Part shown: in pieces, positions 1 to 64,000 of the stretch
Numbering within the stretch: the first letter of the stretch is position 1
Layout of the letters: every line of letters begins with the position of its first letter
Assembly: GCF_032854445.1 (NCBI RefSeq)
Contig: NC_088295.1
Coordinates: 7,504,501 to 7,568,500, forward strand
Direction: 5' to 3'
DNA from: Liolophura sinensis
Lineage: Eukaryota > Mollusca > Polyplacophora > Chitonida > Chitonidae
DNA: 64,000 nucleotides
Program-made: the position numbers and the translations under genes
The notes under the pieces: model-generated
The model's database searches: none
Seen by the model: the letters and a program-made list of their open reading frames with translations, nothing else
What the model was told of the DNA's origin: nothing

Positions 1-1159
1 CATTCTGCCGATAACTCCTGAGGGACTGAAACATTTTTTTCATTCAAAAATTTTCAAAAATGGTTTATGATATTATCATTCTAGTTTACATGGTTTACAT
101 TTCACCGATTTTTGGCGAAGAACATGTCAGGTCGGTATATCGATATATCAGTTCTTTCCTTGGAATTCAGTTATTGGTCACAACAATTGTGAAACAGTTT
201 TTTCATTTTTAACTAGCCTCATTCCGGTCTCGATTATAACACTTGTACTTATACGATATTCAGCTTGATGGCCGTCTTAGAATCGAGTACATCTACATGA
301 GCACATAAATAAGAAGAATGACATAAATAAGAAGAATGACGAACACGTATCGAGTTGTCACCAGATACCCTCGGCCATATATTTTAGTGGCTTCTATATA
401 TGTCAAGCAATTCTCTCGGTTTGTCATTTAATTTTCCGCTGTATCTGTGTCAAATTTTAATACGGACATTTTGTTCCAATCGTACACTAGCAGTCAGATA
501 GGCCTACTTTATATCAGTTATACGGTTTTATTAGGATCTAAGTGGATAAGCTCGCTGTGCAGTGAGTCCACGTACATTGTAAAACTTCAGGTAGCCCTGA
601 AACACCTTGTTAACCAACACAACTAAATACCGCTGCTGTTAAGTAAATCTGATCCGAAGGCAGTGGTCATGCCGTCCCAAGGATGTCGGCATGATTAAAC
701 AGATGTGACTGTCAGTGCGTGGAAGAGTGCACGGCCAGAGTAGAGAAATCTTTGTTATGGAGACAGTAAGTCCGTTACTACAATACAGCAGCGACCGACC
801 TAAATAGAGGTGTACATACCCGGCTGGATTACATGTCCATGCAGTGTCTTCTGCACTAACTGTCCGTCGGTAACGTGCACCTGTCTTGTGCATAGCGCGT
901 TTCATGCGACCAGGCTGGGTGGGCGTGTGCCTCCACAAGGCACGCAGTCGCCAGGAACTACAGCGATGGTGCCTTCAACGACCATTGGCTAGCAAAACTG
1001 GCCTGAGAGAGGAGGTGATCCAGCCTGTGATGTAAAGTCGACTAAACAGTCGTCCAGCCAGGTAAATTAAGGGACATAAATTGGCTGACGCTCTCTCAAA
1101 CATTCGCTTATGTAGAGCGGCATAACTGCTGCCGTTGTTGCGAAGAAAAGACTGGGATA
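1..1159. other. Upstream region of the claudin-like gene
   Basis: No coding exon recognised. The stretch is unique and AT-rich. A tandem duplicate of about 18 bp (unit ACATAAATAAGAAGAATG) lies near 303-340. The 5' UTR and promoter of the gene starting at 1160 presumably lie here, but no TATA box or other decisive element stands out. Confidence 0.5.
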
Positions 1160-4100
1160 ATGGAAGTTGTCGGCCGTGGACTTGCCTATCTAATGGCAAA
1201 GTTACAGTCCTGGCCGATTGCCTTTGAACGACAAAGGTTATTAAAATATGTGAAATCTGGAACAGAGAAATGTGTGAAGTGCGTCCTATCCTTACCCCCT
1301 GTGTGGTTCCTGTTGACTCGTGTACTTATTCTTGTCGACAAGTTGCGATCATTGCTAATCATCCGGGCCATTACTCGGGTGGTAATGACTGTTGCGAATC
1401 TAGTTTTGTGGATATTGAGTGTAACACTTGACAGAAAGAGGCCCTTCTTACCCTACGTGCTGTGGGCGCTGGTCAGTGGGGCCCTGGGTGTGCAGCTGCT
1501 GGGCTTCAGCACCCCCTGGTGGATTTTCATGCAAGGCCACTACGTGGATCCGTGCTCTCATGTGCAGGGCTTGTGGGAGGTGTGCATCATGTTGTCATCC
1601 GGTATAATAAATGCCTGTGAAATCACCTATCAGTTACAGAAAGAACACCCTCCAAGCAGCTTTGTCAACTCTTGTGGCCAGAACCACGTGTACTTGGATG
1701 GCGTTAGTAAGTCAAGTGTAATTCTTCCTAGTTGTTTACTTCACCCTATGAGATCAAGGAAATTACAGGCATTGGACTAAATTACATACTGTTTTACATG
1801 ACATGTTCAGTATAGCTCAGTCAAACAAGGAAATGCCAAAGTAAACAAACCTGAAAACAAAATACAGGCAAACCTGTTGTATGCGGACAGTGAAGGGAGA
1901 CGTAAAAAGTGGCCGTATATGACAGTTGGCCACATAAGACAGGTTTTGGAGACCAAGCCAAATCACAACTGAATTAAGTTTCAGGAAATGTACACATGTG
2001 GGCCTACATAATAATCTTATACATAATTGTTACAGCACTAATTTGGTCAGCTACATAAATTTCATAGAAATATAACAATTGTAGTAAAATAATATACGTA
2101 ACTCAATAATTTCAAGTTTTGAGGGGTAGACCTATGGACTTCCCGCAATTAACAGGCGATTACAGAAAGAGTTTCAGGTGAGGGCACGCTTGACCGGAGA
2201 ACTTTCTTCCCATCATTGTCAAGCCCTAGAAGGCCATGTGCTAGTTTGGCCCACGTAGGTATAAATGACTATTCTAACAAAGTTGTGGACTGTAAATGGC
2301 AGACTGCTGAGATGTTCAATCGTATTTGCCATTTCCGGTGAAACAACAACAACAACATGTACGAGCGAAGGAAGATTGGTTTCTCCATGTGTCCGGTACA
2401 GGCAATATTTTGGCCACGCGAAATGTAAACACAACACCATTTGCCTGCAAAGATAATGGCCAAGCAAACCAGATAAATTATCAAAGACACCATTCATGGG
2501 AGGAACCACAGGAGGTCAGATTATATCCGATTATATCGGAGTTTGCCCGCTGTTTATGGCATTCATAGCGGAGACCTCAGCATGGAGCTAATCCACTGCC
2601 ACTGTGCAGGGGTGTCCGGACAATAACGAGCTAGGCCTGATTAAAGAACAATAGACTACAGTGCTACTGACCAATAATGTTCACAATTGACTTGTCATCA
2701 CAAAGTGGCAGGTTGTAACTTTTAATCACTATAAAAACTGTTGAAGTCGGGTGGTCGCCATTTTCAAATTCTTGAATGTCCGGTGCGGCAATGATCATTA
2801 CTGTTGTACATTGAACTACAACGTTCGTTGCAATTTGACGAAGTTTTAGTTGTAAAAATTTCAAATAATATAAAGATACATTTGAGGCCAGTGCATATTT
2901 TATGTGCAAGAATAAAAAACAAGAAAATATTTCTCACCAAGACACAAATGTTAACACATGGCGCAAAATAGTTTCCAATGGAAAATTTCTCCCGACAAAA
3001 ATATGTCAATACACAAAATCTTATCACACTAAGTTAAGTTTTCGTTCAGTATGAGAAAGCACATGATTTCTTGATATAAACTTTGTGTGTCGGACTACAT
3101 TTTACCTTTGGATCTCGGGGACAGCTTTTCATGTTTGATTGAAATATTTATGCTTTGCAGGTAGGCCTAAATGTAAATAACTTTGTTCTTAATGTTACAT
3201 TTTTGACAAGTAAACCTCGGAAATTAACCCGGCTTTTATGATTTGAATTTGTCTACCTTGCATTCCATTCCAAAGACGCTTGTATAGACTAATCAGTCAA
3301 TTACTGTGGACACGGCCGCTTCGGTGGCATATAGTGATGAGAGTATCGGTATTGGAGTCGGGTCATACCAGAAATTTTAAAAACGGTACTTACTGGCAGT
3401 AACTTGCCGAAGATGAGTGGTTTAGTACCCAGGCACTCCGGTTTTCTCTACCCACAAAATTGACCGCCACGATATTTTTTTAAAAACATCTCGATTCCAA
3501 TAATCCAATAACTTAAGGCCAATGACTCTTTTAAACATGTATGTCAGTCACTTAACTTATACAACAAAGCGTGATCACTTTTTCTGGTTGATTCGCTTGT
3601 TTATGTCAAGTGAGGGGTAGATTTTGTAAGTGTATCGTCACAATGTAATATTTATGTGTGTTCTTTCACATTGATTTAAGGACTATTGCCAGTAAGGATA
3701 CTCGAAGTTTTGGGGTTGGTGTTGGCGACTCTGTCAGAAATCATGGTGTTACAGTGTGTACTACCCCGAGCCCAGCAGCGCCGGCCTTCCGCACGGATTA
3801 GGATGTCTCTTACCCTATTCAGCCTGAGTGCAGGTACATGTTATGCCACGTTGCATATTCTCATATATTAGTCTTTATTCTGCTGTTATTTTATGTTGAT
3901 ATTTTATATTTAGACAAAACTACGTCCCACATTTCAGTAAAACATCTGTGAAAAGTGTATGAAAAGCCACCCACGTTTGTGGTAAACGTCTTCACTATAT
4001 TCATATATTGTATATCCATTGCGATGCATAGAATGGTTCTTTTAATTTTAAAATCTTGTGAGAGCTTGTCAAACGGTTGCAGGTCGCATCACATTACCAT

Positions 4101-4320
4101 AAACATTATACACTGAGATTTGTTGTTTCTCTGAAATCAAAGGGTGCGGTCTGGCTTTTCCACAGGTGCCTCCATCCTGGCGGGAGTGATATTGTGTCAG
4201 AAAAAAGTGGAACAGGCCAGCAGGGATGACAGCTACATGTCCATGGACTGGTCATCTTCTGTCTGCTGTACAGCTGGTTTAATGTTTCTACTCTGCGGTG
4301 TGATCTCCGTTCGCTTGTGA
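1160..4320 (+). CDS. Claudin/PMP22-like four-pass membrane protein
   Basis: Three exons, 1160-1706, 3681-3833 and 4166-4320 (stop TGA), join in consistent phase into 284 codons. Donors are GTAAGT and GTACAT; acceptors are TTTAAG and CCACAG. The ATG has a good context (A at -3, G at +4). Hydrophobic segments lie at about residues 96-116, 184-207, 222-244 and 263-284. Between the first two is an extracellular-loop signature, W120/W121 followed by G137-L138-W139-x-x-C142 and C153, the W..GLWxxC..C pattern of claudin/PMP22/EMP proteins. Such proteins are tetraspan membrane components of cell junctions or their relatives; the exact subfamily cannot be assigned by eye. The N-terminal 95 residues, with further hydrophobic stretches near 45-60 and 63-89, are unusually long for a claudin. 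Translation could start at Met76, or an extra membrane segment may exist. The third coding exon is followed by a 3' UTR with AATAAA near 4848. Confidence 0.75.
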
Positions 4321-4860
4321 CATTGTATCTTTATGAACCTGATAATGGAGCACACAAGCAACCCGGTGATATACAACGTTCGTTAAAGACAACTTGACTT
4401 ACACCAAAGCTGTCAAAGCATGGGTGACTACCTACCTGTTCCTCTGTATTACGCACCTGTTCCAGTGAACTACTAACCTGTCCCACTGGACCGCTCATCT
4501 GTCCAAGTGGATTGTCCACCTGCCCCTATGGATTATCTACCTTATCCGGTGGATTGCCTATCTTACCCAGTGGATTGCCTATCTTACCCAGTGGATTGCC
4601 TATCTTACCCAGTGGATTGCCCACCTGTCCCAGTGGATATCCGTGTACAGAGTCACTCTTGACGCATTTGTTAGCAATTGGTGCACCCATTCATACCAAT
4701 CAAAATGACATATAACAGGATATCTGACATATCAATACACGTCTTCGCCGATATTCAGCAGCATGCATATATTGAGACACTCCCTTTAGTGTGGCGCCAG
4801 TAGGCCATACAAAGCAATGAAATGTAAATTATCCTTGCACATTAGGAAATAAATGAATTT
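4321..4860 (+). other. 3' UTR and poly(A) signal of the claudin-like gene
   Basis: After the stop at 4318-4320 the sequence has no open frame of note. A canonical AATAAA lies at 4848-4853 and would end the transcript near 4870. The 21-bp minisatellite at 4432-4640 would then sit inside the 3' UTR. The exact cleavage site is inferred. Confidence 0.45.
4432..4640. repeat. 21-bp minisatellite
   Basis: About ten copies of a 21-bp unit of the form GGATTGCCTATCTTACCCAGT. The central three copies are identical and the outer ones diverged. Because 21 is a multiple of three, unit copies stay open in several frames and yield short repetitive ORFs on both strands, which I do not regard as genes. Confidence 0.9.
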
Positions 4861-4988
4861 TGTTATGTTAGTATAAATATATGTATAGCTGTTGCAATTT
4901 GCATTAAGCAGAAAACCTTTGGTGTACGGTCATGATGCGGTGAAACTAGCAAGCTTTGTCAGCACTACTGAGTTGACCTCTAGTTTAT

Positions 4989-5114
4989 TTATTTATGTAT
5001 GTATTTATGTATTTTATTTATTTATTTATTTATTTCATTGGTTCATCGGATTTATTATTTTCTCCAGAATATTTCACTTATACGACGGTGGCCAGCGTTA
5101 TGGTGGGAGGAAAG
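4989..5114 (-). mobile_element. SINE-like element, family A, 5'-truncated, with target-site duplication
   Basis: An A+T tail of (TTTA)n and the diagnostic segments 'gaatatttcacttatacgac' and 'ggtgggagga' are present; the tRNA-derived head is missing. The element is bracketed by a perfect 14-bp direct repeat, GACCTCTAGTTTAT, at 4975-4988 and 5115-5128. This is the footprint of target-primed reverse transcription. Confidence 0.85.
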
Positions 5115-5187
5115 GACCTCTAGTTTATGAATATGCGCACATATATTATGTATGCACAGGTGAAACGTACACGATTACACGTTTGTT

Positions 5188-5357
5188 TTTATTTATTTGA
5201 TTGGTGTTTTACGTCGTACTCAAGAATATTTCACTTATACGACGGCTGCCAGCATTATAGTGGGAGGAAACCGGGCAGAGCCCGGGAGAAACCCACGACC
5301 ATCCGCAGGTTTTTTGTCAGACCTTCCCACGTACGGCCGGAGAGGAAGCCAGCATGT
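5188..5357 (-). mobile_element. SINE-like element, family A
   Basis: A longer copy of the same family: tail, 'ttggtgttttacg', 'cacttatacgacg', 'gtgggaggaaaccgggcag', 'acccacgaccatccgcagg' and 'ccttcccacgtacggccgg'. It stops before the tRNA-like head. It lies 60 bp after the copy at 4989-5114. Confidence 0.85.
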
Positions 5358-5407
5358 ACACAACAAATTTGTGTAGCCAATAATATTTGGTCTAAACACG
5401 TTTATGG

Positions 5408-6155
5408 AGGATACGACAGGCTGAGTGGATGGCATTGTAGACTGAGTGGATTATGCCGCAGGCTGAGTGGATGACGTAGAGTCAGTGGATGATGTTGCAG
5501 ACTTAGTGGAAGGTGTTGTAGACTAAATGGGTGGTGCTTAAGGCTGAGTGAATGATGCTGAAGGCTGAGTGGGTGGTGCTGAAGGCTGAATGGATGGCGT
5601 TGTAGACCTAATTGATAGTGCTGAAGGCTGAGTGGATGACGTTGTACACTTAGTGGGTGATGCTGAAGGCTGAGTGGATGGCGTTGTACACTTAGTGGAT
5701 GAAGCTGAAGGTTGAATGGATGGCGTTGTAGACTGAATGGATGGTGCTGAAGGCTCTGTGGATGGTGTAGACTGAGTGAATGATGCTTAAGGATAAATGG
5801 ATGATGCTGTCGTTTGAGTGAATGAAGCTGCATCTCAGCGGATAAACAACAGGCTGAGTGGAGGAGAATGTAGACAGAGTGGAGGAGAATGTAAACAGAG
5901 TGGAGGAGAATGTAGACAGAGTGGATGAGAATGTAGACAGAGTGGAGGAGAATGTAGACAGAGTAAACGATGCTGAATGCTGAGTGGAGGAGAATGTGGA
6001 CAGAGTAAACGATGCTGAATACTGAGTGGAGGAGAATGTGGACAGAGTAAACGATGCTGAATGCTGAGTGGAGGAGAATGTAGACAGAGTAAACGATGCT
6101 GAATGCTGAGTGGAGGAGAATGTAGACAGAGTAAACGATGCTGAATGCTGAGTGC
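5408..6155. repeat. 21-bp minisatellite passing into a 42-bp higher-order unit
   Basis: Degenerate 21-bp units (consensus near GGCTGAGTGGATGGTGCTGAA) run from about 5408 to 5830. From about 5850 to 6155 two diverged 21-mers combine into a 42-bp unit (GAGTGGAGGAGAATGTAGAC plus AGAGTAAACGATGCTGAATGCT) that is much more homogeneous. Open frames of 268 and 208 codons on the minus strand are by-products of the period-three array. Confidence 0.9.
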
Positions 6156-7002
6156 ATGATACTGCGTCCTGAGCGCGCCTTACCATGTTCACGCAGAACC
6201 AGACACAATTATGAAGCTGAGTGCCATGAACCCCGTCCATACTTATATGAAAACAGTATTCATTATGAAATCTGAGCAACTCAAGAATGAAATTTTTTTT
6301 GGAATATCCTTGACACACTAGTGTTTGTTATTATAATTTGTGGCGTTATAAATGATTAGAAATCATCATACTGTATGATCATACCTTTCGTATGATAGTT
6401 TGCATTACTATCCGAACGCAGCTAGATTACACACCATGTAACAAAGTAACTGTTGCCGTCAATACGCCGTCAATACGCACTCAGCTGATAATGACTTCAG
6501 GATGAATTGCTCTTCATTATCCACACTTTATCTGTCTTCAGGTGAAGATCGATGTAAATTAGCCTAGTCCAGGTCTGTCTGCATTGGATACGGACTAGAC
6601 TAAACTGGGTATCCCCTATATAGTGACCTACACGCACATTGCCTAAACAACAACAACAGCAGATTTGAAGATTAAACCTAGCCCTGATTTGATTAATCTT
6701 GAGTTCTCAAGTTCGCGCTCAGGTCAACATCAGTTCATTGGTCACAGGCGTGATAATCGCAGCGCTTTAATCATCTGAGCCAGCTAGTTCTCATAGGAAG
6801 TATATAGGCTACTGGCAATTGTCCATTACAATGCCCAGACAGGATCTCAGAATGTACAGTTACGAGGCATTTCTCCCACTGAAATCCTTGCATTGGTGTT
6901 ACATAATAAACGATTTCTGTTTAGAGGCAGTGGTGATACGAAGTGCGCAGATAAATATGTGAGCTCTGATTCTTTATGTATGATGAGATGGCCAGGATTT
7001 AC

Positions 7003-7062
7003 ACTGGGTCTACCGCTTCCGACGCGAACGCGGACGCTCTACCAACTGTACTACTGGGGCCG
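7003..7062 (-). repeat. tRNA-like fragment (SINE head or tRNA relic)
   Basis: On the minus strand the sequence reads TAGTACAGTTGGTAGAGC followed by CGTCCGCGTTCGCGTCGGAAG, which is a good D-arm/A-box and an anticodon-arm-like region. No convincing TTCGAATCC B box follows, so this is not a functional tRNA gene. It is probably the head of a decayed SINE. Confidence 0.5.
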
Positions 7063-7505
7063 GTATTAGGAAAGTAGGCCTATGGCTGATATTGTTAGGC
7101 CTTACAGCTGATATTGTTAGGCCTCCAGCTAACGGGTTATCATAAACAGCTAACGGGTATGGATACAGTTCCCCGTATAAATGTATATAGAGGAAAGAGG
7201 CCTATAGCATTTTCTGTGTCCTATTTGCAACCAATGTAAGTAGTTTAAATCCATACACTATACTAGCGTGTCGCCATAACTCTGAGTTGTTTACACAGCT
7301 GTAATCATATCGTATTGGCTCGTCCCACATGTCTGCGTTCTAATATTTTAAAGTATACTATAAATGTTAGTATAATAAAGCAATATAATACGAACGCAGA
7401 CTTGTCCGGCTAAAATTTGTTGTGTATCGATGTGACGCAATTATAATAAAATCCTGAAATACAAGTGTTGGACTTAATGAAATTATAAAGTGATAATGTT
7501 GGACT

Positions 7506-7519
7506 GTTGCCATGGTAAC
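7506..7519. promoter_or_regulatory. X-box-like palindrome
   Basis: GTTGCCATGGTAAC fits the RFX-factor X-box consensus GTNRCC(N0-3)RGYAAC in full. It lies 2.3 kb upstream of the MRPS22 start codon with no recognised gene beside it, so its target is unknown. A 14-bp match can arise by chance. Confidence 0.35.
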
Positions 7520-7900
7520 ACTGCTTGGACGGATTTGGAAAATACTCATGGCCACAGGCTTGCCTCTCATGTAGGCCTATTAACTGAGAGCTATTGGCCT
7601 TAAGTCTTCAGATGAGTCAGCAAGAGATGGATCTCCGTTCGCTAATATGTGCATATGACTTACAAACTATCTACAGCTTACAGGTCAACAGATCTGTTTA
7701 TTGAGATCAATGAATTAAGTAGCCACCGTAAGTTTCATTGGAAAGTCCTCTGAATTATTGTAAATCAGTAGAAAATGTTCGAATGGGACTAACGGGCCAC
7801 CGTACTGTATGCACAAAGCTGTATTTATTGCTGAATTTATACTCAAACCTTAAAAGAAAAAAGATTTTCTCTTCCAAAAGAGAAATTTGTCTCTTCCGTA

Positions 7901-7946
7901 GTTTTACGCCTTACTCAAGAATATTTCACTTATACGGTGGTGGCCA
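7901..7946 (-). mobile_element. Short family A SINE fragment
   Basis: Only the segment 'ttactcaagaatatttcact' and the following 'tatacggtggtggcca' of family A remains. No tail or head is present. Confidence 0.65.
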
Positions 7947-8047
7947 TGACAAATGTACAGTGTTTTGATATAGATTTATCAAAAAACCTCACTTCACCTT
8001 TTGTTTAAAGTAAAGAAAAATATTTCCTCACCAACTGGATCACATGT

Positions 8048-8208
8048 GTACGTGGGAAGATCTGCCAGCAACCTGCAGATGGTCGTAAGTTTCCCTCTCC
8101 CGGCTCTTTCCGGTTTCCTCCCACGATAATGCAGGCTGCAGTTGTATAAGTGAAATATTCTGGAGTACTGCGTAAAACACCAATCAAATAAATAAATAAA
8201 TAAATTGA
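8048..8208 (+). mobile_element. Family A SINE with target-site duplication
   Basis: The element reads from 'gtacgtgggaagatctgccag' through the conserved core to 'caccaatcaaataaataaat'. It is flanked by ATCACATGT at 8039-8047 and 8209-8217, a 9-bp direct repeat. It is truncated at its 5' end and lacks the tRNA head. Confidence 0.8.
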
Positions 8209-8217
8209 ATCACATGT

Positions 8218-9285
8218 TGGAGGAAGACAAGAAGACAACCTCAGCCCTATACGCTTTTTAACATTTTTATGGACTTTCCACCATTATGGCGGGATGTAAT
8301 ACCCTCTGATCCACAAATTTTACCAAAGTCCCAGTTTTAACAAAACACCTCCTTTGTACAGTCTCTTCTCAATCTGTATTTAAATCGAGGAAAGTTCTGG
8401 TATAATTGTAATGTAAGCCCGCAGCCTGAGGTATTCCTCTTTTTTTATAGCATACTCGAATTTAACAACATAAAGTTGGAACTACGAACGATTTGGGTGA
8501 GATAAGAAATATCATCTCGGTGGATAGCCCAAAACAATTAAGGATACACATGTACAGTATATATATGAAAGCGCTCTTCAGTCATCAGGAAATGACCGGT
8601 TATACCGTAATTAACTTGCATGTAAAACTAAATAAATAGCTCTAAAACTAAAACCATTCTATAACCTCATAAACCGAAGCGACGTTGAACACGAATTGGA
8701 TGACTTGAACAAAAAGCTGCTATTAGACAATGGCATTAGAACGTAAAGAAACACTATAATAAAGTATACATCACATTAAAGACTACTGAACACTATCCAG
8801 CAGAATGGTTCCATTTAGCCTACCGGTATATATTTTTTAAAACATCAGACTCAAGAGTGGTTTGTAGTGACCCATATCAGTGACGTCACATCCATGTTTT
8901 TCTCATCGATCTATATGTAAACGCTTTGTAGATGATGAAATTCAGCTGTTTTGTGTTTTAAGTGAGGAAAGCCTGATGTGCCACCACTGGTTCCAATATG
9001 GCCGGAAGAGGCCAACACATAGAATCCAATGTTTCAAATGCATCCAGCTAGGTTGCTAGCATTCTAAAACAAACAAAAAAAAACCAAAACAAACTGAACC
9101 CTTTTATCAACAGCGTTTAATGTTTTTCCAATGGTATATTTCCATGGACATATACTTCACGTTTTCTGTTAATGATTTCTTTCTTTCTGACTGTTAACAA
9201 GCCATAACTGAGATATCAGATAAAGGTTTTAAATTTTAACAAACTGACATTTCAGTCTTCAAACGTAGCCGGTAATAAACTTTTC
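8218..9285. other. Intergenic DNA without recognised genes
   Basis: AT-rich unique sequence; no open frame with splice signals and no clear repeat seen. Confidence 0.45.
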
Positions 9286-9339
9286 CGTAATAATTTTCCG
9301 ACAGCTGACTAATCAGATGGATGTATATAGATGTATATA

Positions 9340-9500
9340 TGCTTGGGGCTTAACGCCGTATGCCATGTGACGATGAGGAGTCATTTGGTGCATGCGTGTA
9401 GATATACTGTGTCTTCATGTGGCAGGACGAGTCTATGCCGCCGAAGCACCGCCGCCACTGAAGTATCATGCCGAAGATTCCAGACATGACAACTCTTCTT
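9340..9500 (-). mobile_element. Family B SINE-like copy (left arm)
   Basis: Contains 'gcttggggcttaacgccgta', 'gacgatgaggagtcattt', 'gtggcaggacgagtc' and 'catgccgaagattccagacatg' of family B. It is part of the left arm of the inverted duplication. The tRNA-like head is missing. Confidence 0.75.
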
Positions 9501-9551
9501 CTCGTCGTGGGTTTCCACGGGTCAAACCAAAGACTCTGAAAATAGTAGGCC

Positions 9552-9750
9552 TACTTGTTGCTGCCTTGATTGGCGCTCAACACTGAGAGGTTAGAGCAAG
9601 GAAACAGAACTAATTGGCTCGGTGTCAGTATAACATGTCTGAGTGGGGTGTCATGTCTGGCAAGGACTCGCGCTGCTACAAGAAGATACAGTATATGTAC
9701 ACAAACCAAATGGCTTCTCATCGTCATATGACATAGAACATTAAACCCCA
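9552..9750 (+). mobile_element. Family B SINE-like copy (right arm)
   Basis: In plus orientation it shows 'ttgttgctgccttgattggc', 'gctcaacactgagaggttag', 'ggtgtcatgtctggcaagga' and 'catcgtcatatgaca', ending in 'ttaaacccca'. It forms most of the right arm of the inverted duplication. Confidence 0.75.
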
Positions 9751-9827
9751 ATACATATAGACCATTTCATTAGTCCGCTGTCGGAAAATTATTACGCACA
9801 AGTTTTTACAACACCCACCAGAGGAAG

Positions 9828-12800
9828 ATGGCCACGGTGCTGAAAAACGTGTGCCTGTCAAAATTCATTTTGCAAGTTCTTAATTCGTTAAAAGATGCCA
9901 ACCGGGCTTTGGTGCATAATAGACAGACGAGCATTTTTTCGAACAAACGTGTGTTGTCAACGTCAGCTGGTGGTAAGGTCGGGCAGTGCTGTTTGCCGCA
10001 CATACCACGAGAATTGGGCTTCAAATGACCTACAGAATGACATTTACCCGCACTCGGCTCAGCATGAAAGCCGGCCTGGGATCCGGTCTGGACATAGTAG
10101 TTAAACGACAATGAGTATCAACTCAAAACTGATATAGATGGAATGCTATTGATTTACTCTGTTCGAAATTATCTCCTGTTTACAAACCATTCAAACATTG
10201 TATATATACTAAAGTACTAAAGATTTTAAAACTTGTTGCTGCCTCCCTTGGCGCTCAGCACTGAGAGGTTAAAGCAAGGAAACGGGACAGGTTGGCCCGA
10301 TGTCAGTATGATGTGAGAGGGTTAGGTGTCATGACATTAGGTGTCTTTGCCATGAGACTTCAGTGACGTCAGCACTTTGGCGGCATGAACCTGCCCTGCT
10401 GCAACAAGACACACTTACACACATCAAATGACTCCTCGTTGTGATATGTCTTAAAAGTTGTTCAGTACGACGTTAAACCCAAAGTATTCATTCATTCATG
10501 CTAGCTGGTTAAATCCAGCAAATCCGTAACATCTCGTCTTCCCATTGCCACACAATTTTTTAATGGTACAAGAGGGTACAAGAGGATGCTGGTCTTTGGC
10601 TTTATGTTGAACAGCCATGAATATGACATATCCAAATATTCCTCGATCTCAACCAACAGTCAGTGTACCCAGACCAGATAATCCTTGCCCCTAGGTTAGA
10701 TTCATTACTGAAGACCTGCTTAGGTATGCTGGTAAAAGCTAACGAAATTGTTTGCTAGCAGTTTAGACATGGATTCCATGGCTGTTACAGTTTTGATATT
10801 TGGATTGGTCATCACAGCCTTAGTTCTCAAAAAGCACTACATAACTTTCAGGCTGCTGCCAAAAAATTTGCAGAGAATATTTATCAAGTGCCATGTTATA
10901 GCTATCTAGAGTGACCTCACAAAACCTAGGAGCTCTCCCTTACCATCGATATTAAACTATGTGACAAGGAGAAAATACAAACAAAAATGCCTGATGCCCA
11001 ACCAAAGAGTATCAGCTGTGTTCAGTGTTCAGAGGTCTGATGTTTTGTTCAGTTTGGAGCTCAGTCAGGGGAATTTACCGACCATGCCATGCCAACCCTC
11101 TTATTGATAACAGACTCTTTCATGCAGATTTTGGGAAGATTTTTTGTAATAAATCTGACTTTGCTAAGGAAAAATAATGCAAAGTCACAATATTTTTTTT
11201 CAAGCAATGACTCTCCCAAGGTGGTTTTCCTATCAGCTCATCCTGACAAGTTACTGCAGTATCCTGCCCAACATGCACGCATTGTGACACAGGCAGCCGT
11301 TCTCAGTTCCTTGCTTATAAATGTGTGGTCGACAGTTCATCAGTTCAACACTGAAACAATTCACAAAATCTAATTTATTGCATCGATATCTGTCTATCCA
11401 CTATAAGAAACCACACTGATAATCGAGAGCTAATGGATTTTTTGACATGACAACCAATTATCACAGGATGCTTTCAGTGCTAGTGATTGGCTAAATTCTT
11501 AAGGGCTTCTACAACATGGCTAATCGGAATCAGTTGTCCATCAGTGCCGTATCCCCAGTGCTGAACTTCATCCTCTTAGCTTTCAAAACTTCACAGAATT
11601 TGTTACATATTTTTCTGTGATAACTAACATGTATCATTTTTTGTATGTGTACATAGTAGCAGACTTTCTAAACTTACTAAACAATAAAGTCTTGGTTTAT
11701 ACATGTATGCGGCTTTCAAAGGTATTAAGCTCGTAGTGAATTGCAGACCTTACCTACCGTACCTCATGTCGATGAAATAGGTAAACAGTGCATTTATGTT
11801 TGCATCACAGATGTTCTTTCGAGTCGTGTTCAAATTTGAGTAACCAATACCAAATCTATCATGAAATTTGTAATCCTTGGCAGTGACATTCAGTTGCTAG
11901 GTGAAATTTTTGCTGACTTGTATTATTTTCAGTACACGCAATTGATCCAACCAGATACATGTATGTTGTCAGTAAACAAGCAACAATCTGTAGACCGGTG
12001 GGTTGGGCCAGGACCATGAAGAGATTGATTATAAGCAGGGACTGTGTCATTTTGTGTTAACACAGTGATCATCATTCTCACAAATATGCTTCTTTCCTAG
12101 GACAAGATGTGAAATCTGAGACAAATCAAAGACAAGAAGATCCACTGCCACTGTTCTGCAGTGAACGAGTGCAATCTCTTCTGGGTCGTATCACCGGGTT
12201 TGATGTCACTAAAATAAATCGTGTACGTCCAGCAGCCTCAGTGCCACCCGAGTACCATCTGCTGACAGAAGAACAACTGAAACAGGTGAAAGTCATGCTG
12301 GATTCACATGGACTAGAAAACTAGATAACTAGATATATCAGTTTTAACAAATATGTAGAATGTGTAACTACAGTGCTGTAAGAAGTGTTAACTACTGTGA
12401 CCCTACATCAGCACTATAAGATGAGTAAACTGCTGTGACTACACCAGCACTGTCATATTTGTTAACTTCTGTGACTCTACACCAGCACTGTCGTATGTGT
12501 TAACTTCTGTGACTCTACACCAGCACTGTCGTATGTGTTAACTTCTGTGACTCTACACCAGCACTGTCATATGTGTTAACTTCTGTGACTCTACACCAGC
12601 ACTGTAAGATGTGTAAACTGCTGTGACTCTACGCCAGCACTGTAAGATGTGTAAATGACTGTGAATGTACATCTGTACTGTAGGCAAAGCCTGGTTTCCT
12701 CCCACTATCATGCTGGTCACATTGTTACATGTACATGTATATATTTGTTAATAACTCTTCATTAATAGGTGAAATCTTCTGTTTAATGTCAGAAACAAGA

Positions 12801-15800
12801 ATTGGCTGAAGCTGAAGCTCGTGATCGCCTGCAGATGCCGCCCTACATGAAGGCTCGTGAACCAATCACAGAGGTGCTGAGTAGGGATAAACAAATACAG
12901 GGGGTGAATCAGCACAAGTATGTCTTTACAGACATCACCTACGCCATGCTGGACAGGGTCAGTTCATTTATAGTGCTCTCCTACCTGCCAAGCCCAACAT
13001 TTCTTGTTCTCTCTCGCCTGATCAGCCAGGTGTCCACATTTTTAGTTTTTCCCACCTGTTCAGCCAGGGGTCATCATTTCAGCCAGGGGTCGTCAGGGGT
13101 GATCTCCCCCTTTCCGAACCAAGAATTATCATTTCTAGTTTTCTCCCACCTGCTAGCTCAGGGATCAATATTTCTAGTTCTCTCCAACTTGGTTGGCCAG
13201 AGATCAACATTTATAGTTCTCTCTCACCTGCCCAGCTAGGGATTATCATTTCCATTTTCCCACCTGTTCAGCCAGGGATCAACATTTCTAGTTCTCTCCC
13301 ACCTGCACACCCAGGGGTTAACTTTTCTCTGTGTTCTCTCCCACCTGCTTAGCCAGGGGTTAACAGTTCTAGTTCTCTCCCACCTGCCCAGGCAGGGATA
13401 ATCATTTCTAGTTTTCTCCAACCTGCTCAACCAGGGATCAACATTTCTAATTCTCTCCTACTTCATTAACCACTTCATTTGCCACTTCATTTACCAAGGG
13501 TCCACATTTCTAGTTCTCTCTCGCCTACTCAGTTAGAGGTCAATATTTCTAGTTCTCTTCCATCTGCTCGGTCAGGAGTCAACATTTCTAGTTCTCTCCC
13601 GCCTACTCAGGGAGGGGTCAACGTTTCTAGCTATCTTCTGCCTGCTCAGCCAGGAGTCAACATTTCTAGTTCCCTACCATCTGATCAGCCAGGAGTCAAC
13701 ATTTCTAGTTCCCTACCATCTGATCAGCCAGGAGTCAACATTTCTAGTTCCCTACCATTTGATCAGCCTGGAGTCAACATTTCTAGTTCCCTACCATCTG
13801 ATCAGCCGGGAATCAAAATTTCTAGTTCCCTACCATCTGATCACCCGGGATTCAATATTTCTAGTTCCCTACCATCTGATCAGCCGGGAGTCAACATTTT
13901 TAGTTCTCTCTTATCTGCTCAGTCAGGAGTTGAGATTTCTAGTTCACTTTCCCTCGTGCTCAGACAAGCCTCAACATTTCTAGTTCCCTCCTGCCTGCTC
14001 AACCAGGGGTCAACATGTATAGTTCTAGTGTTACATGTGGTTGAAAAATCATGCTTGTTATGTGGGTGACAAATCATGTGTGTTATGTGGTTGATAAATC
14101 ATGAGTGTTGTGTGGTTGACAAATCCTGCATGTTGTGTGGTGGACAAATCATGAGTGTTGTATGGTTGACAAATCATGTGTGTTGTGTGGTTGACAAATC
14201 CTGCATGTTGCATGGTTGACAAATCCTGCTTGCAGTGTGGTTGACAAATCCTGCTTGCTATGTGGTTGACAAATCATGCATGTTGTATGGTTGACAAATC
14301 CTGCTTGCTGTGTGGTTGACAAATCCTGCTTGCTGTGTGGTTGACAAATCGTGCATGTTGTGTGGTGGACAAATCATGAGTGTTGTATGGTTGACAAATC
14401 ATGTGTGTTGTGTGGTTGACAAATCCTGCATGTTGCATGGTTGACAAATCCTGCTTGCTGTGTGGTTGACAAATCCTGCTTGCTATGTGGTTGACAAATC
14501 ATGCATGTTGTATGGTTGACAAATCCTGCTTGCTGTGTGGTTGACAAATCTTGTGTTGTGTGGTTGAAAATCATGTGTGTTATGTGGTTGACAAATTATG
14601 TATGTTGTGTGGTTGACAAATCATGGGTGTTGTGCGGTTGTCAAATCATGTGTGTTGTGTGGTTGATAAATCATGTTTATTGTGTGGTTGACAAATTATG
14701 CATGTTATGTGGTGGACAAATCATGCATGTTGTGTGGTTAACAAATCATAAGTGTTGTGTGGTTGACAAATCCTGCGTGTTGCATGGTTGACAAATCCTG
14801 CTTGCTGTGTGGTTGACAAATCCTGCTTTGCTGCGTGGTTGACAAATCATGCATGTTGTGTGGTGGACAAATCATGAGTGTTGTGTGGTTGACAAATCAT
14901 GCATGTTGTATGGTGGACAAATCCTGCTTGCTGTGTGGTTGACAAATCTTGTGTTTGGTTGAAAAATCATGTGTGTTATGTGGTTGACAAATCATGCATG
15001 TTGTTTGGTTGACAAATCATGTGTGTTGTGTGGTTGTCAAATCATGTGTGTTGTGTGGTTGATAAATCATGTGTATTGTGTGGTTGACAAATTATGCATG
15101 TTATGTGGTGGACAAATCATGCATGTTGTGTGGTGGACAAATCATGAGTGTTGTGTGTGGTTGACAAATCCTGTGTGTTGCATGGTTTACAAATCCTGCT
15201 TGCTGTGTGGTTGACAAATCCTGCTTGCTGTGTGGTTGACAAATCATGCATGTTGTGTGGTGGACAAATCATGAGTGTTGTGTGGTTGACAAATCACGTG
15301 TTTTGTATGGTTGACAAATGCTGCTTGCTGTGTGGTTGACAAACCTTGTGTTGGATGGTTGAAAAATCATGTGTGTTGTGCGGTTAAGAAATCATGTGTG
15401 GTGTGGTTGACACATCATCTGTGTTGTGTGGTTAACAAATGATCTGTGTTATGCGGTTGACCAGTTGTACACACATTACAACAGTAACACATATAGATGT
15501 TTTATTAAAGAGCAAAGGGAGTCACTTACTTGACCGAGGTGGTAAAGGTTCCAACGTTTCGCAGTGACCCAGGAGCCTCTTACCAGTGCAGCCGCTCATG
15601 CTCAGCTCATTCTAGCTTCCTCTCCGGTCATATGTGGGAAGGTCTGCCAGCAGCCTGCGAGTGGTTGAGGGTTTCCCTCGGGCTTTGCCCAGTTTCCTCC
15701 CGCCTGCGGCCTCGTCCAAAAACAATGGACACTTCCCTTTTAACAGCAGTTGTCACAGCGTATATGCAGTGAATGAAGCCATTATTTCTTAATTAAATAA

Positions 15801-18800
15801 AAATGAATTAAAGTGCAAAAGACTGCTGGTTATACAACAGAGTTGTCCCATGGGTTCAGTGTGGTTGTATGTGTGTTTCAGGAACGACAGGTTGTGGTCC
15901 GAGAGCCGGATGGTACATTGCGGAGAGCAACGTGGGAAGAGAGAGACAAGGTCAACCAAATATACAACCCTCAGCCAGGGCGCAAACTCTTTGTCCCCAA
16001 AATGTTTTCACCTGAAAACTTGGAGGTACAATGTTTTTAGATAATGTTCAGTAACTGTGAAAATAAAGATAATAATAATAATAATAGTATTAGATGCTGG
16101 TCAGGAGGTGATTATTTGTTTAATACTGTTCTCAGGAGTTTTTCACATATATGGTGATGGTCATATTTATGTGTGGAGTCAGTCTTTGTAAGCAATGCAG
16201 TGGCCAGATTCTCAGCATGAAGGATTATACCAGGCATGGATTGTCTCTGTCTCTGGTGTTTTTTAGCGAGATGAGGAAGTCTGAGGACGCTTTATGCATT
16301 GTGGCCTACTTGCTTTCAGTAGACACTTTCATGATAAGACTGAAACAGTGTTAAATGAAGTACATGTAAGGTCAGCCACATGCAAACAAACAGAACGCCA
16401 ATCACACAAATATAGATTGGTGCATGTATTATGTCTTATTGGCATGTTTATTCCCCAGAAATTGTTAGCACAGAGAAAATATGAGTATGTTTTGGACCGT
16501 GCTTGTGTACAGTTTGAGCCAGACAATGTGGAGTACATCAGAGTGAGTCATTTTTTTTGTTATCACCTGTAGATTTCACTGTCAATCAAATAGTAATATT
16601 GTTTACTAAGAATCTAATGTATGTGTAACCTTTTAGCCCAGATAACCTGTGTCCATATATAATGAGTTGTGTCATACATGTACACAAACTTTAATATTGA
16701 CTATGTTGCCACTCCCCTTTGGGTTTAGCAATGGGGATAGGCCAAGTAAATGTACTGATTAGCTCAATGTAAGTGTATTGTGACTGGGCGGGATATCATG
16801 TTCAGTTGTACATTGTAGCTACATGGATATGCCATGTCATTTCTAAACTAAGATTGCACTTTGTCCCTTTGTTATGTAATGGAAGAATTCTTATGTCGTT
16901 CAGATAATATTTAATAGGTAAGCTGAAGAAAAAACCTATTTTTCAGTGGCCTTCACTGAGTCAAAGGCACATTTGGCATTTCCCCTAGCTTCGGAGAAGA
17001 AACCAAAAATTTAGTTTATAGGCCCACTTTTGTTTTTGTTTTGTTTTTGATCTGAAGAAGTAACGAACTAATAATCTTAAATAAGAGTTACCATTGTGGT
17101 TCTGTTGTCATCTCCGTGATTATTGGCAACAATAATAATTGCGAGTGAAAATTGAAAGAAGAAGTACATGTAGTTGACTCTTGCCAAATGGCCACAAAAT
17201 CAAGTGCAGACAATCCAACATGAACCTCCTGTCCATTAAAATTGGGTGAACTTGTTTTGTAACATGTTAAGTTATTGTTCATTTCACTCAGAATAAGTTT
17301 CCCAATAAATGAATTAGCATGATTTTTTCAAATTGCGGGGATTGGGGAGGAATGTCTTTTTTGACCTGTTAAACGAATTCAAGTATAGGCTATAGGAAAG
17401 TTTAGGAACATGTTCTTAAGTATGGTGTAAAGCTGCCATGAATTTAATCATTTGTTTGATATTCCTGATAATGTGTGCTTATATTCATCAGGTGACTCAT
17501 AGAACTTATGAGGTGGTGAACAGCCGGCATGATTTTGATGAACTTCGCTCAACTCGGCATTTTGGTCCAATGGCGTTTTACTTGGTGTGGCACAAGAACA
17601 TTGACCAGCTTCTTGTGGACATGCTCAAGAGAGACAAGTGAGTCTTCTTCTTTGTCAGAAATCTGGGTCCGGTTGTTCAGAAGTGTATTAAAAGTTAAGC
17701 CAGTCTTAAATCTTAATACCAGTCTCGACCTAATAAAATTAATGGCACTTAGTACAAACTACAGTTAATACCAGGATTAACTGCTAATACACTTTGGAAC
17801 AACTGAGCACAGAACACTAAACCCACCGGCTGCATGCATAGGTGGTCTAGAAACGAGTGGTGCAGTGAGTAAGAATGAACGAATAGGGGCACAGTGGATC
17901 ATGATGAAGAGATAGCAGTAGGATGGTTGGTGATGTGGCGATAGGAGTACAGAAGTAGTGATGAAAGGATAGTGGTGGGTACTAGTGAGAGAGCAATGAA
18001 GCACCCCTGTGTCGAAGCAGTAGAGTACATGTATTTGTTGTGATTCATCTTTTCTGTCTTATCTTTGGTGTAAAGAGATTCACTCTCACTAGCAGTTGTT
18101 GTGATCAGTACTTGACAAAAGTTGTGTTATTTTCCAGACTTGTTGATGGTGCTGACCTAGTCCAGCTGTTCCATGCAGTGCACCCAGACTGCGAGTCTGC
18201 CCAGGAGTCCACAGGGCTCACAGATTCCTTACAACTCATTGAGGTAAGAAACCAGGGAAGGCAGTGCTGATAGAAACTGGGTACAGGTATAATATGACAT
18301 CAGTAATAATGAGTTTCTTTAGTTAATATACACTTTGTATTCGACCGGAAGTAACTTATTGAATTTACATGTATCACCCAATCCTGCATGTACTTAAAAG
18401 TACATGGGACACAGCTTTTTGCACATATTTATCTCCCTTTAATGTGTAAATGTACTAGAGTATCCACCACTAACTCTTGTTAACTCTGAGCCCATGTGAT
18501 TGAATGTAGATATATTAAACTGGAGATAGACAGATTACTTACCCCGGTATGAGTTATTGTGTTGGAAAACGTGTAGTTTCAACGTTATTGTCAGCGAGGT
18601 GTTGGAGAGTGAGGTGCAGTGGTGGTCTTGTCCGTTTATGCACTACAGATAGAAGGATTAAATGGTCGTGCAAGCTGAAAATAAGAGACATGTCCCACCT
18701 AAGCAAGTTGTGACCCCCTCCCTCGTCTTGCATCGTTCACTTCTGTTACTCTACTTTGCTAAAGAACTATCTCATTGCTTCACAAGCACAGCTTTAAAGA

Positions 18801-19014
18801 AACAATGAGATAGTACAGAAAAGAACAGGTGAAGGCAAGACTGGGACGGGCTGTTTTCAGAAGGGTTTTGTTCCCTGTGGTGTTAACATGCTGGGTTGTG
18901 AATCTGTTGTTGTTATTTCAGCTTTATTGTCAGCGAGATGCGGTGGAGCGCGGTCAGGTGGAGCTGGCTCTTCAGGCTTATTATGCTGAACTGCAGACAG
19001 AGAAAGCTGCATAG
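9828..19014 (+). CDS. MRPS22: Mitochondrial small ribosomal subunit protein mS22
   Basis: Eight exons join in phase to 355 codons: 9828-9972, 12101-12285, 12793-12957, 15882-16025, 16459-16542, 17492-17637, 18138-18243 and 18922-19014 (TAG). All introns are GT..AG. The vertebrate protein is about 360 residues, so this copy looks complete. Residues 1-48 are basic, Ser/Leu-rich and poor in acidic residues, as expected of a matrix-targeting presequence. Segments I recognise from the family are RLQMPPYMK (about 126-134), KYVFTDITY (about 153-161), VVVREPDGTLR..TWEERD (169-188), QFEPDNVEYI (about 231-240), LRSTRHFGPMAFY (about 259-271) and QLFHAVHPD (about 299-307). mS22 is a metazoan-type structural protein of the mitoribosomal small subunit with no bacterial counterpart. 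Intron 3 (2.9 kb) is nearly all minisatellite. The 3' UTR ends after AATAAA at 19876-19885. Confidence 0.94.
10229..10484 (+). mobile_element. Family B SINE-like copy in MRPS22 intron 1
   Basis: Shows 'ttgttgctgcctcccttggc', 'gctcagcactgagaggttaa', 'ggtgtcatgacattaggtg', 'caaatgactcctcgttgtg' and the end 'cagtacgacgttaaaccc'. The tRNA head is absent. It has the same orientation as the copy at 9552-9750. Confidence 0.8.
10485..12100. other. Remainder of MRPS22 intron 1
   Basis: AT-rich intronic sequence. A 94-codon open frame at 11089-11373 lacks splice support and family resemblance; nothing else was seen. Confidence 0.5.
12356..12685. repeat. 38-bp minisatellite in MRPS22 intron 2
   Basis: About eight tandem copies of a 38-bp unit (GTGTTAACTTCTGTGACTCT followed by ACACCAGCACTGTCGTAT). 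The central four are almost identical and the edge copies degenerate. It starts about 70 bp after the exon 2 donor. Confidence 0.9.
12958..14028. repeat. 39-bp minisatellite starting at the MRPS22 exon 3 donor
   Basis: About 27 copies of a 39-bp unit (GTCAACATTTCTAGTTCTCT followed by CCCACCTGCTCAGCCAGGG, with variants). The first intronic bases after exon 3 (GTCAGTTCATTTATAGTGCTCTCC) already match the unit, so the array begins at the splice junction. The unit is 13 codons long and contains no stop in some frames, giving a spurious 196-codon ORF at 13479-14069. Confidence 0.9.
14029..15470. repeat. 25-bp satellite-like array in MRPS22 intron 3
   Basis: About 57 copies of a 25-bp unit, GTGTGGTTGACAAATCATGC plus ATGTT and variants. 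It abuts the 39-bp array. A block of about 225 bp (nine units) with the same order of variants occurs at about 14139 and again at about 14364, so higher-order duplication has occurred. Confidence 0.92.
15565..15705 (+). mobile_element. Family A SINE fragment in MRPS22 intron 3
   Basis: Contains 'gctcattctagcttcctctc', 'atgtgggaaggtctgccagc' and 'gtttccctcgggctttgccc'. It ends within 'cagtttcctcccgcc', so the 3' third and tail are missing. Confidence 0.75.
16066..16088. repeat. (AAT)n microsatellite
   Basis: About seven AAT repeats 40 bp after the exon 4 donor of MRPS22. Confidence 0.85.
17665..17808. mobile_element. MITE-like element with terminal inverted repeats (copy 1)
   Basis: The left end GGTTGTTCAGAAGTGTATTA and the reverse complement of the right end (AGTTGTTCCAAAGTGTATTA) match over about 28 bp with a few differences. 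The element is about 144 bp, has no coding capacity and lies 28 bp inside MRPS22 intron 6. A diverged relative is at 55171-55408. Confidence 0.65.
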
Positions 19015-19900
19015 ATTATGACATCAGATGGCAAATCCACCAGGGGAGGGGAACCTGTTACCCATCCACAAGCAGACAGGTGCTTTTTTATGGCTGTGAC
19101 CCTTTGACATCACAGCTCTGAGTTAGACGCTTTGTCTGTCTGCACAGAAAATGAGCACGTATCAGTCTAATTTGTCTTGTTGAAGCGATGCGGAGTTTAC
19201 ATTGCTTCATGGTGCTTGTGGCAGCTGACTGGTATGCTCTACAGCTGGACAGACTTTATACCAAGGATTTAGTGATGATACTGTTTGTTAGTTGATGGTA
19301 CAAGTGCATTTATGTTGTCATTGTTTGTGCTGCCCACTCTATAAATGGATATTTTCATGCGAGTCTTCTAGCAAGCATTGCACCACATAGTAGACCCACA
19401 CAGCAAGCTGGTGTAACAAATTGCCCTCTTTCAAATAGATTTTCACTACATCTTGTTTTAACAACGAACCACAAATGTATCAGAAAAGATGTTATAACAA
19501 GCAAGTACTTTTCAACTCATGTACAATATATGCAGCAACTTAGGTAAAGACCTCCTATGTAATCTGTTGAACTGAAAATTTCAGTATGTTATTTCATTGA
19601 TTGTAGAGGGTTACTTTCTGTATGTAAGTCAAATTGGCGTATACATTTCCATAAAACAGCTGGAAATACAGTGATACTGAAGATTTTAATGTTAGATTCA
19701 GGTCAGTTTCAGAAGCATTGTGGATTGATTATGTTATGGCGTAATAATTAAAGATACCACATGTTCCATTTTGTATGGACATTTTTACTGACTCAGATTT
19801 GGATTATGTTTGGATTGCTTTGTCTCCTTTTTTGTGAACATTATACTATATTATATTATATGCACAGCATTTTCGAATAAATAAAATGGAAAAGGTTATT
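19015..19900 (+). other. MRPS22 3' UTR and poly(A) signals
   Basis: Unique AT-rich sequence follows the stop codon. Two overlapping AATAAA signals lie at 19876-19881 and 19880-19885, about 865 bp after the stop. This is the most plausible transcript end. Confidence 0.6.
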
Positions 19901-20689
19901 TCCTGCTACATTGTCAAAGGACCAAATCATCAAGTTTTTATTAAGACAATGGGTCCATTACTTCAGGACGTATGCTGTTGAGAATGCCAAGGACGAGGAC
20001 CGACGCCAAACGGCAAAATGTAGGCCCCATCTCTCGGGGACATAAATTCATATCCATGAAACTAAACTTCTATGTAAGGGTGCAACAGCGTAGTCGTGCA
20101 CGGCTGGTGGGTTGTGTGTCAATAATTGCAAAATAAATTTGGATCGCAAAAACTCCTCCAAATATGCGATTTTTATGAATGTTGTATGCACGTCCATTAA
20201 CCTTGTGGCACATCAGATGTGGTTTGAAATCGGTCCAATTTATACACTACACACTATGGCGTATAGTTTGTAAAGCATAAATGACATAGCATGCGTCTTG
20301 TGGCATCGAAAACTCGAATACAGACCAAGTGAGCAACACTAAACGTGGGTCTGGTAACGCATGTAAGCACTCCCGGTACGGTTTTCACGCTCCGAATGGT
20401 TTCGTTGGTCATCCGGCGCCCACTGTACTGGTGCTGTTGAATTCAGATTTACAGAAATAACCGGCCATAACATGTCACCAAATGTAAAGCTTCACTTCAT
20501 CAATAACTTATTGTGTGCTACTAACGCAGCGACAAATACCCGTACGTAACATATTTTTAAATCGGTCAACTGGGTGTCCGTAAACGACACTAGCTTGGGC
20601 ACTTGCAAAACATCACAATTCACAGAAATGTACACGAATATTCATATTATGAGATTATTATAGTTTACGCTGCTGTTTGTTTACGTTGT
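19901..20689. other. Intergenic DNA
   Basis: No coding exon or repeat family recognised. CpG and GC are slightly higher than in the surrounding sequence around 19970-20420. Confidence 0.4.
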
Positions 20690-20701
20690 TATAGTCATGG
20701 A

Positions 20702-20989
20702 GTGAGTGAGTGCTTGGGGTTTAACGTCGTGCTCAACAATTTTTCAGTCATATGACGACGAAGGAATCCTCAGGGTGAATGTGATGTGCCTCCTTGTTGC
20801 AGGACGGATTTCCACCGCTCTTTAATCTAGTGCTGCTTCACTGAGACGACTTACCGAAGGTAAGTAAACCGCTCCCTCCGAGCCATTATACGTGGCACTA
20901 TCCCCTTCATGCTGAACGCCAAGCGAGGAAATTACAACTTCCTCTTTTAAAGTCTTAGGTGTGACTCGACCCAGGATTGATCCCGAAGC
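20702..20989 (-). mobile_element. Family B SINE with 12-bp target-site duplication
   Basis: The left end has the (GAGT)n tail, then 'gcttggggtttaacgtcgtg' and 'cagtcatatgacgacga'. The right end has 'gctgaacgccaagcgagg' and 'gtgtgactcgacccagg', which approaches the tRNA-like head. Perfect 12-bp direct repeats TATAGTCATGGA flank it at 20690-20701 and 20990-21001. Confidence 0.88.
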
Positions 20990-21001
20990 TATAGTCATGG
21001 A

Positions 21002-21804
21002 AGAATCTGAACGCTTTCCACAGTGAACAACGACAAGGAATTGCCGACAACATAGTTTGTACCACACTCCCTTGCGTTGATATAGTGAGACTAGACGAAC
21101 AAGACAAAACGAATTCCCAAAAGACAAAAGAAAGAATTCTCCGATAGATTTCCAAGACCTCGCGACTCGAAGCAACTGGGTTTTTGGCCATTCAAAGCAT
21201 ATGGCGATTTTAAAGCCTTTGGTTTTCGGGTTTGATTACGGTTTCCTGACTTCGAGGTGGAAGCTCTAACCATTTGGCCACGGAAACGGTCCGTGAGCAC
21301 CTGGAAGCAACTGTATGAGAGCATGCATTTGACAACGCGCCGTTTCTAGTCGAGCTTATGATTATTATATACCGACAACTGCTGACTCAGCAGTTGCGAT
21401 CGGAGTTGGACATCTTCTATACTTTTGTGCAACCCAAAGCGTCAAGTTCTATATATATTTATAAGCCTTATAAGTGTTAAATTCTTAAGTACGGAGCAAA
21501 ATACCAATGAAATAATTAGATAAATCCCGAAAGCAATGGGCTAGAACCCACCCACGTTAACAACTTGACCTTCGTTTAAATTGACGAACTTTGCCCAGAA
21601 GGTTTACCGGTTCATCGTATTGAAATGAACTTGGTACATACCTTCATCATAACAATTAAGTTACAGATCAAGTTCGAGTTTGGGCTGTTTCGTCCATTTT
21701 TAACAAATTATGTTTATTTTTTAACTTCATAGTTTTCCAGACATGTATCAACGCTGTTCATCCAGTGCCGTTACCAATATCAAAGCGGTTTTTGTCCTGT
21801 TTTA
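21002..21804. other. Intergenic DNA with a tRNA-like relic
   Basis: Includes the stretch at 21160-21290, which resembles a rearranged tRNA-like or SINE head ('gacttcgaggtggaagctct', 'ccatttggccacgg'), and no supportable gene. Confidence 0.35.
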
Positions 21805-22146
21805 GATAGTTTTTCGGAGTTCTTTTAAAAACAATTGCATAGTTACTTTGGTCTTAAACTTAGAACATTTATTTATCAAGACAACTTACAAACCATGTTT
21901 TGGTCTGTTCCAATATGAACACAGTTATGACTGTTTTTTGTTCAGCTGTGGATTATGGAACAATTGTTTTTGGATAGTTTTTCGGAGTTCTTTTCAAAAC
22001 AGTTGCATAGTAACTTTGGTCTGAAACATTTCTTTATCAAGACAACTTACAAACCACGTTTTGGTCTGTTTGTTCCAATATGAACACAGTTATGACTGTT
22101 TTTCTTCAGTTGTGGATTATGGAACAAAATGTATTTATTTTGGATT
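21805..22146. repeat. Tandem duplication of a ~168-bp segment
   Basis: GATAGTTTTTCGGAGTTCTT starts at 21805 and again at 21973. Both copies continue through 'caagacaacttacaaacca', 'ccaatatgaacacagttatg' and 'gtggattatggaaca' with small substitutions and indels. It is a simple two-copy duplication with no coding capacity. Confidence 0.9.
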
Positions 22147-22230
22147 GGTGTAGGGGACATGGATACTATCGCTGGTGCAATACCTTCACAATGCTTGTTA
22201 TTATTTTTCTCCCGAGAATTAAACGTTTAT

Positions 22231-22295
22231 TTATTTATTTATTTGATTGGTGTTTTACGCCGTATTTCACTTATACGACGGCGGCCAGCATTATG
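22231..22295 (-). mobile_element. Very short family A SINE with 15-bp target-site duplication
   Basis: Only 65 bp of family A (TTTA tail, 'gattggtgttttacgccgta', 'tttcacttatacgacggcgg') lies between perfect 15-bp direct repeats GAATTAAACGTTTAT at 22216-22230 and 22296-22310. This is a severely 5'-truncated but genuine insertion. Confidence 0.88.
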
Positions 22296-22310
22296 GAATT
22301 AAACGTTTAT

Positions 22311-23277
22311 AAAATGAATACAATTTGGCTGATTTTAGTGAAGTTACATGATCAAGTATGGCCTAGACTGGGTTCAAAAACTGCGAACATTTAAAAGTGA
22401 CGCATACCTGTAGGCCTATATAATAGACGTATGACATGGCCTGCGTGGCGACCATGTTGGATCTTGTAGAAAACCAATATATATTATATCTATATAGTTT
22501 ATGTAACCAATGGTCCAATTAAATTGAGATTTCGTGCTCAAACTAATTCCCAGGGTTCGACTTTTATGCCAACGTTTTTAGATACTTATATCTTGAACGT
22601 CTGTTTACTTATATGTAAACAGTTTGGCCATAAGAACGGAGTATTGCCATTAATGGAATATCAAGTCATTCTGGTGGAACGTTTAGAGAATCATGAAAGA
22701 AATCATTATCGGCAGAATTAAAGCCCAGATTTCTTCAGCATGCGCATAGGTCTACTACTGAGCTCTATTTCTGTGTAACTGGTTCCCTGTATGACTAATA
22801 GTATTTTCAATAAAATACACTTAGAACCTTATTATACTCACTTTTATAAGCCCAGGAACGCCACTGGGCGTTTGTTGTCATATGTCACATGGCCTGGGAA
22901 TATAATTTGTAAATAAATAATTGAGACTGAGCCTTTACTTCAATCGTCATACTTGGATACATGTGAACATTTACCAGAGAACACTGTACACAAACGTATC
23001 GCCACCTGGCTCATGTTCGTTTCCACTGTGCCATTTTATCCTACTATGTTATCTCCCCTTGTACGTTTTTGCGTGTACATGTAGGCCTACTACAGAGCTG
23101 TGTTTGACCACAGCCATTTCAACTAACGAAATCATATTTCTCGGCTGAGCATGCGAGCATGACGCTGTATTTGTGTACGTCTATATATAAATTAACGCCC
23201 TCGTCTGCACTAGGTGTTCTGATTCTCGGCCTGTATAAATGGCATACCCGGTATTTGACATTTTTGCTCTTGGTTGT
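22311..23277. other. Intergenic DNA
   Basis: No gene or repeat family recognised in this AT-rich stretch. TAGGCCTA palindromes occur at about 22411 and 23082. Confidence 0.4.
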
Positions 23278-23312
23278 GTGTATGTATGTATGTATGTATG
23301 TATGTATGTATG
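23278..23312. repeat. (TATG)n microsatellite
   Basis: About eight tetranucleotide repeats directly before a family B SINE. Confidence 0.9.
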
Positions 23313-23322
23313 TTTGCACGTA

Positions 23323-23668
23323 TGCTTGGGGTTTAACGTCTTGCTTAACAATTTCCAATCATATGACGACGATGAGTCATTAGATGTGTGTACATATATT
23401 GTGTCTTCTTGTGTCACGGTGAGTTCATGCCACCTAAGTGCTGCCGCCAAGGAAGCATCATGCTGAAGACACCAGACATGACCACCCTACCACATTATAC
23501 TGACATCGGACCAAGGCCGTTATATTTCCTTGCTCTAACCTCTCAATGCTGAGCGCCCAAGCGAGGCAGCAGCAAGTACCTTTTTATAAGTCTTTGGTAT
23601 GACCCGACCCGGTTTGATCCCGGGACCTCCCGACTTTGAGGCGGACGCCCTAACCATTGGGCCAACTG
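23323..23668 (-). mobile_element. Near full-length family B SINE with tRNA-like head
   Basis: This is the most complete family B copy. Read on the minus strand it begins with a tRNA-like head: A-box-like TGGCCCAATGG, then 'gcgtccgcctcaaagtcg', then B-box-like GGGATCAAACC. The body follows ('gcctcgcttgggcgctcag', 'ggtgtcttcagcatgatgc') and ends at 'gacgttaaaccccaagca'. It therefore defines family B as tRNA-derived and Pol III type. Confidence 0.85.
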
Positions 23669-23730
23669 CTAGAAATAAAAAGTATAAACATCCCTATTTT
23701 GAGCCAAAGAGCACAACAGAAAGTAACTCC

Positions 23731-23827
23731 AGAAGTAAGTTTAAGACGGGTGGGGTTCGAACCCCGTAAGTGAACCCAAACTGGAAGTTAAATCCAACGC
23801 CTTAACAACTCGACCATCATAGGCCAA
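23731..23827 (-). repeat. tRNA-Ser/Leu-like pseudo-tRNA
   Basis: The minus strand reads GATGGTCGAGTTGTTAAGGC, an anticodon-arm-like TTGGA-TTTAACT-TCCAG, a long variable region and GGGGTTCGAACCCC. This is a type II tRNA layout with strong A and B boxes. The 5' bases CCTATGA do not pair with the sequence after the T arm, so an intact acceptor stem is missing. It is best seen as a tRNA-derived relic or SINE head. Confidence 0.55.
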
Positions 23828-23899
23828 CTTCATATTTACAAACTGCTATACTGCATCCAAATGCCAAGTATGTATAGACAAAAGGGAATATTGATTTTA

Positions 23900-23990
23900 T
23901 CAGCGTCGAACCTGAATCTAACCAGCCACCTAAGAGTCTTATTTCCTCTACAATTGGGTCTCCGCGCTACGATCTGAGCTATCGGCTGGG
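23900..23990 (-). repeat. Second tRNA-like fragment
   Basis: On the minus strand GATAGCTCAGATCGTAGCGC looks like a tRNA D arm. About 60 bp further comes CAGGTTCGACGCTG, resembling a B box. Spacing and stems are degenerate. Confidence 0.45.
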
Positions 23991-24357
23991 CAAACAGAAC
24001 CGTTCAGTAACCATTCTGCTCACTACAGTATAATGTATCGTATCCGGACCCGTCCTCCTCTCCCCATGACTTGCATATCGGAGGGTTTTCTGTTACGACC
24101 AACGACAGAAGGGTATGATTTTATTCTTGGGAAATGGTTGTGAATTCCTTGCATAAAAGTGAATACATTTGACAGAGAGCAGGTTTTGAAGTTTGATGTG
24201 TAAAACATAAGCTGTGTAAGCCTAAATCTGCGTAAGTCCATATACTGGTTCACATGCAGTAAGCAACGTCAAAGTTCTGCATTGCGATGTAAAGACAACC
24301 ATGCATACAAAAATATAAACATCCGTTGGAGATTTATATGTAGGCCCTATGTGTGTA

Positions 24358-24688
24358 TGCTTGCGTTTTAAAGCAGTACGTAACAATTTTTCAGTCATAT
24401 GCTGACGAGGAGTCATAATGTGTGTATACACATACTGTATCTTCTTGTGGCAGGCAAATCCATGCCACCAAAATGCTGTTGCCACTGAAGACAACAAGAC
24501 AACAGACATGACATCCCACCCAGTCACATGATACTGACAATGGACAAACCAGTCATGTTTCCTTGCTCTAACATCTCAGGGTTGAGCACCTAGCGAGGCA
24601 GCAACATGTACCATTTTGTAAATCTTTTTTACGACCTGACACAGGTTTGATCCAAGGTCTCCCAACTTTGAGGCGGACGCTCGAAGCA
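24358..24688 (-). mobile_element. Family B SINE, diverged, near full length
   Basis: Contains 'caatttttcagtcatatgc', 'gacgaggagtcataatgtg', 'cttcttgtggcaggcaaatc', 'tttccttgctctaacatctc' and 'ctttgaggcggacgctc'. It has many substitutions and an older appearance than the copies with intact target-site duplications. Confidence 0.8.
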
Positions 24689-24804
24689 GTCCTGGAAGAT
24701 TTATAGTAACTGCAATGTTTGCTTGTATACACGTTGTATTTAATGTTCTGAATCTCTTCTCGGGGAAGTGGTTCCAATGAATGCGTTTAAAGGGTTCTCG
24801 CTGT

Positions 24805-25020
24805 CTCTGATGATTAAAGCGCTGGTTCACTGCGACTGCCAGGCCCTTGACCAATGTAGTAGCGTGTTTGAATCCAGCTCTTTTATAATTCGGTTGCGGC
24901 TTTAAGTCAGGGTGTTTTGTCGCAGACGTGGTGAAGGGCGGTGGTTAACTCCAGCATTCGCTAATTTCACCCATGAAGCTGCACAGATGACCGCCAGTAC
25001 ATGTATGTGCAAAATTCTAG
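24805..25020 (+). mobile_element. Possible third tRNA-derived SINE-like family
   Basis: The sequence has a B-box-like 'gtgtttgaatccagctc' at about 24867 followed by 'gggtgttttgtcgcagacg' and 'taatttcacccatgaagctg'. It resembles a SINE body that I cannot match to families A or B. This is the only copy in the window, so the boundaries are guesses. Confidence 0.35.
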
Positions 25021-25057
25021 TAGGTTAATCAATTCAGTTGGAAATTGTGGTGGTGGT

Positions 25058-25073
25058 GGGGGGGGGGGGGGGG
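25058..25073. repeat. Poly-G run (16 G)
   Basis: A run of G directly precedes the head of the family A SINE at 25074. Confidence 0.9.
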
Positions 25074-25339
25074 CGGACTCCGTGGCCGAGGTGGTTGCCG
25101 TGCAAAGCCTCTCACAAATGCGGTGGCTATGAGTTCAAGTCCAGCTCATCCTGGCTTCATCTCTGGCTGTACAAGTTTGCCGGTAACCTGCGAATGTTCA
25201 TATCATATGATGCTGGTGACCTTCGTATGGGTGAAATATTCTTGAGACTGGCGCAAAAAAAAAGCAAACAAACAGAAATAAAAAACAACAAAAAAAAAAA
25301 CAACAAAAAAAAAAATAAAAAAAAACAATCAAATAAGTA
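25074..25339 (+). mobile_element. Family A SINE with tRNA-like head
   Basis: The head has an A-box-like TGGCCGAGGTGG and a B-box-like GAGTTCAAGTCC about 45 bp on, so family A is also tRNA-derived. The body 'gctcatcctggcttcatctc' and 'gtgaaatattcttgaga' is followed by a long A-rich tail ending in 'caatcaaataag'. Confidence 0.85.
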
Positions 25340-25817
25340 AACGTTCACAATTCTTCTCCTCCAGGAGGGCAATGACATGTATGCATGTAGCGTATTTAAA
25401 AGCATGTTAAAACCAAACTCAAGAAGTTGACGCCGCCCCTCTACTTTTCGTCCGTCAAGTTTTTGGGGTCGGTAAAAGTGGGGTCTATTTTTTCATGGCA
25501 CAATTAAACCACCATAGGCCCTACATAAAAAAGCAAGAGCTGATGTAGCCCTATTAATGCAAAATAAAGCCATAAAGGTGATGGTTGTGGGCTGGTAGGC
25601 CCTTCAGAATAGCATTTGTAAGGTGGGGGTTACTGTATCTAGACGACTTAACTACGTGTAGGCCCATATAACAGAATAAGAATGGGTCTTTAGTGGGCCT
25701 ATGCCTTACAGGTCTGTCCATGTGCTAGTGGATATACAGGTTACATCCCTTGTCTCTACTAGGCCTATGGGCTGTAAGATATATAAGACTCAAGTCACTG
25801 TTCTGTAATTAGGCCTA

Positions 25818-26058
25818 TTTGATTTATTTGGATTTGTGCTTTACGCCGTTCTCAAAAATATTTCACTTATACGACGTCGGTTGGCATTATAGTGGGAGGA
25901 AACCCACGACCATCCGCAGGTTTCTGCAAGACCTTCCCACGTACGGCCGGAGTTCCTCAAGAGCTAGATTTGAACTCACAGCGACCACATTGGTGAGAGG
26001 CTCTTATAACTTATTATACGCTGCACTAGCGAGCTGAGCAACTGAGCCACGGAGGCCA
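25818..26058 (-). mobile_element. Full-length family A SINE
   Basis: It runs from the tail side ('ttggatttgtgctttacgcc') through 'cccacgaccatccgcagg' and 'ccttcccacgtacggccgg' to the complete tRNA-like head on the minus strand (GGCCTCCGTGGCTCAGTTGC, then GTGAGTTCAAATC). Confidence 0.87.
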
Positions 26059-29049
26059 CAACTCTTCTGTAGGGTAGATCTACTCATGTACCGGTGCCCG
26101 TGTAAGTCTACTTTGAACAATGCCTCAGCAAATCATCCGTGAGTGAGGGTTGTAAATCATTCGTCCCTGTTATTAGAACCAATTGTTTTGGCGCGCGTGC
26201 CCAAAGTTCCCCTTGGCATTACAACTCACTCATTCATATTGAGATAGGCCCTCTAGCCGCGCTGGTTGTTTACATGCGGCCATGACAACACCAGCTGCTT
26301 GACGCCTATAGCAAACTTCCCATTGACTACGCATGCTCACCTTTGAATTCTGGGATTGTTTGGTCGCCATTATTAGTTTGTTTATACTGGGAACAGGTGC
26401 GAAGAATCTCTTTGACATTCTTATCTAATTAAATTCCAAATTATTTCCATTATGGAGATTATTTTGAAACAAACGGTCTAAACCATATCTGTGAAGAGCA
26501 AGTCAGGCGAATCGTGATGCAAATGACAAAGAATAAGACGTGCTTCACATTACGTTGATGTTGTTGTTGTTTCACGCGATGGGCTGATTTTGACAGATGG
26601 ACTGCTTATAGGAACCAGTAATGCCCACATTCTGAGGGTTCCCTTAGATTTTAACTTCACAATGTGAATATGACCGGGAGATATACAAGGAAACATGTGC
26701 CTTTCATAGAAATGTGAGTCTAATTCTGGAATATTTAATCTAATCATACGAATTTCATTTTCAGCGTTTTAACAACTCACACTGGCCAGTGCTCCGCCAA
26801 AACTTTTTCATACTGTTATGATTCATGGACCAGAACAGTACCTTTAAAAAAGACCGACCTTTTTGAGGATTCACTCTTCTGTCTTAATAAAGTTATATTT
26901 GCCCAATTCTTTCTTCTCTGTACGACTTGGACCTACATTAGAATGAAGCCTTTTTATCCTCCCCCCCCCCCCCCCCAACCAAACCACATACATATGTACG
27001 TCGATCGTCATGCTATATATTTTCCAACTTCAGTTCCACTGAACATACTGCCCCATGATGTAGTCTGGATGAGAATGGTGAAGCGAAGGATAGATGAATG
27101 CAATAGGGATGTTGTGATAAGGCCTAGCCTACAGAAGCAGTACTACTACTACTGCTACTACTTTATTTTCTGAGGGAGATCAGTTTGTTATAAAACCAGT
27201 CTTTCTTGAAATTTACTCAAATTAAAACAAAGAGTTATTTATTGATAGGAAATTCTGAATGACAAGAAAACCTGTTGGTTTTTAGGAGAGATGAAGAATT
27301 AAACTGCCAAAATTTTATTTTTTTATTTAGAATCCCTGTCACTTCCTCTGACAAGTTGAATGAAAAGCGGCACCATTCATAGTGCCAGCATATACAGTAC
27401 ATGTAAACCATCTTGTCTATAGTATGCTATTTTAAAATTCTGACATTCATCTGAGTATGTCCTTGTCTCATGTTGCAGATTTATACTCCCACCTACTTCC
27501 CAATGATGTCAATCACATTCACCTCCATTGTTCCATTTTCATGTCAATTTCTGGTTGAATGATCTCTAATAATACTATCTTACTCTCATCTATGGAACTA
27601 ATTGAAATCCTTTAGAGAGTGAAATTTGTATTTCCCGTTACTGTAGCATATTTCTTACACTGCATTGTGCCACTCCTCGTGCTCACTTAACATCACTTCC
27701 ACCACTAGAAAAGATTAACCTTTGGAGCATTTGCGAATTTTTTTGCTTAGTCTTAGCCTTACCACTGTTTTCCTGGCCAGGCTGACCTATAATTCAGTAT
27801 TCATCAATTAAATTGTTAGAATCATGTTGTGCACACTTCAGATAAAGAGAATGCATGTGTATCAAGTATCAACAGAAACAGTGTTTTTTGGACATCACTC
27901 CCTGCCTCATCACTGACCCCAATGACTGGCATTGTTTAAAAATTCTGCACCAAATTGAATAGTCTTGGCAGTGATGTAAGGCGAGCGTAGAGAGTAGCAC
28001 ATACATGTACATGCTGTAAAGTGACCAGTGTGAAACATGTTCCATTAAGGTGTCCTGAAATGTGTGGCAATTTTTTTTTGTTTTTGAGAGCCAGTGATGG
28101 ACTTGGTGTCCACAACAAATTTCGGAATTTTAAGATAGCACACTAAGTCCATCAAGATGATGTTGCAACTGAGGGTAGTATGTCTATGAATACTTTCACA
28201 GTTTCACTTACAAGTTAATATATATTACTCATCTAGTTGAAGTAATAAGCTAAACTGCAGTGAAATTTATGGCTGTGGTGCTATTTTCTATTCCTTATTT
28301 TCATATCGTGAACATATTTCTTCCATTATTATCACGAGGAACAAGTTTATTAGGTCTAGAAGGTAAAGTGATATTTCCCATAGTTTATTATCAAAACATT
28401 GTAAAAACATTATTTTAAGATTTTAAGTGCAATACTGTTTATATTTAATTAATGTGCGTGACTTCTTGAGGACAGCTTCAAACAGTGTCTAACATTGTGG
28501 AGGCACAATTTGTTTTATCAGATAATATCTGTCCTACTACTTGATGCCAACCTTTATTTCCTGTGGTAAACATGTAATCAAAGTATCTCAGTATCTCTGT
28601 GTAGATAAATCATGTACATTCATTTACTAACATAAAGTTGCTGGCATAATCAGAGTGCTTGCAGTTTTAGAAAGTTTTAGGTGAAAGTAAGATTTTTACC
28701 ATTTTGTTCATGATCATGTGGGTGCCGTTCAGGATGGGTTCAGGAAATACATGATGCATTTAGGGTATGACTGTCCATGCTTTATACTTCTTCATGTTTG
28801 ACCAGTGTTTTTTAATTCATAACTAATCATTGCATTACAAGCCATTTAGAAGTATCTATACATGAATCTACAATCAAGGTTACCCACTGTAATAATACAG
28901 AGTGGAGGAAGTATCTGAACATTTTTATCCACAACAGTTCAGTTTCGAACGATTTCACTAACTTAAAGTTAATGGTTAACATTCATGATTCATGAACCTT
29001 GAGGTATTGTTCATTGCCAATAAATTTCATGAACAATTATGTCATACAT
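26059..29049. other. Intergenic DNA
   Basis: No supportable coding exon. At 26160-26440 the sequence is more GC-rich and CpG-bearing (GGCGCGCG, GCGGCCATG, ACGCATGCTC, GGTCGCCATT), with YY1-like and NRF1-like words, and could be a promoter; I see no exon to pair it with. A 16-C run lies at 26961-26976. The rest is AT-rich. Confidence 0.4.
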
Positions 29050-29062
29050 TCATGAGCAATTA

Positions 29063-29313
29063 TTGGTTAGCGCGCTAGCGCAGTGTAATGACCCAGTAGC
29101 CTCTCTCAAATGTGGGCCACTGTGAATTCAAGTCCAGCTCATGCTGGCTTCTTCTCCTGCCATATGTGGGAAGGTCTGCCAGCAACCTGTTGATGGTTGT
29201 GGGTTTCCCTTGGGCTCTGCCCGGTTTCTACCCACCATAATTGCTGGCCGCCGTCGTATAAGTGAAATATTCTTGAGTACGGCATAAAACACCAATCAAA
29301 TAAATAAATAAAA
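29063..29313 (+). mobile_element. Family A SINE with near-perfect target-site duplication
   Basis: From the tRNA-like head ('ggttagcgcgctagcgcagt', 'gaattcaagtccagctcat') through the body to '(aaat)n'. It is flanked by TCATGAGCAATTA (29050-29062) and TCATGGGCAATTA (29314-29326), 12 of 13 matching. Confidence 0.85.
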
Positions 29314-29326
29314 TCATGGGCAATTA

Positions 29327-30273
29327 CTACACTGTTCAAATGATATTGCAAACTAAAAATAAAAACAAGGAACCATACAATTGTGAAAAATAAATTTGTG
29401 GAGTGGGAAAGGTAATGTCACATCATAACTGTTGTAAATTTACTTCTAGCTGTGCATTCTAAAATGTATCTAATGTGTTGTACATGTAGTACAAATTGAA
29501 GCCTGATGTTTATGTGTTTGTAATTAAACAACATTGAAATGTCACAGAAGTAGAGTGGAATATACATCTGTTTTTTTGTTTGTTTGTTTGTTTTTCCCTT
29601 TTTTTCTTTTTTTATCTAACCAAATATGTGGGAGGCCTCTTTTAGAACAGGTGTTTCTTTCTCTGTGTGTACACAAGGTAAAGGGTGATTTCTTCCTTTC
29701 TTTCAAATTGGGTTTATAGCTCCATTTCTTCTGGGGGAAATATCATAATCCATTAAATTTACTAGAGTGAAAACAGTTTTACTGTGCTATTTATTTATTA
29801 GTATTTGATGATAGTTTAATTGTAGCAGTATTGGACGAGAAAGCTTACCTGCATGCCACAAGGCCCAAAGTAAAACTTTTCATATGACACATGAGACCAG
29901 TTTGCCTCCAAAGACAGTTCGTTTTTCTGTCTTGCTGTATACTATACTCTTGTTTAAAGGAAAAGACCTCTAAAAGTCGAAGTAGACACCACTAAATAGA
30001 CCACTTAAGACTACGCATAGATACACTTTTATTTATTTTTTTTTTCCTTGTGTGTTAAGAGAGTTGAAGACGTTTAAAGATTAACTCTCCAATGTATAAT
30101 AGATTCAGTATGGCTCATAAACCCCACCTTACTTATTCAAATATTTGAATGCCTTTCAACACCATTAAAAAAAAACCCCAAAGATAAATGAAAGTATTTT
30201 TTGTATAGTTTCAGTTGTCTGTATGATGAACCTTACTTCACATTTTAGCTTTCTTTTACTTGATGTGTGTGAC
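29327..30273. other. AT-rich DNA without genes
   Basis: Includes a T-rich and (GTTT)n stretch at about 29565-29620; nothing coding seen. Confidence 0.45.
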
Positions 30274-30968
30274 TTGTATAGAGAGTCTGCACGTTGTCCT
30301 GTTGGTTTGTATGGGCAGTCTGCACAAAGACTTGTTGGTTTGTATCTAGAAAGTCTGCACATTGTCCAGTTGGTTTGTACAGGAAGTCTGCAGCTTGTCC
30401 TGTTGATTTGTATAAGAAGTCTGCACATTGTCCCATTGGTTTGTATCCAGGAAGTCTGCACATTGTCCGTTGGTTTGTGTGAGAAGCCTGCAGCTTGTCC
30501 TTTTGGTTTGTATAGGAAGCCTGCAGCTTGTCCTGTTGTTTTTTTTTTTTTTTTGGAAAAGGACAGCTTTGTTCTGTTAATTAGTATCAGAAGTCTGCAC
30601 ATTGTCCTGTTGGCTTGTTTGAGAAGCCTCTAGCTTGTCCTGTTGGCTTGTTTAGGAAGTCTGCACATTGTCCTGTTGGCCTTTTTTGGGAAGCCTGTGT
30701 CCAGTATAATAGTTTGTTTGGGAAGCCTGCAGCTTGTCTTGTTAGTTTGTGTAGTCTGCACATTATCCTGTTTGCTTGTTTGGGTAGCCTGTAGCTTGTC
30801 CTGTTGGCTTGTTTGGGAAGCCTGCAGCTTGTCCTGTTAGTCTGTATAGGAAATCTACACATTGTCCTGTTGGCTTGGTTAGGAATCCTGCATTTTGTCC
30901 TGTTAGTCTGTATAGGAAATCTGCACATTGTCCTGTTGGTTTGTTTGAGGAGCCTGTAGCTTGTCTCT
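30274..30968. repeat. 33-bp minisatellite, first block
   Basis: About 20 copies of a 33-bp unit (GTTTGTATAGGAAGTCTGCA followed by CATTGTCCTGTTG). Copies alternate between a CTGCACATTG and a CTGCAGCTTG form. The period of eleven codons gives spurious ORFs on both strands. Confidence 0.92.
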
Positions 30969-31142
30969 AACATGTAATTCTCTCTACAAGTAGTGCCAAT
31001 AGATCAGGCATTTAGAATGTAGTGGAATTGCTTATTTACTGGGATCACTTTCTTCAGCCTTTTCGTGTACAATGGCCATGATAGCATTTGCATACATAGT
31101 AGTAGGCAGATATTAATGTTTCACTGAAACCATTTTATGTAT
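30969..31142. repeat. Segmental duplicate of the array flank (copy 1)
   Basis: This roughly 175-bp unique-looking stretch is repeated at 33048-33231. Long shared words include 'gcatttagaatgtagtgg', 'ttgcttatttactgggatca' and 'ttttcgtgtacaatggccat'. It separates two blocks of the same minisatellite. Confidence 0.85.
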
Positions 31143-32985
31143 AAAGTCTGCACATTGATGTGTTGATTAGTTTGGGAAGATATCTTAGTTTGCATAGGAA
31201 GTCTACCATTGTCCTGTCAACTGGTTTTGTTTGGGAAGAGAGTAGCTTGTCCTGTTAGTTTATATAGGATTTATTTATTTATTTGATTGGTGTTTTACGC
31301 CGTACTCAAGAATATTTCACTTATACGACGGCGGCCAGCATTATGGTGGGAGGAAACCGGGCAAAGCCCGGGGGAAACCCACAACAATCCGCAGGTTGCG
31401 GCAGACATTCCCACTTACGGCCGGAGAGGAACCCAGCATGTGCTGGACTTAAACTCACAGCGACCGCATTGGTGAGAGGCTTCTGGGAGTTTGTATAGGA
31501 AGGTCCGCACATTGTCCTTTTGGTTTGTATAGAAAGTCTGCACATTGTCCTGTTGGTCTGTTTGGGAAGAGGGCAGCTTGTCCTGTTAGTTAGTATAGAA
31601 TGTCTGCACATTGTCCTGTTGGTTTGTTTGGAAAAGAGCGGCTTGTACTGTCATTTAGTATAGGAAGTCTGCACATTATCCTGTTGGTTTGTTGGGAAGA
31701 GGGCAGCTTGTCCTGTTGGTTTGTTTGGGAAGAGGGCAGCTTGTCCTGTTAGTTTGTGCAGGAAGTGTGCACATTGTCCTGTTGGTTTGTTTGGGAAGAG
31801 GGCAGCTTGTCCTGTTAGTTTGTGCAGGAAGTGTGCACATTGTCCTGTTGGTTTGTTGGGAAGAGGGCAGCTTGTCCTGTTAGTTACTATAGAAAGTCTG
31901 CACATTGTGCTGTTTGTTTGTATAGGAAGTCTGCACATTGTCCTGTTGGTTTGGTTGGGAAGAGGGCAGCTTGTCCTGTTAGTTACTATAGAAAGTCTGC
32001 ACATTGTGCTGTTGGTTTGTTTGGGAAGAGGGCAGCTTGCCCTGTTGGTTTGTGTAGGAAGTGTGCTCATTGTGCTGTTGTTTAGTATAGGATGTCTGCC
32101 ACATTGTCCTGTTGGTTTGTTTGGGAAGAAGGCAGCTTGTCCTGTTAGTTTGTTCAGGAAGTGTGCACATTGTCCTGTTGTTTAGTATAGGAAGTCTGCA
32201 CACTATCCTGTTGGTTTGTTTGGGAAGAGGGCAGCTTGTCCTGTTAGTTACTATAGAAAGTCTGCACATTGTCCTGTTGGTTTGTTTGGGAAGAGGGCAG
32301 CTTGTCCTGTTGGTTTGTGTAGGAAGTGTGCACATTGTCCTGTTGTTTTGGTATAGAAAGTCTGCACATTGTCCTGTTGGTCTGTTTGAGAAGAAGGGCA
32401 ACTTGTCCTGTTGGTTAGTATAGAATGTCTGCACATTATCCTGTTGGTTTGTTTGGGAAGAGGGCAGTTTGTCCTGTTAGTTAGTGTAGGAAGTGTGCAC
32501 ATTGTGCTGTTGGTTTGTATAGGAAGTCTGCACATTGTCCTGTGAGTTAGTGTAGGAAATGTCCACATTGTCAGCTTGTACAGTTAGTTTGCATAGGAAG
32601 TCTGCCCATTGTCCTGTCAACTGGTTTTGTTTGGGAAGAGAGTAGCTTGTCCTGTTAGTTTGTGCAGGAAGTGTGCACATTGTCCTGTTGGTTTGTTTGG
32701 GAAGAGGGCAGCTTGTCCTGTTGGTTTGTTTGGGAAGAGGGCAGCTTTGTCCTGTTGGTTTGTTTGGGAAGAGGGCAGCTTGTCCTATTAGTTTGTTTAG
32801 GAAGTGTACACATTGTCCTGTTGGTTTCTTTTGGAAGAAAGCAGCTTTGTTCTGTTAATTAGTATAGGAAGTCTGCACATTGTCCTGTTGGTTTGTTTGG
32901 GAATAGGGCAGCTTGTCCTGTTGGTTACTATGGGAAGCCTGCATATTGTCCTATTAGTTTGTATGGAAGTCTTCAGCTTGTACAA
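31143..32985. repeat. 33-bp minisatellite, second block
   Basis: About 50 copies of the 33-bp unit. The predominant variants are GTTTGTTTGGGAAGAGGGCA-GCTTGTCCTGTTG and the CTGCACATTG form, often alternating as a 66-bp pair. It is interrupted by a family A SINE at 31270-31487. Confidence 0.92.
31270..31487 (-). mobile_element. Family A SINE inserted in the 33-bp array
   Basis: The copy runs from (TTTA)n to 'cgaccgcattggtgagagg', nearly reaching the head. The flanks are AGTTTATATAGGA (31257-31269) and AGTTTGTATAGGA (31488-31500). These could be a target-site duplication, but this word is also part of the 33-bp unit. Confidence 0.85.
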
Positions 32986-33047
32986 TATGTATCAATGAGA
33001 GTGATGATAATGTGCTAAAGAATGTAAATGTAGATTAAGTTTCTCTT

Positions 33048-33231
33048 ACATGCAATTCTCTCTACAGGTAATGCCAAGAGATCTGGCATTTAGAATGTAG
33101 TGGGGTTGCTTATTTACTGGGATCACTCCCTTCAGCCTTTTCGTGTACAATGGCCATGATAGCATTTACACACATGTATGTTTAGTCAATGGTAGCTATG
33201 AATGTTTCATTGAAACCATTTTATATATTCT
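33048..33231. repeat. Segmental duplicate of the array flank (copy 2)
   Basis: Counterpart of 30969-31142, separated from it by the second minisatellite block. Together they show that array plus flank was duplicated in tandem. Confidence 0.85.
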
Positions 33232-35317
33232 GTGGTGAACATTTATTTGCCATAGCTTCATATACCTGCCATTACCACACACCATCAATTCACTTGTTCT
33301 TGTTTGCATGTTGATGTTAATTATAAATAGCTATGCCTCCTTGAGCTTCAGTAAAGGCCATTTCAGGAACACTGGCAATCTGCCTGTGACTTCTGACCTT
33401 GTAATGTCCTGCTATCTGATCCAAGTTTCTTTATGCCATCAGACTGTAAAGTAATACAAAAGCTGTTTGTATTCATTAGTGTTACACTTCAGCAAACCTG
33501 GAGAACTGTTGACTTTTGTTGTGCTTACCCAGTAGCGTTTTTACTGTCAGACTTCACACACATTTTATTACATCTTGACAATGAACTGTGACATATATTT
33601 GTGTGAATTTTTGTTTCCTCTATAACAAATACACGTACATTTTGCTCTTCAGAATTAAACTGAATACAGGAACTCTTCATGTCTTGTATGAATACATTCA
33701 TATAAATGTAAAGTACCCTGAGGCAGGATGGGGGCTACTGAGATACCTGTACACAGCAAATAGGATTTAAATGATACTTTTTGGTATGGGGTAAGGTCTA
33801 ACCATTGAAGGTGGGTTATACCAGTTAGTCGTGTGTGAACAGGATCTGTTTGATCTATTGTTAGGGAGTCCAGGCAGTGTCAAGAGGCCAGAAGGAATGT
33901 AGACAGGTATTATTTGGCAAACAGTGATAATAAGTGCATTGTGCACTGGGAAGAGTAGAGAGGTTAGGTGCTGGCCCATGTTGACAGGTGTCTCCACAGG
34001 TACCCTTTTGTGTTTACTCCTGACTAGGAGTACAAACTGACAAAACACCATTCACTTAGCCATTAAACTGTACTGACCAGCATGGCATTGACTGGACCCT
34101 ACTGGCCAGTCCTACTATAGCCCTGGCGTATCCTTCCACAGACTTCACCTGAAGCAGCTGTAACAAGTGGTTGTTATGCCATTACAGTGATGTTGGATCT
34201 GATGTGCATGTGGTTTTATATCTGTGTCATTCAGTCAGTCATGTGAAGTGCATGTACGTGGAGATTCTGTGGCTCCAGTATTGGACTCTATGGAGACTTC
34301 AGTTGAGAATTACCACCAGCATGGCTGATTGTGTCTTTTGTCTGCTATCCTTCTGGGTCTTTGTGTTTGCCCTAAGTACATGCACCATAGTCTCATGTAA
34401 CTGTGATATTTCAGGGATTGAAAGGAAGTGAAAAAGCTCCAGCCACTTGACAGGTGCTTAAATGTTGGTCATTGAGTTGTTCAGTCGGATATGGGAAAGG
34501 CTAATTGATGACCATTTATCAAGAACTGAGTGCTGAATGTCAAACTGACTATACAAGTGCTCACTGAATACGACAGTGTGGCAAGGTAGAGTAAATTACC
34601 CTGATCAATGGGCTCTGAACTGACCATAGCAGAAGCAGCATTGATTACGGCATGTTCCCAGGAGTTGTATATTAACCACAGTTGTGCACACCTCATAAAT
34701 TGCCGACATTTCAGGCAGTCTTTTCAAGAGTTTCTGCTTAAGACACGCACACATCAGCAACACAAGCTATGGATTTGCCCTTGGCCAGTTGGCACACTTG
34801 TATTTGTTGAATCCAGTTCATTATCAGATTTGGAAGTGTTTCCATGGGCTCAGTGAATAGCCTCTCAGTGAAGAGTGTAAATTTGTTAAACATGAACTTC
34901 ACTAGAGTAGTCATGCCCATGCAGGCAGCTGCAGTCTCAGCACTACTTCAGCCTTGTAATCATCATATATTCTGTGTCATCCTTTGCTGATCATATCTGC
35001 TGTAAATATTTAATGGTTGCGTGCCAACAGTGCGCCGGAAAGACGCTGCATAGAGGTTTGTGTCTACTCAAGCATTGCTGATAAGTTCTTTTCTGGAACA
35101 GAAAACTGTAATTTGATGGTCGTGGCTGTTTATTTTAAGGCGTTGTGGATTTTATTTTCTGTAGTACTATAAATGAGTCACACTAACATTTATAGTTTTG
35201 TGAGAGATTTTTGTCTTCTTGACTATTTCTCACTGTGTCTCTGTGACATCATTCTGCTGTTTAGCTAAACATGGAACAAAACTAGCCCATTGTACACAGA
35301 GCCTAGATCAGTTGCAA
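33232..35317. other. DNA without recognised genes
   Basis: AT-rich. Several 60-95-codon open frames occur on both strands without splice signals or family resemblance. The stretch may be intergenic or the first intron of the FAM149 gene. Confidence 0.4.
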
Positions 35318-35487
35318 ATGACGCTGCCTTTGGAGATAATTGGTCTGAATCCCACTCCCAGACCTGCATCTGTCTCAGAACAGATCTACTCCCTCAAAAT
35401 GGGATATGTGAGGAAAACTTTCACACCACCTATTACAAGTCTTTTCCCCAAACTAACAAGGCGAAAGAGAGAACAGCCAAGCTCAAG
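35318..35487 (+). CDS. Candidate alternative first coding exon of the FAM149-like gene
   Basis: An ATG at 35318 opens 56 codons that end at a strong donor, CTCAAG|GTGAGT. Two bases (AG) are left over, which pair in phase with the single leading A of the exon at 44038. The joined product reads ...REQPSS-R-RGLAQSLD..., and I think this junction resembles the N-terminus of vertebrate FAM149B1 (S-R-K/R-x-x-x-Q-S-L-D/E). The peptide is Pro-, Ser- and Lys/Arg-rich. The exon cannot be spliced to the exon at 42296-42410 without a stop, so the two would be mutually exclusive. The frame stays open upstream of the ATG, and no homologue was checked. Confidence 0.4.
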
Positions 35488-36244
35488 GTGAGTGCCAACT
35501 GAAGAAAATTATGTCAGTAAAAGGTGTCATCCACCATGGACATGGATAAATGTGTATGTGACCTTTGGAGGCTTCCCTGTAGATAGGTGAGCACATGTTG
35601 CCACATATCTATTTACATGCATGTGGATAACATGGAGAAAACTGTTCTCTATATCTCAGCAGATTTTTTACCATGTGCATGTAAATGATGAGGGGAAAAC
35701 TTGTCAAGACAAGTAAGCATATGTTTTTTAAAGCTTGTGTACATGAGCAGCTGTTACATGTGCTGTACAGGTAACGCTACAAAAGCTTGATTACATTGAT
35801 CAGTGAGATGTGTTAGAGTGTTGATGACATTGTGTACGTGTGTATCTAGCTAATATGTCACAAAAATATTTACCTAAAGCTCGCATGAAAGAGTGCAAAT
35901 AGTTAGTTGTAAATGTCTTCAATAACTTTTTGATATTTCTTTAAGGAGAAAAAGACACTTCGGAAATAATTTTAGTTATGTGGGTATTTGGACCACCTCC
36001 TGGTATTATTTATAATATTATTGCGTAATAATGTTATAAATAAGGGTGTAACACATGTTTAATAAATATTAGTTTATTTTCATTCGGATTCGGCCGTCAC
36101 TTTTATTTTTTCTTCTTAAAAATGTAGAAAAGTGAGCATCACGATAACTTGCCCTAATTGCAGAGCAGATGTTTTTACAGTGTACATGAAATGACAGAAA
36201 ATTTACTTTGTACACTAGGGTGCTCTCTAATGTGTAAAGTAACT

Positions 36245-36860
36245 GTCTTAAGAGTGTTGGTGACAAAGGGAAAACTTCAGTAGATCATTGCACACATGTA
36301 AGAGTGTAGATGACAGGTGGAAATCTTGCCTAGATAATTTTTAAATAATGTTGTTGAGAAAGGGAAAACATCACTAGATCATTTAGCACATGTAAGAGTG
36401 TACGTAGATGGCATAATGGAATCTTTAGCAGTGTTCCAGTGTTGATGACAAAGGGAAAATATCATTTAGCACATGTAAAAGTACAGGTAGATGACATAGG
36501 GGAATTTTGGACAGTGTTCTCAGTGTTGATGACAAATGGAATGCATCACTAAACCATTTAGCACATGTAAGAGTGCATGTAGATGACATGGGGGAAACTT
36601 GGGCAGTGTTCTCAGTGTTGATGACAAATCGAAAACATTACTAGATCATTTAACAGGTGTAAGAGTGCATGTAGATGGCATGGGGGAATTTTGGGCAGTT
36701 TTCCATGGGTGATGACAAGGGAAAACTTCATTAGATCATTTTAGCGCATGTGAGTGTAAATCACATCCATGGGGAATTTGGGAAAGCTTGATGCCTAGAT
36801 CAGCGAGCACATGTAAGAGTGTTGATGACATTCATGGGGAATGCTTGCCTAGAGATGTTA
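36245..36860. repeat. ~92-bp minisatellite
   Basis: Six or so degenerate copies of a roughly 92-bp unit containing CACATGTAAGAGTGCATGTA, GATGACATGGGGGAA, CAGTGTTCTCAGTGTTGATG and ACTAGATCATTTAGC. Weaker echoes extend to about 35760 on the left and about 37280 on the right. Confidence 0.82.
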
Positions 36861-36989
36861 GAAGTGCATGTACATGTAGTTGATACATGTAAGGAACACT
36901 GCACAGATTGGTGAATAGAGAGTTGAAATGCAAATGACATAGGCACAGTCTGTTTTAAATTAGTGAACACAAGACTTAGGGATAACATT

Positions 36990-37145
36990 TATTTATTTAT
37001 TTATTTATTTGATTAATGTTTTACACCATACTCAAGAAAATTTCACTTATATGACGGCAGCCACCGTTATGGTGGGAGGAAACCAGGCAGAGCCGGGGGA
37101 ACCCAAGACAGTCTGTTGCTGGCAGACCTTCCCACATATGGCCAT
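36990..37145 (-). mobile_element. Family A SINE with 10-bp target-site duplication
   Basis: (TTTA)n tail, 'gattaatgttttacacca', 'ttatggtgggaggaaacc' and 'gcagaccttcccacatatgg'. Perfect direct repeats GGATAACATT flank it at 36980-36989 and 37146-37155. It is inserted at the edge of the 92-bp array. Confidence 0.87.
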
Positions 37146-37155
37146 GGATAACATT

Positions 37156-39690
37156 GGAAAGACTTGTATTGATCTGTGAGTAGATGTAATTACAGTGTGC
37201 GTGATACATGGAAAACTTACTGTGATCAGTTGACAGATGTTTTTGTCAGCATACACATCTACATGATATATTCACTGAGCAGATGTTGAAGTGTACATGT
37301 CATGCAGTTGACATACTGTAGGGAAATGTCAGAAAGGGAACTGCAGAAATTCCCTGATGTCCACTGCTCTTATGAATTGGTTGGCAAATGCAGACACTTG
37401 TTCAGGTTGTGTTATGGGTATATGGAGTTTGTTGGAGATGACATCTTTGATCCATATAACATACAATCATATACTTCAGTTACTGGCATTTAAAGCAAGG
37501 AGTTCACTCCATTCAGGTATAGCAAGTTTCCTTCTACCTATTAAAAACTGACCACTGTCATTAAAGCGAAATATTCTGGAGGATGGCATTTAACCACCCT
37601 GATGGTGAAGCAAAAATAAACTCACGTAATGATGTTTAAGTTGAACGATATTGCCTTTCCAGTGTGGATAATTTTTGGAACATTTACAATCTGCAACATT
37701 TGTATGCCGATTGTATTATTCTCGAATTTACAAACTAGAACAATGAATTTATAATTACTATCATCAGAAGAAATTACATGCTTTATGATACAGGTCATGT
37801 TTTGTTGAGGTACAAAAAAGGCAGTGCATATAATGAAAATTAATTATTTCAATTTTTGTAAGGATGCAAAGTTTTTGCAAATTAAGTTTACAGAACAAGA
37901 AAATATGTTATTAAAAGATAAACATTTTAAATATAGTCTCTTTTGAACTGGATATGTTGGATTTTGGCCTGAGCTGTATTGTGCATGGATATTCATTAAT
38001 TTAATAGTAATATCATATTGGGAACTGACTATATTAAGTTCCAAAAAGTCCAGTACAATAGCTATACCATAAAATTTACAGATATTTTTTGTTTTGCACG
38101 GTATTGGTATAGCATGTCCACTGAGTTTGTTGTTAGAAATGCTATGGTGTTTTGTTGTTGATGGTTACCCAACATGAGACATGCAGAAACATTGACTAGC
38201 TGTTCTGTGAAGCTATTTGCATGAACATGTCTCTGCATACAACTTCACGTCTGTTTGGCTTTGTCATCCTAGTCTGCCTGTGATCGTATCTTATCATAAA
38301 TGTGTTTTGTAACTGTATCCCATCTACCCTTTGTTGTTTAATAGTTTTTACGAATGTGATAGCTCTGCTGAAGGTTTAGTTCACAGGGCCTGGAGAGCGT
38401 TTTGAATAAAGATTTTCGTCATCCCTGACTGCTGACAAGTCCAGGTTACCCAACTCGTGATCCCAGGCCACCTAGGCCTTAGACTTTGTTGTTTTCTTGC
38501 ATGGCCTAAAAGGGTTGTTTCTTATGACGCTCACCAAACTCTTACCATGCTCTGCCAAATGGGAAATGAAGGTATAATGTATAGGTTAACATACAGTCTG
38601 CATTCTCTAGTTACAGACATCAATCAAAGTAAAATACTTCAAGTTCAGTGCTTCTTACATGTATTTCTTACAGCAGAAATGGTCAGTTGGGTTTGACCAT
38701 AGAGGCCAGGAAACAAAAGTAACACAACATAACTCTAATTCATAACATGATTCATTTCGTTTAAAAAAATTTCTATTCAGAACTTGTGCATGGCTAGTAC
38801 AGTTAGTAATAAACTGGTTGGGAGAATCAAAATCGAAAACAAATTCCATGTCCAAGGCCAAGGCATGTCCATGATCAGAACACTGGTTACACTGTATAAG
38901 CTTATGCCCTGCTCCCCACACATGTGACAATTACTTCAGGATTCCTGTTTGTTCTTCAGCTGATTTTTTGTTCATTCATTATGGACACAAAGATCTAACT
39001 GAAGAGTTACTATGTCTCTCAGATGTTTTTCTGTTCATGTCAGCACACTGTCACAGATGAGAATAAAATGTCATAAAAACGACTCCAGTCTGTATATGGG
39101 TTAGTGAGACGTGAATTAAAGCCATGTATTTTCTCAGCTCGTTTCAGTTAGCATGAATAGTCATCATTTTAAGATATCTTTTTTTTTTGGTATGGCATAC
39201 ACATAGCTGAGTGTTTAAGACCCTGTCTTTCAAGATTCACTAGAACACACAATGTGGGGGTCAATTCCACCTTGGACATGGAATTTTAGGAAGTTGGGAC
39301 AGCACTCGTTAGACCAGTTGTGAAGTACTGGTAAGTGTAGTTCTCATTGAATACCACTTGTCTTCCATCAATGCAGTATGAAAATCTGTACATGTACATC
39401 ACAGGTAGGAAGTTTGTGAGTGACTTGACAAAGGTCTGTCATTTAGCCTGAGCGCTCTTGTTTTTTCCTCCCATAAAACAGACCAGGAGTCTGTAAATAT
39501 AGTTAAGGTACAGTTTAACTTTATATGGGTCTCCAGTGTTTAAATTCTCATACATTCTCGTACAGTACTGTGATGTACATGTATGTACGTGAACTACCAT
39601 ACCTACACACTGTTTCTTCTTGGGCACTTACCAAATAGGTCATCAGTAGAAAGGTTTTCAGGACCATTTTTTGCATGAACATTTCCATGC
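37156..39690. other. Non-coding DNA upstream of the main FAM149 exons
   Basis: AT-rich. A 55-codon open frame at 37327 lacks splice signals; no repeat family recognised. Confidence 0.4.
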
Positions 39691-39695
39691 AGATG

Positions 39696-39790
39696 AACTT
39701 GTATTTATTTTAAGGTACCTGAACATGTATTTATTTTAAGGTACCTGAACATGTATTTGTGTAGAGGCACAACCTGAACATGTATTTGTA
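39696..39790. repeat. 26-bp tandem repeat
   Basis: About three copies of GAACATGTATTTATTTTAAG-GTACCT, with weaker echoes of 'gaacatgtattt' to about 40250. Confidence 0.75.
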
Positions 39791-40550
39791 TTCAAATTGA
39801 AATGAACAGGCATTTTACGCATTTCATTGGTAGTAAACAAACTTGCCTTTATGTAAAGGTTACCTGGACGTTTATTTACAATAACGCCACAAAAGTTGAA
39901 ATATTGCTGATGTGGCATTAAACCATAATCATTCATTCTATTTACAATAATATACATGAACATTTGCAACTGTATTTATGTACATGTACCAGTTCATGAA
40001 CATTCTGTATGGATATAAATGAACACCTGAAATAAACATGAAAAGGTGGATAAACATGTAAAAAGAGCACAGGTACATTCATGTACATGTAAATACATGT
40101 GCAGGTAGATGAACGTGTAAAATTGAATAGGTAGATGAACAAAAAAATGTAACAGTACAAAGAGGTACATAGAGTTACATGTCTGCACTGTTGGATAAGC
40201 ATGCATTTTTGTACAGGTCCATGCAGATGAAGATGTGTTAACAGGTGCTTGAACAGATATCGGCTGCCTTGTTCATACCATTCATTGTAAAGTCAATTGT
40301 TTGGTTTACAATCCTTGTAGCTCTAATACCTTCATGCAAATGAACCCAAGGCGTTACAAGTATTTGGTGCCTACAGTGTTTAATAGGCTAATAGATGTAC
40401 ATGTAAGGAAGGTACAGCTGTTCAAGGGTTGTCCCACCTATGAAAACTACATGTATATGTAATTGAATAAGTATGTGATTAGAAAACCATTCCGGCTACC
40501 ATACCTGTGGTTCCTAATCATTATAATGTGGAAAAAGTAAGGTATCAGTT

Positions 40551-40563
40551 GTTGCTAGGCAAC
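40551..40563. promoter_or_regulatory. X-box-like palindrome
   Basis: GTTGCTAGGCAAC is a perfect inverted palindrome matching the RFX X-box. It lies 1.8 kb upstream of the candidate FAM149 start codon at 42337. FAM149B1 is a cilium-linked gene in vertebrates, and X-boxes mark ciliary promoters, so the position is suggestive but unproven. Confidence 0.4.
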
Positions 40564-41042
40564 TGAAGAAGCATGTATATTTCCCCTCTTGAGTTTTCCT
40601 CCTGTGTTTTGTTTAGAAACATTGCCATGGTGATGGAGTGCATGTGGTGAGAGTGACATAGAGTCCTATGTGATGATTGTATGTTCTCCTGTCTGCAAAA
40701 CATGGGAAAGTACATTGTGAACAACTCCTCAGATTTCAGTGTTGTTCACATGGTTGCTGATTAAGCTTTAAATAGTGTTTGAAACTATGAATATTAGCTC
40801 ATTTATATGTAAATTTTGTTTGAATATGGTGTTCAGCTGTGATACACATGAACGTTTGGTTTATAGTTTTTTAATCGTGTAAGTTATTGTCATTTGTCAG
40901 CTTGCTTATCTTAAGTTACATTAACATGATAAATGGGCCTTAACCTCGCGATTGGGCCCCCTTTCCTTTGATGTGGGTTGAAGTGTTTACACACATCATG
41001 TAGCACACCTTGCTTGATCAAAAACGACACAGCTGCTACATT

Positions 41043-41056
41043 GTTGCCATAGCAAT
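41043..41056. promoter_or_regulatory. X-box-like site
   Basis: GTTGCCATAGCAAT matches the X-box with one terminal mismatch. A weaker ATTGCCATGGTGAT lies at 40621-40634. With the site at 40551 these make three X-box-like words within 510 bp. Confidence 0.35.
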
Positions 41057-42336
41057 GAATTAATATAATCACTGAGGCTTAACTCATCCTTGCCTCCAGT
41101 GATATTGATGAAGATGGGCAGGGCGTAAAAATGCAACGTCGCTAGGCACACCATCACAACCTGCAGGATTGGTAAGGATTGGAATCCGATGATCACATAG
41201 CTTTACATAGTGCTGTTCACATTCCTAACTTCTCTCTGATGTAGTGGGGTGAGGATACAGTGTGGATGGTATATATTTATGTCAGGAGGCTGTTGGGTTT
41301 GGATCGGCAGTACAGTTGGCCTGTCTGAATGTAAGGTGGAGATGTTGTGGTGTCTCCAGCTTCACTGAAGGCGGTGGAAAATGGGATGGAATACTGTTTT
41401 ATGTACAAGCACTTGCACAGGCTTGTGGATGGGATGAGCATGACATGGCCACACAAGTTTGAAATGTGGCCTTTTGTTTGGTGTTTGTGATGTGTGGTTA
41501 TTAATGCGCCTGAGAGAGAGAACTGAGATCTGTTTTACAAGGCCCGCTGTAAAATGAAATTCGAGAGCTGAATCAATCATCAACCATGCTGATTTAACAT
41601 TTATTAACCTTAACAAGGCCGGGGTAGTGAACTGTGTATAACTATTACTCTTGGATACGCTGGAACTCTGAAGTTGAAAAGCAAAATGCCTGTTCATCAT
41701 GCCATGGCTGCAGCAACAGGGTATTGTGGTTTGCTTTATCGGCTGTTTCCAGCAGGTCTCAACCATTATCAAGGCTTTCTACATGATTGCTTGACTTAAC
41801 TAGATCAAGTTACATTGAGTGTATGGCTTCTCCATCAGTGACTCCACAAACCTGGGGGAAGAGGACTACATCAGTATATGTAGCCCATGTAGGTCATCAT
41901 CCAGACTTAGTGTACATGCAAACTGGTCTCCAGAAAGTGGAAGCTTCACTTCAGTTTGAGGACATCACTATTTACTCCCTGCTTCAGTTGGCTGCTTTTT
42001 TTATAGTGTTGTGACATTGTCAGGTGTCGATGTCCATTGTCATATTGATCTAATCAGATGCATATCGGACGGGCAGTGCAGGAGATAGCTGTTAGTTTGT
42101 CACTCTCCCTTTTCACCTGATCATGTAGCCTTTGTAAAGCTTCATCTACTGTACACTGAGAGAACAGCTATTTTTACACCCTTGAGATGGGTGTCTATTA
42201 AGGGCTATCCTGTACTTCATGTGCAGAGACTCAACAGCTGATGGTTTTTGTATACCTAAGCAGAAAATGTAACAGTGTGCTATAGGTTATCACAGTGGCC
42301 TCTAGTCGGCAGTCATCGTGGGGTCGCATCAGAGAG

Positions 42337-45300
42337 ATGACTGTCACCATTCCAAGCCGCTTGGCCTCCCTGCAAAGGGACCAGTTGGACAGCATACTGA
42401 TTGTGCGAGGGTAAGGTCTATTGGCCATTGTTTTCTGCCATCACTGCTAATAATGTTGTACAGATCATATGTACATGTCCATGAAGTCTACCTTGTCTTA
42501 AACTCGCAGAACTTGTGCTATTAAAAGTGACAGAATATGGATAGTGTGTGGGGTAGGTGTAGGGGGGCAAGGAGAGAAATGGTGAATATGCCTTTTAGCA
42601 CATTATAAAATAAACCACTCTTCATTTCTCTTTACAAACAACAAGTGTAAATTATGTAAGTATACATGTATATATGAATAATTATAGGAAATTCGAAAAA
42701 AATGTGTGTTAAAGTTGCTTGTTCAAGGAAATTGGTCAAATTATCCTGAACATGCGCTGTATGGCTAAGCGCATTTGCTGGATGTATATCACATGTAGGC
42801 AGATACTGTAGATATCAGTGTGCAATACTTAGGCTCTAGCATTGAGAAAATAACCTCATGCAACCAGATAGTGCATCAGACTTTATGGTGTATGTTCAAT
42901 CAAAGTGCATGCTGTAGATTAAATCCTTCTGTATGCTCTGTTGTGAACAGACTGGCACAGAAAGTGCCCTTTGACATGGATATGGCCCATGTGTCCATTT
43001 CAGTTGACATGTATGTTCAGCCATTAAGATATTACACGTAGATCTGGGGCCGCTTCCACAAAGCTGTTTGTGACGTAAAATTTGAAAACTTTTTGATAGT
43101 TTTTGATACTAGAACTTGATATTTAGACACATTCATGCTAAGATAACATTGATGAGGGGGACAACGTTTCAATTTCAAAAACCCCAAAATAAAATTTAAG
43201 ATTGTATTTGAAATTTTTGACTTATGCCCTTCACTTTATCATTGGTCAATGTCGTGTCCATTTAGAAACGTGCTTAACAAACTTTTTGTATTACTTATAA
43301 CCTTGTGCCTGCAACAAACAGTAGTCACTCAAGTAAGTATGAGTGATTTTTAATTTTACCTGTACATGGAATAGCAGAGAGGATATGTCGTATTTTAGGC
43401 TTGTCCAGGTTATAACCCTACAAGAGCTTTGGAGCTACAGTTTAAAGTCTTGTTGAATGGATATACATGTACATGTATATTATTAGGTAATGTGTTGTGA
43501 TCTAGTTCTGTGTTTGTCATGGAAACCAGCGCTATTAATGTTTTAGCAACCTACATATAAGTACTACTACAGTCTAACAGGTACTGCTCTTTATTCAGTT
43601 GCACCTGGGATTTGTAGAGTTTTTGTAGCTACAAGTTGAATATTTTGTCTCCATGAACATGAGCATATATTGGTGATACCATTAGTTATAAAGCACTGTT
43701 GTTCATGACAGGTTCGTAGGGCACTGAATGGGTCTACATACTTAACATTTCCCAACAACCATGGCAGCTTTGTACAAGACGGAAGGTGTCTACATGTAAA
43801 TTGTCAACATTTCCCAACATCTGTGACATTTTTGTGCAAAACTAAAATGCCTACGTGTACATGCATTTTCAAGACTTACCAACAACCATGTTCACAAGAA
43901 ACTGAAGATGCCTACAGGAATACTTGTACACGTATGGATATATGAATTACAGGTGATATGAAGTTCATGTATGGGTATGTACCTGTACATTCAGTTCTGA
44001 GTGTACCTTTACTTTGTCACTATTTTTGTGTTTTCAGACGAGGCCTTGCACAGAGCCTAGATTCCCACCCCACCCTAGAGAAACCAGAAGAACCTAGCAC
44101 AAGCCAGGTGTCTCCCCTCTCCTACATATTTGAACACTCCAGGGATGCTATATCTAGGTGAGAAGTCAACTGATAATAGCTGATCTTAGTTTGTTTTAGA
44201 GTGCCTTGTAATTGTTTATATGAAGGCTTTAATTTTTTGTCATTTTAAAGGTTGCTTTGAATTTTTTTAATATAACTATTGTGCATCTTGTTACACATTC
44301 AGCTTTTTACATGTATATGACAGTGGTACAAATTGCTTAGCTTACAACATTGTCTTGCAGCAAATTCAGGTATATTCACATGTACATGTACCTAGAGCAA
44401 ATCAGTGAAAAACTGGCACATTCCGGTGTTGAACTGTTTGATACTTCTGAAATCTTTTTCACACCAATCTGAAAACTAAATTGAGTGAATTTTACAACAT
44501 CATCTTGTACATGTCCTTAATAATGAAGTAAAAAATGTTTAGTTTGTTGCATACTAGTGATTGTACATGTATGTGATAGCAGTTAATAGTGTTGTTGTAA
44601 TGCCATATTACTCTGGCCATGTGAGTGTTTGGAAGGTGATTATTGGCACTGATAGACTTAACGAGGATTGTAATAGATCAGGGAGTTAATGGGTTTGCCT
44701 CCATTAATTAGGTCGGGGACAGATGAAGTATGAGGTAACTTGAACCAGCCACTGCCCACTGAAAGCCTGATTTCATAGATAAATTCCCACGTAATGTGCA
44801 CTTGTGCAATCAGGTGTTTATTAACACTTCCGTATCACAGACTGGTCCATTACTTTCAGCTCTTGTCGAGTAAAATACGTGTTTTATCGGCTAGTCATCA
44901 GGCTGAGGAAATGTGGCTTTTGAAAAGTAAGGGGGCAAAACATCCAAAGTGTGATTTGTTGTCAAGGTAAACAATGTAACTAAGGCTAATGCTAACAATT
45001 ATTATGGCCACATGCAGTATGGCAAACAAGTTAAAACTGGTACCATTGTGATGTTCAATTTTTTTGCCAGCTATTATGTTGACTTTTAAAGTTTCTTGAT
45101 TTTCTACAGTTTTTTTTTTTTTTTTTGCATGTTTGCATTATAATCTTTAGTGGTCTCTAAAGTTATAGCTTATATAGCTTATAAAGTGTGTAACAAACCA
45201 AAGTGATGATGGATAATAGAGCTCAAAATAACCTCCCGACTGCTGTGATCATCCTCTGTGTATTACCTGTAAATCTGAAGTGGTGCAAATTATGTGTAAT

Positions 45301-48300
45301 TTTTTAGTCCTTTTGCATGTTTTCATTGTTGGACTTCATGTGTGCTTGAATGTCATTTATTTATAGTTTATACTGATAACACTATGTTTGCTAATAAGCT
45401 GACCATTCTTGCCAGTGAAGAACCAAATTTTTAAGAGTGATTAAGATTATGGCTTTTAAAATGATTGATAAAAGATTTATCCCTTCTCTCTGTAGTAGTC
45501 TAGTGTGAAAATTGCACTTTAAAAGTCGAGTTGTGGTCCGTCTTGCTGTCTTCAGGTATCAGTGTGAAAAGTCGTGTATAGAATTGTAAATTGTGTGTAA
45601 AGGTCTGAATATGATGATGGTATTATGAATGAATGAAATGTTGTCAACGCAACTCCTCCTATTAAAAGTTTTCAGAGAATTTTCATGAATGTTGGAGATG
45701 TCTTTTCTTTTGGAGACAAGATGTATACGGTATATGATGAAATGTGAAACTTTTTGGTCTCATTGTTGTCATAGATGTCATTTTAATATCATTGTAGAAT
45801 TTGTACCTAAATGAAATTAGACCCTGTTTACACAGCTTCTCCAAATGAAAAGTGACAGATGTGTGAAGAACTATATATGTAGATATGTATAAGGTTTTGT
45901 GTTTTTTGGTCTCAGTCCTTGTATTATTTTGTTCCAAGTTATAGTTTGAAAATAGAATTACCACTTAATGAGTGTAGGGTCAGTTGTTGGTGTTAGAGTT
46001 GAGAGTGGAATTTGCCTCTCATGAGGGCTCTTATCAGTGGAAGAATCACTGATCATTGGCCTCTCATAAACCTATTTCCCTGAAACTAACATGAAACTAA
46101 ATAGACATGCATACAGTACATGTCTTGGTAAGGCCTTTTCATGTGCATCTGTAGGTCTAATGGGTGAAAAAGTATCAGGGTAGTCCAGCATGTAGTCTGC
46201 AAAAGATGAATTAGAGCTTGCTTGCACACAAACTGAAGGTTTCTGTGCCTTGGCCAAGCTAATGCAATGTATCCATTGAAGCTTATTTTCCCTGTGCACA
46301 TATACTGTAATATGGTGTGAAGGGCTGAGTATAAGTGATCAATATTTGGAGTTGATCAATTTCAACAGAATAATTCACAAACTGTTTTCTATAGTAACAC
46401 CTGTACCATAGAAAGGGCCTTGGAAACTGCCTGACGACCAGATATTTGTTGGCACTATAGGGTGTTGTCTATGACCTAGTTAGTCAGAGAAGCTGAAAGA
46501 GACAGTAATTCTCTTGAATATAAAGTGACACTTGTGTCCTGTAGCCAAACTCACACTGGCTGTCACTCTGCTTGGTCCTTGTTACCAATAACTAACAGAA
46601 TAAAGAATTGTAATTAGGTTGCCATCATTCTACGTTGTATTTAGGACATTGATTATTAATATGATATGAAAAGCATCTGGAAATCAGGTGATATAGTAAG
46701 TTCTATATTTGGTACGGATTAAGAGTGTTCAGTAAGGTCACCTTATTGAATACATGCATCATGTGCAAGTATTAAGTGCCATAGCCTGTGTATGTTTTGT
46801 GTGGCAATATTAAGTGGGTTAAATACTTAATGATTGGGCAAAATTTGGTGTAACAGTAAGATAATGTCTTCTTCCACTGCTGTGGAGAATGTCTCATGAC
46901 CTATTAACCTTTATGTCTACATTATGATAAGCCACTCTTTGACCATTAATGGGAACCCATACTGACAGTAGGCAGGATCAAATCATCTTGTAGTCAGATT
47001 GGTCTGACTTAATTAATTCAAATTTTAAAAAAATGTAAATGGATATTTAAACTCAAAATGATGATGTGATTAATTACCAGTAACTAAATAAATTATGAAA
47101 GTATGATTTCTTACACATATTTTGTTGCTCATGTTAGCGCAGTAAAGGTAGAATTGAGAATCGAACGAGACAAAACACGGGGAAGTAAGGACATATTATT
47201 TCATTATGTTGTTGCTATGGAGACGAGTAAGAAGTAATCTCACAGATGTACAATCAGTGTTCTTGAAGAGATGCTTGAAGCATTGATTTGTCCAAGTTGT
47301 TATGGTATCTCCATGACAACAGAATCTCCAATTCATTGTGAGGAAAGAATTAAAATAAACATTGTGCAAATAAAACCTAAAATATTCACACATTGGAGAC
47401 ATTTACATGTATTATGGTATACACTAATTGGTATGTTCCAACAAAATCTTTCTGTTTTTCTTTTGCAATGGCTACTGGTGGAACAATCTGAATAAGAGAA
47501 AATACATCTCATTCCCCACACCTGGTGGAATTAAATAGTTAAGACTTGTCCATATGATTTCCATCAGAATTACCTTATTTCTATTTTTAGCAAGAATTGA
47601 GGATGTTTTACCTTGGTACCAAACTAAACTTATTGATTAGTAATCTACTGAAGGGTGTCATTTTAATATTCTGAAAATTTATGCACCGGGTCTGGGCCCA
47701 GATTCACAAAGATGTCTTACATGGAGGATAATCACACATATAGCACAATGGTACAGTAATAGTGAGGTACAAAATATCAAATACAAATGTGTGGTAAAAT
47801 ATCAAATACAGATGTGTGATTAAAAAATGTTGTACATCATTTGTGAAACTGGGCCCTGCTGTGTAGAAACATTTACAGCTAATAAGGCAATACTGTAATT
47901 CTTTTCTTTCTAAATATTTTTTCGCATGTTGGCAAGGTGTTTATTCAAGCATGTTCTGAAGGCATTATTCTGATAGACTGATAAAATTACCCTGAAATTG
48001 GCCAGCCCAACAGTGTAGTTTTGTTTCCAAAATCAAGTTCAAAATGTGCATAAATTGCGCTGAAAGTTGCTCTATCATATGCCAAAATGTTGAGTGAGTG
48101 AGTGCTTGGGGCTTAACGTCGTACTCAACAATTTTTCAGTCATATGACGACGACCAAAATGTTGAGGAATTAGGGCACGTGATATGTGTTCATACATACT
48201 ACAGGTTAAGAATATTACTGTTTGAAAGGCCTTAAAATGATGTTCTTGGTGCCAACACTTAAATGTTTCTAATACAAAATTAAATTGTTGCTTGCGTTCA

Positions 48301-51300
48301 CCTGCAACCTTGGATAGGGAATTTTTACAAGCTTTGGCAACAGTCCATGGTCAACTGTGCTTCTATATTTGGTATCTCGTCATGGTCTTACATGGTCGTA
48401 CAAGTTTGTTGGTGATCACCTTTTTTTCCACCAATATGGCAGTTGATATAAACTCACTCTGCTGATGAAAATTGGTTTGGCGATACATGGGTGTGTCACC
48501 CAGATCCCAGGAGCAGCATTAGAGAGGTGTTTAATTTTGTACTTGTATCTGATCTATAGAAACATGTAGTAACAGACTGATCTGTTTTCTTAGTTACCAT
48601 GGCACCCTTACTCCAAGTGGGCCGTCCTCACCATTGTACGAGGCAGACACACAAAGCACCCTATCGGCCTCCAATTGCTGGACAACAGCAAGTGGTAATA
48701 CAACGGGGCGTAGCCGTAGCAGCGTAGACTCCACCTACTCCTGGGGTGATGACGTAAGTACACCATGTTACATGTACATGTAATCATTTGATCATTGATG
48801 TCTGGAAATGGTTTGGGTAGTGAGTATTCAGTGTACATGTACATTTTGTCTCTTTCATCATGAACTACTTTGCATAATTTGCAGGAATTTGATCGTCATG
48901 CATCAAAGACAGTGCGCAATCTGTTTGAGGAGATTGACTCCATGTTGTATGAGGAGCGGAGAGATGGCCCCGAAAACAGCTACAGGGAATGCAGGGAATG
49001 GGTTTCACAATTTCCTCATCTACGGTCAGTTGGAACATCTGAAGTAGTTCTTCAGCCTTTCACATGTTTGCTAAATGTTTATATTCAAGTCCCTTCTGAG
49101 AACATTGTTCTGTGTAGACTGATAAAATACACTCCAGCTCATGCTGGCTTCCTCTCTGGCCGTATGTGGGAAGGTCTGGCAGATGGTTGTGGGTTTCCCC
49201 CGGGCTCTGCCCGGTTTCCTCCTTCCATAATGTTGTCCGCCGTATTATAAGTGAAATATTCTTGAGTACGACATAAAACACCAATCAAAAAACAAAAAAA
49301 GTACACTGATAGAAGCCACGATTTTGATACATGTATCTTTGCATGTAATCTACATGAAAGATATTGGCTATCATGTACTTTTGTACTGTTCTTGGTTTTG
49401 GTGGACTTTTACAGTCATTGTGTATGCATGTATACATGTATTTATAATAGTCAGTATGGTTTGTGCAGTAGCCTTTTCAGACTTGGTCTAATGTCTCTGT
49501 CAGGGAATCCATTTGGGAAAACTTTGGTATAGAACTATTACAGCAGGGGTTGAAATTTTAAATATCAAAATTTTTTTTAAGGGCAAACCTTCAAAATTTG
49601 TTCAATGCATTGCCAGATAACTACAGTGTACCATCAGTGCCTTGGTATATGTGTTAATGTATATATCTGGTATTACAGATAGTAGTATATCTGTCTCTGT
49701 GTATGTGTGGCAAGATAGTTGTATCGGTATCAGCCTTTCTGCTTGGCAGGATTCTGCATGGGATCAGTGTCAGTTGATCTACATGTGCTTGACAGACTTC
49801 TTGTATAACCATGTTTCTGCTTGGATGGGTACTGGCATCTGTATCAGTGTACATGTATTTCTTTGGCAGAAACATGGGAACTGTGTCAGTGTAAATTGTT
49901 TGTATGCTTGGCAGGATTCTTGGATCATTGTCTGTGGATCTGCTTGACAAAAATTTTGGATCAGTGTAACTGCTTGGCAGGATTCTGGCAACTGTGTAAC
50001 TGCTTGGCAGGATTCTGGGATCAGTGTTTTTGGTGGGCAGGATTCTGGGATCTATGTCATTGGATCTGCTTGGCAAAGATTCTGTATTGGTATCTGTTTC
50101 TGTGTACATATACATGAATCTGTTTGATAGGCATCTGGTATATATGTCATTATATATGTCAGTTCTGTTGATGTGATTCTGAGATCTGTACAATAAAGTA
50201 TGTCATGCCGTATATCCTTTTAACAGGGTTCTTGGGGTGCAGGGAGTGGAACCTAAAGAGGCAGGGTATATGGCTATTCCCAGAGACTCTCCTCGATATG
50301 GCTGCAGCAGTGTTCTCCAAGATGTCACGGAGCAGGACATCTTCTCCACAACTCAGGATCTGCAGGGGTGAGTTCAGCATTCCCATTAGCTCACAGCAAC
50401 TGGCCACACATGAAACACTGAAACTGCATGGACCATGCACTACAGATTACATGTACCATGGATTGCAAATTACATGTGCGTATACCATGCACCACAAACA
50501 ACATGTTCCAAATAATTTATGCACTGCAGACTATATGTACTATACTCCACAGACTGCATGTCCCATGCACTGCAGATTAGTTAGTCTTGGACAGGTAGCC
50601 TGAGACCTTGTACATGTACTGCAAAAGATTCCTTTTTACACTCACTGTAGCTCTCCAAAAAACAGCAGCAATTCATATTCACCACAGAACAAGCATTCCT
50701 GAACACCTGTCTATGTTAAAGATATTCAACCTGTTCCTTTTCTTAACACTACATTTGCCATAGTGATTGATGAAGCTCAGAACGAGTAGCTGTAATGTCA
50801 CCCAAGCTCAGATCCAGTGGTTGCATTGCACGTCGTATAATGTTACTGAATCTCAAAATGATTTGTTGTACGGTGCGCTGTGTTACTGAAGTTCAGAATT
50901 ACTTGTAGTCAGTCTACTGTACCTGTAATGTCACCCAAGCTCAGAATCAGTGGTTGCATTGTGTCTGTAATATGGTTGTACTGTAGTATGTGTTGCTGTT
51001 CAGAATGACTTTTAAGAGCTGATGTCATGATGCCATGTATGCAGATTACAAGTGTCAGGCCGCGCGGTGTCAGCTAAGCCCTGCCCTGTGGACAGCAAAA
51101 CTCACCGACCTCCAGCAGAGCTCAGTTACCTGGAGGAGGAGGTCTTTGCCCAGGAGGGAGAGTATGAGGAAATTCTGGCAGTGGATCATCGGGACATGTG
51201 AGTACTGCTTGTGGTCATCATGTAATACAGTCAAGATTAGCACTCTGCTCAGGCACCTGATCTGAAGAAAGTGAAAATCTGTACTATCTTGGCACTATTT

Positions 51301-54300
51301 CTTGCACTAGTCACTTTGCATCTGGAAAGTGTTTGGGCTTCCAAACTGTTGGTCGCCTAAATTAAACAAGCTGTATTTAAAGTAATAAGTAAATTAAACA
51401 AAAATATGATGGTTTACTAATACAAAGTGAAGTTTTCATCTACGTTTCTTTCATTCACAGACTTAAAAGTTTTTAGAAAACATTTATTTGAGTTGAATTT
51501 TAAAAATGTCTTTGTGCATATGCTGTCACATTGTCATCATTAAAGTTTGGAATAAATGTTCAATGCTCTTCTAGATATGGCCTTGATCATACATGTAAAT
51601 CACTGAAGGTGGAAATTTTCTTCAAGTGTATAAGTGTCTGTAAGGTTAAGTTATATCATCACAAAATCATGGTCAGATTATATCAGCCAGTTTTGGGGAA
51701 ATAGACGAATAGACAAAACTCTGTCCAATCCAGCAAGTTGACAATGCTTTTTACATGTATATCTAGTATGGCACTAGGTACTGAATGAACACAGGCCACA
51801 GATTTTTGATTGTCTTACACCATTAACTGTAGATGTGTGTTTCATTTGATTAGTGTTAAAGCACATACTCAAGAACTTTTTACTTCTACAAGAAACCAAA
51901 AGGTTTTTGGGGTGTGGGGAACTGGGGGCTTGAGAACCCCATGGAGCCAGCCATTTAGCTGTCTGAGTAATGAGTCTTCCTATATCAAGTGTATATTATA
52001 GGTTGTTTGGTAATGGATTTGTGTAATGAATTTTTCCCCCTCAGGTTTGAAGATGCATTAGAGCAGAAGAGAAACATTATCCCTCGCAGGCGGCGGCTAG
52101 GCTTTCCTCCTGTCACCCCTAACGCTTGCCTTCGAGATACTGTGTCCTGTGCTGTATTCGACTACATCTGGATAGAGGTACATCAGATATTAAATTGAGC
52201 TTATGGAAGATATTGTTGTCGATCATCCAATCATTGGTAACCAAGAAAACCATTGGTGATTACATGTATAGGAAATAATCCAGGGCTTATGAAGAATTTG
52301 TAAGACTATCAGTGGTAACGGTCTCAGAATCAAGGTTGAAATTTCCCTACTTAATAAACTTAAAAGTTGCTATACAGGCGTGCCATAAGCAAATGAGTTG
52401 TCATTCCCTTAAAAACTACAAGCTTACAGCTTTAAAATATTGTGTAGTAAACTTCTGTAAAGTTCTGTGTTATATAGTATTAAAATGTTTAGTTTGTTGT
52501 AAAGGTAAAGCATTAGCCCCAGCTAGTACTGACTGCTACATGTATATTTTCGCAGTTCCTGGAATGGGCCGGCAAATTGATCAAACATTACTCATCAGTT
52601 CTATTAGGTAAGCATATGACATCAAGATGTTTTTCCTTTATATGGTTATATCTGGCTGAACATGTATCTATATCTAGAGAAAAGAATGATTTGGGATAGT
52701 ATAAGTATTGTTCAAATATTCTTGTATAGCTGAGCTATGTATATTGTACCATGCTTTAATACTGTCTACAGAAAGTTAGAGCAGTTTGTCAGCACTGCAG
52801 TTGTTTTTTGATGTTTAGAACTTTTTGGAATGTCTGTTAATTCACGTTTTAACATAAACAGATATAATGCAGAATTGGGTTATTGTGTGGTAATGGAATT
52901 TTGTTTTTACTCATTTTGTATCTGAATTGACAATGTCTCGTCAAATTTCAGAAAACACTGTGAACCCCACCTTGCCAAATCCACTGGATGCCATATTGTC
53001 AAAGGTAAGTCTTTTGGTGACTCTAATGGTTCTTTCTGCTAAAGAAAATATTATATTTCCCTACTCTGGTCGTAGCCTGTCTTTGTCTCTCTCTGGTTCT
53101 TGCAATACATCTTCATTGTATTTGTCGAGGAGTATTTTTACGCAAAAATCTTTTGTGTTACAGACTAATAGACTGTCAGCCGGCACTTCAGGTCTGGAAT
53201 CTCGTGGGCCATCACTGGGAGATGTGCTCACTGTGTCCAGGAAAGAACTCCAGCTCAGGGAAAAGTCCAACCTACAGTAAGTTGCTGTGGATGTTTCTGG
53301 ACAAGCATTCAGTAAGATACGGTGGGGTTTGTCATGTGGTTGTTTAAGGTTTGTAAGTGGTATGTATTCACACTGGGTTATTGAGTTGTTTTTCTCTCAG
53401 TCACTAAGACATTTGGGGTGTTGGTTCAGTCTCAGACAGGAATAATTGGAGATTGCCCAACTTGGCTTGTTTACAGGACTTTGGTGATAAATGCTCATTT
53501 GTCGGTAAAGGAAGTCTTACGTGAAGTTTGTTTTTGATTACTTGCCTTCCACCTGACCGCTCTTTTGGGCGGTGAAAAACTATACAAAGTCCTAACCTCA
53601 GTTCTCAAGTCCTAAGATGTATATGGTGGAGTTTACTGTTCAGTTTGCAGCTGGTCATCCCTTGCATCTGGTCATCTCAGATATATCAACAGGTATGTGT
53701 TCGGTACGGAGTGTAAATATGGCCTTCCCATGATTGTATCATTACAGGGACATAGCTGAGGCACAGTCTCCACTACCTGCCCTGGAGAACCATCCAAACC
53801 ACACAGGTGTGATGGCTGTGAGACGCCAGCGCCCAGGCAGCGTCCGCTTACTCTCTGCCACCCTGCGACGCCCTGTGGGCCCCAGGACAGGTCCCGGGGT
53901 CCGCCTTACTCCACTCCATGTCACTTCTCACCTTTCAGAGAGCAGATCACGCACACCTAGTGTTGTAAGTCCAAGTTGAAATACCTCTCTATTGGAATTA
54001 TTTAGTTATGAATATGTTCACAATATATATGAGGGAGCGTATTTATTATGTCAAACTTCAAAAAAGTCTTAAATGAACCTATAGAGGATGAGCCAATCAG
54101 AAATCAGGCAAAATGTATCACCTGAAATATACTAAACTTTAGGTGAAATACAAAACTTCTAGCCATGATACCTGTATCATGAATAAATGACTATAGGTGA
54201 AAATAGTCCACCTTTGCAGAGTAGTGTTGCAGAAAGAGCCAATATCGTCTTGCCCTATGTACATGTAAATCTTCACGAGTTAAGACCTACAAAATGGCAA

Positions 54301-57300
54301 TCTGTGGTGGATGAGCATCATTAAAGGAATTTGGCTAGAAGTTTTGTATTTCACCTAAAGTTTAGTATATTTCAGGTGATACATTTTGCCTGATTTCTGA
54401 TTGGCTCATCCTCTATAGGTTCATTTAAGACTTTTTTGAAGTTTGATTACAATCTTATCAGAAAAACTTACATGTAAGTGTTGGATCAAAAGTGTCACTT
54501 TAAGGTCTTTATACCCTTCTGATAATGCATTTTTGCATACAAAATTTTAGGTGAAATATAGTAACTGTTTGAGGGATATTCAGTTAATGTCTTTATAAAA
54601 GTAATTGCTGTAGTGCCATAATGCTACATGTACATACAGTTACACGTAGTGGATCATGTTGCCATTCTCTTTCCAGGAGGATACTCGCAGTCTGCAGATG
54701 CAGAACGAGGTTCTAGTTGGACACCGGCTGCCAATTGGCTCTGACCGTCTCCAGTCCCCACCCTCTGGCCTACGGAACAGTGCCCTTCCACCACTTGACA
54801 TGATTGTGCGCTATAATAACATGGTTTGTGTGTGCCCTGATTGAGTGGCCTCCCTTCTCTCCTCTCTAACTGTCACCAAAGCCTGCCAAATAACAAAACC
54901 CATCATGTGTCTTGTTTGCGCTACCTGCCACCAGGTGGCACTAGTGCTTTTTGGCACCTGGTGGTTTGTGGGGGAAACAGGCCATGGAGTGATGGAGAAA
55001 ATTCTGCTACCACTGACATGTTGTTTGTTTGGGGCAAATTTGTGTTGTTCTTTACTTGAGTGTGTTAACATCAAAATCTTGTTTTTTCTCTCTTGCACGT
55101 CATTGGTATATATCAGCTGAACATTGATTTAAACGGTTGAATTGTTAAACATAGTTAGATAATGTATGAGCAGGACCAGGTTGTTCAAAACTGATTTGAG
55201 ACTTAATGCCAGGTTTAACTTTAAGCCAATTCTTCAATTTTGTACTTAGCCTAAAAAAATTGTGTAACATTATAATAAATATGAACTTAGAATGCTGCTC
55301 TTATACTTTCACTTTGGTGAATTGGCTGCTGAGTTTGGCCAGAAATTTAAATATAAATTGTGACTTAATAGCAGTATTAATTAATACATTTTGGAATAAC
55401 TGAGCCCAGCATGTTTATCATCTTTGAGAATTTGTCTTGATAAAATCTTCTCTAAATATTCTTCCTGAGATTGTTGATGATCATATGCATACGTGTAGTG
55501 ACAACTAGTGCTTATAAATTCTCAAAATATATATGTTCTTATAATGTAATACAGGTTTGTTACATTGTAATACAAGTTTGTTACAGTGTTATACAGAGGT
55601 CTCTGAAGCCTCCCTGCTCTGACCTGTTTCAGAAACGTGCTCACAACCGTGCCAGCAGTGCACTGGTCACAGACAAGGAATCCTCCCTGAGGCTGTCCAA
55701 CAGGGAAAAGTACCTGCAAACTCAGGAGAGCTTTGCAGTGGCGCGTCCCAGCACTACGCATGCCTTCCACAGGGTCAGTACATGTAGCAACCCATTGTTG
55801 ACTGCAGTGTTACATATATATTTTGTAGGCTAAGATGAAGTACTAAAAATAATTTTCCTTGAACATGATTGTGAGTATAGTGTGGAATGCAGGATACAAA
55901 ACAGTTTACTAAAAACACACTGTTTAATAACATTATATTGATTGTGGTGCTCTTTGAAGGGTAAAAGTGGTGTACAAATAACGCAGTGTGTCGACGTTGT
56001 CCTACAACACGATTTCCTTGGTGAGGGTGGCATTATATTTATAAAATTAGTTGTGTACCAGTGACACAGTTTCTCGTTTAATGTGATACTGTATGTGATG
56101 TTACAGTCCGATACCCCGGGAAGCTATGGGAATGTAGCAAGTCGACGGTCCTCCACACCTCTGGGCTTTTACACTATGACAGCCAGGCAGGGACACTCAT
56201 TAGGTAAGTCTCCAGTAGTAGTGAGGGACAATCAAGTGAACAGCTGCGGGACAGGCTTACTAATGCGTCTTATGGTGGACCTGATTTACATGCACATTCC
56301 ACTAGTGGGATCAGTTCACTCATACAAGAATCAGTTGACATAACTTAAGTTTGTGCATATTTTTCTTGCAGGTGCACCAAACTACCTGGGTGTGACGGGC
56401 AGTGGGATTTCGCAGCAGCCCGCTGACCTCAACCACCTCACTCCAGAAAACCCTACTGACTCAGAAGGGTATCAAGAAGTCATCCACAGCCAGTGGAGTG
56501 AGTTGTCTCCCTTTGTTATCAACGCTTTGCTGGCTTGTTTTCATAGCAGCTTTGCTTTTCTGGCTTCCTCAGGTTGCTTTGTACCCCTCACACAGTTTTG
56601 TATATTATTGTGGATAGATCTGTGTATCCTTATGTGCAAGTCATGTAGATTTGCTGTGCATACATCCATCCACCCTCTCCTAAAAAGTTTTTAGTATCTT
56701 TATCAAGTTGGGTGAAACTCAAATCACTGGGTGAGTAGAACCTAGTGAAAATGAATAGTGTAGAACAATTACTGATCTATGACATATTTGTCATATCATA
56801 GTACTTACATCTATTTAGCTTATGTACTCTTATTACTGTTGTTAAACATCTCAGATTTGGTAAAACTTCATGCATGAATCTAGTGTTGGGCCCATTCCTA
56901 CATTATAACTACATTTTTTTGATTGGGGAACTATTGTGACATTCATTTCAATTTCTATCAAGTATGTCTAACATGTATGGATATTAGGTACTTTTTGTTT
57001 GGCACTTTTTCATTTCTTTACATGAATGTAGTTACTGTGTCATCGATACATTCCATCAATGCACTGCTACATCTCTTGACATCAAGGCATATATATGTAC
57101 TGTGTGTAGACCCCCCAAAGCTAGCCCTGCCATTTCATAGGTACCCTGCTACATCTCTTGACATGAAGGCAAATAGTGTGTGTATAGGCCCCTGAGAGTC
57201 AGCTCTCCCATTCCATCGATACACTGCTACATCTCTTGACATGAAGGTAATTACTGTATGTAGGCCCCACAGAGTTAGCCCTCCCATTCCATCAATACAC

Positions 57301-57477
57301 TGCTACACCTCAAGACATGAAGGTATGTAATGTGTGTAGGCTTCTGAGAGCCAGCCCTCCCATCTGTTGACATGAAGATATTTACTGTATGTAGGTCCTC
57401 GAGAGTTAGCCCATCCCCGCCTTATTGAGGTACAGAGGAATACTCCACCACTTCAGCTGTTTCACCGCCGATTATAA
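42337..57477 (+). CDS. FAM149B1: FAM149-family protein (FAM149B1-like, DUF3719)
   Basis: Sixteen exons join in phase to 649 codons: 42337-42410, 44038-44157, 48594-48753, 48885-49024, 50227-50367, 51045-51197, 52045-52177, 52556-52607, 52952-53004, 53164-53276, 53748-53964, 54677-54823, 55633-55773, 56107-56203, 56372-56497 and 57395-57477. All introns are GT..AG. The family core spans about residues 110-165: DSTYSWGDD, then FDRHASKTVRNLFEEID, MLYEERR and CREWVSQFPHLR. Then come EEILAVDH (about 255-262), RLGFPPVTPN and AVFDYIW (about 280-305), and PGVRLTPLHVT near 430. The C-terminal half is Ser/Pro/Arg-rich and probably disordered. Vertebrate FAM149B1 is required for normal primary cilia; a cilium role here is inferred. 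FAM149A is the alternative paralogue. Exon 1 may instead be 35318-35487. The end is uncertain: exon 16 could splice from 57429 to 58061, and exon 13 could start upstream at an ATACAG. Confidence 0.88.
43060..43310. other. Possible half of a MITE-like element in FAM149 intron 1
   Basis: Starts with 'ccgcttccacaaagctgttt', a word typical of TIR ends of small DNA transposons, but I could not find the matching inverted end. Confidence 0.25.
44158..47690. other. Most of FAM149 intron 2
   Basis: AT-rich intronic DNA with a 17-T run near 45110. X-box-like words occur at 47211-47224 (GTTGCTATGGAGAC) and, inverted, at 47307-47320. No exon recognised. Confidence 0.5.
47694..47856. mobile_element. MITE-like element with GGGCCC termini
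   Basis: The left end GGGCCCAGATTCACAAAGATG and the reverse complement of the right end (GGGCCCAGTTTCACAAATGAT) form imperfect terminal inverted repeats of about 21 bp. The element is 163 bp with no coding capacity. Inside it is a 24-bp tandem pair (AAAATATCAAATACARATGT). No clear target-site duplication. Confidence 0.6.
48095..48153 (-). mobile_element. Very short family B SINE with 13-bp target-site duplication
   Basis: Only 59 bp of family B ((GAGT)n, 'gcttggggcttaacgtcgta', 'cagtcatatgacgacga') lies between perfect direct repeats CCAAAATGTTGAG at 48082-48094 and 48154-48166. It is in FAM149 intron 2, 440 bp before exon 3. Confidence 0.9.
49125..49300 (+). mobile_element. Family A SINE in FAM149 intron 4
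   Basis: 5'-truncated copy from 'cagctcatgctggcttcctc' to 'accaatcaaaaaacaaaa'. The flanks GTAGACTGATA (49114-49124) and GTACACTGATA (49301-49311) match at 10 of 11 positions. It begins 100 bp after the exon 4 donor. Confidence 0.82.
49730..50110. repeat. Irregular ~26-32-bp minisatellite
   Basis: Copies of GCTTGGCAGGATTCTGGGATCAGTGT with variable insertions, ending about 115 bp before FAM149 exon 5. Confidence 0.8.
50426..50580. repeat. Degenerate ~28-bp repeat
   Basis: Repeated ACCATGCACTACAGATTACATGT-type units just after FAM149 exon 5. Confidence 0.65.
50788..51000. repeat. ~134-bp tandem duplication
   Basis: TGTAATGTCACCCAAGCTCAG and 'cagtggttgcattg' occur at about 50791 and again at about 50925, with diverged sequence between. 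It lies in FAM149 intron 5. Confidence 0.7.
54051..54446. repeat. Long perfect inverted repeat (115-bp arms, 166-bp loop)
   Basis: The left arm 54051-54165 and right arm 54332-54446 are exact reverse complements over 115 bp, starting TCAAACTTCAAAAAAGTC and ending CTTCTAGCCA. The 166-bp loop is unrelated. Arms stop abruptly, and I see no target-site duplication around the pair. The element is AT-rich and non-coding and lies in the FAM149 intron between exons 11 and 12, so the pre-mRNA would contain a 115-bp perfect duplex. Confidence 0.95.
55171..55408. mobile_element. MITE-like element (copy 2)
   Basis: The left end CAGGTTGTTCAAAACTGATT and the right-end reverse complement (GGGCTCAGTTATTCCAAAATGTATTAA) resemble the ends of the element at 17665-17808. 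It is longer, more diverged and non-coding, and lies in the intron before FAM149 exon 13. Confidence 0.5.
57046..57416. repeat. ~76-bp minisatellite merging into FAM149 exon 16
   Basis: Five degenerate copies of a unit with CACTGCTACATCTCTTGACA, TGAAGGTAATTACTGTATGTAG and GCCCC-GAGAGTTAGCCCTCCC. The last copy supplies the acceptor TACTGTATGTAG and the first exon bases GTCCTCGAGAGTTAGCCCAT of the predicted last exon. Confidence 0.85.
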
Positions 57478-57664
57478 GTTAGTCAGTTTGGTAAACAGGG
57501 TTCTAACAATACACATGCACTTTTCAAACTCACAAAGAAGAATCTAATACTTGAAGTTACCTGATGATGTTGAGAGATTAAAGCACAGTTTCTTATTTTC
57601 TTACCTGCATGATCACACCCTATTTTTCTCACTTGAAAGATAGCCTCTACACCTGTTTTACTTT

Positions 57665-58050
57665 TTAACCCTGTTTTTAACTTGAGTGATTGAATTTACA
57701 CACTGTTGTTTTACCTGATGAGTGATTTTAGTCACACACTGTTGTTTTACCTGTTGAGTGATTGGAGTGACACACTGTTGTTTTACCTGTTGAGTGATTG
57801 GAGTGACACATTGTTGTTTTACCTGAGTGATTTTAGTCACACACTTTTGTTTTATCTGAGTGATTGCCTTTACACCATGTTGATTTACCTGAGTGATTGG
57901 CATTTCATACACCATGTTGATTTACCTGAGTGATTGGCGTTACACCATGTTGATTTACCTAAGTGATTGACTTTACACCATGCTGATTTACCTGAGTGAT
58001 TGCCTTTACAACGTGTTCATTTACCTGAGTGATTGCATTACATCTTGTTT
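57665..58050. repeat. 33-36-bp minisatellite
   Basis: About twelve copies of TGTTGTTTTACCTGTTGAGTG-type (36 bp) then CATGTTGATTTACCTGAGTG-type (33 bp) units. It ends right before a strong splice acceptor, CTTGTTTCTTTCTACAG (up to 58060). Confidence 0.9.
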
Positions 58051-58060
58051 CTTTCTACAG

Positions 58061-58096
58061 GTTTTAATGGGGACTACTGACTTATTTGACATGTAA
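58061..58096 (+). other. Possible alternative last exon of the FAM149-like gene
   Basis: A strong acceptor precedes an exon that can end the protein in two ways. Joined from 56497 it adds Ser-Phe-Asn-Gly-Asp-Tyr and stops (58078). Joined from a GAG|GTACAG donor at 57429 it adds eleven residues (VLMGTTDLFDM) and stops at 58094-58096. Which form is used cannot be decided here. Confidence 0.4.
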
Positions 58097-59889
58097 TGTG
58101 CCTCTTTGTGTTTATTTGCTTGCTTCATTAAGATTTTGTCCCATTTAAAATTTCGAATGAAAAAATTTCACATTCTTATTTATTTGAATGGTTTGGAGGT
58201 TCAATTATTTGAACTTATTAATGTCATTTTTACTTCATTTAATGTGATGTACAAAAGAAACTTGACAGCTGTTGATTTCCTGAAAGAATGTAAAAGTAAA
58301 ATGTAATGTTATTTGGTGTGGAATTGTTTCTCAAGACACCAGTGATGAAATTTTGAGTGAAAGTAGTTCTTGGTCATGTTTGTCAGGAGCTTTGACACAA
58401 TAGCAGACAAATAATTATCAGTCTTCATAGACAGTTTAGCCATATTGATCCAGCTGCTATATTGATCCAGTGGAAGCAAACTAAGGCTCACAACCGCTGC
58501 TGTAGTGGATTAGTAGCTTCTGTAGGTTACAGTCTCCTTAGTACAGTAGCATTATGTCATCGCATTAGAAGAAATGCAGTGATCAGACGTTTACGTCCTC
58601 CAGGTATCAGGGCCACATTCCTGTGGGATGTCCTAATCATTAAGGTCACTGTGTTGCGTTTGGCAAGGACTTGACTGGGTTCAGGTGTACGTGAACATTG
58701 AGGAGAAATCGTTAGCACCGTCATGTTTCCGAGAAATCCATCCCCTGGGTGGCAAGGGAATAATGGCTTTGGGAGACATTTCGGGGGTAACAAAATACCT
58801 TTCTGACCACCATACAATAGTACAACTGATATAGGAAATCAGCCTTGTTGGCAGTGTTTCTTCCTTTTCTACAACAATAGCCAGAGACAACCATTTCCAG
58901 CACTACAAAGCCAGACCATACAAAATCTAATTTTAATACATTGAACCATAATAATGTCGCCCACTGAACAGCTCTGGCATCATTATGGCAGACAGCTGAG
59001 CCGCCAAGTTACAACAACCAGAAAATTTGCTGTATAAGCTGGAACAGGCTATGTATGATGAGATTAGGCGAATCTTTGGTGGCATCATTGTCTTTTTATG
59101 TGGCAATCAGCAATGGCTTATATTATTGACAACTGAAGTCATGAGGTCACAAGATAGAAGATAGTGGCCAACATTCAACCTCAAAGCAAATGATCTTGCT
59201 TCATTCTTGACAGATACTTGAATGTTGGCAGTGTTTATGCACAGGTGTCACTGCAGGCATTGTCACCATTAACACCTGCCTGTGATAGATGGATGTTGTA
59301 TGAATCAGTTCAGTGTGTTTTTGGTGTATGAACAAAAAGGACATGAGTATCAAAGTTTCTATTGTACATCATTTTATATTTACCTGTACATTTAGATCAT
59401 TAAGAATTATTATCAGTAACTTTGTAACTTGAAAGCTCAGACTTTCTGTTTTATATCGTATTAAGAAGTAAAAGGTACTTTTGTCGATGTCAACTTATTA
59501 GGTGCAATGTACATGTAGATGTGAAACATTGTTTGTTATTTGTCAAGTATTATATATGTATTATACATGTGTCCCTGTATTATTATACATGTATTTCCTC
59601 ACATGATAACTTGTGTACAATTGAAATTAATGTCCTGGTGAACAGACAGCTTATAATCACATAATATTTTAAATAGTGTTGAGCAAGCAATTTATCCTTT
59701 TTACATTTAATTGTAGAGCAAAACGACAGTAGCCTGTTGATTGAATGTATTTTAATCATGTTAATTTCATTTTAAAGAATGCAATGTCTATGGTGGCTTG
59801 AAGGAAATGTCTGTTATTTTCTAAGAAGATTAGCAGTTTGATTTTTTTTATTTCAGCTCCAACAGCTACAAGAAACAACCCTTATGGAA
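58097..59889. other. Downstream or 3' UTR sequence of the FAM149-like gene
   Basis: AT-rich; no supportable exon chain. A strong acceptor-like tract ATTTTTTTTATTTCAG ends at about 59857. Confidence 0.4.
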
Positions 59890-60810
59890 AGAATAGACAA
59901 CAGAGCTCCTATCTTATGTCTAGAGTGTGAACGTCATACCAATACATGTCTGCCATTGCTCTACAATTATAGAGTTGTAAAGGCTGAAGGTCCTGATCAG
60001 CTAGTCTGCCTTGGCTCTTTAACCATTGAGCTTTTATCTGATGTCTAAAGTGTGAAGGTCATATCATTCCAGTCTACCATGGTCCTTCAGCCATAGAGCT
60101 CTTATCTGATGTCTACAGTGTGAAAAACTGCCATGGCTCTTCAACCACAGAGCTGTTATCTGACACCTACAGTGTGAAAGACTGCCATGGCTCTTCAACC
60201 ACAGAACTGTTATCTGACTCCTACAGTATGAAAGACTGCCATGGCTCTTCAACCACAGAGCTGTTATCTGACGCCTACAGTATGAAAGACTGCCATGGCT
60301 CTTCAGCTGTAGAGCTGTTATTTGACGCCTACAGTGTGAAAGACTGCCATGGCTCTTCAGCCAGAGAGCTCTTATCTGATGTCTACAGTGTGAAAGACTG
60401 CCATGACTCTTCAACAACAGAGCTGTTATCTGTTGTCTACAGTATGAAAGACTGCCATGGCTTTTCAGCTGTAGAGCTCATATCTGACGTCTACAGTATG
60501 AAAGACTGCCATGGCTCTTTAACCATAGAGCTGTTATCTGACACCCACAGGGTGAAAGACTGCCATGGCTCTTCAACCAGAGAGCTCTTATCTGATATCT
60601 ACAGTGTGAAAGACTGCCATGGCTGTTCAACCACAGAGCTGTTATCTGACGCCTACATTGTGAAAAACTGCCATGGCTCTTCAACCACAGAGCTGTTATT
60701 TGACACCTGCAGTGTGAAAGACTGCCATGGCTCTTCAGCCATAAAGTTCTTATCTGATGTCTTCATTGAAAGACTGCCATGGATCTTCAACCACAGAGGT
60801 CTTGAATGAT
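59890..60810. repeat. 54-bp minisatellite
   Basis: About 15 copies of a 54-bp (18-codon) unit, AAAGACTGCCATGGCTCTTC-AACCACAGAGCTGTTATCTGA-CGCCTACAGTGTG, degenerating at both ends. It stays open in one plus frame for 229 codons (60120-60809, 18-residue repeats with CHGSSTTELLSD) and in minus frames as well. The earliest copies carry stops (TAA near 60046), there is no start context or splice chain, and both strands are open; I treat it as non-coding. Confidence 0.9.
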
Positions 60811-63800
60811 GTCTAAATCACAAAGTTTCCATGCAAACAGTCTGTGTGGATAGGTCAATCTGTGAATTACCATACAGATAAGGAATGATGTCACAAGTTG
60901 ACAACATATCACAAAACATGCGTAGTCTCTGAGAATCTGGCTGCAGTGCTCAACTTTACAGAAAAAGTTCATGTACAGTGTAGCTGGTTCAGCGCCATGA
61001 TCATGGAAATCACTGTTTCCATGTAGGATGTTCTCATACCTACCTTTAAGGTCATCATGAAATGTCATCACATGTACCATGAATGCAGTAAAAAGTGATC
61101 TCATGCAGGAAGCTATCATGTGTACCACAAAATGGTAATCACTAATTTCACACGGGATGCTATGACAGCTAAAATGAGTCTAACAGATGCATCATTTCAG
61201 ATCAACAGGATGTTCCAATATTCTGTGACCTTGTAAGAAAATTTGATTGGCTTATGTGTGACCAAGTACATTATCTGTGTTCCGTTTACAGTTTAAGGTT
61301 TTGTTTTTGTTAGAATACCAATTGAAATGATCTGAATTTTTTAAATTGTTATATATATTGTTGAATGCATGTCTGTGATACATATTGGACTAGAATGTGA
61401 ATAAGCAGCCAGCCATGTCCCGCATACACAAGCATTGTCATATCCCCTTGGTATAACCATGCATGACATATACATGTATCATAATGACATGTACTTATAG
61501 AATCAGCTATGTACAAGAGAGAAGACTTATATTACTGAGATGGCTGATACATGTATCGTGTTGGTTACAAATGGAGATTCCAATTAAACCTACACATATA
61601 AAACCATAACATATATATGAAATGAGTTCAACGTCATCTGTTTCTGATCTGAATTTATTTACAGCTGTATGTTGTTTGGGATGAATCAGTAGGCTGCGGT
61701 AGATAGATTCTCTCCCTTGTTTGTGGTAGCGACATTAATGTAACCACATTGGTAACGTGTTCTTGGATCTGTTCATTGTAGGACATTCAAACATTAACGT
61801 AGAGTCTGAAACAGCCTCACTTTGAATGTAGCAACCAAAAGCCTTATGATACATGTAAATCAATGGTGTGATGTAGCATTTCTACTTCTCAGGCTGGCAG
61901 TGAGTGGACATTTTTCGAATAGGTTCCGTCTGCACTGTGTTGCATATTTTGGCTGTCTGGAACAGCCAGAAATGTAAAAAGGTTGCCGCACTAGATTTCC
62001 ACACATTTGTAGTACGTCTGTGTGTGCAGAAGAGACAGCTCAGTATGTACATGAATGTAAAATTTGTGCCAGGTGACCCAATAGTTTGCCACTAGGAAGC
62101 TTGTAGTATGCTGATGGCAGACAAACACTTGTACAGATATTGCATGACGATGTATCCACAGGTTCAGGATGGACCCCAAAACTTTTCAAACGTCCCAAAG
62201 CTCGGATTTCTGGCTGCTTATACAGTACATTGCTTGCTTCACCCATTTATTCTCCAGGAAATGTAAATTCACACAGTTCAAAGTATGAATCTCAGTCATG
62301 TCTGTGTAAACATAACAGATGATTGATGAGCTCCAACAAGCACAGTTATTACCTCTTGCCTGGCTAAGTTCAGGTTCTCAGGGATGTCTGTGTCATTTCA
62401 CCGTAACACAGTATATCAGATATATGGGATATTTTTCAGCTAATCTAAACCCTTGCCTTTTGGTAGGCAAGGCATATAGATCAGAGTCATTGTAGTTGAA
62501 ATAAAGAGACACAACTGCAAACCAACACCGACAGCATTTCGTGATAGTATACTACCTCTTTGGTTTGCTCCCTGTCATGGCATGTCTCTGACTTTTACCA
62601 TTTTAATCTTATGGAATAACTTCAGCACTGATCTAGACTACAGACGGATCTATGCATCTCCATGGATGTTAACATAGCTCATGTCCATCTATTATTATTA
62701 AGTTAAACACGGTTCTTCACAAACTACCTCTGTTAAGACTACCTGCACAAACCATGTGTTTAAGGAAGAATGACCGTTGATGTTTACCCCTGATATGCCT
62801 GAGTGAGAGGACTAGCACATGTAAACATTGTGGCAGCATACTGACAAATGGTTCTTGATCAGTGGAGAAGGCTCAATCATTTTATCATTTTATATGAGTG
62901 ATTTACATGTATGTTTTTATGTATATCATGAGTGAAATGCTACGTAATTGTACTATAATCAAGAATTTTAGATCATGTTAAAGAACTTGATGAAAAAAAA
63001 AAACAAACAGTAATTCTTCTTATGGTACAGTAGTGTTCCTTTTTTTATTTTTATCATTTCTTTTCTTTTAATAGCCTGACTGATAAATCTTCTTGGACTC
63101 ATAGTTATTCAACATGTGCTTGTAAACTGGAGACAGATACATGTGTATGTAGTTATACAAGATGCACAATGTACACATGGTTGTGCAACATGCATGTAGA
63201 CCATGTGTGTATAACAGTGGACACTGGTTGTGCAATGCAGACCATGTACATGTATACGATGGGCAGATACATGAAGTTGCACAACCAAGTTATACCAGGA
63301 GTAGATTGTTGTGCAACAGAGCTGGTACACAATGGTGAATAGATGACTGCCTCAGAATGGTTAAATCATTTAAAGAAAATAAACTGGTATGTTAATATAG
63401 ACAGGCAGCTGAGCCAAAGGCTTACAGAATTTATCCTGTGTACTATAGGTTATAATTATATATAGTAAAACAGGTGTGTCATGAGCAGATAATTGTACAA
63501 CATGGGATTTGTGTACCTTGGCAGTTGTACAACATGGAACATATTAAATATCGTTGATGATGTCATTATTATGTCATTATGTGTACATGTGTATAAAACA
63601 AATGTATGTCTCCCAAAAGTCTGTATGTGGACCTGTTCTCCAGATATAGCTGGACATCCATTATAAGTGCTAATTAACACATTATTTTCAGTAAGTAATG
63701 TGCAATATTATGTACATGAATAAAGAGTTTCAACTGATGTGATTGTTGTTTATCTATATTATCAGTCAGCATATAATACCAAAAGTGTTAAGTCATGGCA

Positions 63801-64000
63801 ACCTTCATTTGTCGGTTGATGCCTGGCGTGTCCAAGAAGTGATCCCAATAGAAAGCAAACATCGTTATGGTTGATATGCAGGTGCGTATTGAAGTGATTG
63901 AAGCAAAGTATATAGAGAATTTGTGGATTCTCTTGCTGTCACTGTTCTTCGTAACAGTAAGCAGTCAAGAGGCTTGTGGTTGCAAAGTCTAATGTGAAAG
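60811..64000. other. 3' flanking DNA
   Basis: AT-rich, many TACATGTA palindromes. Weak repeats lie at 63170-63320 (units with 'tggttgtgcaa' and 'gaccatgt'). AATAAA words at about 62502, 63378 and 63719 are possible transcript ends. No coding exon recognised. Confidence 0.4.

Follow-up and report, generated by a model that had tools for sequence, protein, structure and literature searches.

A young, perfect 115-bp inverted repeat in a probable FAM149-like intron of Liolophura sinensis, consistent with replication template switching

MITEs typically consist of long TIRs around a short middle, and a target-site duplication (TSD) is the usual signature of the conventional ones. Spy transposons, of the PHIS superfamily, are described as making no TSD, preferring AAATTT and carrying TIRs of 5–691 bp, and 4 of them are recorded in 4 mollusc species (PMC11304231; PMC4482050). 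Template-switch mutations create in one event a perfect reverse-complement repeat with a spacer near its source, a subset starting at a pre-existing quasi-palindrome, as set out in the four-point model (Monttinen and Loytynoja 2022, PMC8794818) and in a great-ape set of 1503 gold-standard switches, where the copied tract has a median length of 12 nt and reaches 128 nt at most (PMC7954356). Perfect RNA stems have been argued to arise by template switching in one event (PMC8794818). At the level of RNA, long dsRNA that undergoes A-to-I editing is said to come conventionally from nearby inverted repeats pairing within transcripts (PMC9989829), and Drosophila hpRNA loci are described as forming a long RNA hairpin.

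We analysed a 64-kb stretch of the chiton Liolophura sinensis (64,000 nucleotides of contig NC_088295.1, hereafter the window), which contains a perfect inverted repeat at 54051–54446 (Table 1). With a probability of roughly 60%, we read it as a young, local inverted duplication produced by replication template switching; on that reading it is a fresh example of a known mutation type. A sequence-only reading had reported a perfect 115-bp inverted repeat with arms identical base for base, and both points hold: 115 of 115 bases are complementary (100%), with 0 differences, and together with the spacer the arms form a unit of 396 bp. The arms are maximal, the bases immediately outside and immediately inside them being unpaired. 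Similarity ends abruptly at the arm termini; the left flank shows no similarity to the inverted right flank beyond the arms (289/300 shuffles equal or better), and the spacer has no significant self-complementarity when set against its own inverse (75/300). Perfect inverted pairs that reach 12 nt and lie at most 1.5 kb apart number 30 in the window, and the arm pair tops them. Because the runner-up is 20 nt long, a chance origin of the arm pair is excluded.

Table 1. Coordinates of the inverted repeat, its surroundings and the features used in the junction analysis (positions in the window).
Feature	Position	Strand	Description
Inferred host intron	53965–54676	+	712 bp, GT...AG; from splice dinucleotides and an open frame in both neighbouring exons
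Left flank able to pair with spacer 54178–54188 after removal of arm 1	54041–54050		Cross-junction stem score 15
Arm 1	54051–54165	+	115 nt; putative inserted inverted copy (direction from junction test, weak)
Small hairpin at inner end of arm 1	54164–54181		8-bp stem, 2-nt loop; first two bases belong to arm 1
Spacer (hairpin loop)	54166–54331		166 nt, between the two arms
Arm 2	54332–54446	−	115 nt, exact reverse complement of arm 1; putative native copy
Diverged partial copy of an arm 1 segment	54537–54558	+	22 nt, 20/22, in arm 1 orientation, outside the repeat

The repeat is young, not necessarily very recent: 0 differences in 115 positions bound the arm-to-arm divergence at <2.6% (95%). 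A "very recent origin" had been proposed from the letters; youth stands, and "very" is too strong for a result that sets only this bound. Two further options had been raised for the identity of the arms. Gene conversion between the arms of an old repeat is disfavoured: it would be expected to leave decayed margins, and none are seen around the perfect stretch. Selection for the duplex is not required, since a young repeat evolving neutrally could equally show a divergence below 2.6%.

No TSD flanks the arms. For lengths of 1 to 20 bp the two flanks are never identical, the best match being 5/8, which bears out the earlier remark that none is visible. A conventional TSD was looked for, and rejected, both directly at the arm ends and over offsets from −30 to +59. 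Outside the arms, TSD-like matches are of 2 bp only, at offsets −9, −13 and −14; within the arm, where a TSD that is itself palindromic would be concealed, one candidate matches at 6/7 positions and ends at base 20. Short or palindromic matches further in, from offset 20, were rejected because they would need an unexplained symmetry beyond them. Helitrons have an A before their 5′ TC end and CTRR at their 3′ end. The present ends fail this description: a G precedes TC, and the 3′ end is TTGA, 1 of 4 bases off CTRR.

BLAST of the unit against the window returned the unit itself, its own two arms, the 22-nt partial copy and matches of chance length (for the arm, at most 21 nt, E 0.26 or weaker). 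We thus found no repeat family containing the arms within the 64 kb, where the repeat is single-copy. An exact 29-mer of the arm had 0 matches in IMG/VR and 0 in GTDB genomes, which are weak tests because these collections cover viruses, bacteria and archaea. The 22-nt copy was equalled by 11 of 3000 random comparisons of the same geometry. An arm segment that resembles the intron outside the repeat may be how native intron sequence behaves; the orientation of the 22-nt copy would, if anything, make arm 1 the native one. Tandem arrays and the surroundings of the repeat itself were left out of the random controls for this copy and for the palindrome and junction tests.

In the template-switch reading, the polymerase would have stalled during replication, probably at the short quasi-palindrome ATTTATTATG/TGATACCTGTATCATGAATAAAT, moved about 280 bases downstream onto the complementary strand, read 115 bases there in reverse and then gone back, so that arm 1 would be arm 2 copied in inverted orientation. 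The features of the locus are those described for such mutations, namely a perfect reverse-complement copy close to its source, abrupt ends and the absence of a TSD, and a stall at the putative quasi-palindrome would place the event in the subset that starts at one. Unlike typical great-ape switches, the present one would have copied 115 nt, close to the longest of that set; this is long, but not unprecedented (PMC7954356).

The question of which arm is new was approached by deleting one arm, the whole repeat or a Spy-type unit in silico, joining the flanks and comparing the junction with random junctions of the window. Our first test used the overall palindrome score and the folding energy of the joined flanks over ±30 and ±40. 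The palindrome score of the junction left by deleting arm 1 was equalled by 55 of 2000 random junctions at ±30 and by 101 at ±40, while 755 and 898, respectively, were as stable. Removal of arm 2 and removal of the whole repeat each gave 869/2000 at ±30 and 43/2000 at ±40, so that at ±40 both outscore the junction left by arm 1; we read the 43/2000 as due to a palindrome at 54466–54479 that does not span the junction. The Spy-type junction gave 352/2000 at ±30 and 63/2000 at ±40, and none of these three junctions stood out in energy (1504 to 1966 of 2000 random junctions as stable).

This first test was indecisive. Having seen it, we devised a cross-junction test that scores only stems spanning the junction. 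Once arm 1 is taken out, CATAATAAAT, which is complementary to the left flank, aligns with the spacer segment CATGAATAAAT with one gap, and a stem as good occurs at 26 of 5000 random junctions and at 6 of 1064 AT-rich ones. No cross-junction stem forms when arm 2 or the whole repeat is removed (a fraction of 0.7284 of 5000 as good in each case), and the mirrored geometry with arm 1 removed is at chance level (a fraction of 0.66 of 5000 as good). Once all six comparisons (three models in two geometries) are counted, 26/5000 becomes about 0.03. The clue is only suggestive, because the test was designed after an indecisive broader one and the junction is not unusually stable. The small hairpin straddling the inner boundary of arm 1 overlaps the cross-junction stem, so the two observations are not independent. 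Under either assumption about which arm is new, one end shows 1 nt of microhomology and the other 0. Given the six comparisons, this overlap, the scant microhomology and the orientation of the 22-nt copy, we offer the direction, arm 1 as a copy of arm 2, as a suggestion. Nevertheless, template switching, an alternative that the sequence-only reading had put forward in a sound list of origins, fits best: there is no TSD, the ends are abrupt, the window holds one copy and a cross-junction stem appears when arm 1 is taken away.

The main rival is a TSD-less, non-autonomous TIR element, a MITE such as Spy, inserted between AAA and TTT. The locus can be drawn in this way: the arm starts as TC-AAA-CTTC, an AAA and a TTT occupy symmetrical positions, each 2 bases inside the end of its arm, and an element of about 386 bp with 110-bp TIRs would then lie in TCAAA^TTTGA, so that an allele lacking the insertion would have TCAAATTTGA in place of the arms and spacer. 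The likeness to Spy as described in the cited accounts consists in the TIRs, the lack of a TSD, the drawable AAA/TTT flanks and the occurrence in molluscs. Unlike Spy as described there, however, the present inverted repeat runs 2 bases beyond the supposed target, which requires a chance match, and an AAA close to an AT-rich end is commonplace. The 64 kb hold no further copy, no stop-to-stop ORF of at least 70 aa overlaps the 396-bp unit, and the resemblance of an arm segment to the flanking intron (11/3000) is awkward for an incoming element. We therefore hold a Spy-type insertion to be unlikely. The earlier statement that a standard MITE is "not obvious" is right in that the usual TSD signature is missing, but it left a TSD-less type such as Spy unnamed.

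It is quite improbable that the repeat is a conventional MITE or foldback element that made a TSD and later lost it through mutation or deletion. Long inverted arms around a short middle are shared with foldback elements and are typical of MITEs; unlike these, however, the present repeat is single in the window and lacks a TSD, and such a loss would have had to strike flanks (best match 5/8) next to arms that are still identical over 115 bases. Nor is there a perfect palindromic TSD of 2–12 bp with its end at any of the arm's first 20 bases. Inverted chimeras are known to arise from amplification and from palindromic reads, which makes an assembly or library artefact conceivable, but we consider it very improbable: the spacer and both flanks differ in sequence, the splice dinucleotides are intact with open exons on either side of the intron, and a chimera would presumably seldom switch twice and then return. 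A TSD-less mobile element of a lineage undescribed in the host group, with arms that make efficient intronic dsRNA tapping ADAR or Dicer, would combine origin and use; we regard this as improbable too.

Whatever the origin, computed folding indicates that a transcript of the unit can pair its arms into a duplex of 115 bp closed by a loop of 166 nt. For the 396 nt of RNA the computed energy is −230.6 kcal/mol; 100 shuffled versions averaged −82.2 (sd 5.7), and not one of them (0/100) came as low. This is in keeping with the long pre-mRNA hairpin expected by the sequence-only reading. By default we suppose that the hairpin is probably removed by splicing along with the intron and is otherwise neutral. 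Judged by its predicted structure, it should be a competent candidate ADAR substrate wherever ADAR is present, and processing by ADAR or Dicer is plausible. It is tempting to go further and see a functional dsRNA locus, in which selection or conversion keeps the duplex as an ADAR substrate or as a source of hpRNA siRNAs. This reading concerns use and is compatible with any of the origins above. The predicted fold, far below the shuffles, speaks for it, as does the report of four ADAR homologs in a survey of 14 lophotrochozoan genomes (PMC6651903). On the other side, the 64-kb window contains no matching target elsewhere and no Rfam match (0 for 4227 families at gathering scores), and youth already accounts for the perfection of the arms, so we think such a function highly doubtful. 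The long RNA hairpin is common to this locus and the Drosophila hpRNA loci; unlike those loci, as far as the accounts of them drawn on here go, the present hairpin is intronic, has no target in the window and is known from DNA sequence alone. If confirmed, the repeat would show one replication error giving rise to a long perfect RNA hairpin in a gene, caught before mutation has blurred it. Editing substrates and small-RNA loci could arise from hairpins of this kind, and the case would be an illustration rather than a new principle.

Several smaller features of the arms and their surroundings were also noted. A CCAAT word in each arm had been pointed out. CCAAT itself is ordinary in the window (58 on the forward and 82 on the reverse strand, with about 57 expected per strand), whereas the longer word GCCAATCAG occurs there only in the two arms. 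As to the small hairpin at 54164–54181, the window has 53 stems of 7 bp, and 1.4% of 20000 random positions are equally near one; the figure becomes about 5% once all four arm ends are counted. An imperfect palindrome within the arm was equalled by 0/300 shuffles but by 311/3000 real window comparisons, and a similarity between arm and spacer by 6/300 shuffles but by 112/3000 real comparisons; both were dropped. Three further resemblances involve the right flank: its inverse against the spacer (3/300 shuffles as good) and the flank against its own inverse (2/300), both resting on a common ACATGTA palindrome core, and the flank against the spacer in direct orientation (8/300).

The repeat had been placed in a FAM149 intron. 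The putative 712-bp GT...AG intron around it lies between two open exons: the one on its 5′ side (53748–53964) closes on a complete codon with ...RTPSV, and the one that starts at 54677 begins with EDTRSL. Upstream, the stretch 48864–49250 matches the Pfam family DUF3719 (28.0 bits, cut-off 23). DUF3719 is known as the FAM149 domain, and on this match the host gene is probably FAM149-like. Pfam returned no family for the exon stretch adjoining the repeat (53734–53979), and because this exon is without a match, that it belongs to the same gene as the DUF3719 stretch is something we infer. The Pfam scan covered 10 stretches chosen from the 190 listed ORFs, with 3 matches above the family cut-off, 1 below it (DUF5732, E 0.083) and 6 stretches without a match. 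Elsewhere in the window, the stretches 12061–12324 and 15807–16040 match mitochondrial ribosomal protein S22.

A second, older inverted pair lies upstream of an ATG at ~9829, which we took by eye for the putative start of the gene for mitochondrial ribosomal protein S22 (MRPS22). Its arms are 74% alike within the window and include a 20-nt perfect stretch. The pair seems to take in part of a dispersed repeat together with neighbouring sequence and could therefore represent an older inverted duplication.

Two dispersed repeats are present in the window. Among copies of the first, the longer inverted pairs are 77–88% alike, and the element has what we take to be the look of a conserved mollusc SINE. 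Two inverted pairs formed by the second are 71–75% alike.

Positions of repeated features in the window
Feature	Positions	Unit or length	Copies
First dispersed repeat	5188-5356, 8048-8201, 29092-29312, 31270-31487, 36996-37142, 49133-49300	~150-220 bp	
Second dispersed repeat	10231-10490, 23322-23577, 24354-24609	~260 bp	
Second inverted pair	9272-9439 / 9659-9809		
Palindrome	scattered over 11700-63247		
Tandem repeat	60077-60798	54 bp	13.4
Open frames across tandem repeat	60042-60809		
Large minisatellite	14036-15461	25 bp	57
Large minisatellite	31489-32970	33 bp	44

The palindrome TACATGTA occurs 54 times, against 2.6 expected from dinucleotides, and is absent from the window before 11700. 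The 54-bp tandem repeat contains 0% indels; one frame runs across it without a stop for 255 aa, reading as a repeat of 18 residues, and the opposite strand is likewise open (137 and 94 aa). Two large minisatellites were also found, and that of 25-bp units is flanked by the two MRPS22-matching stretches.
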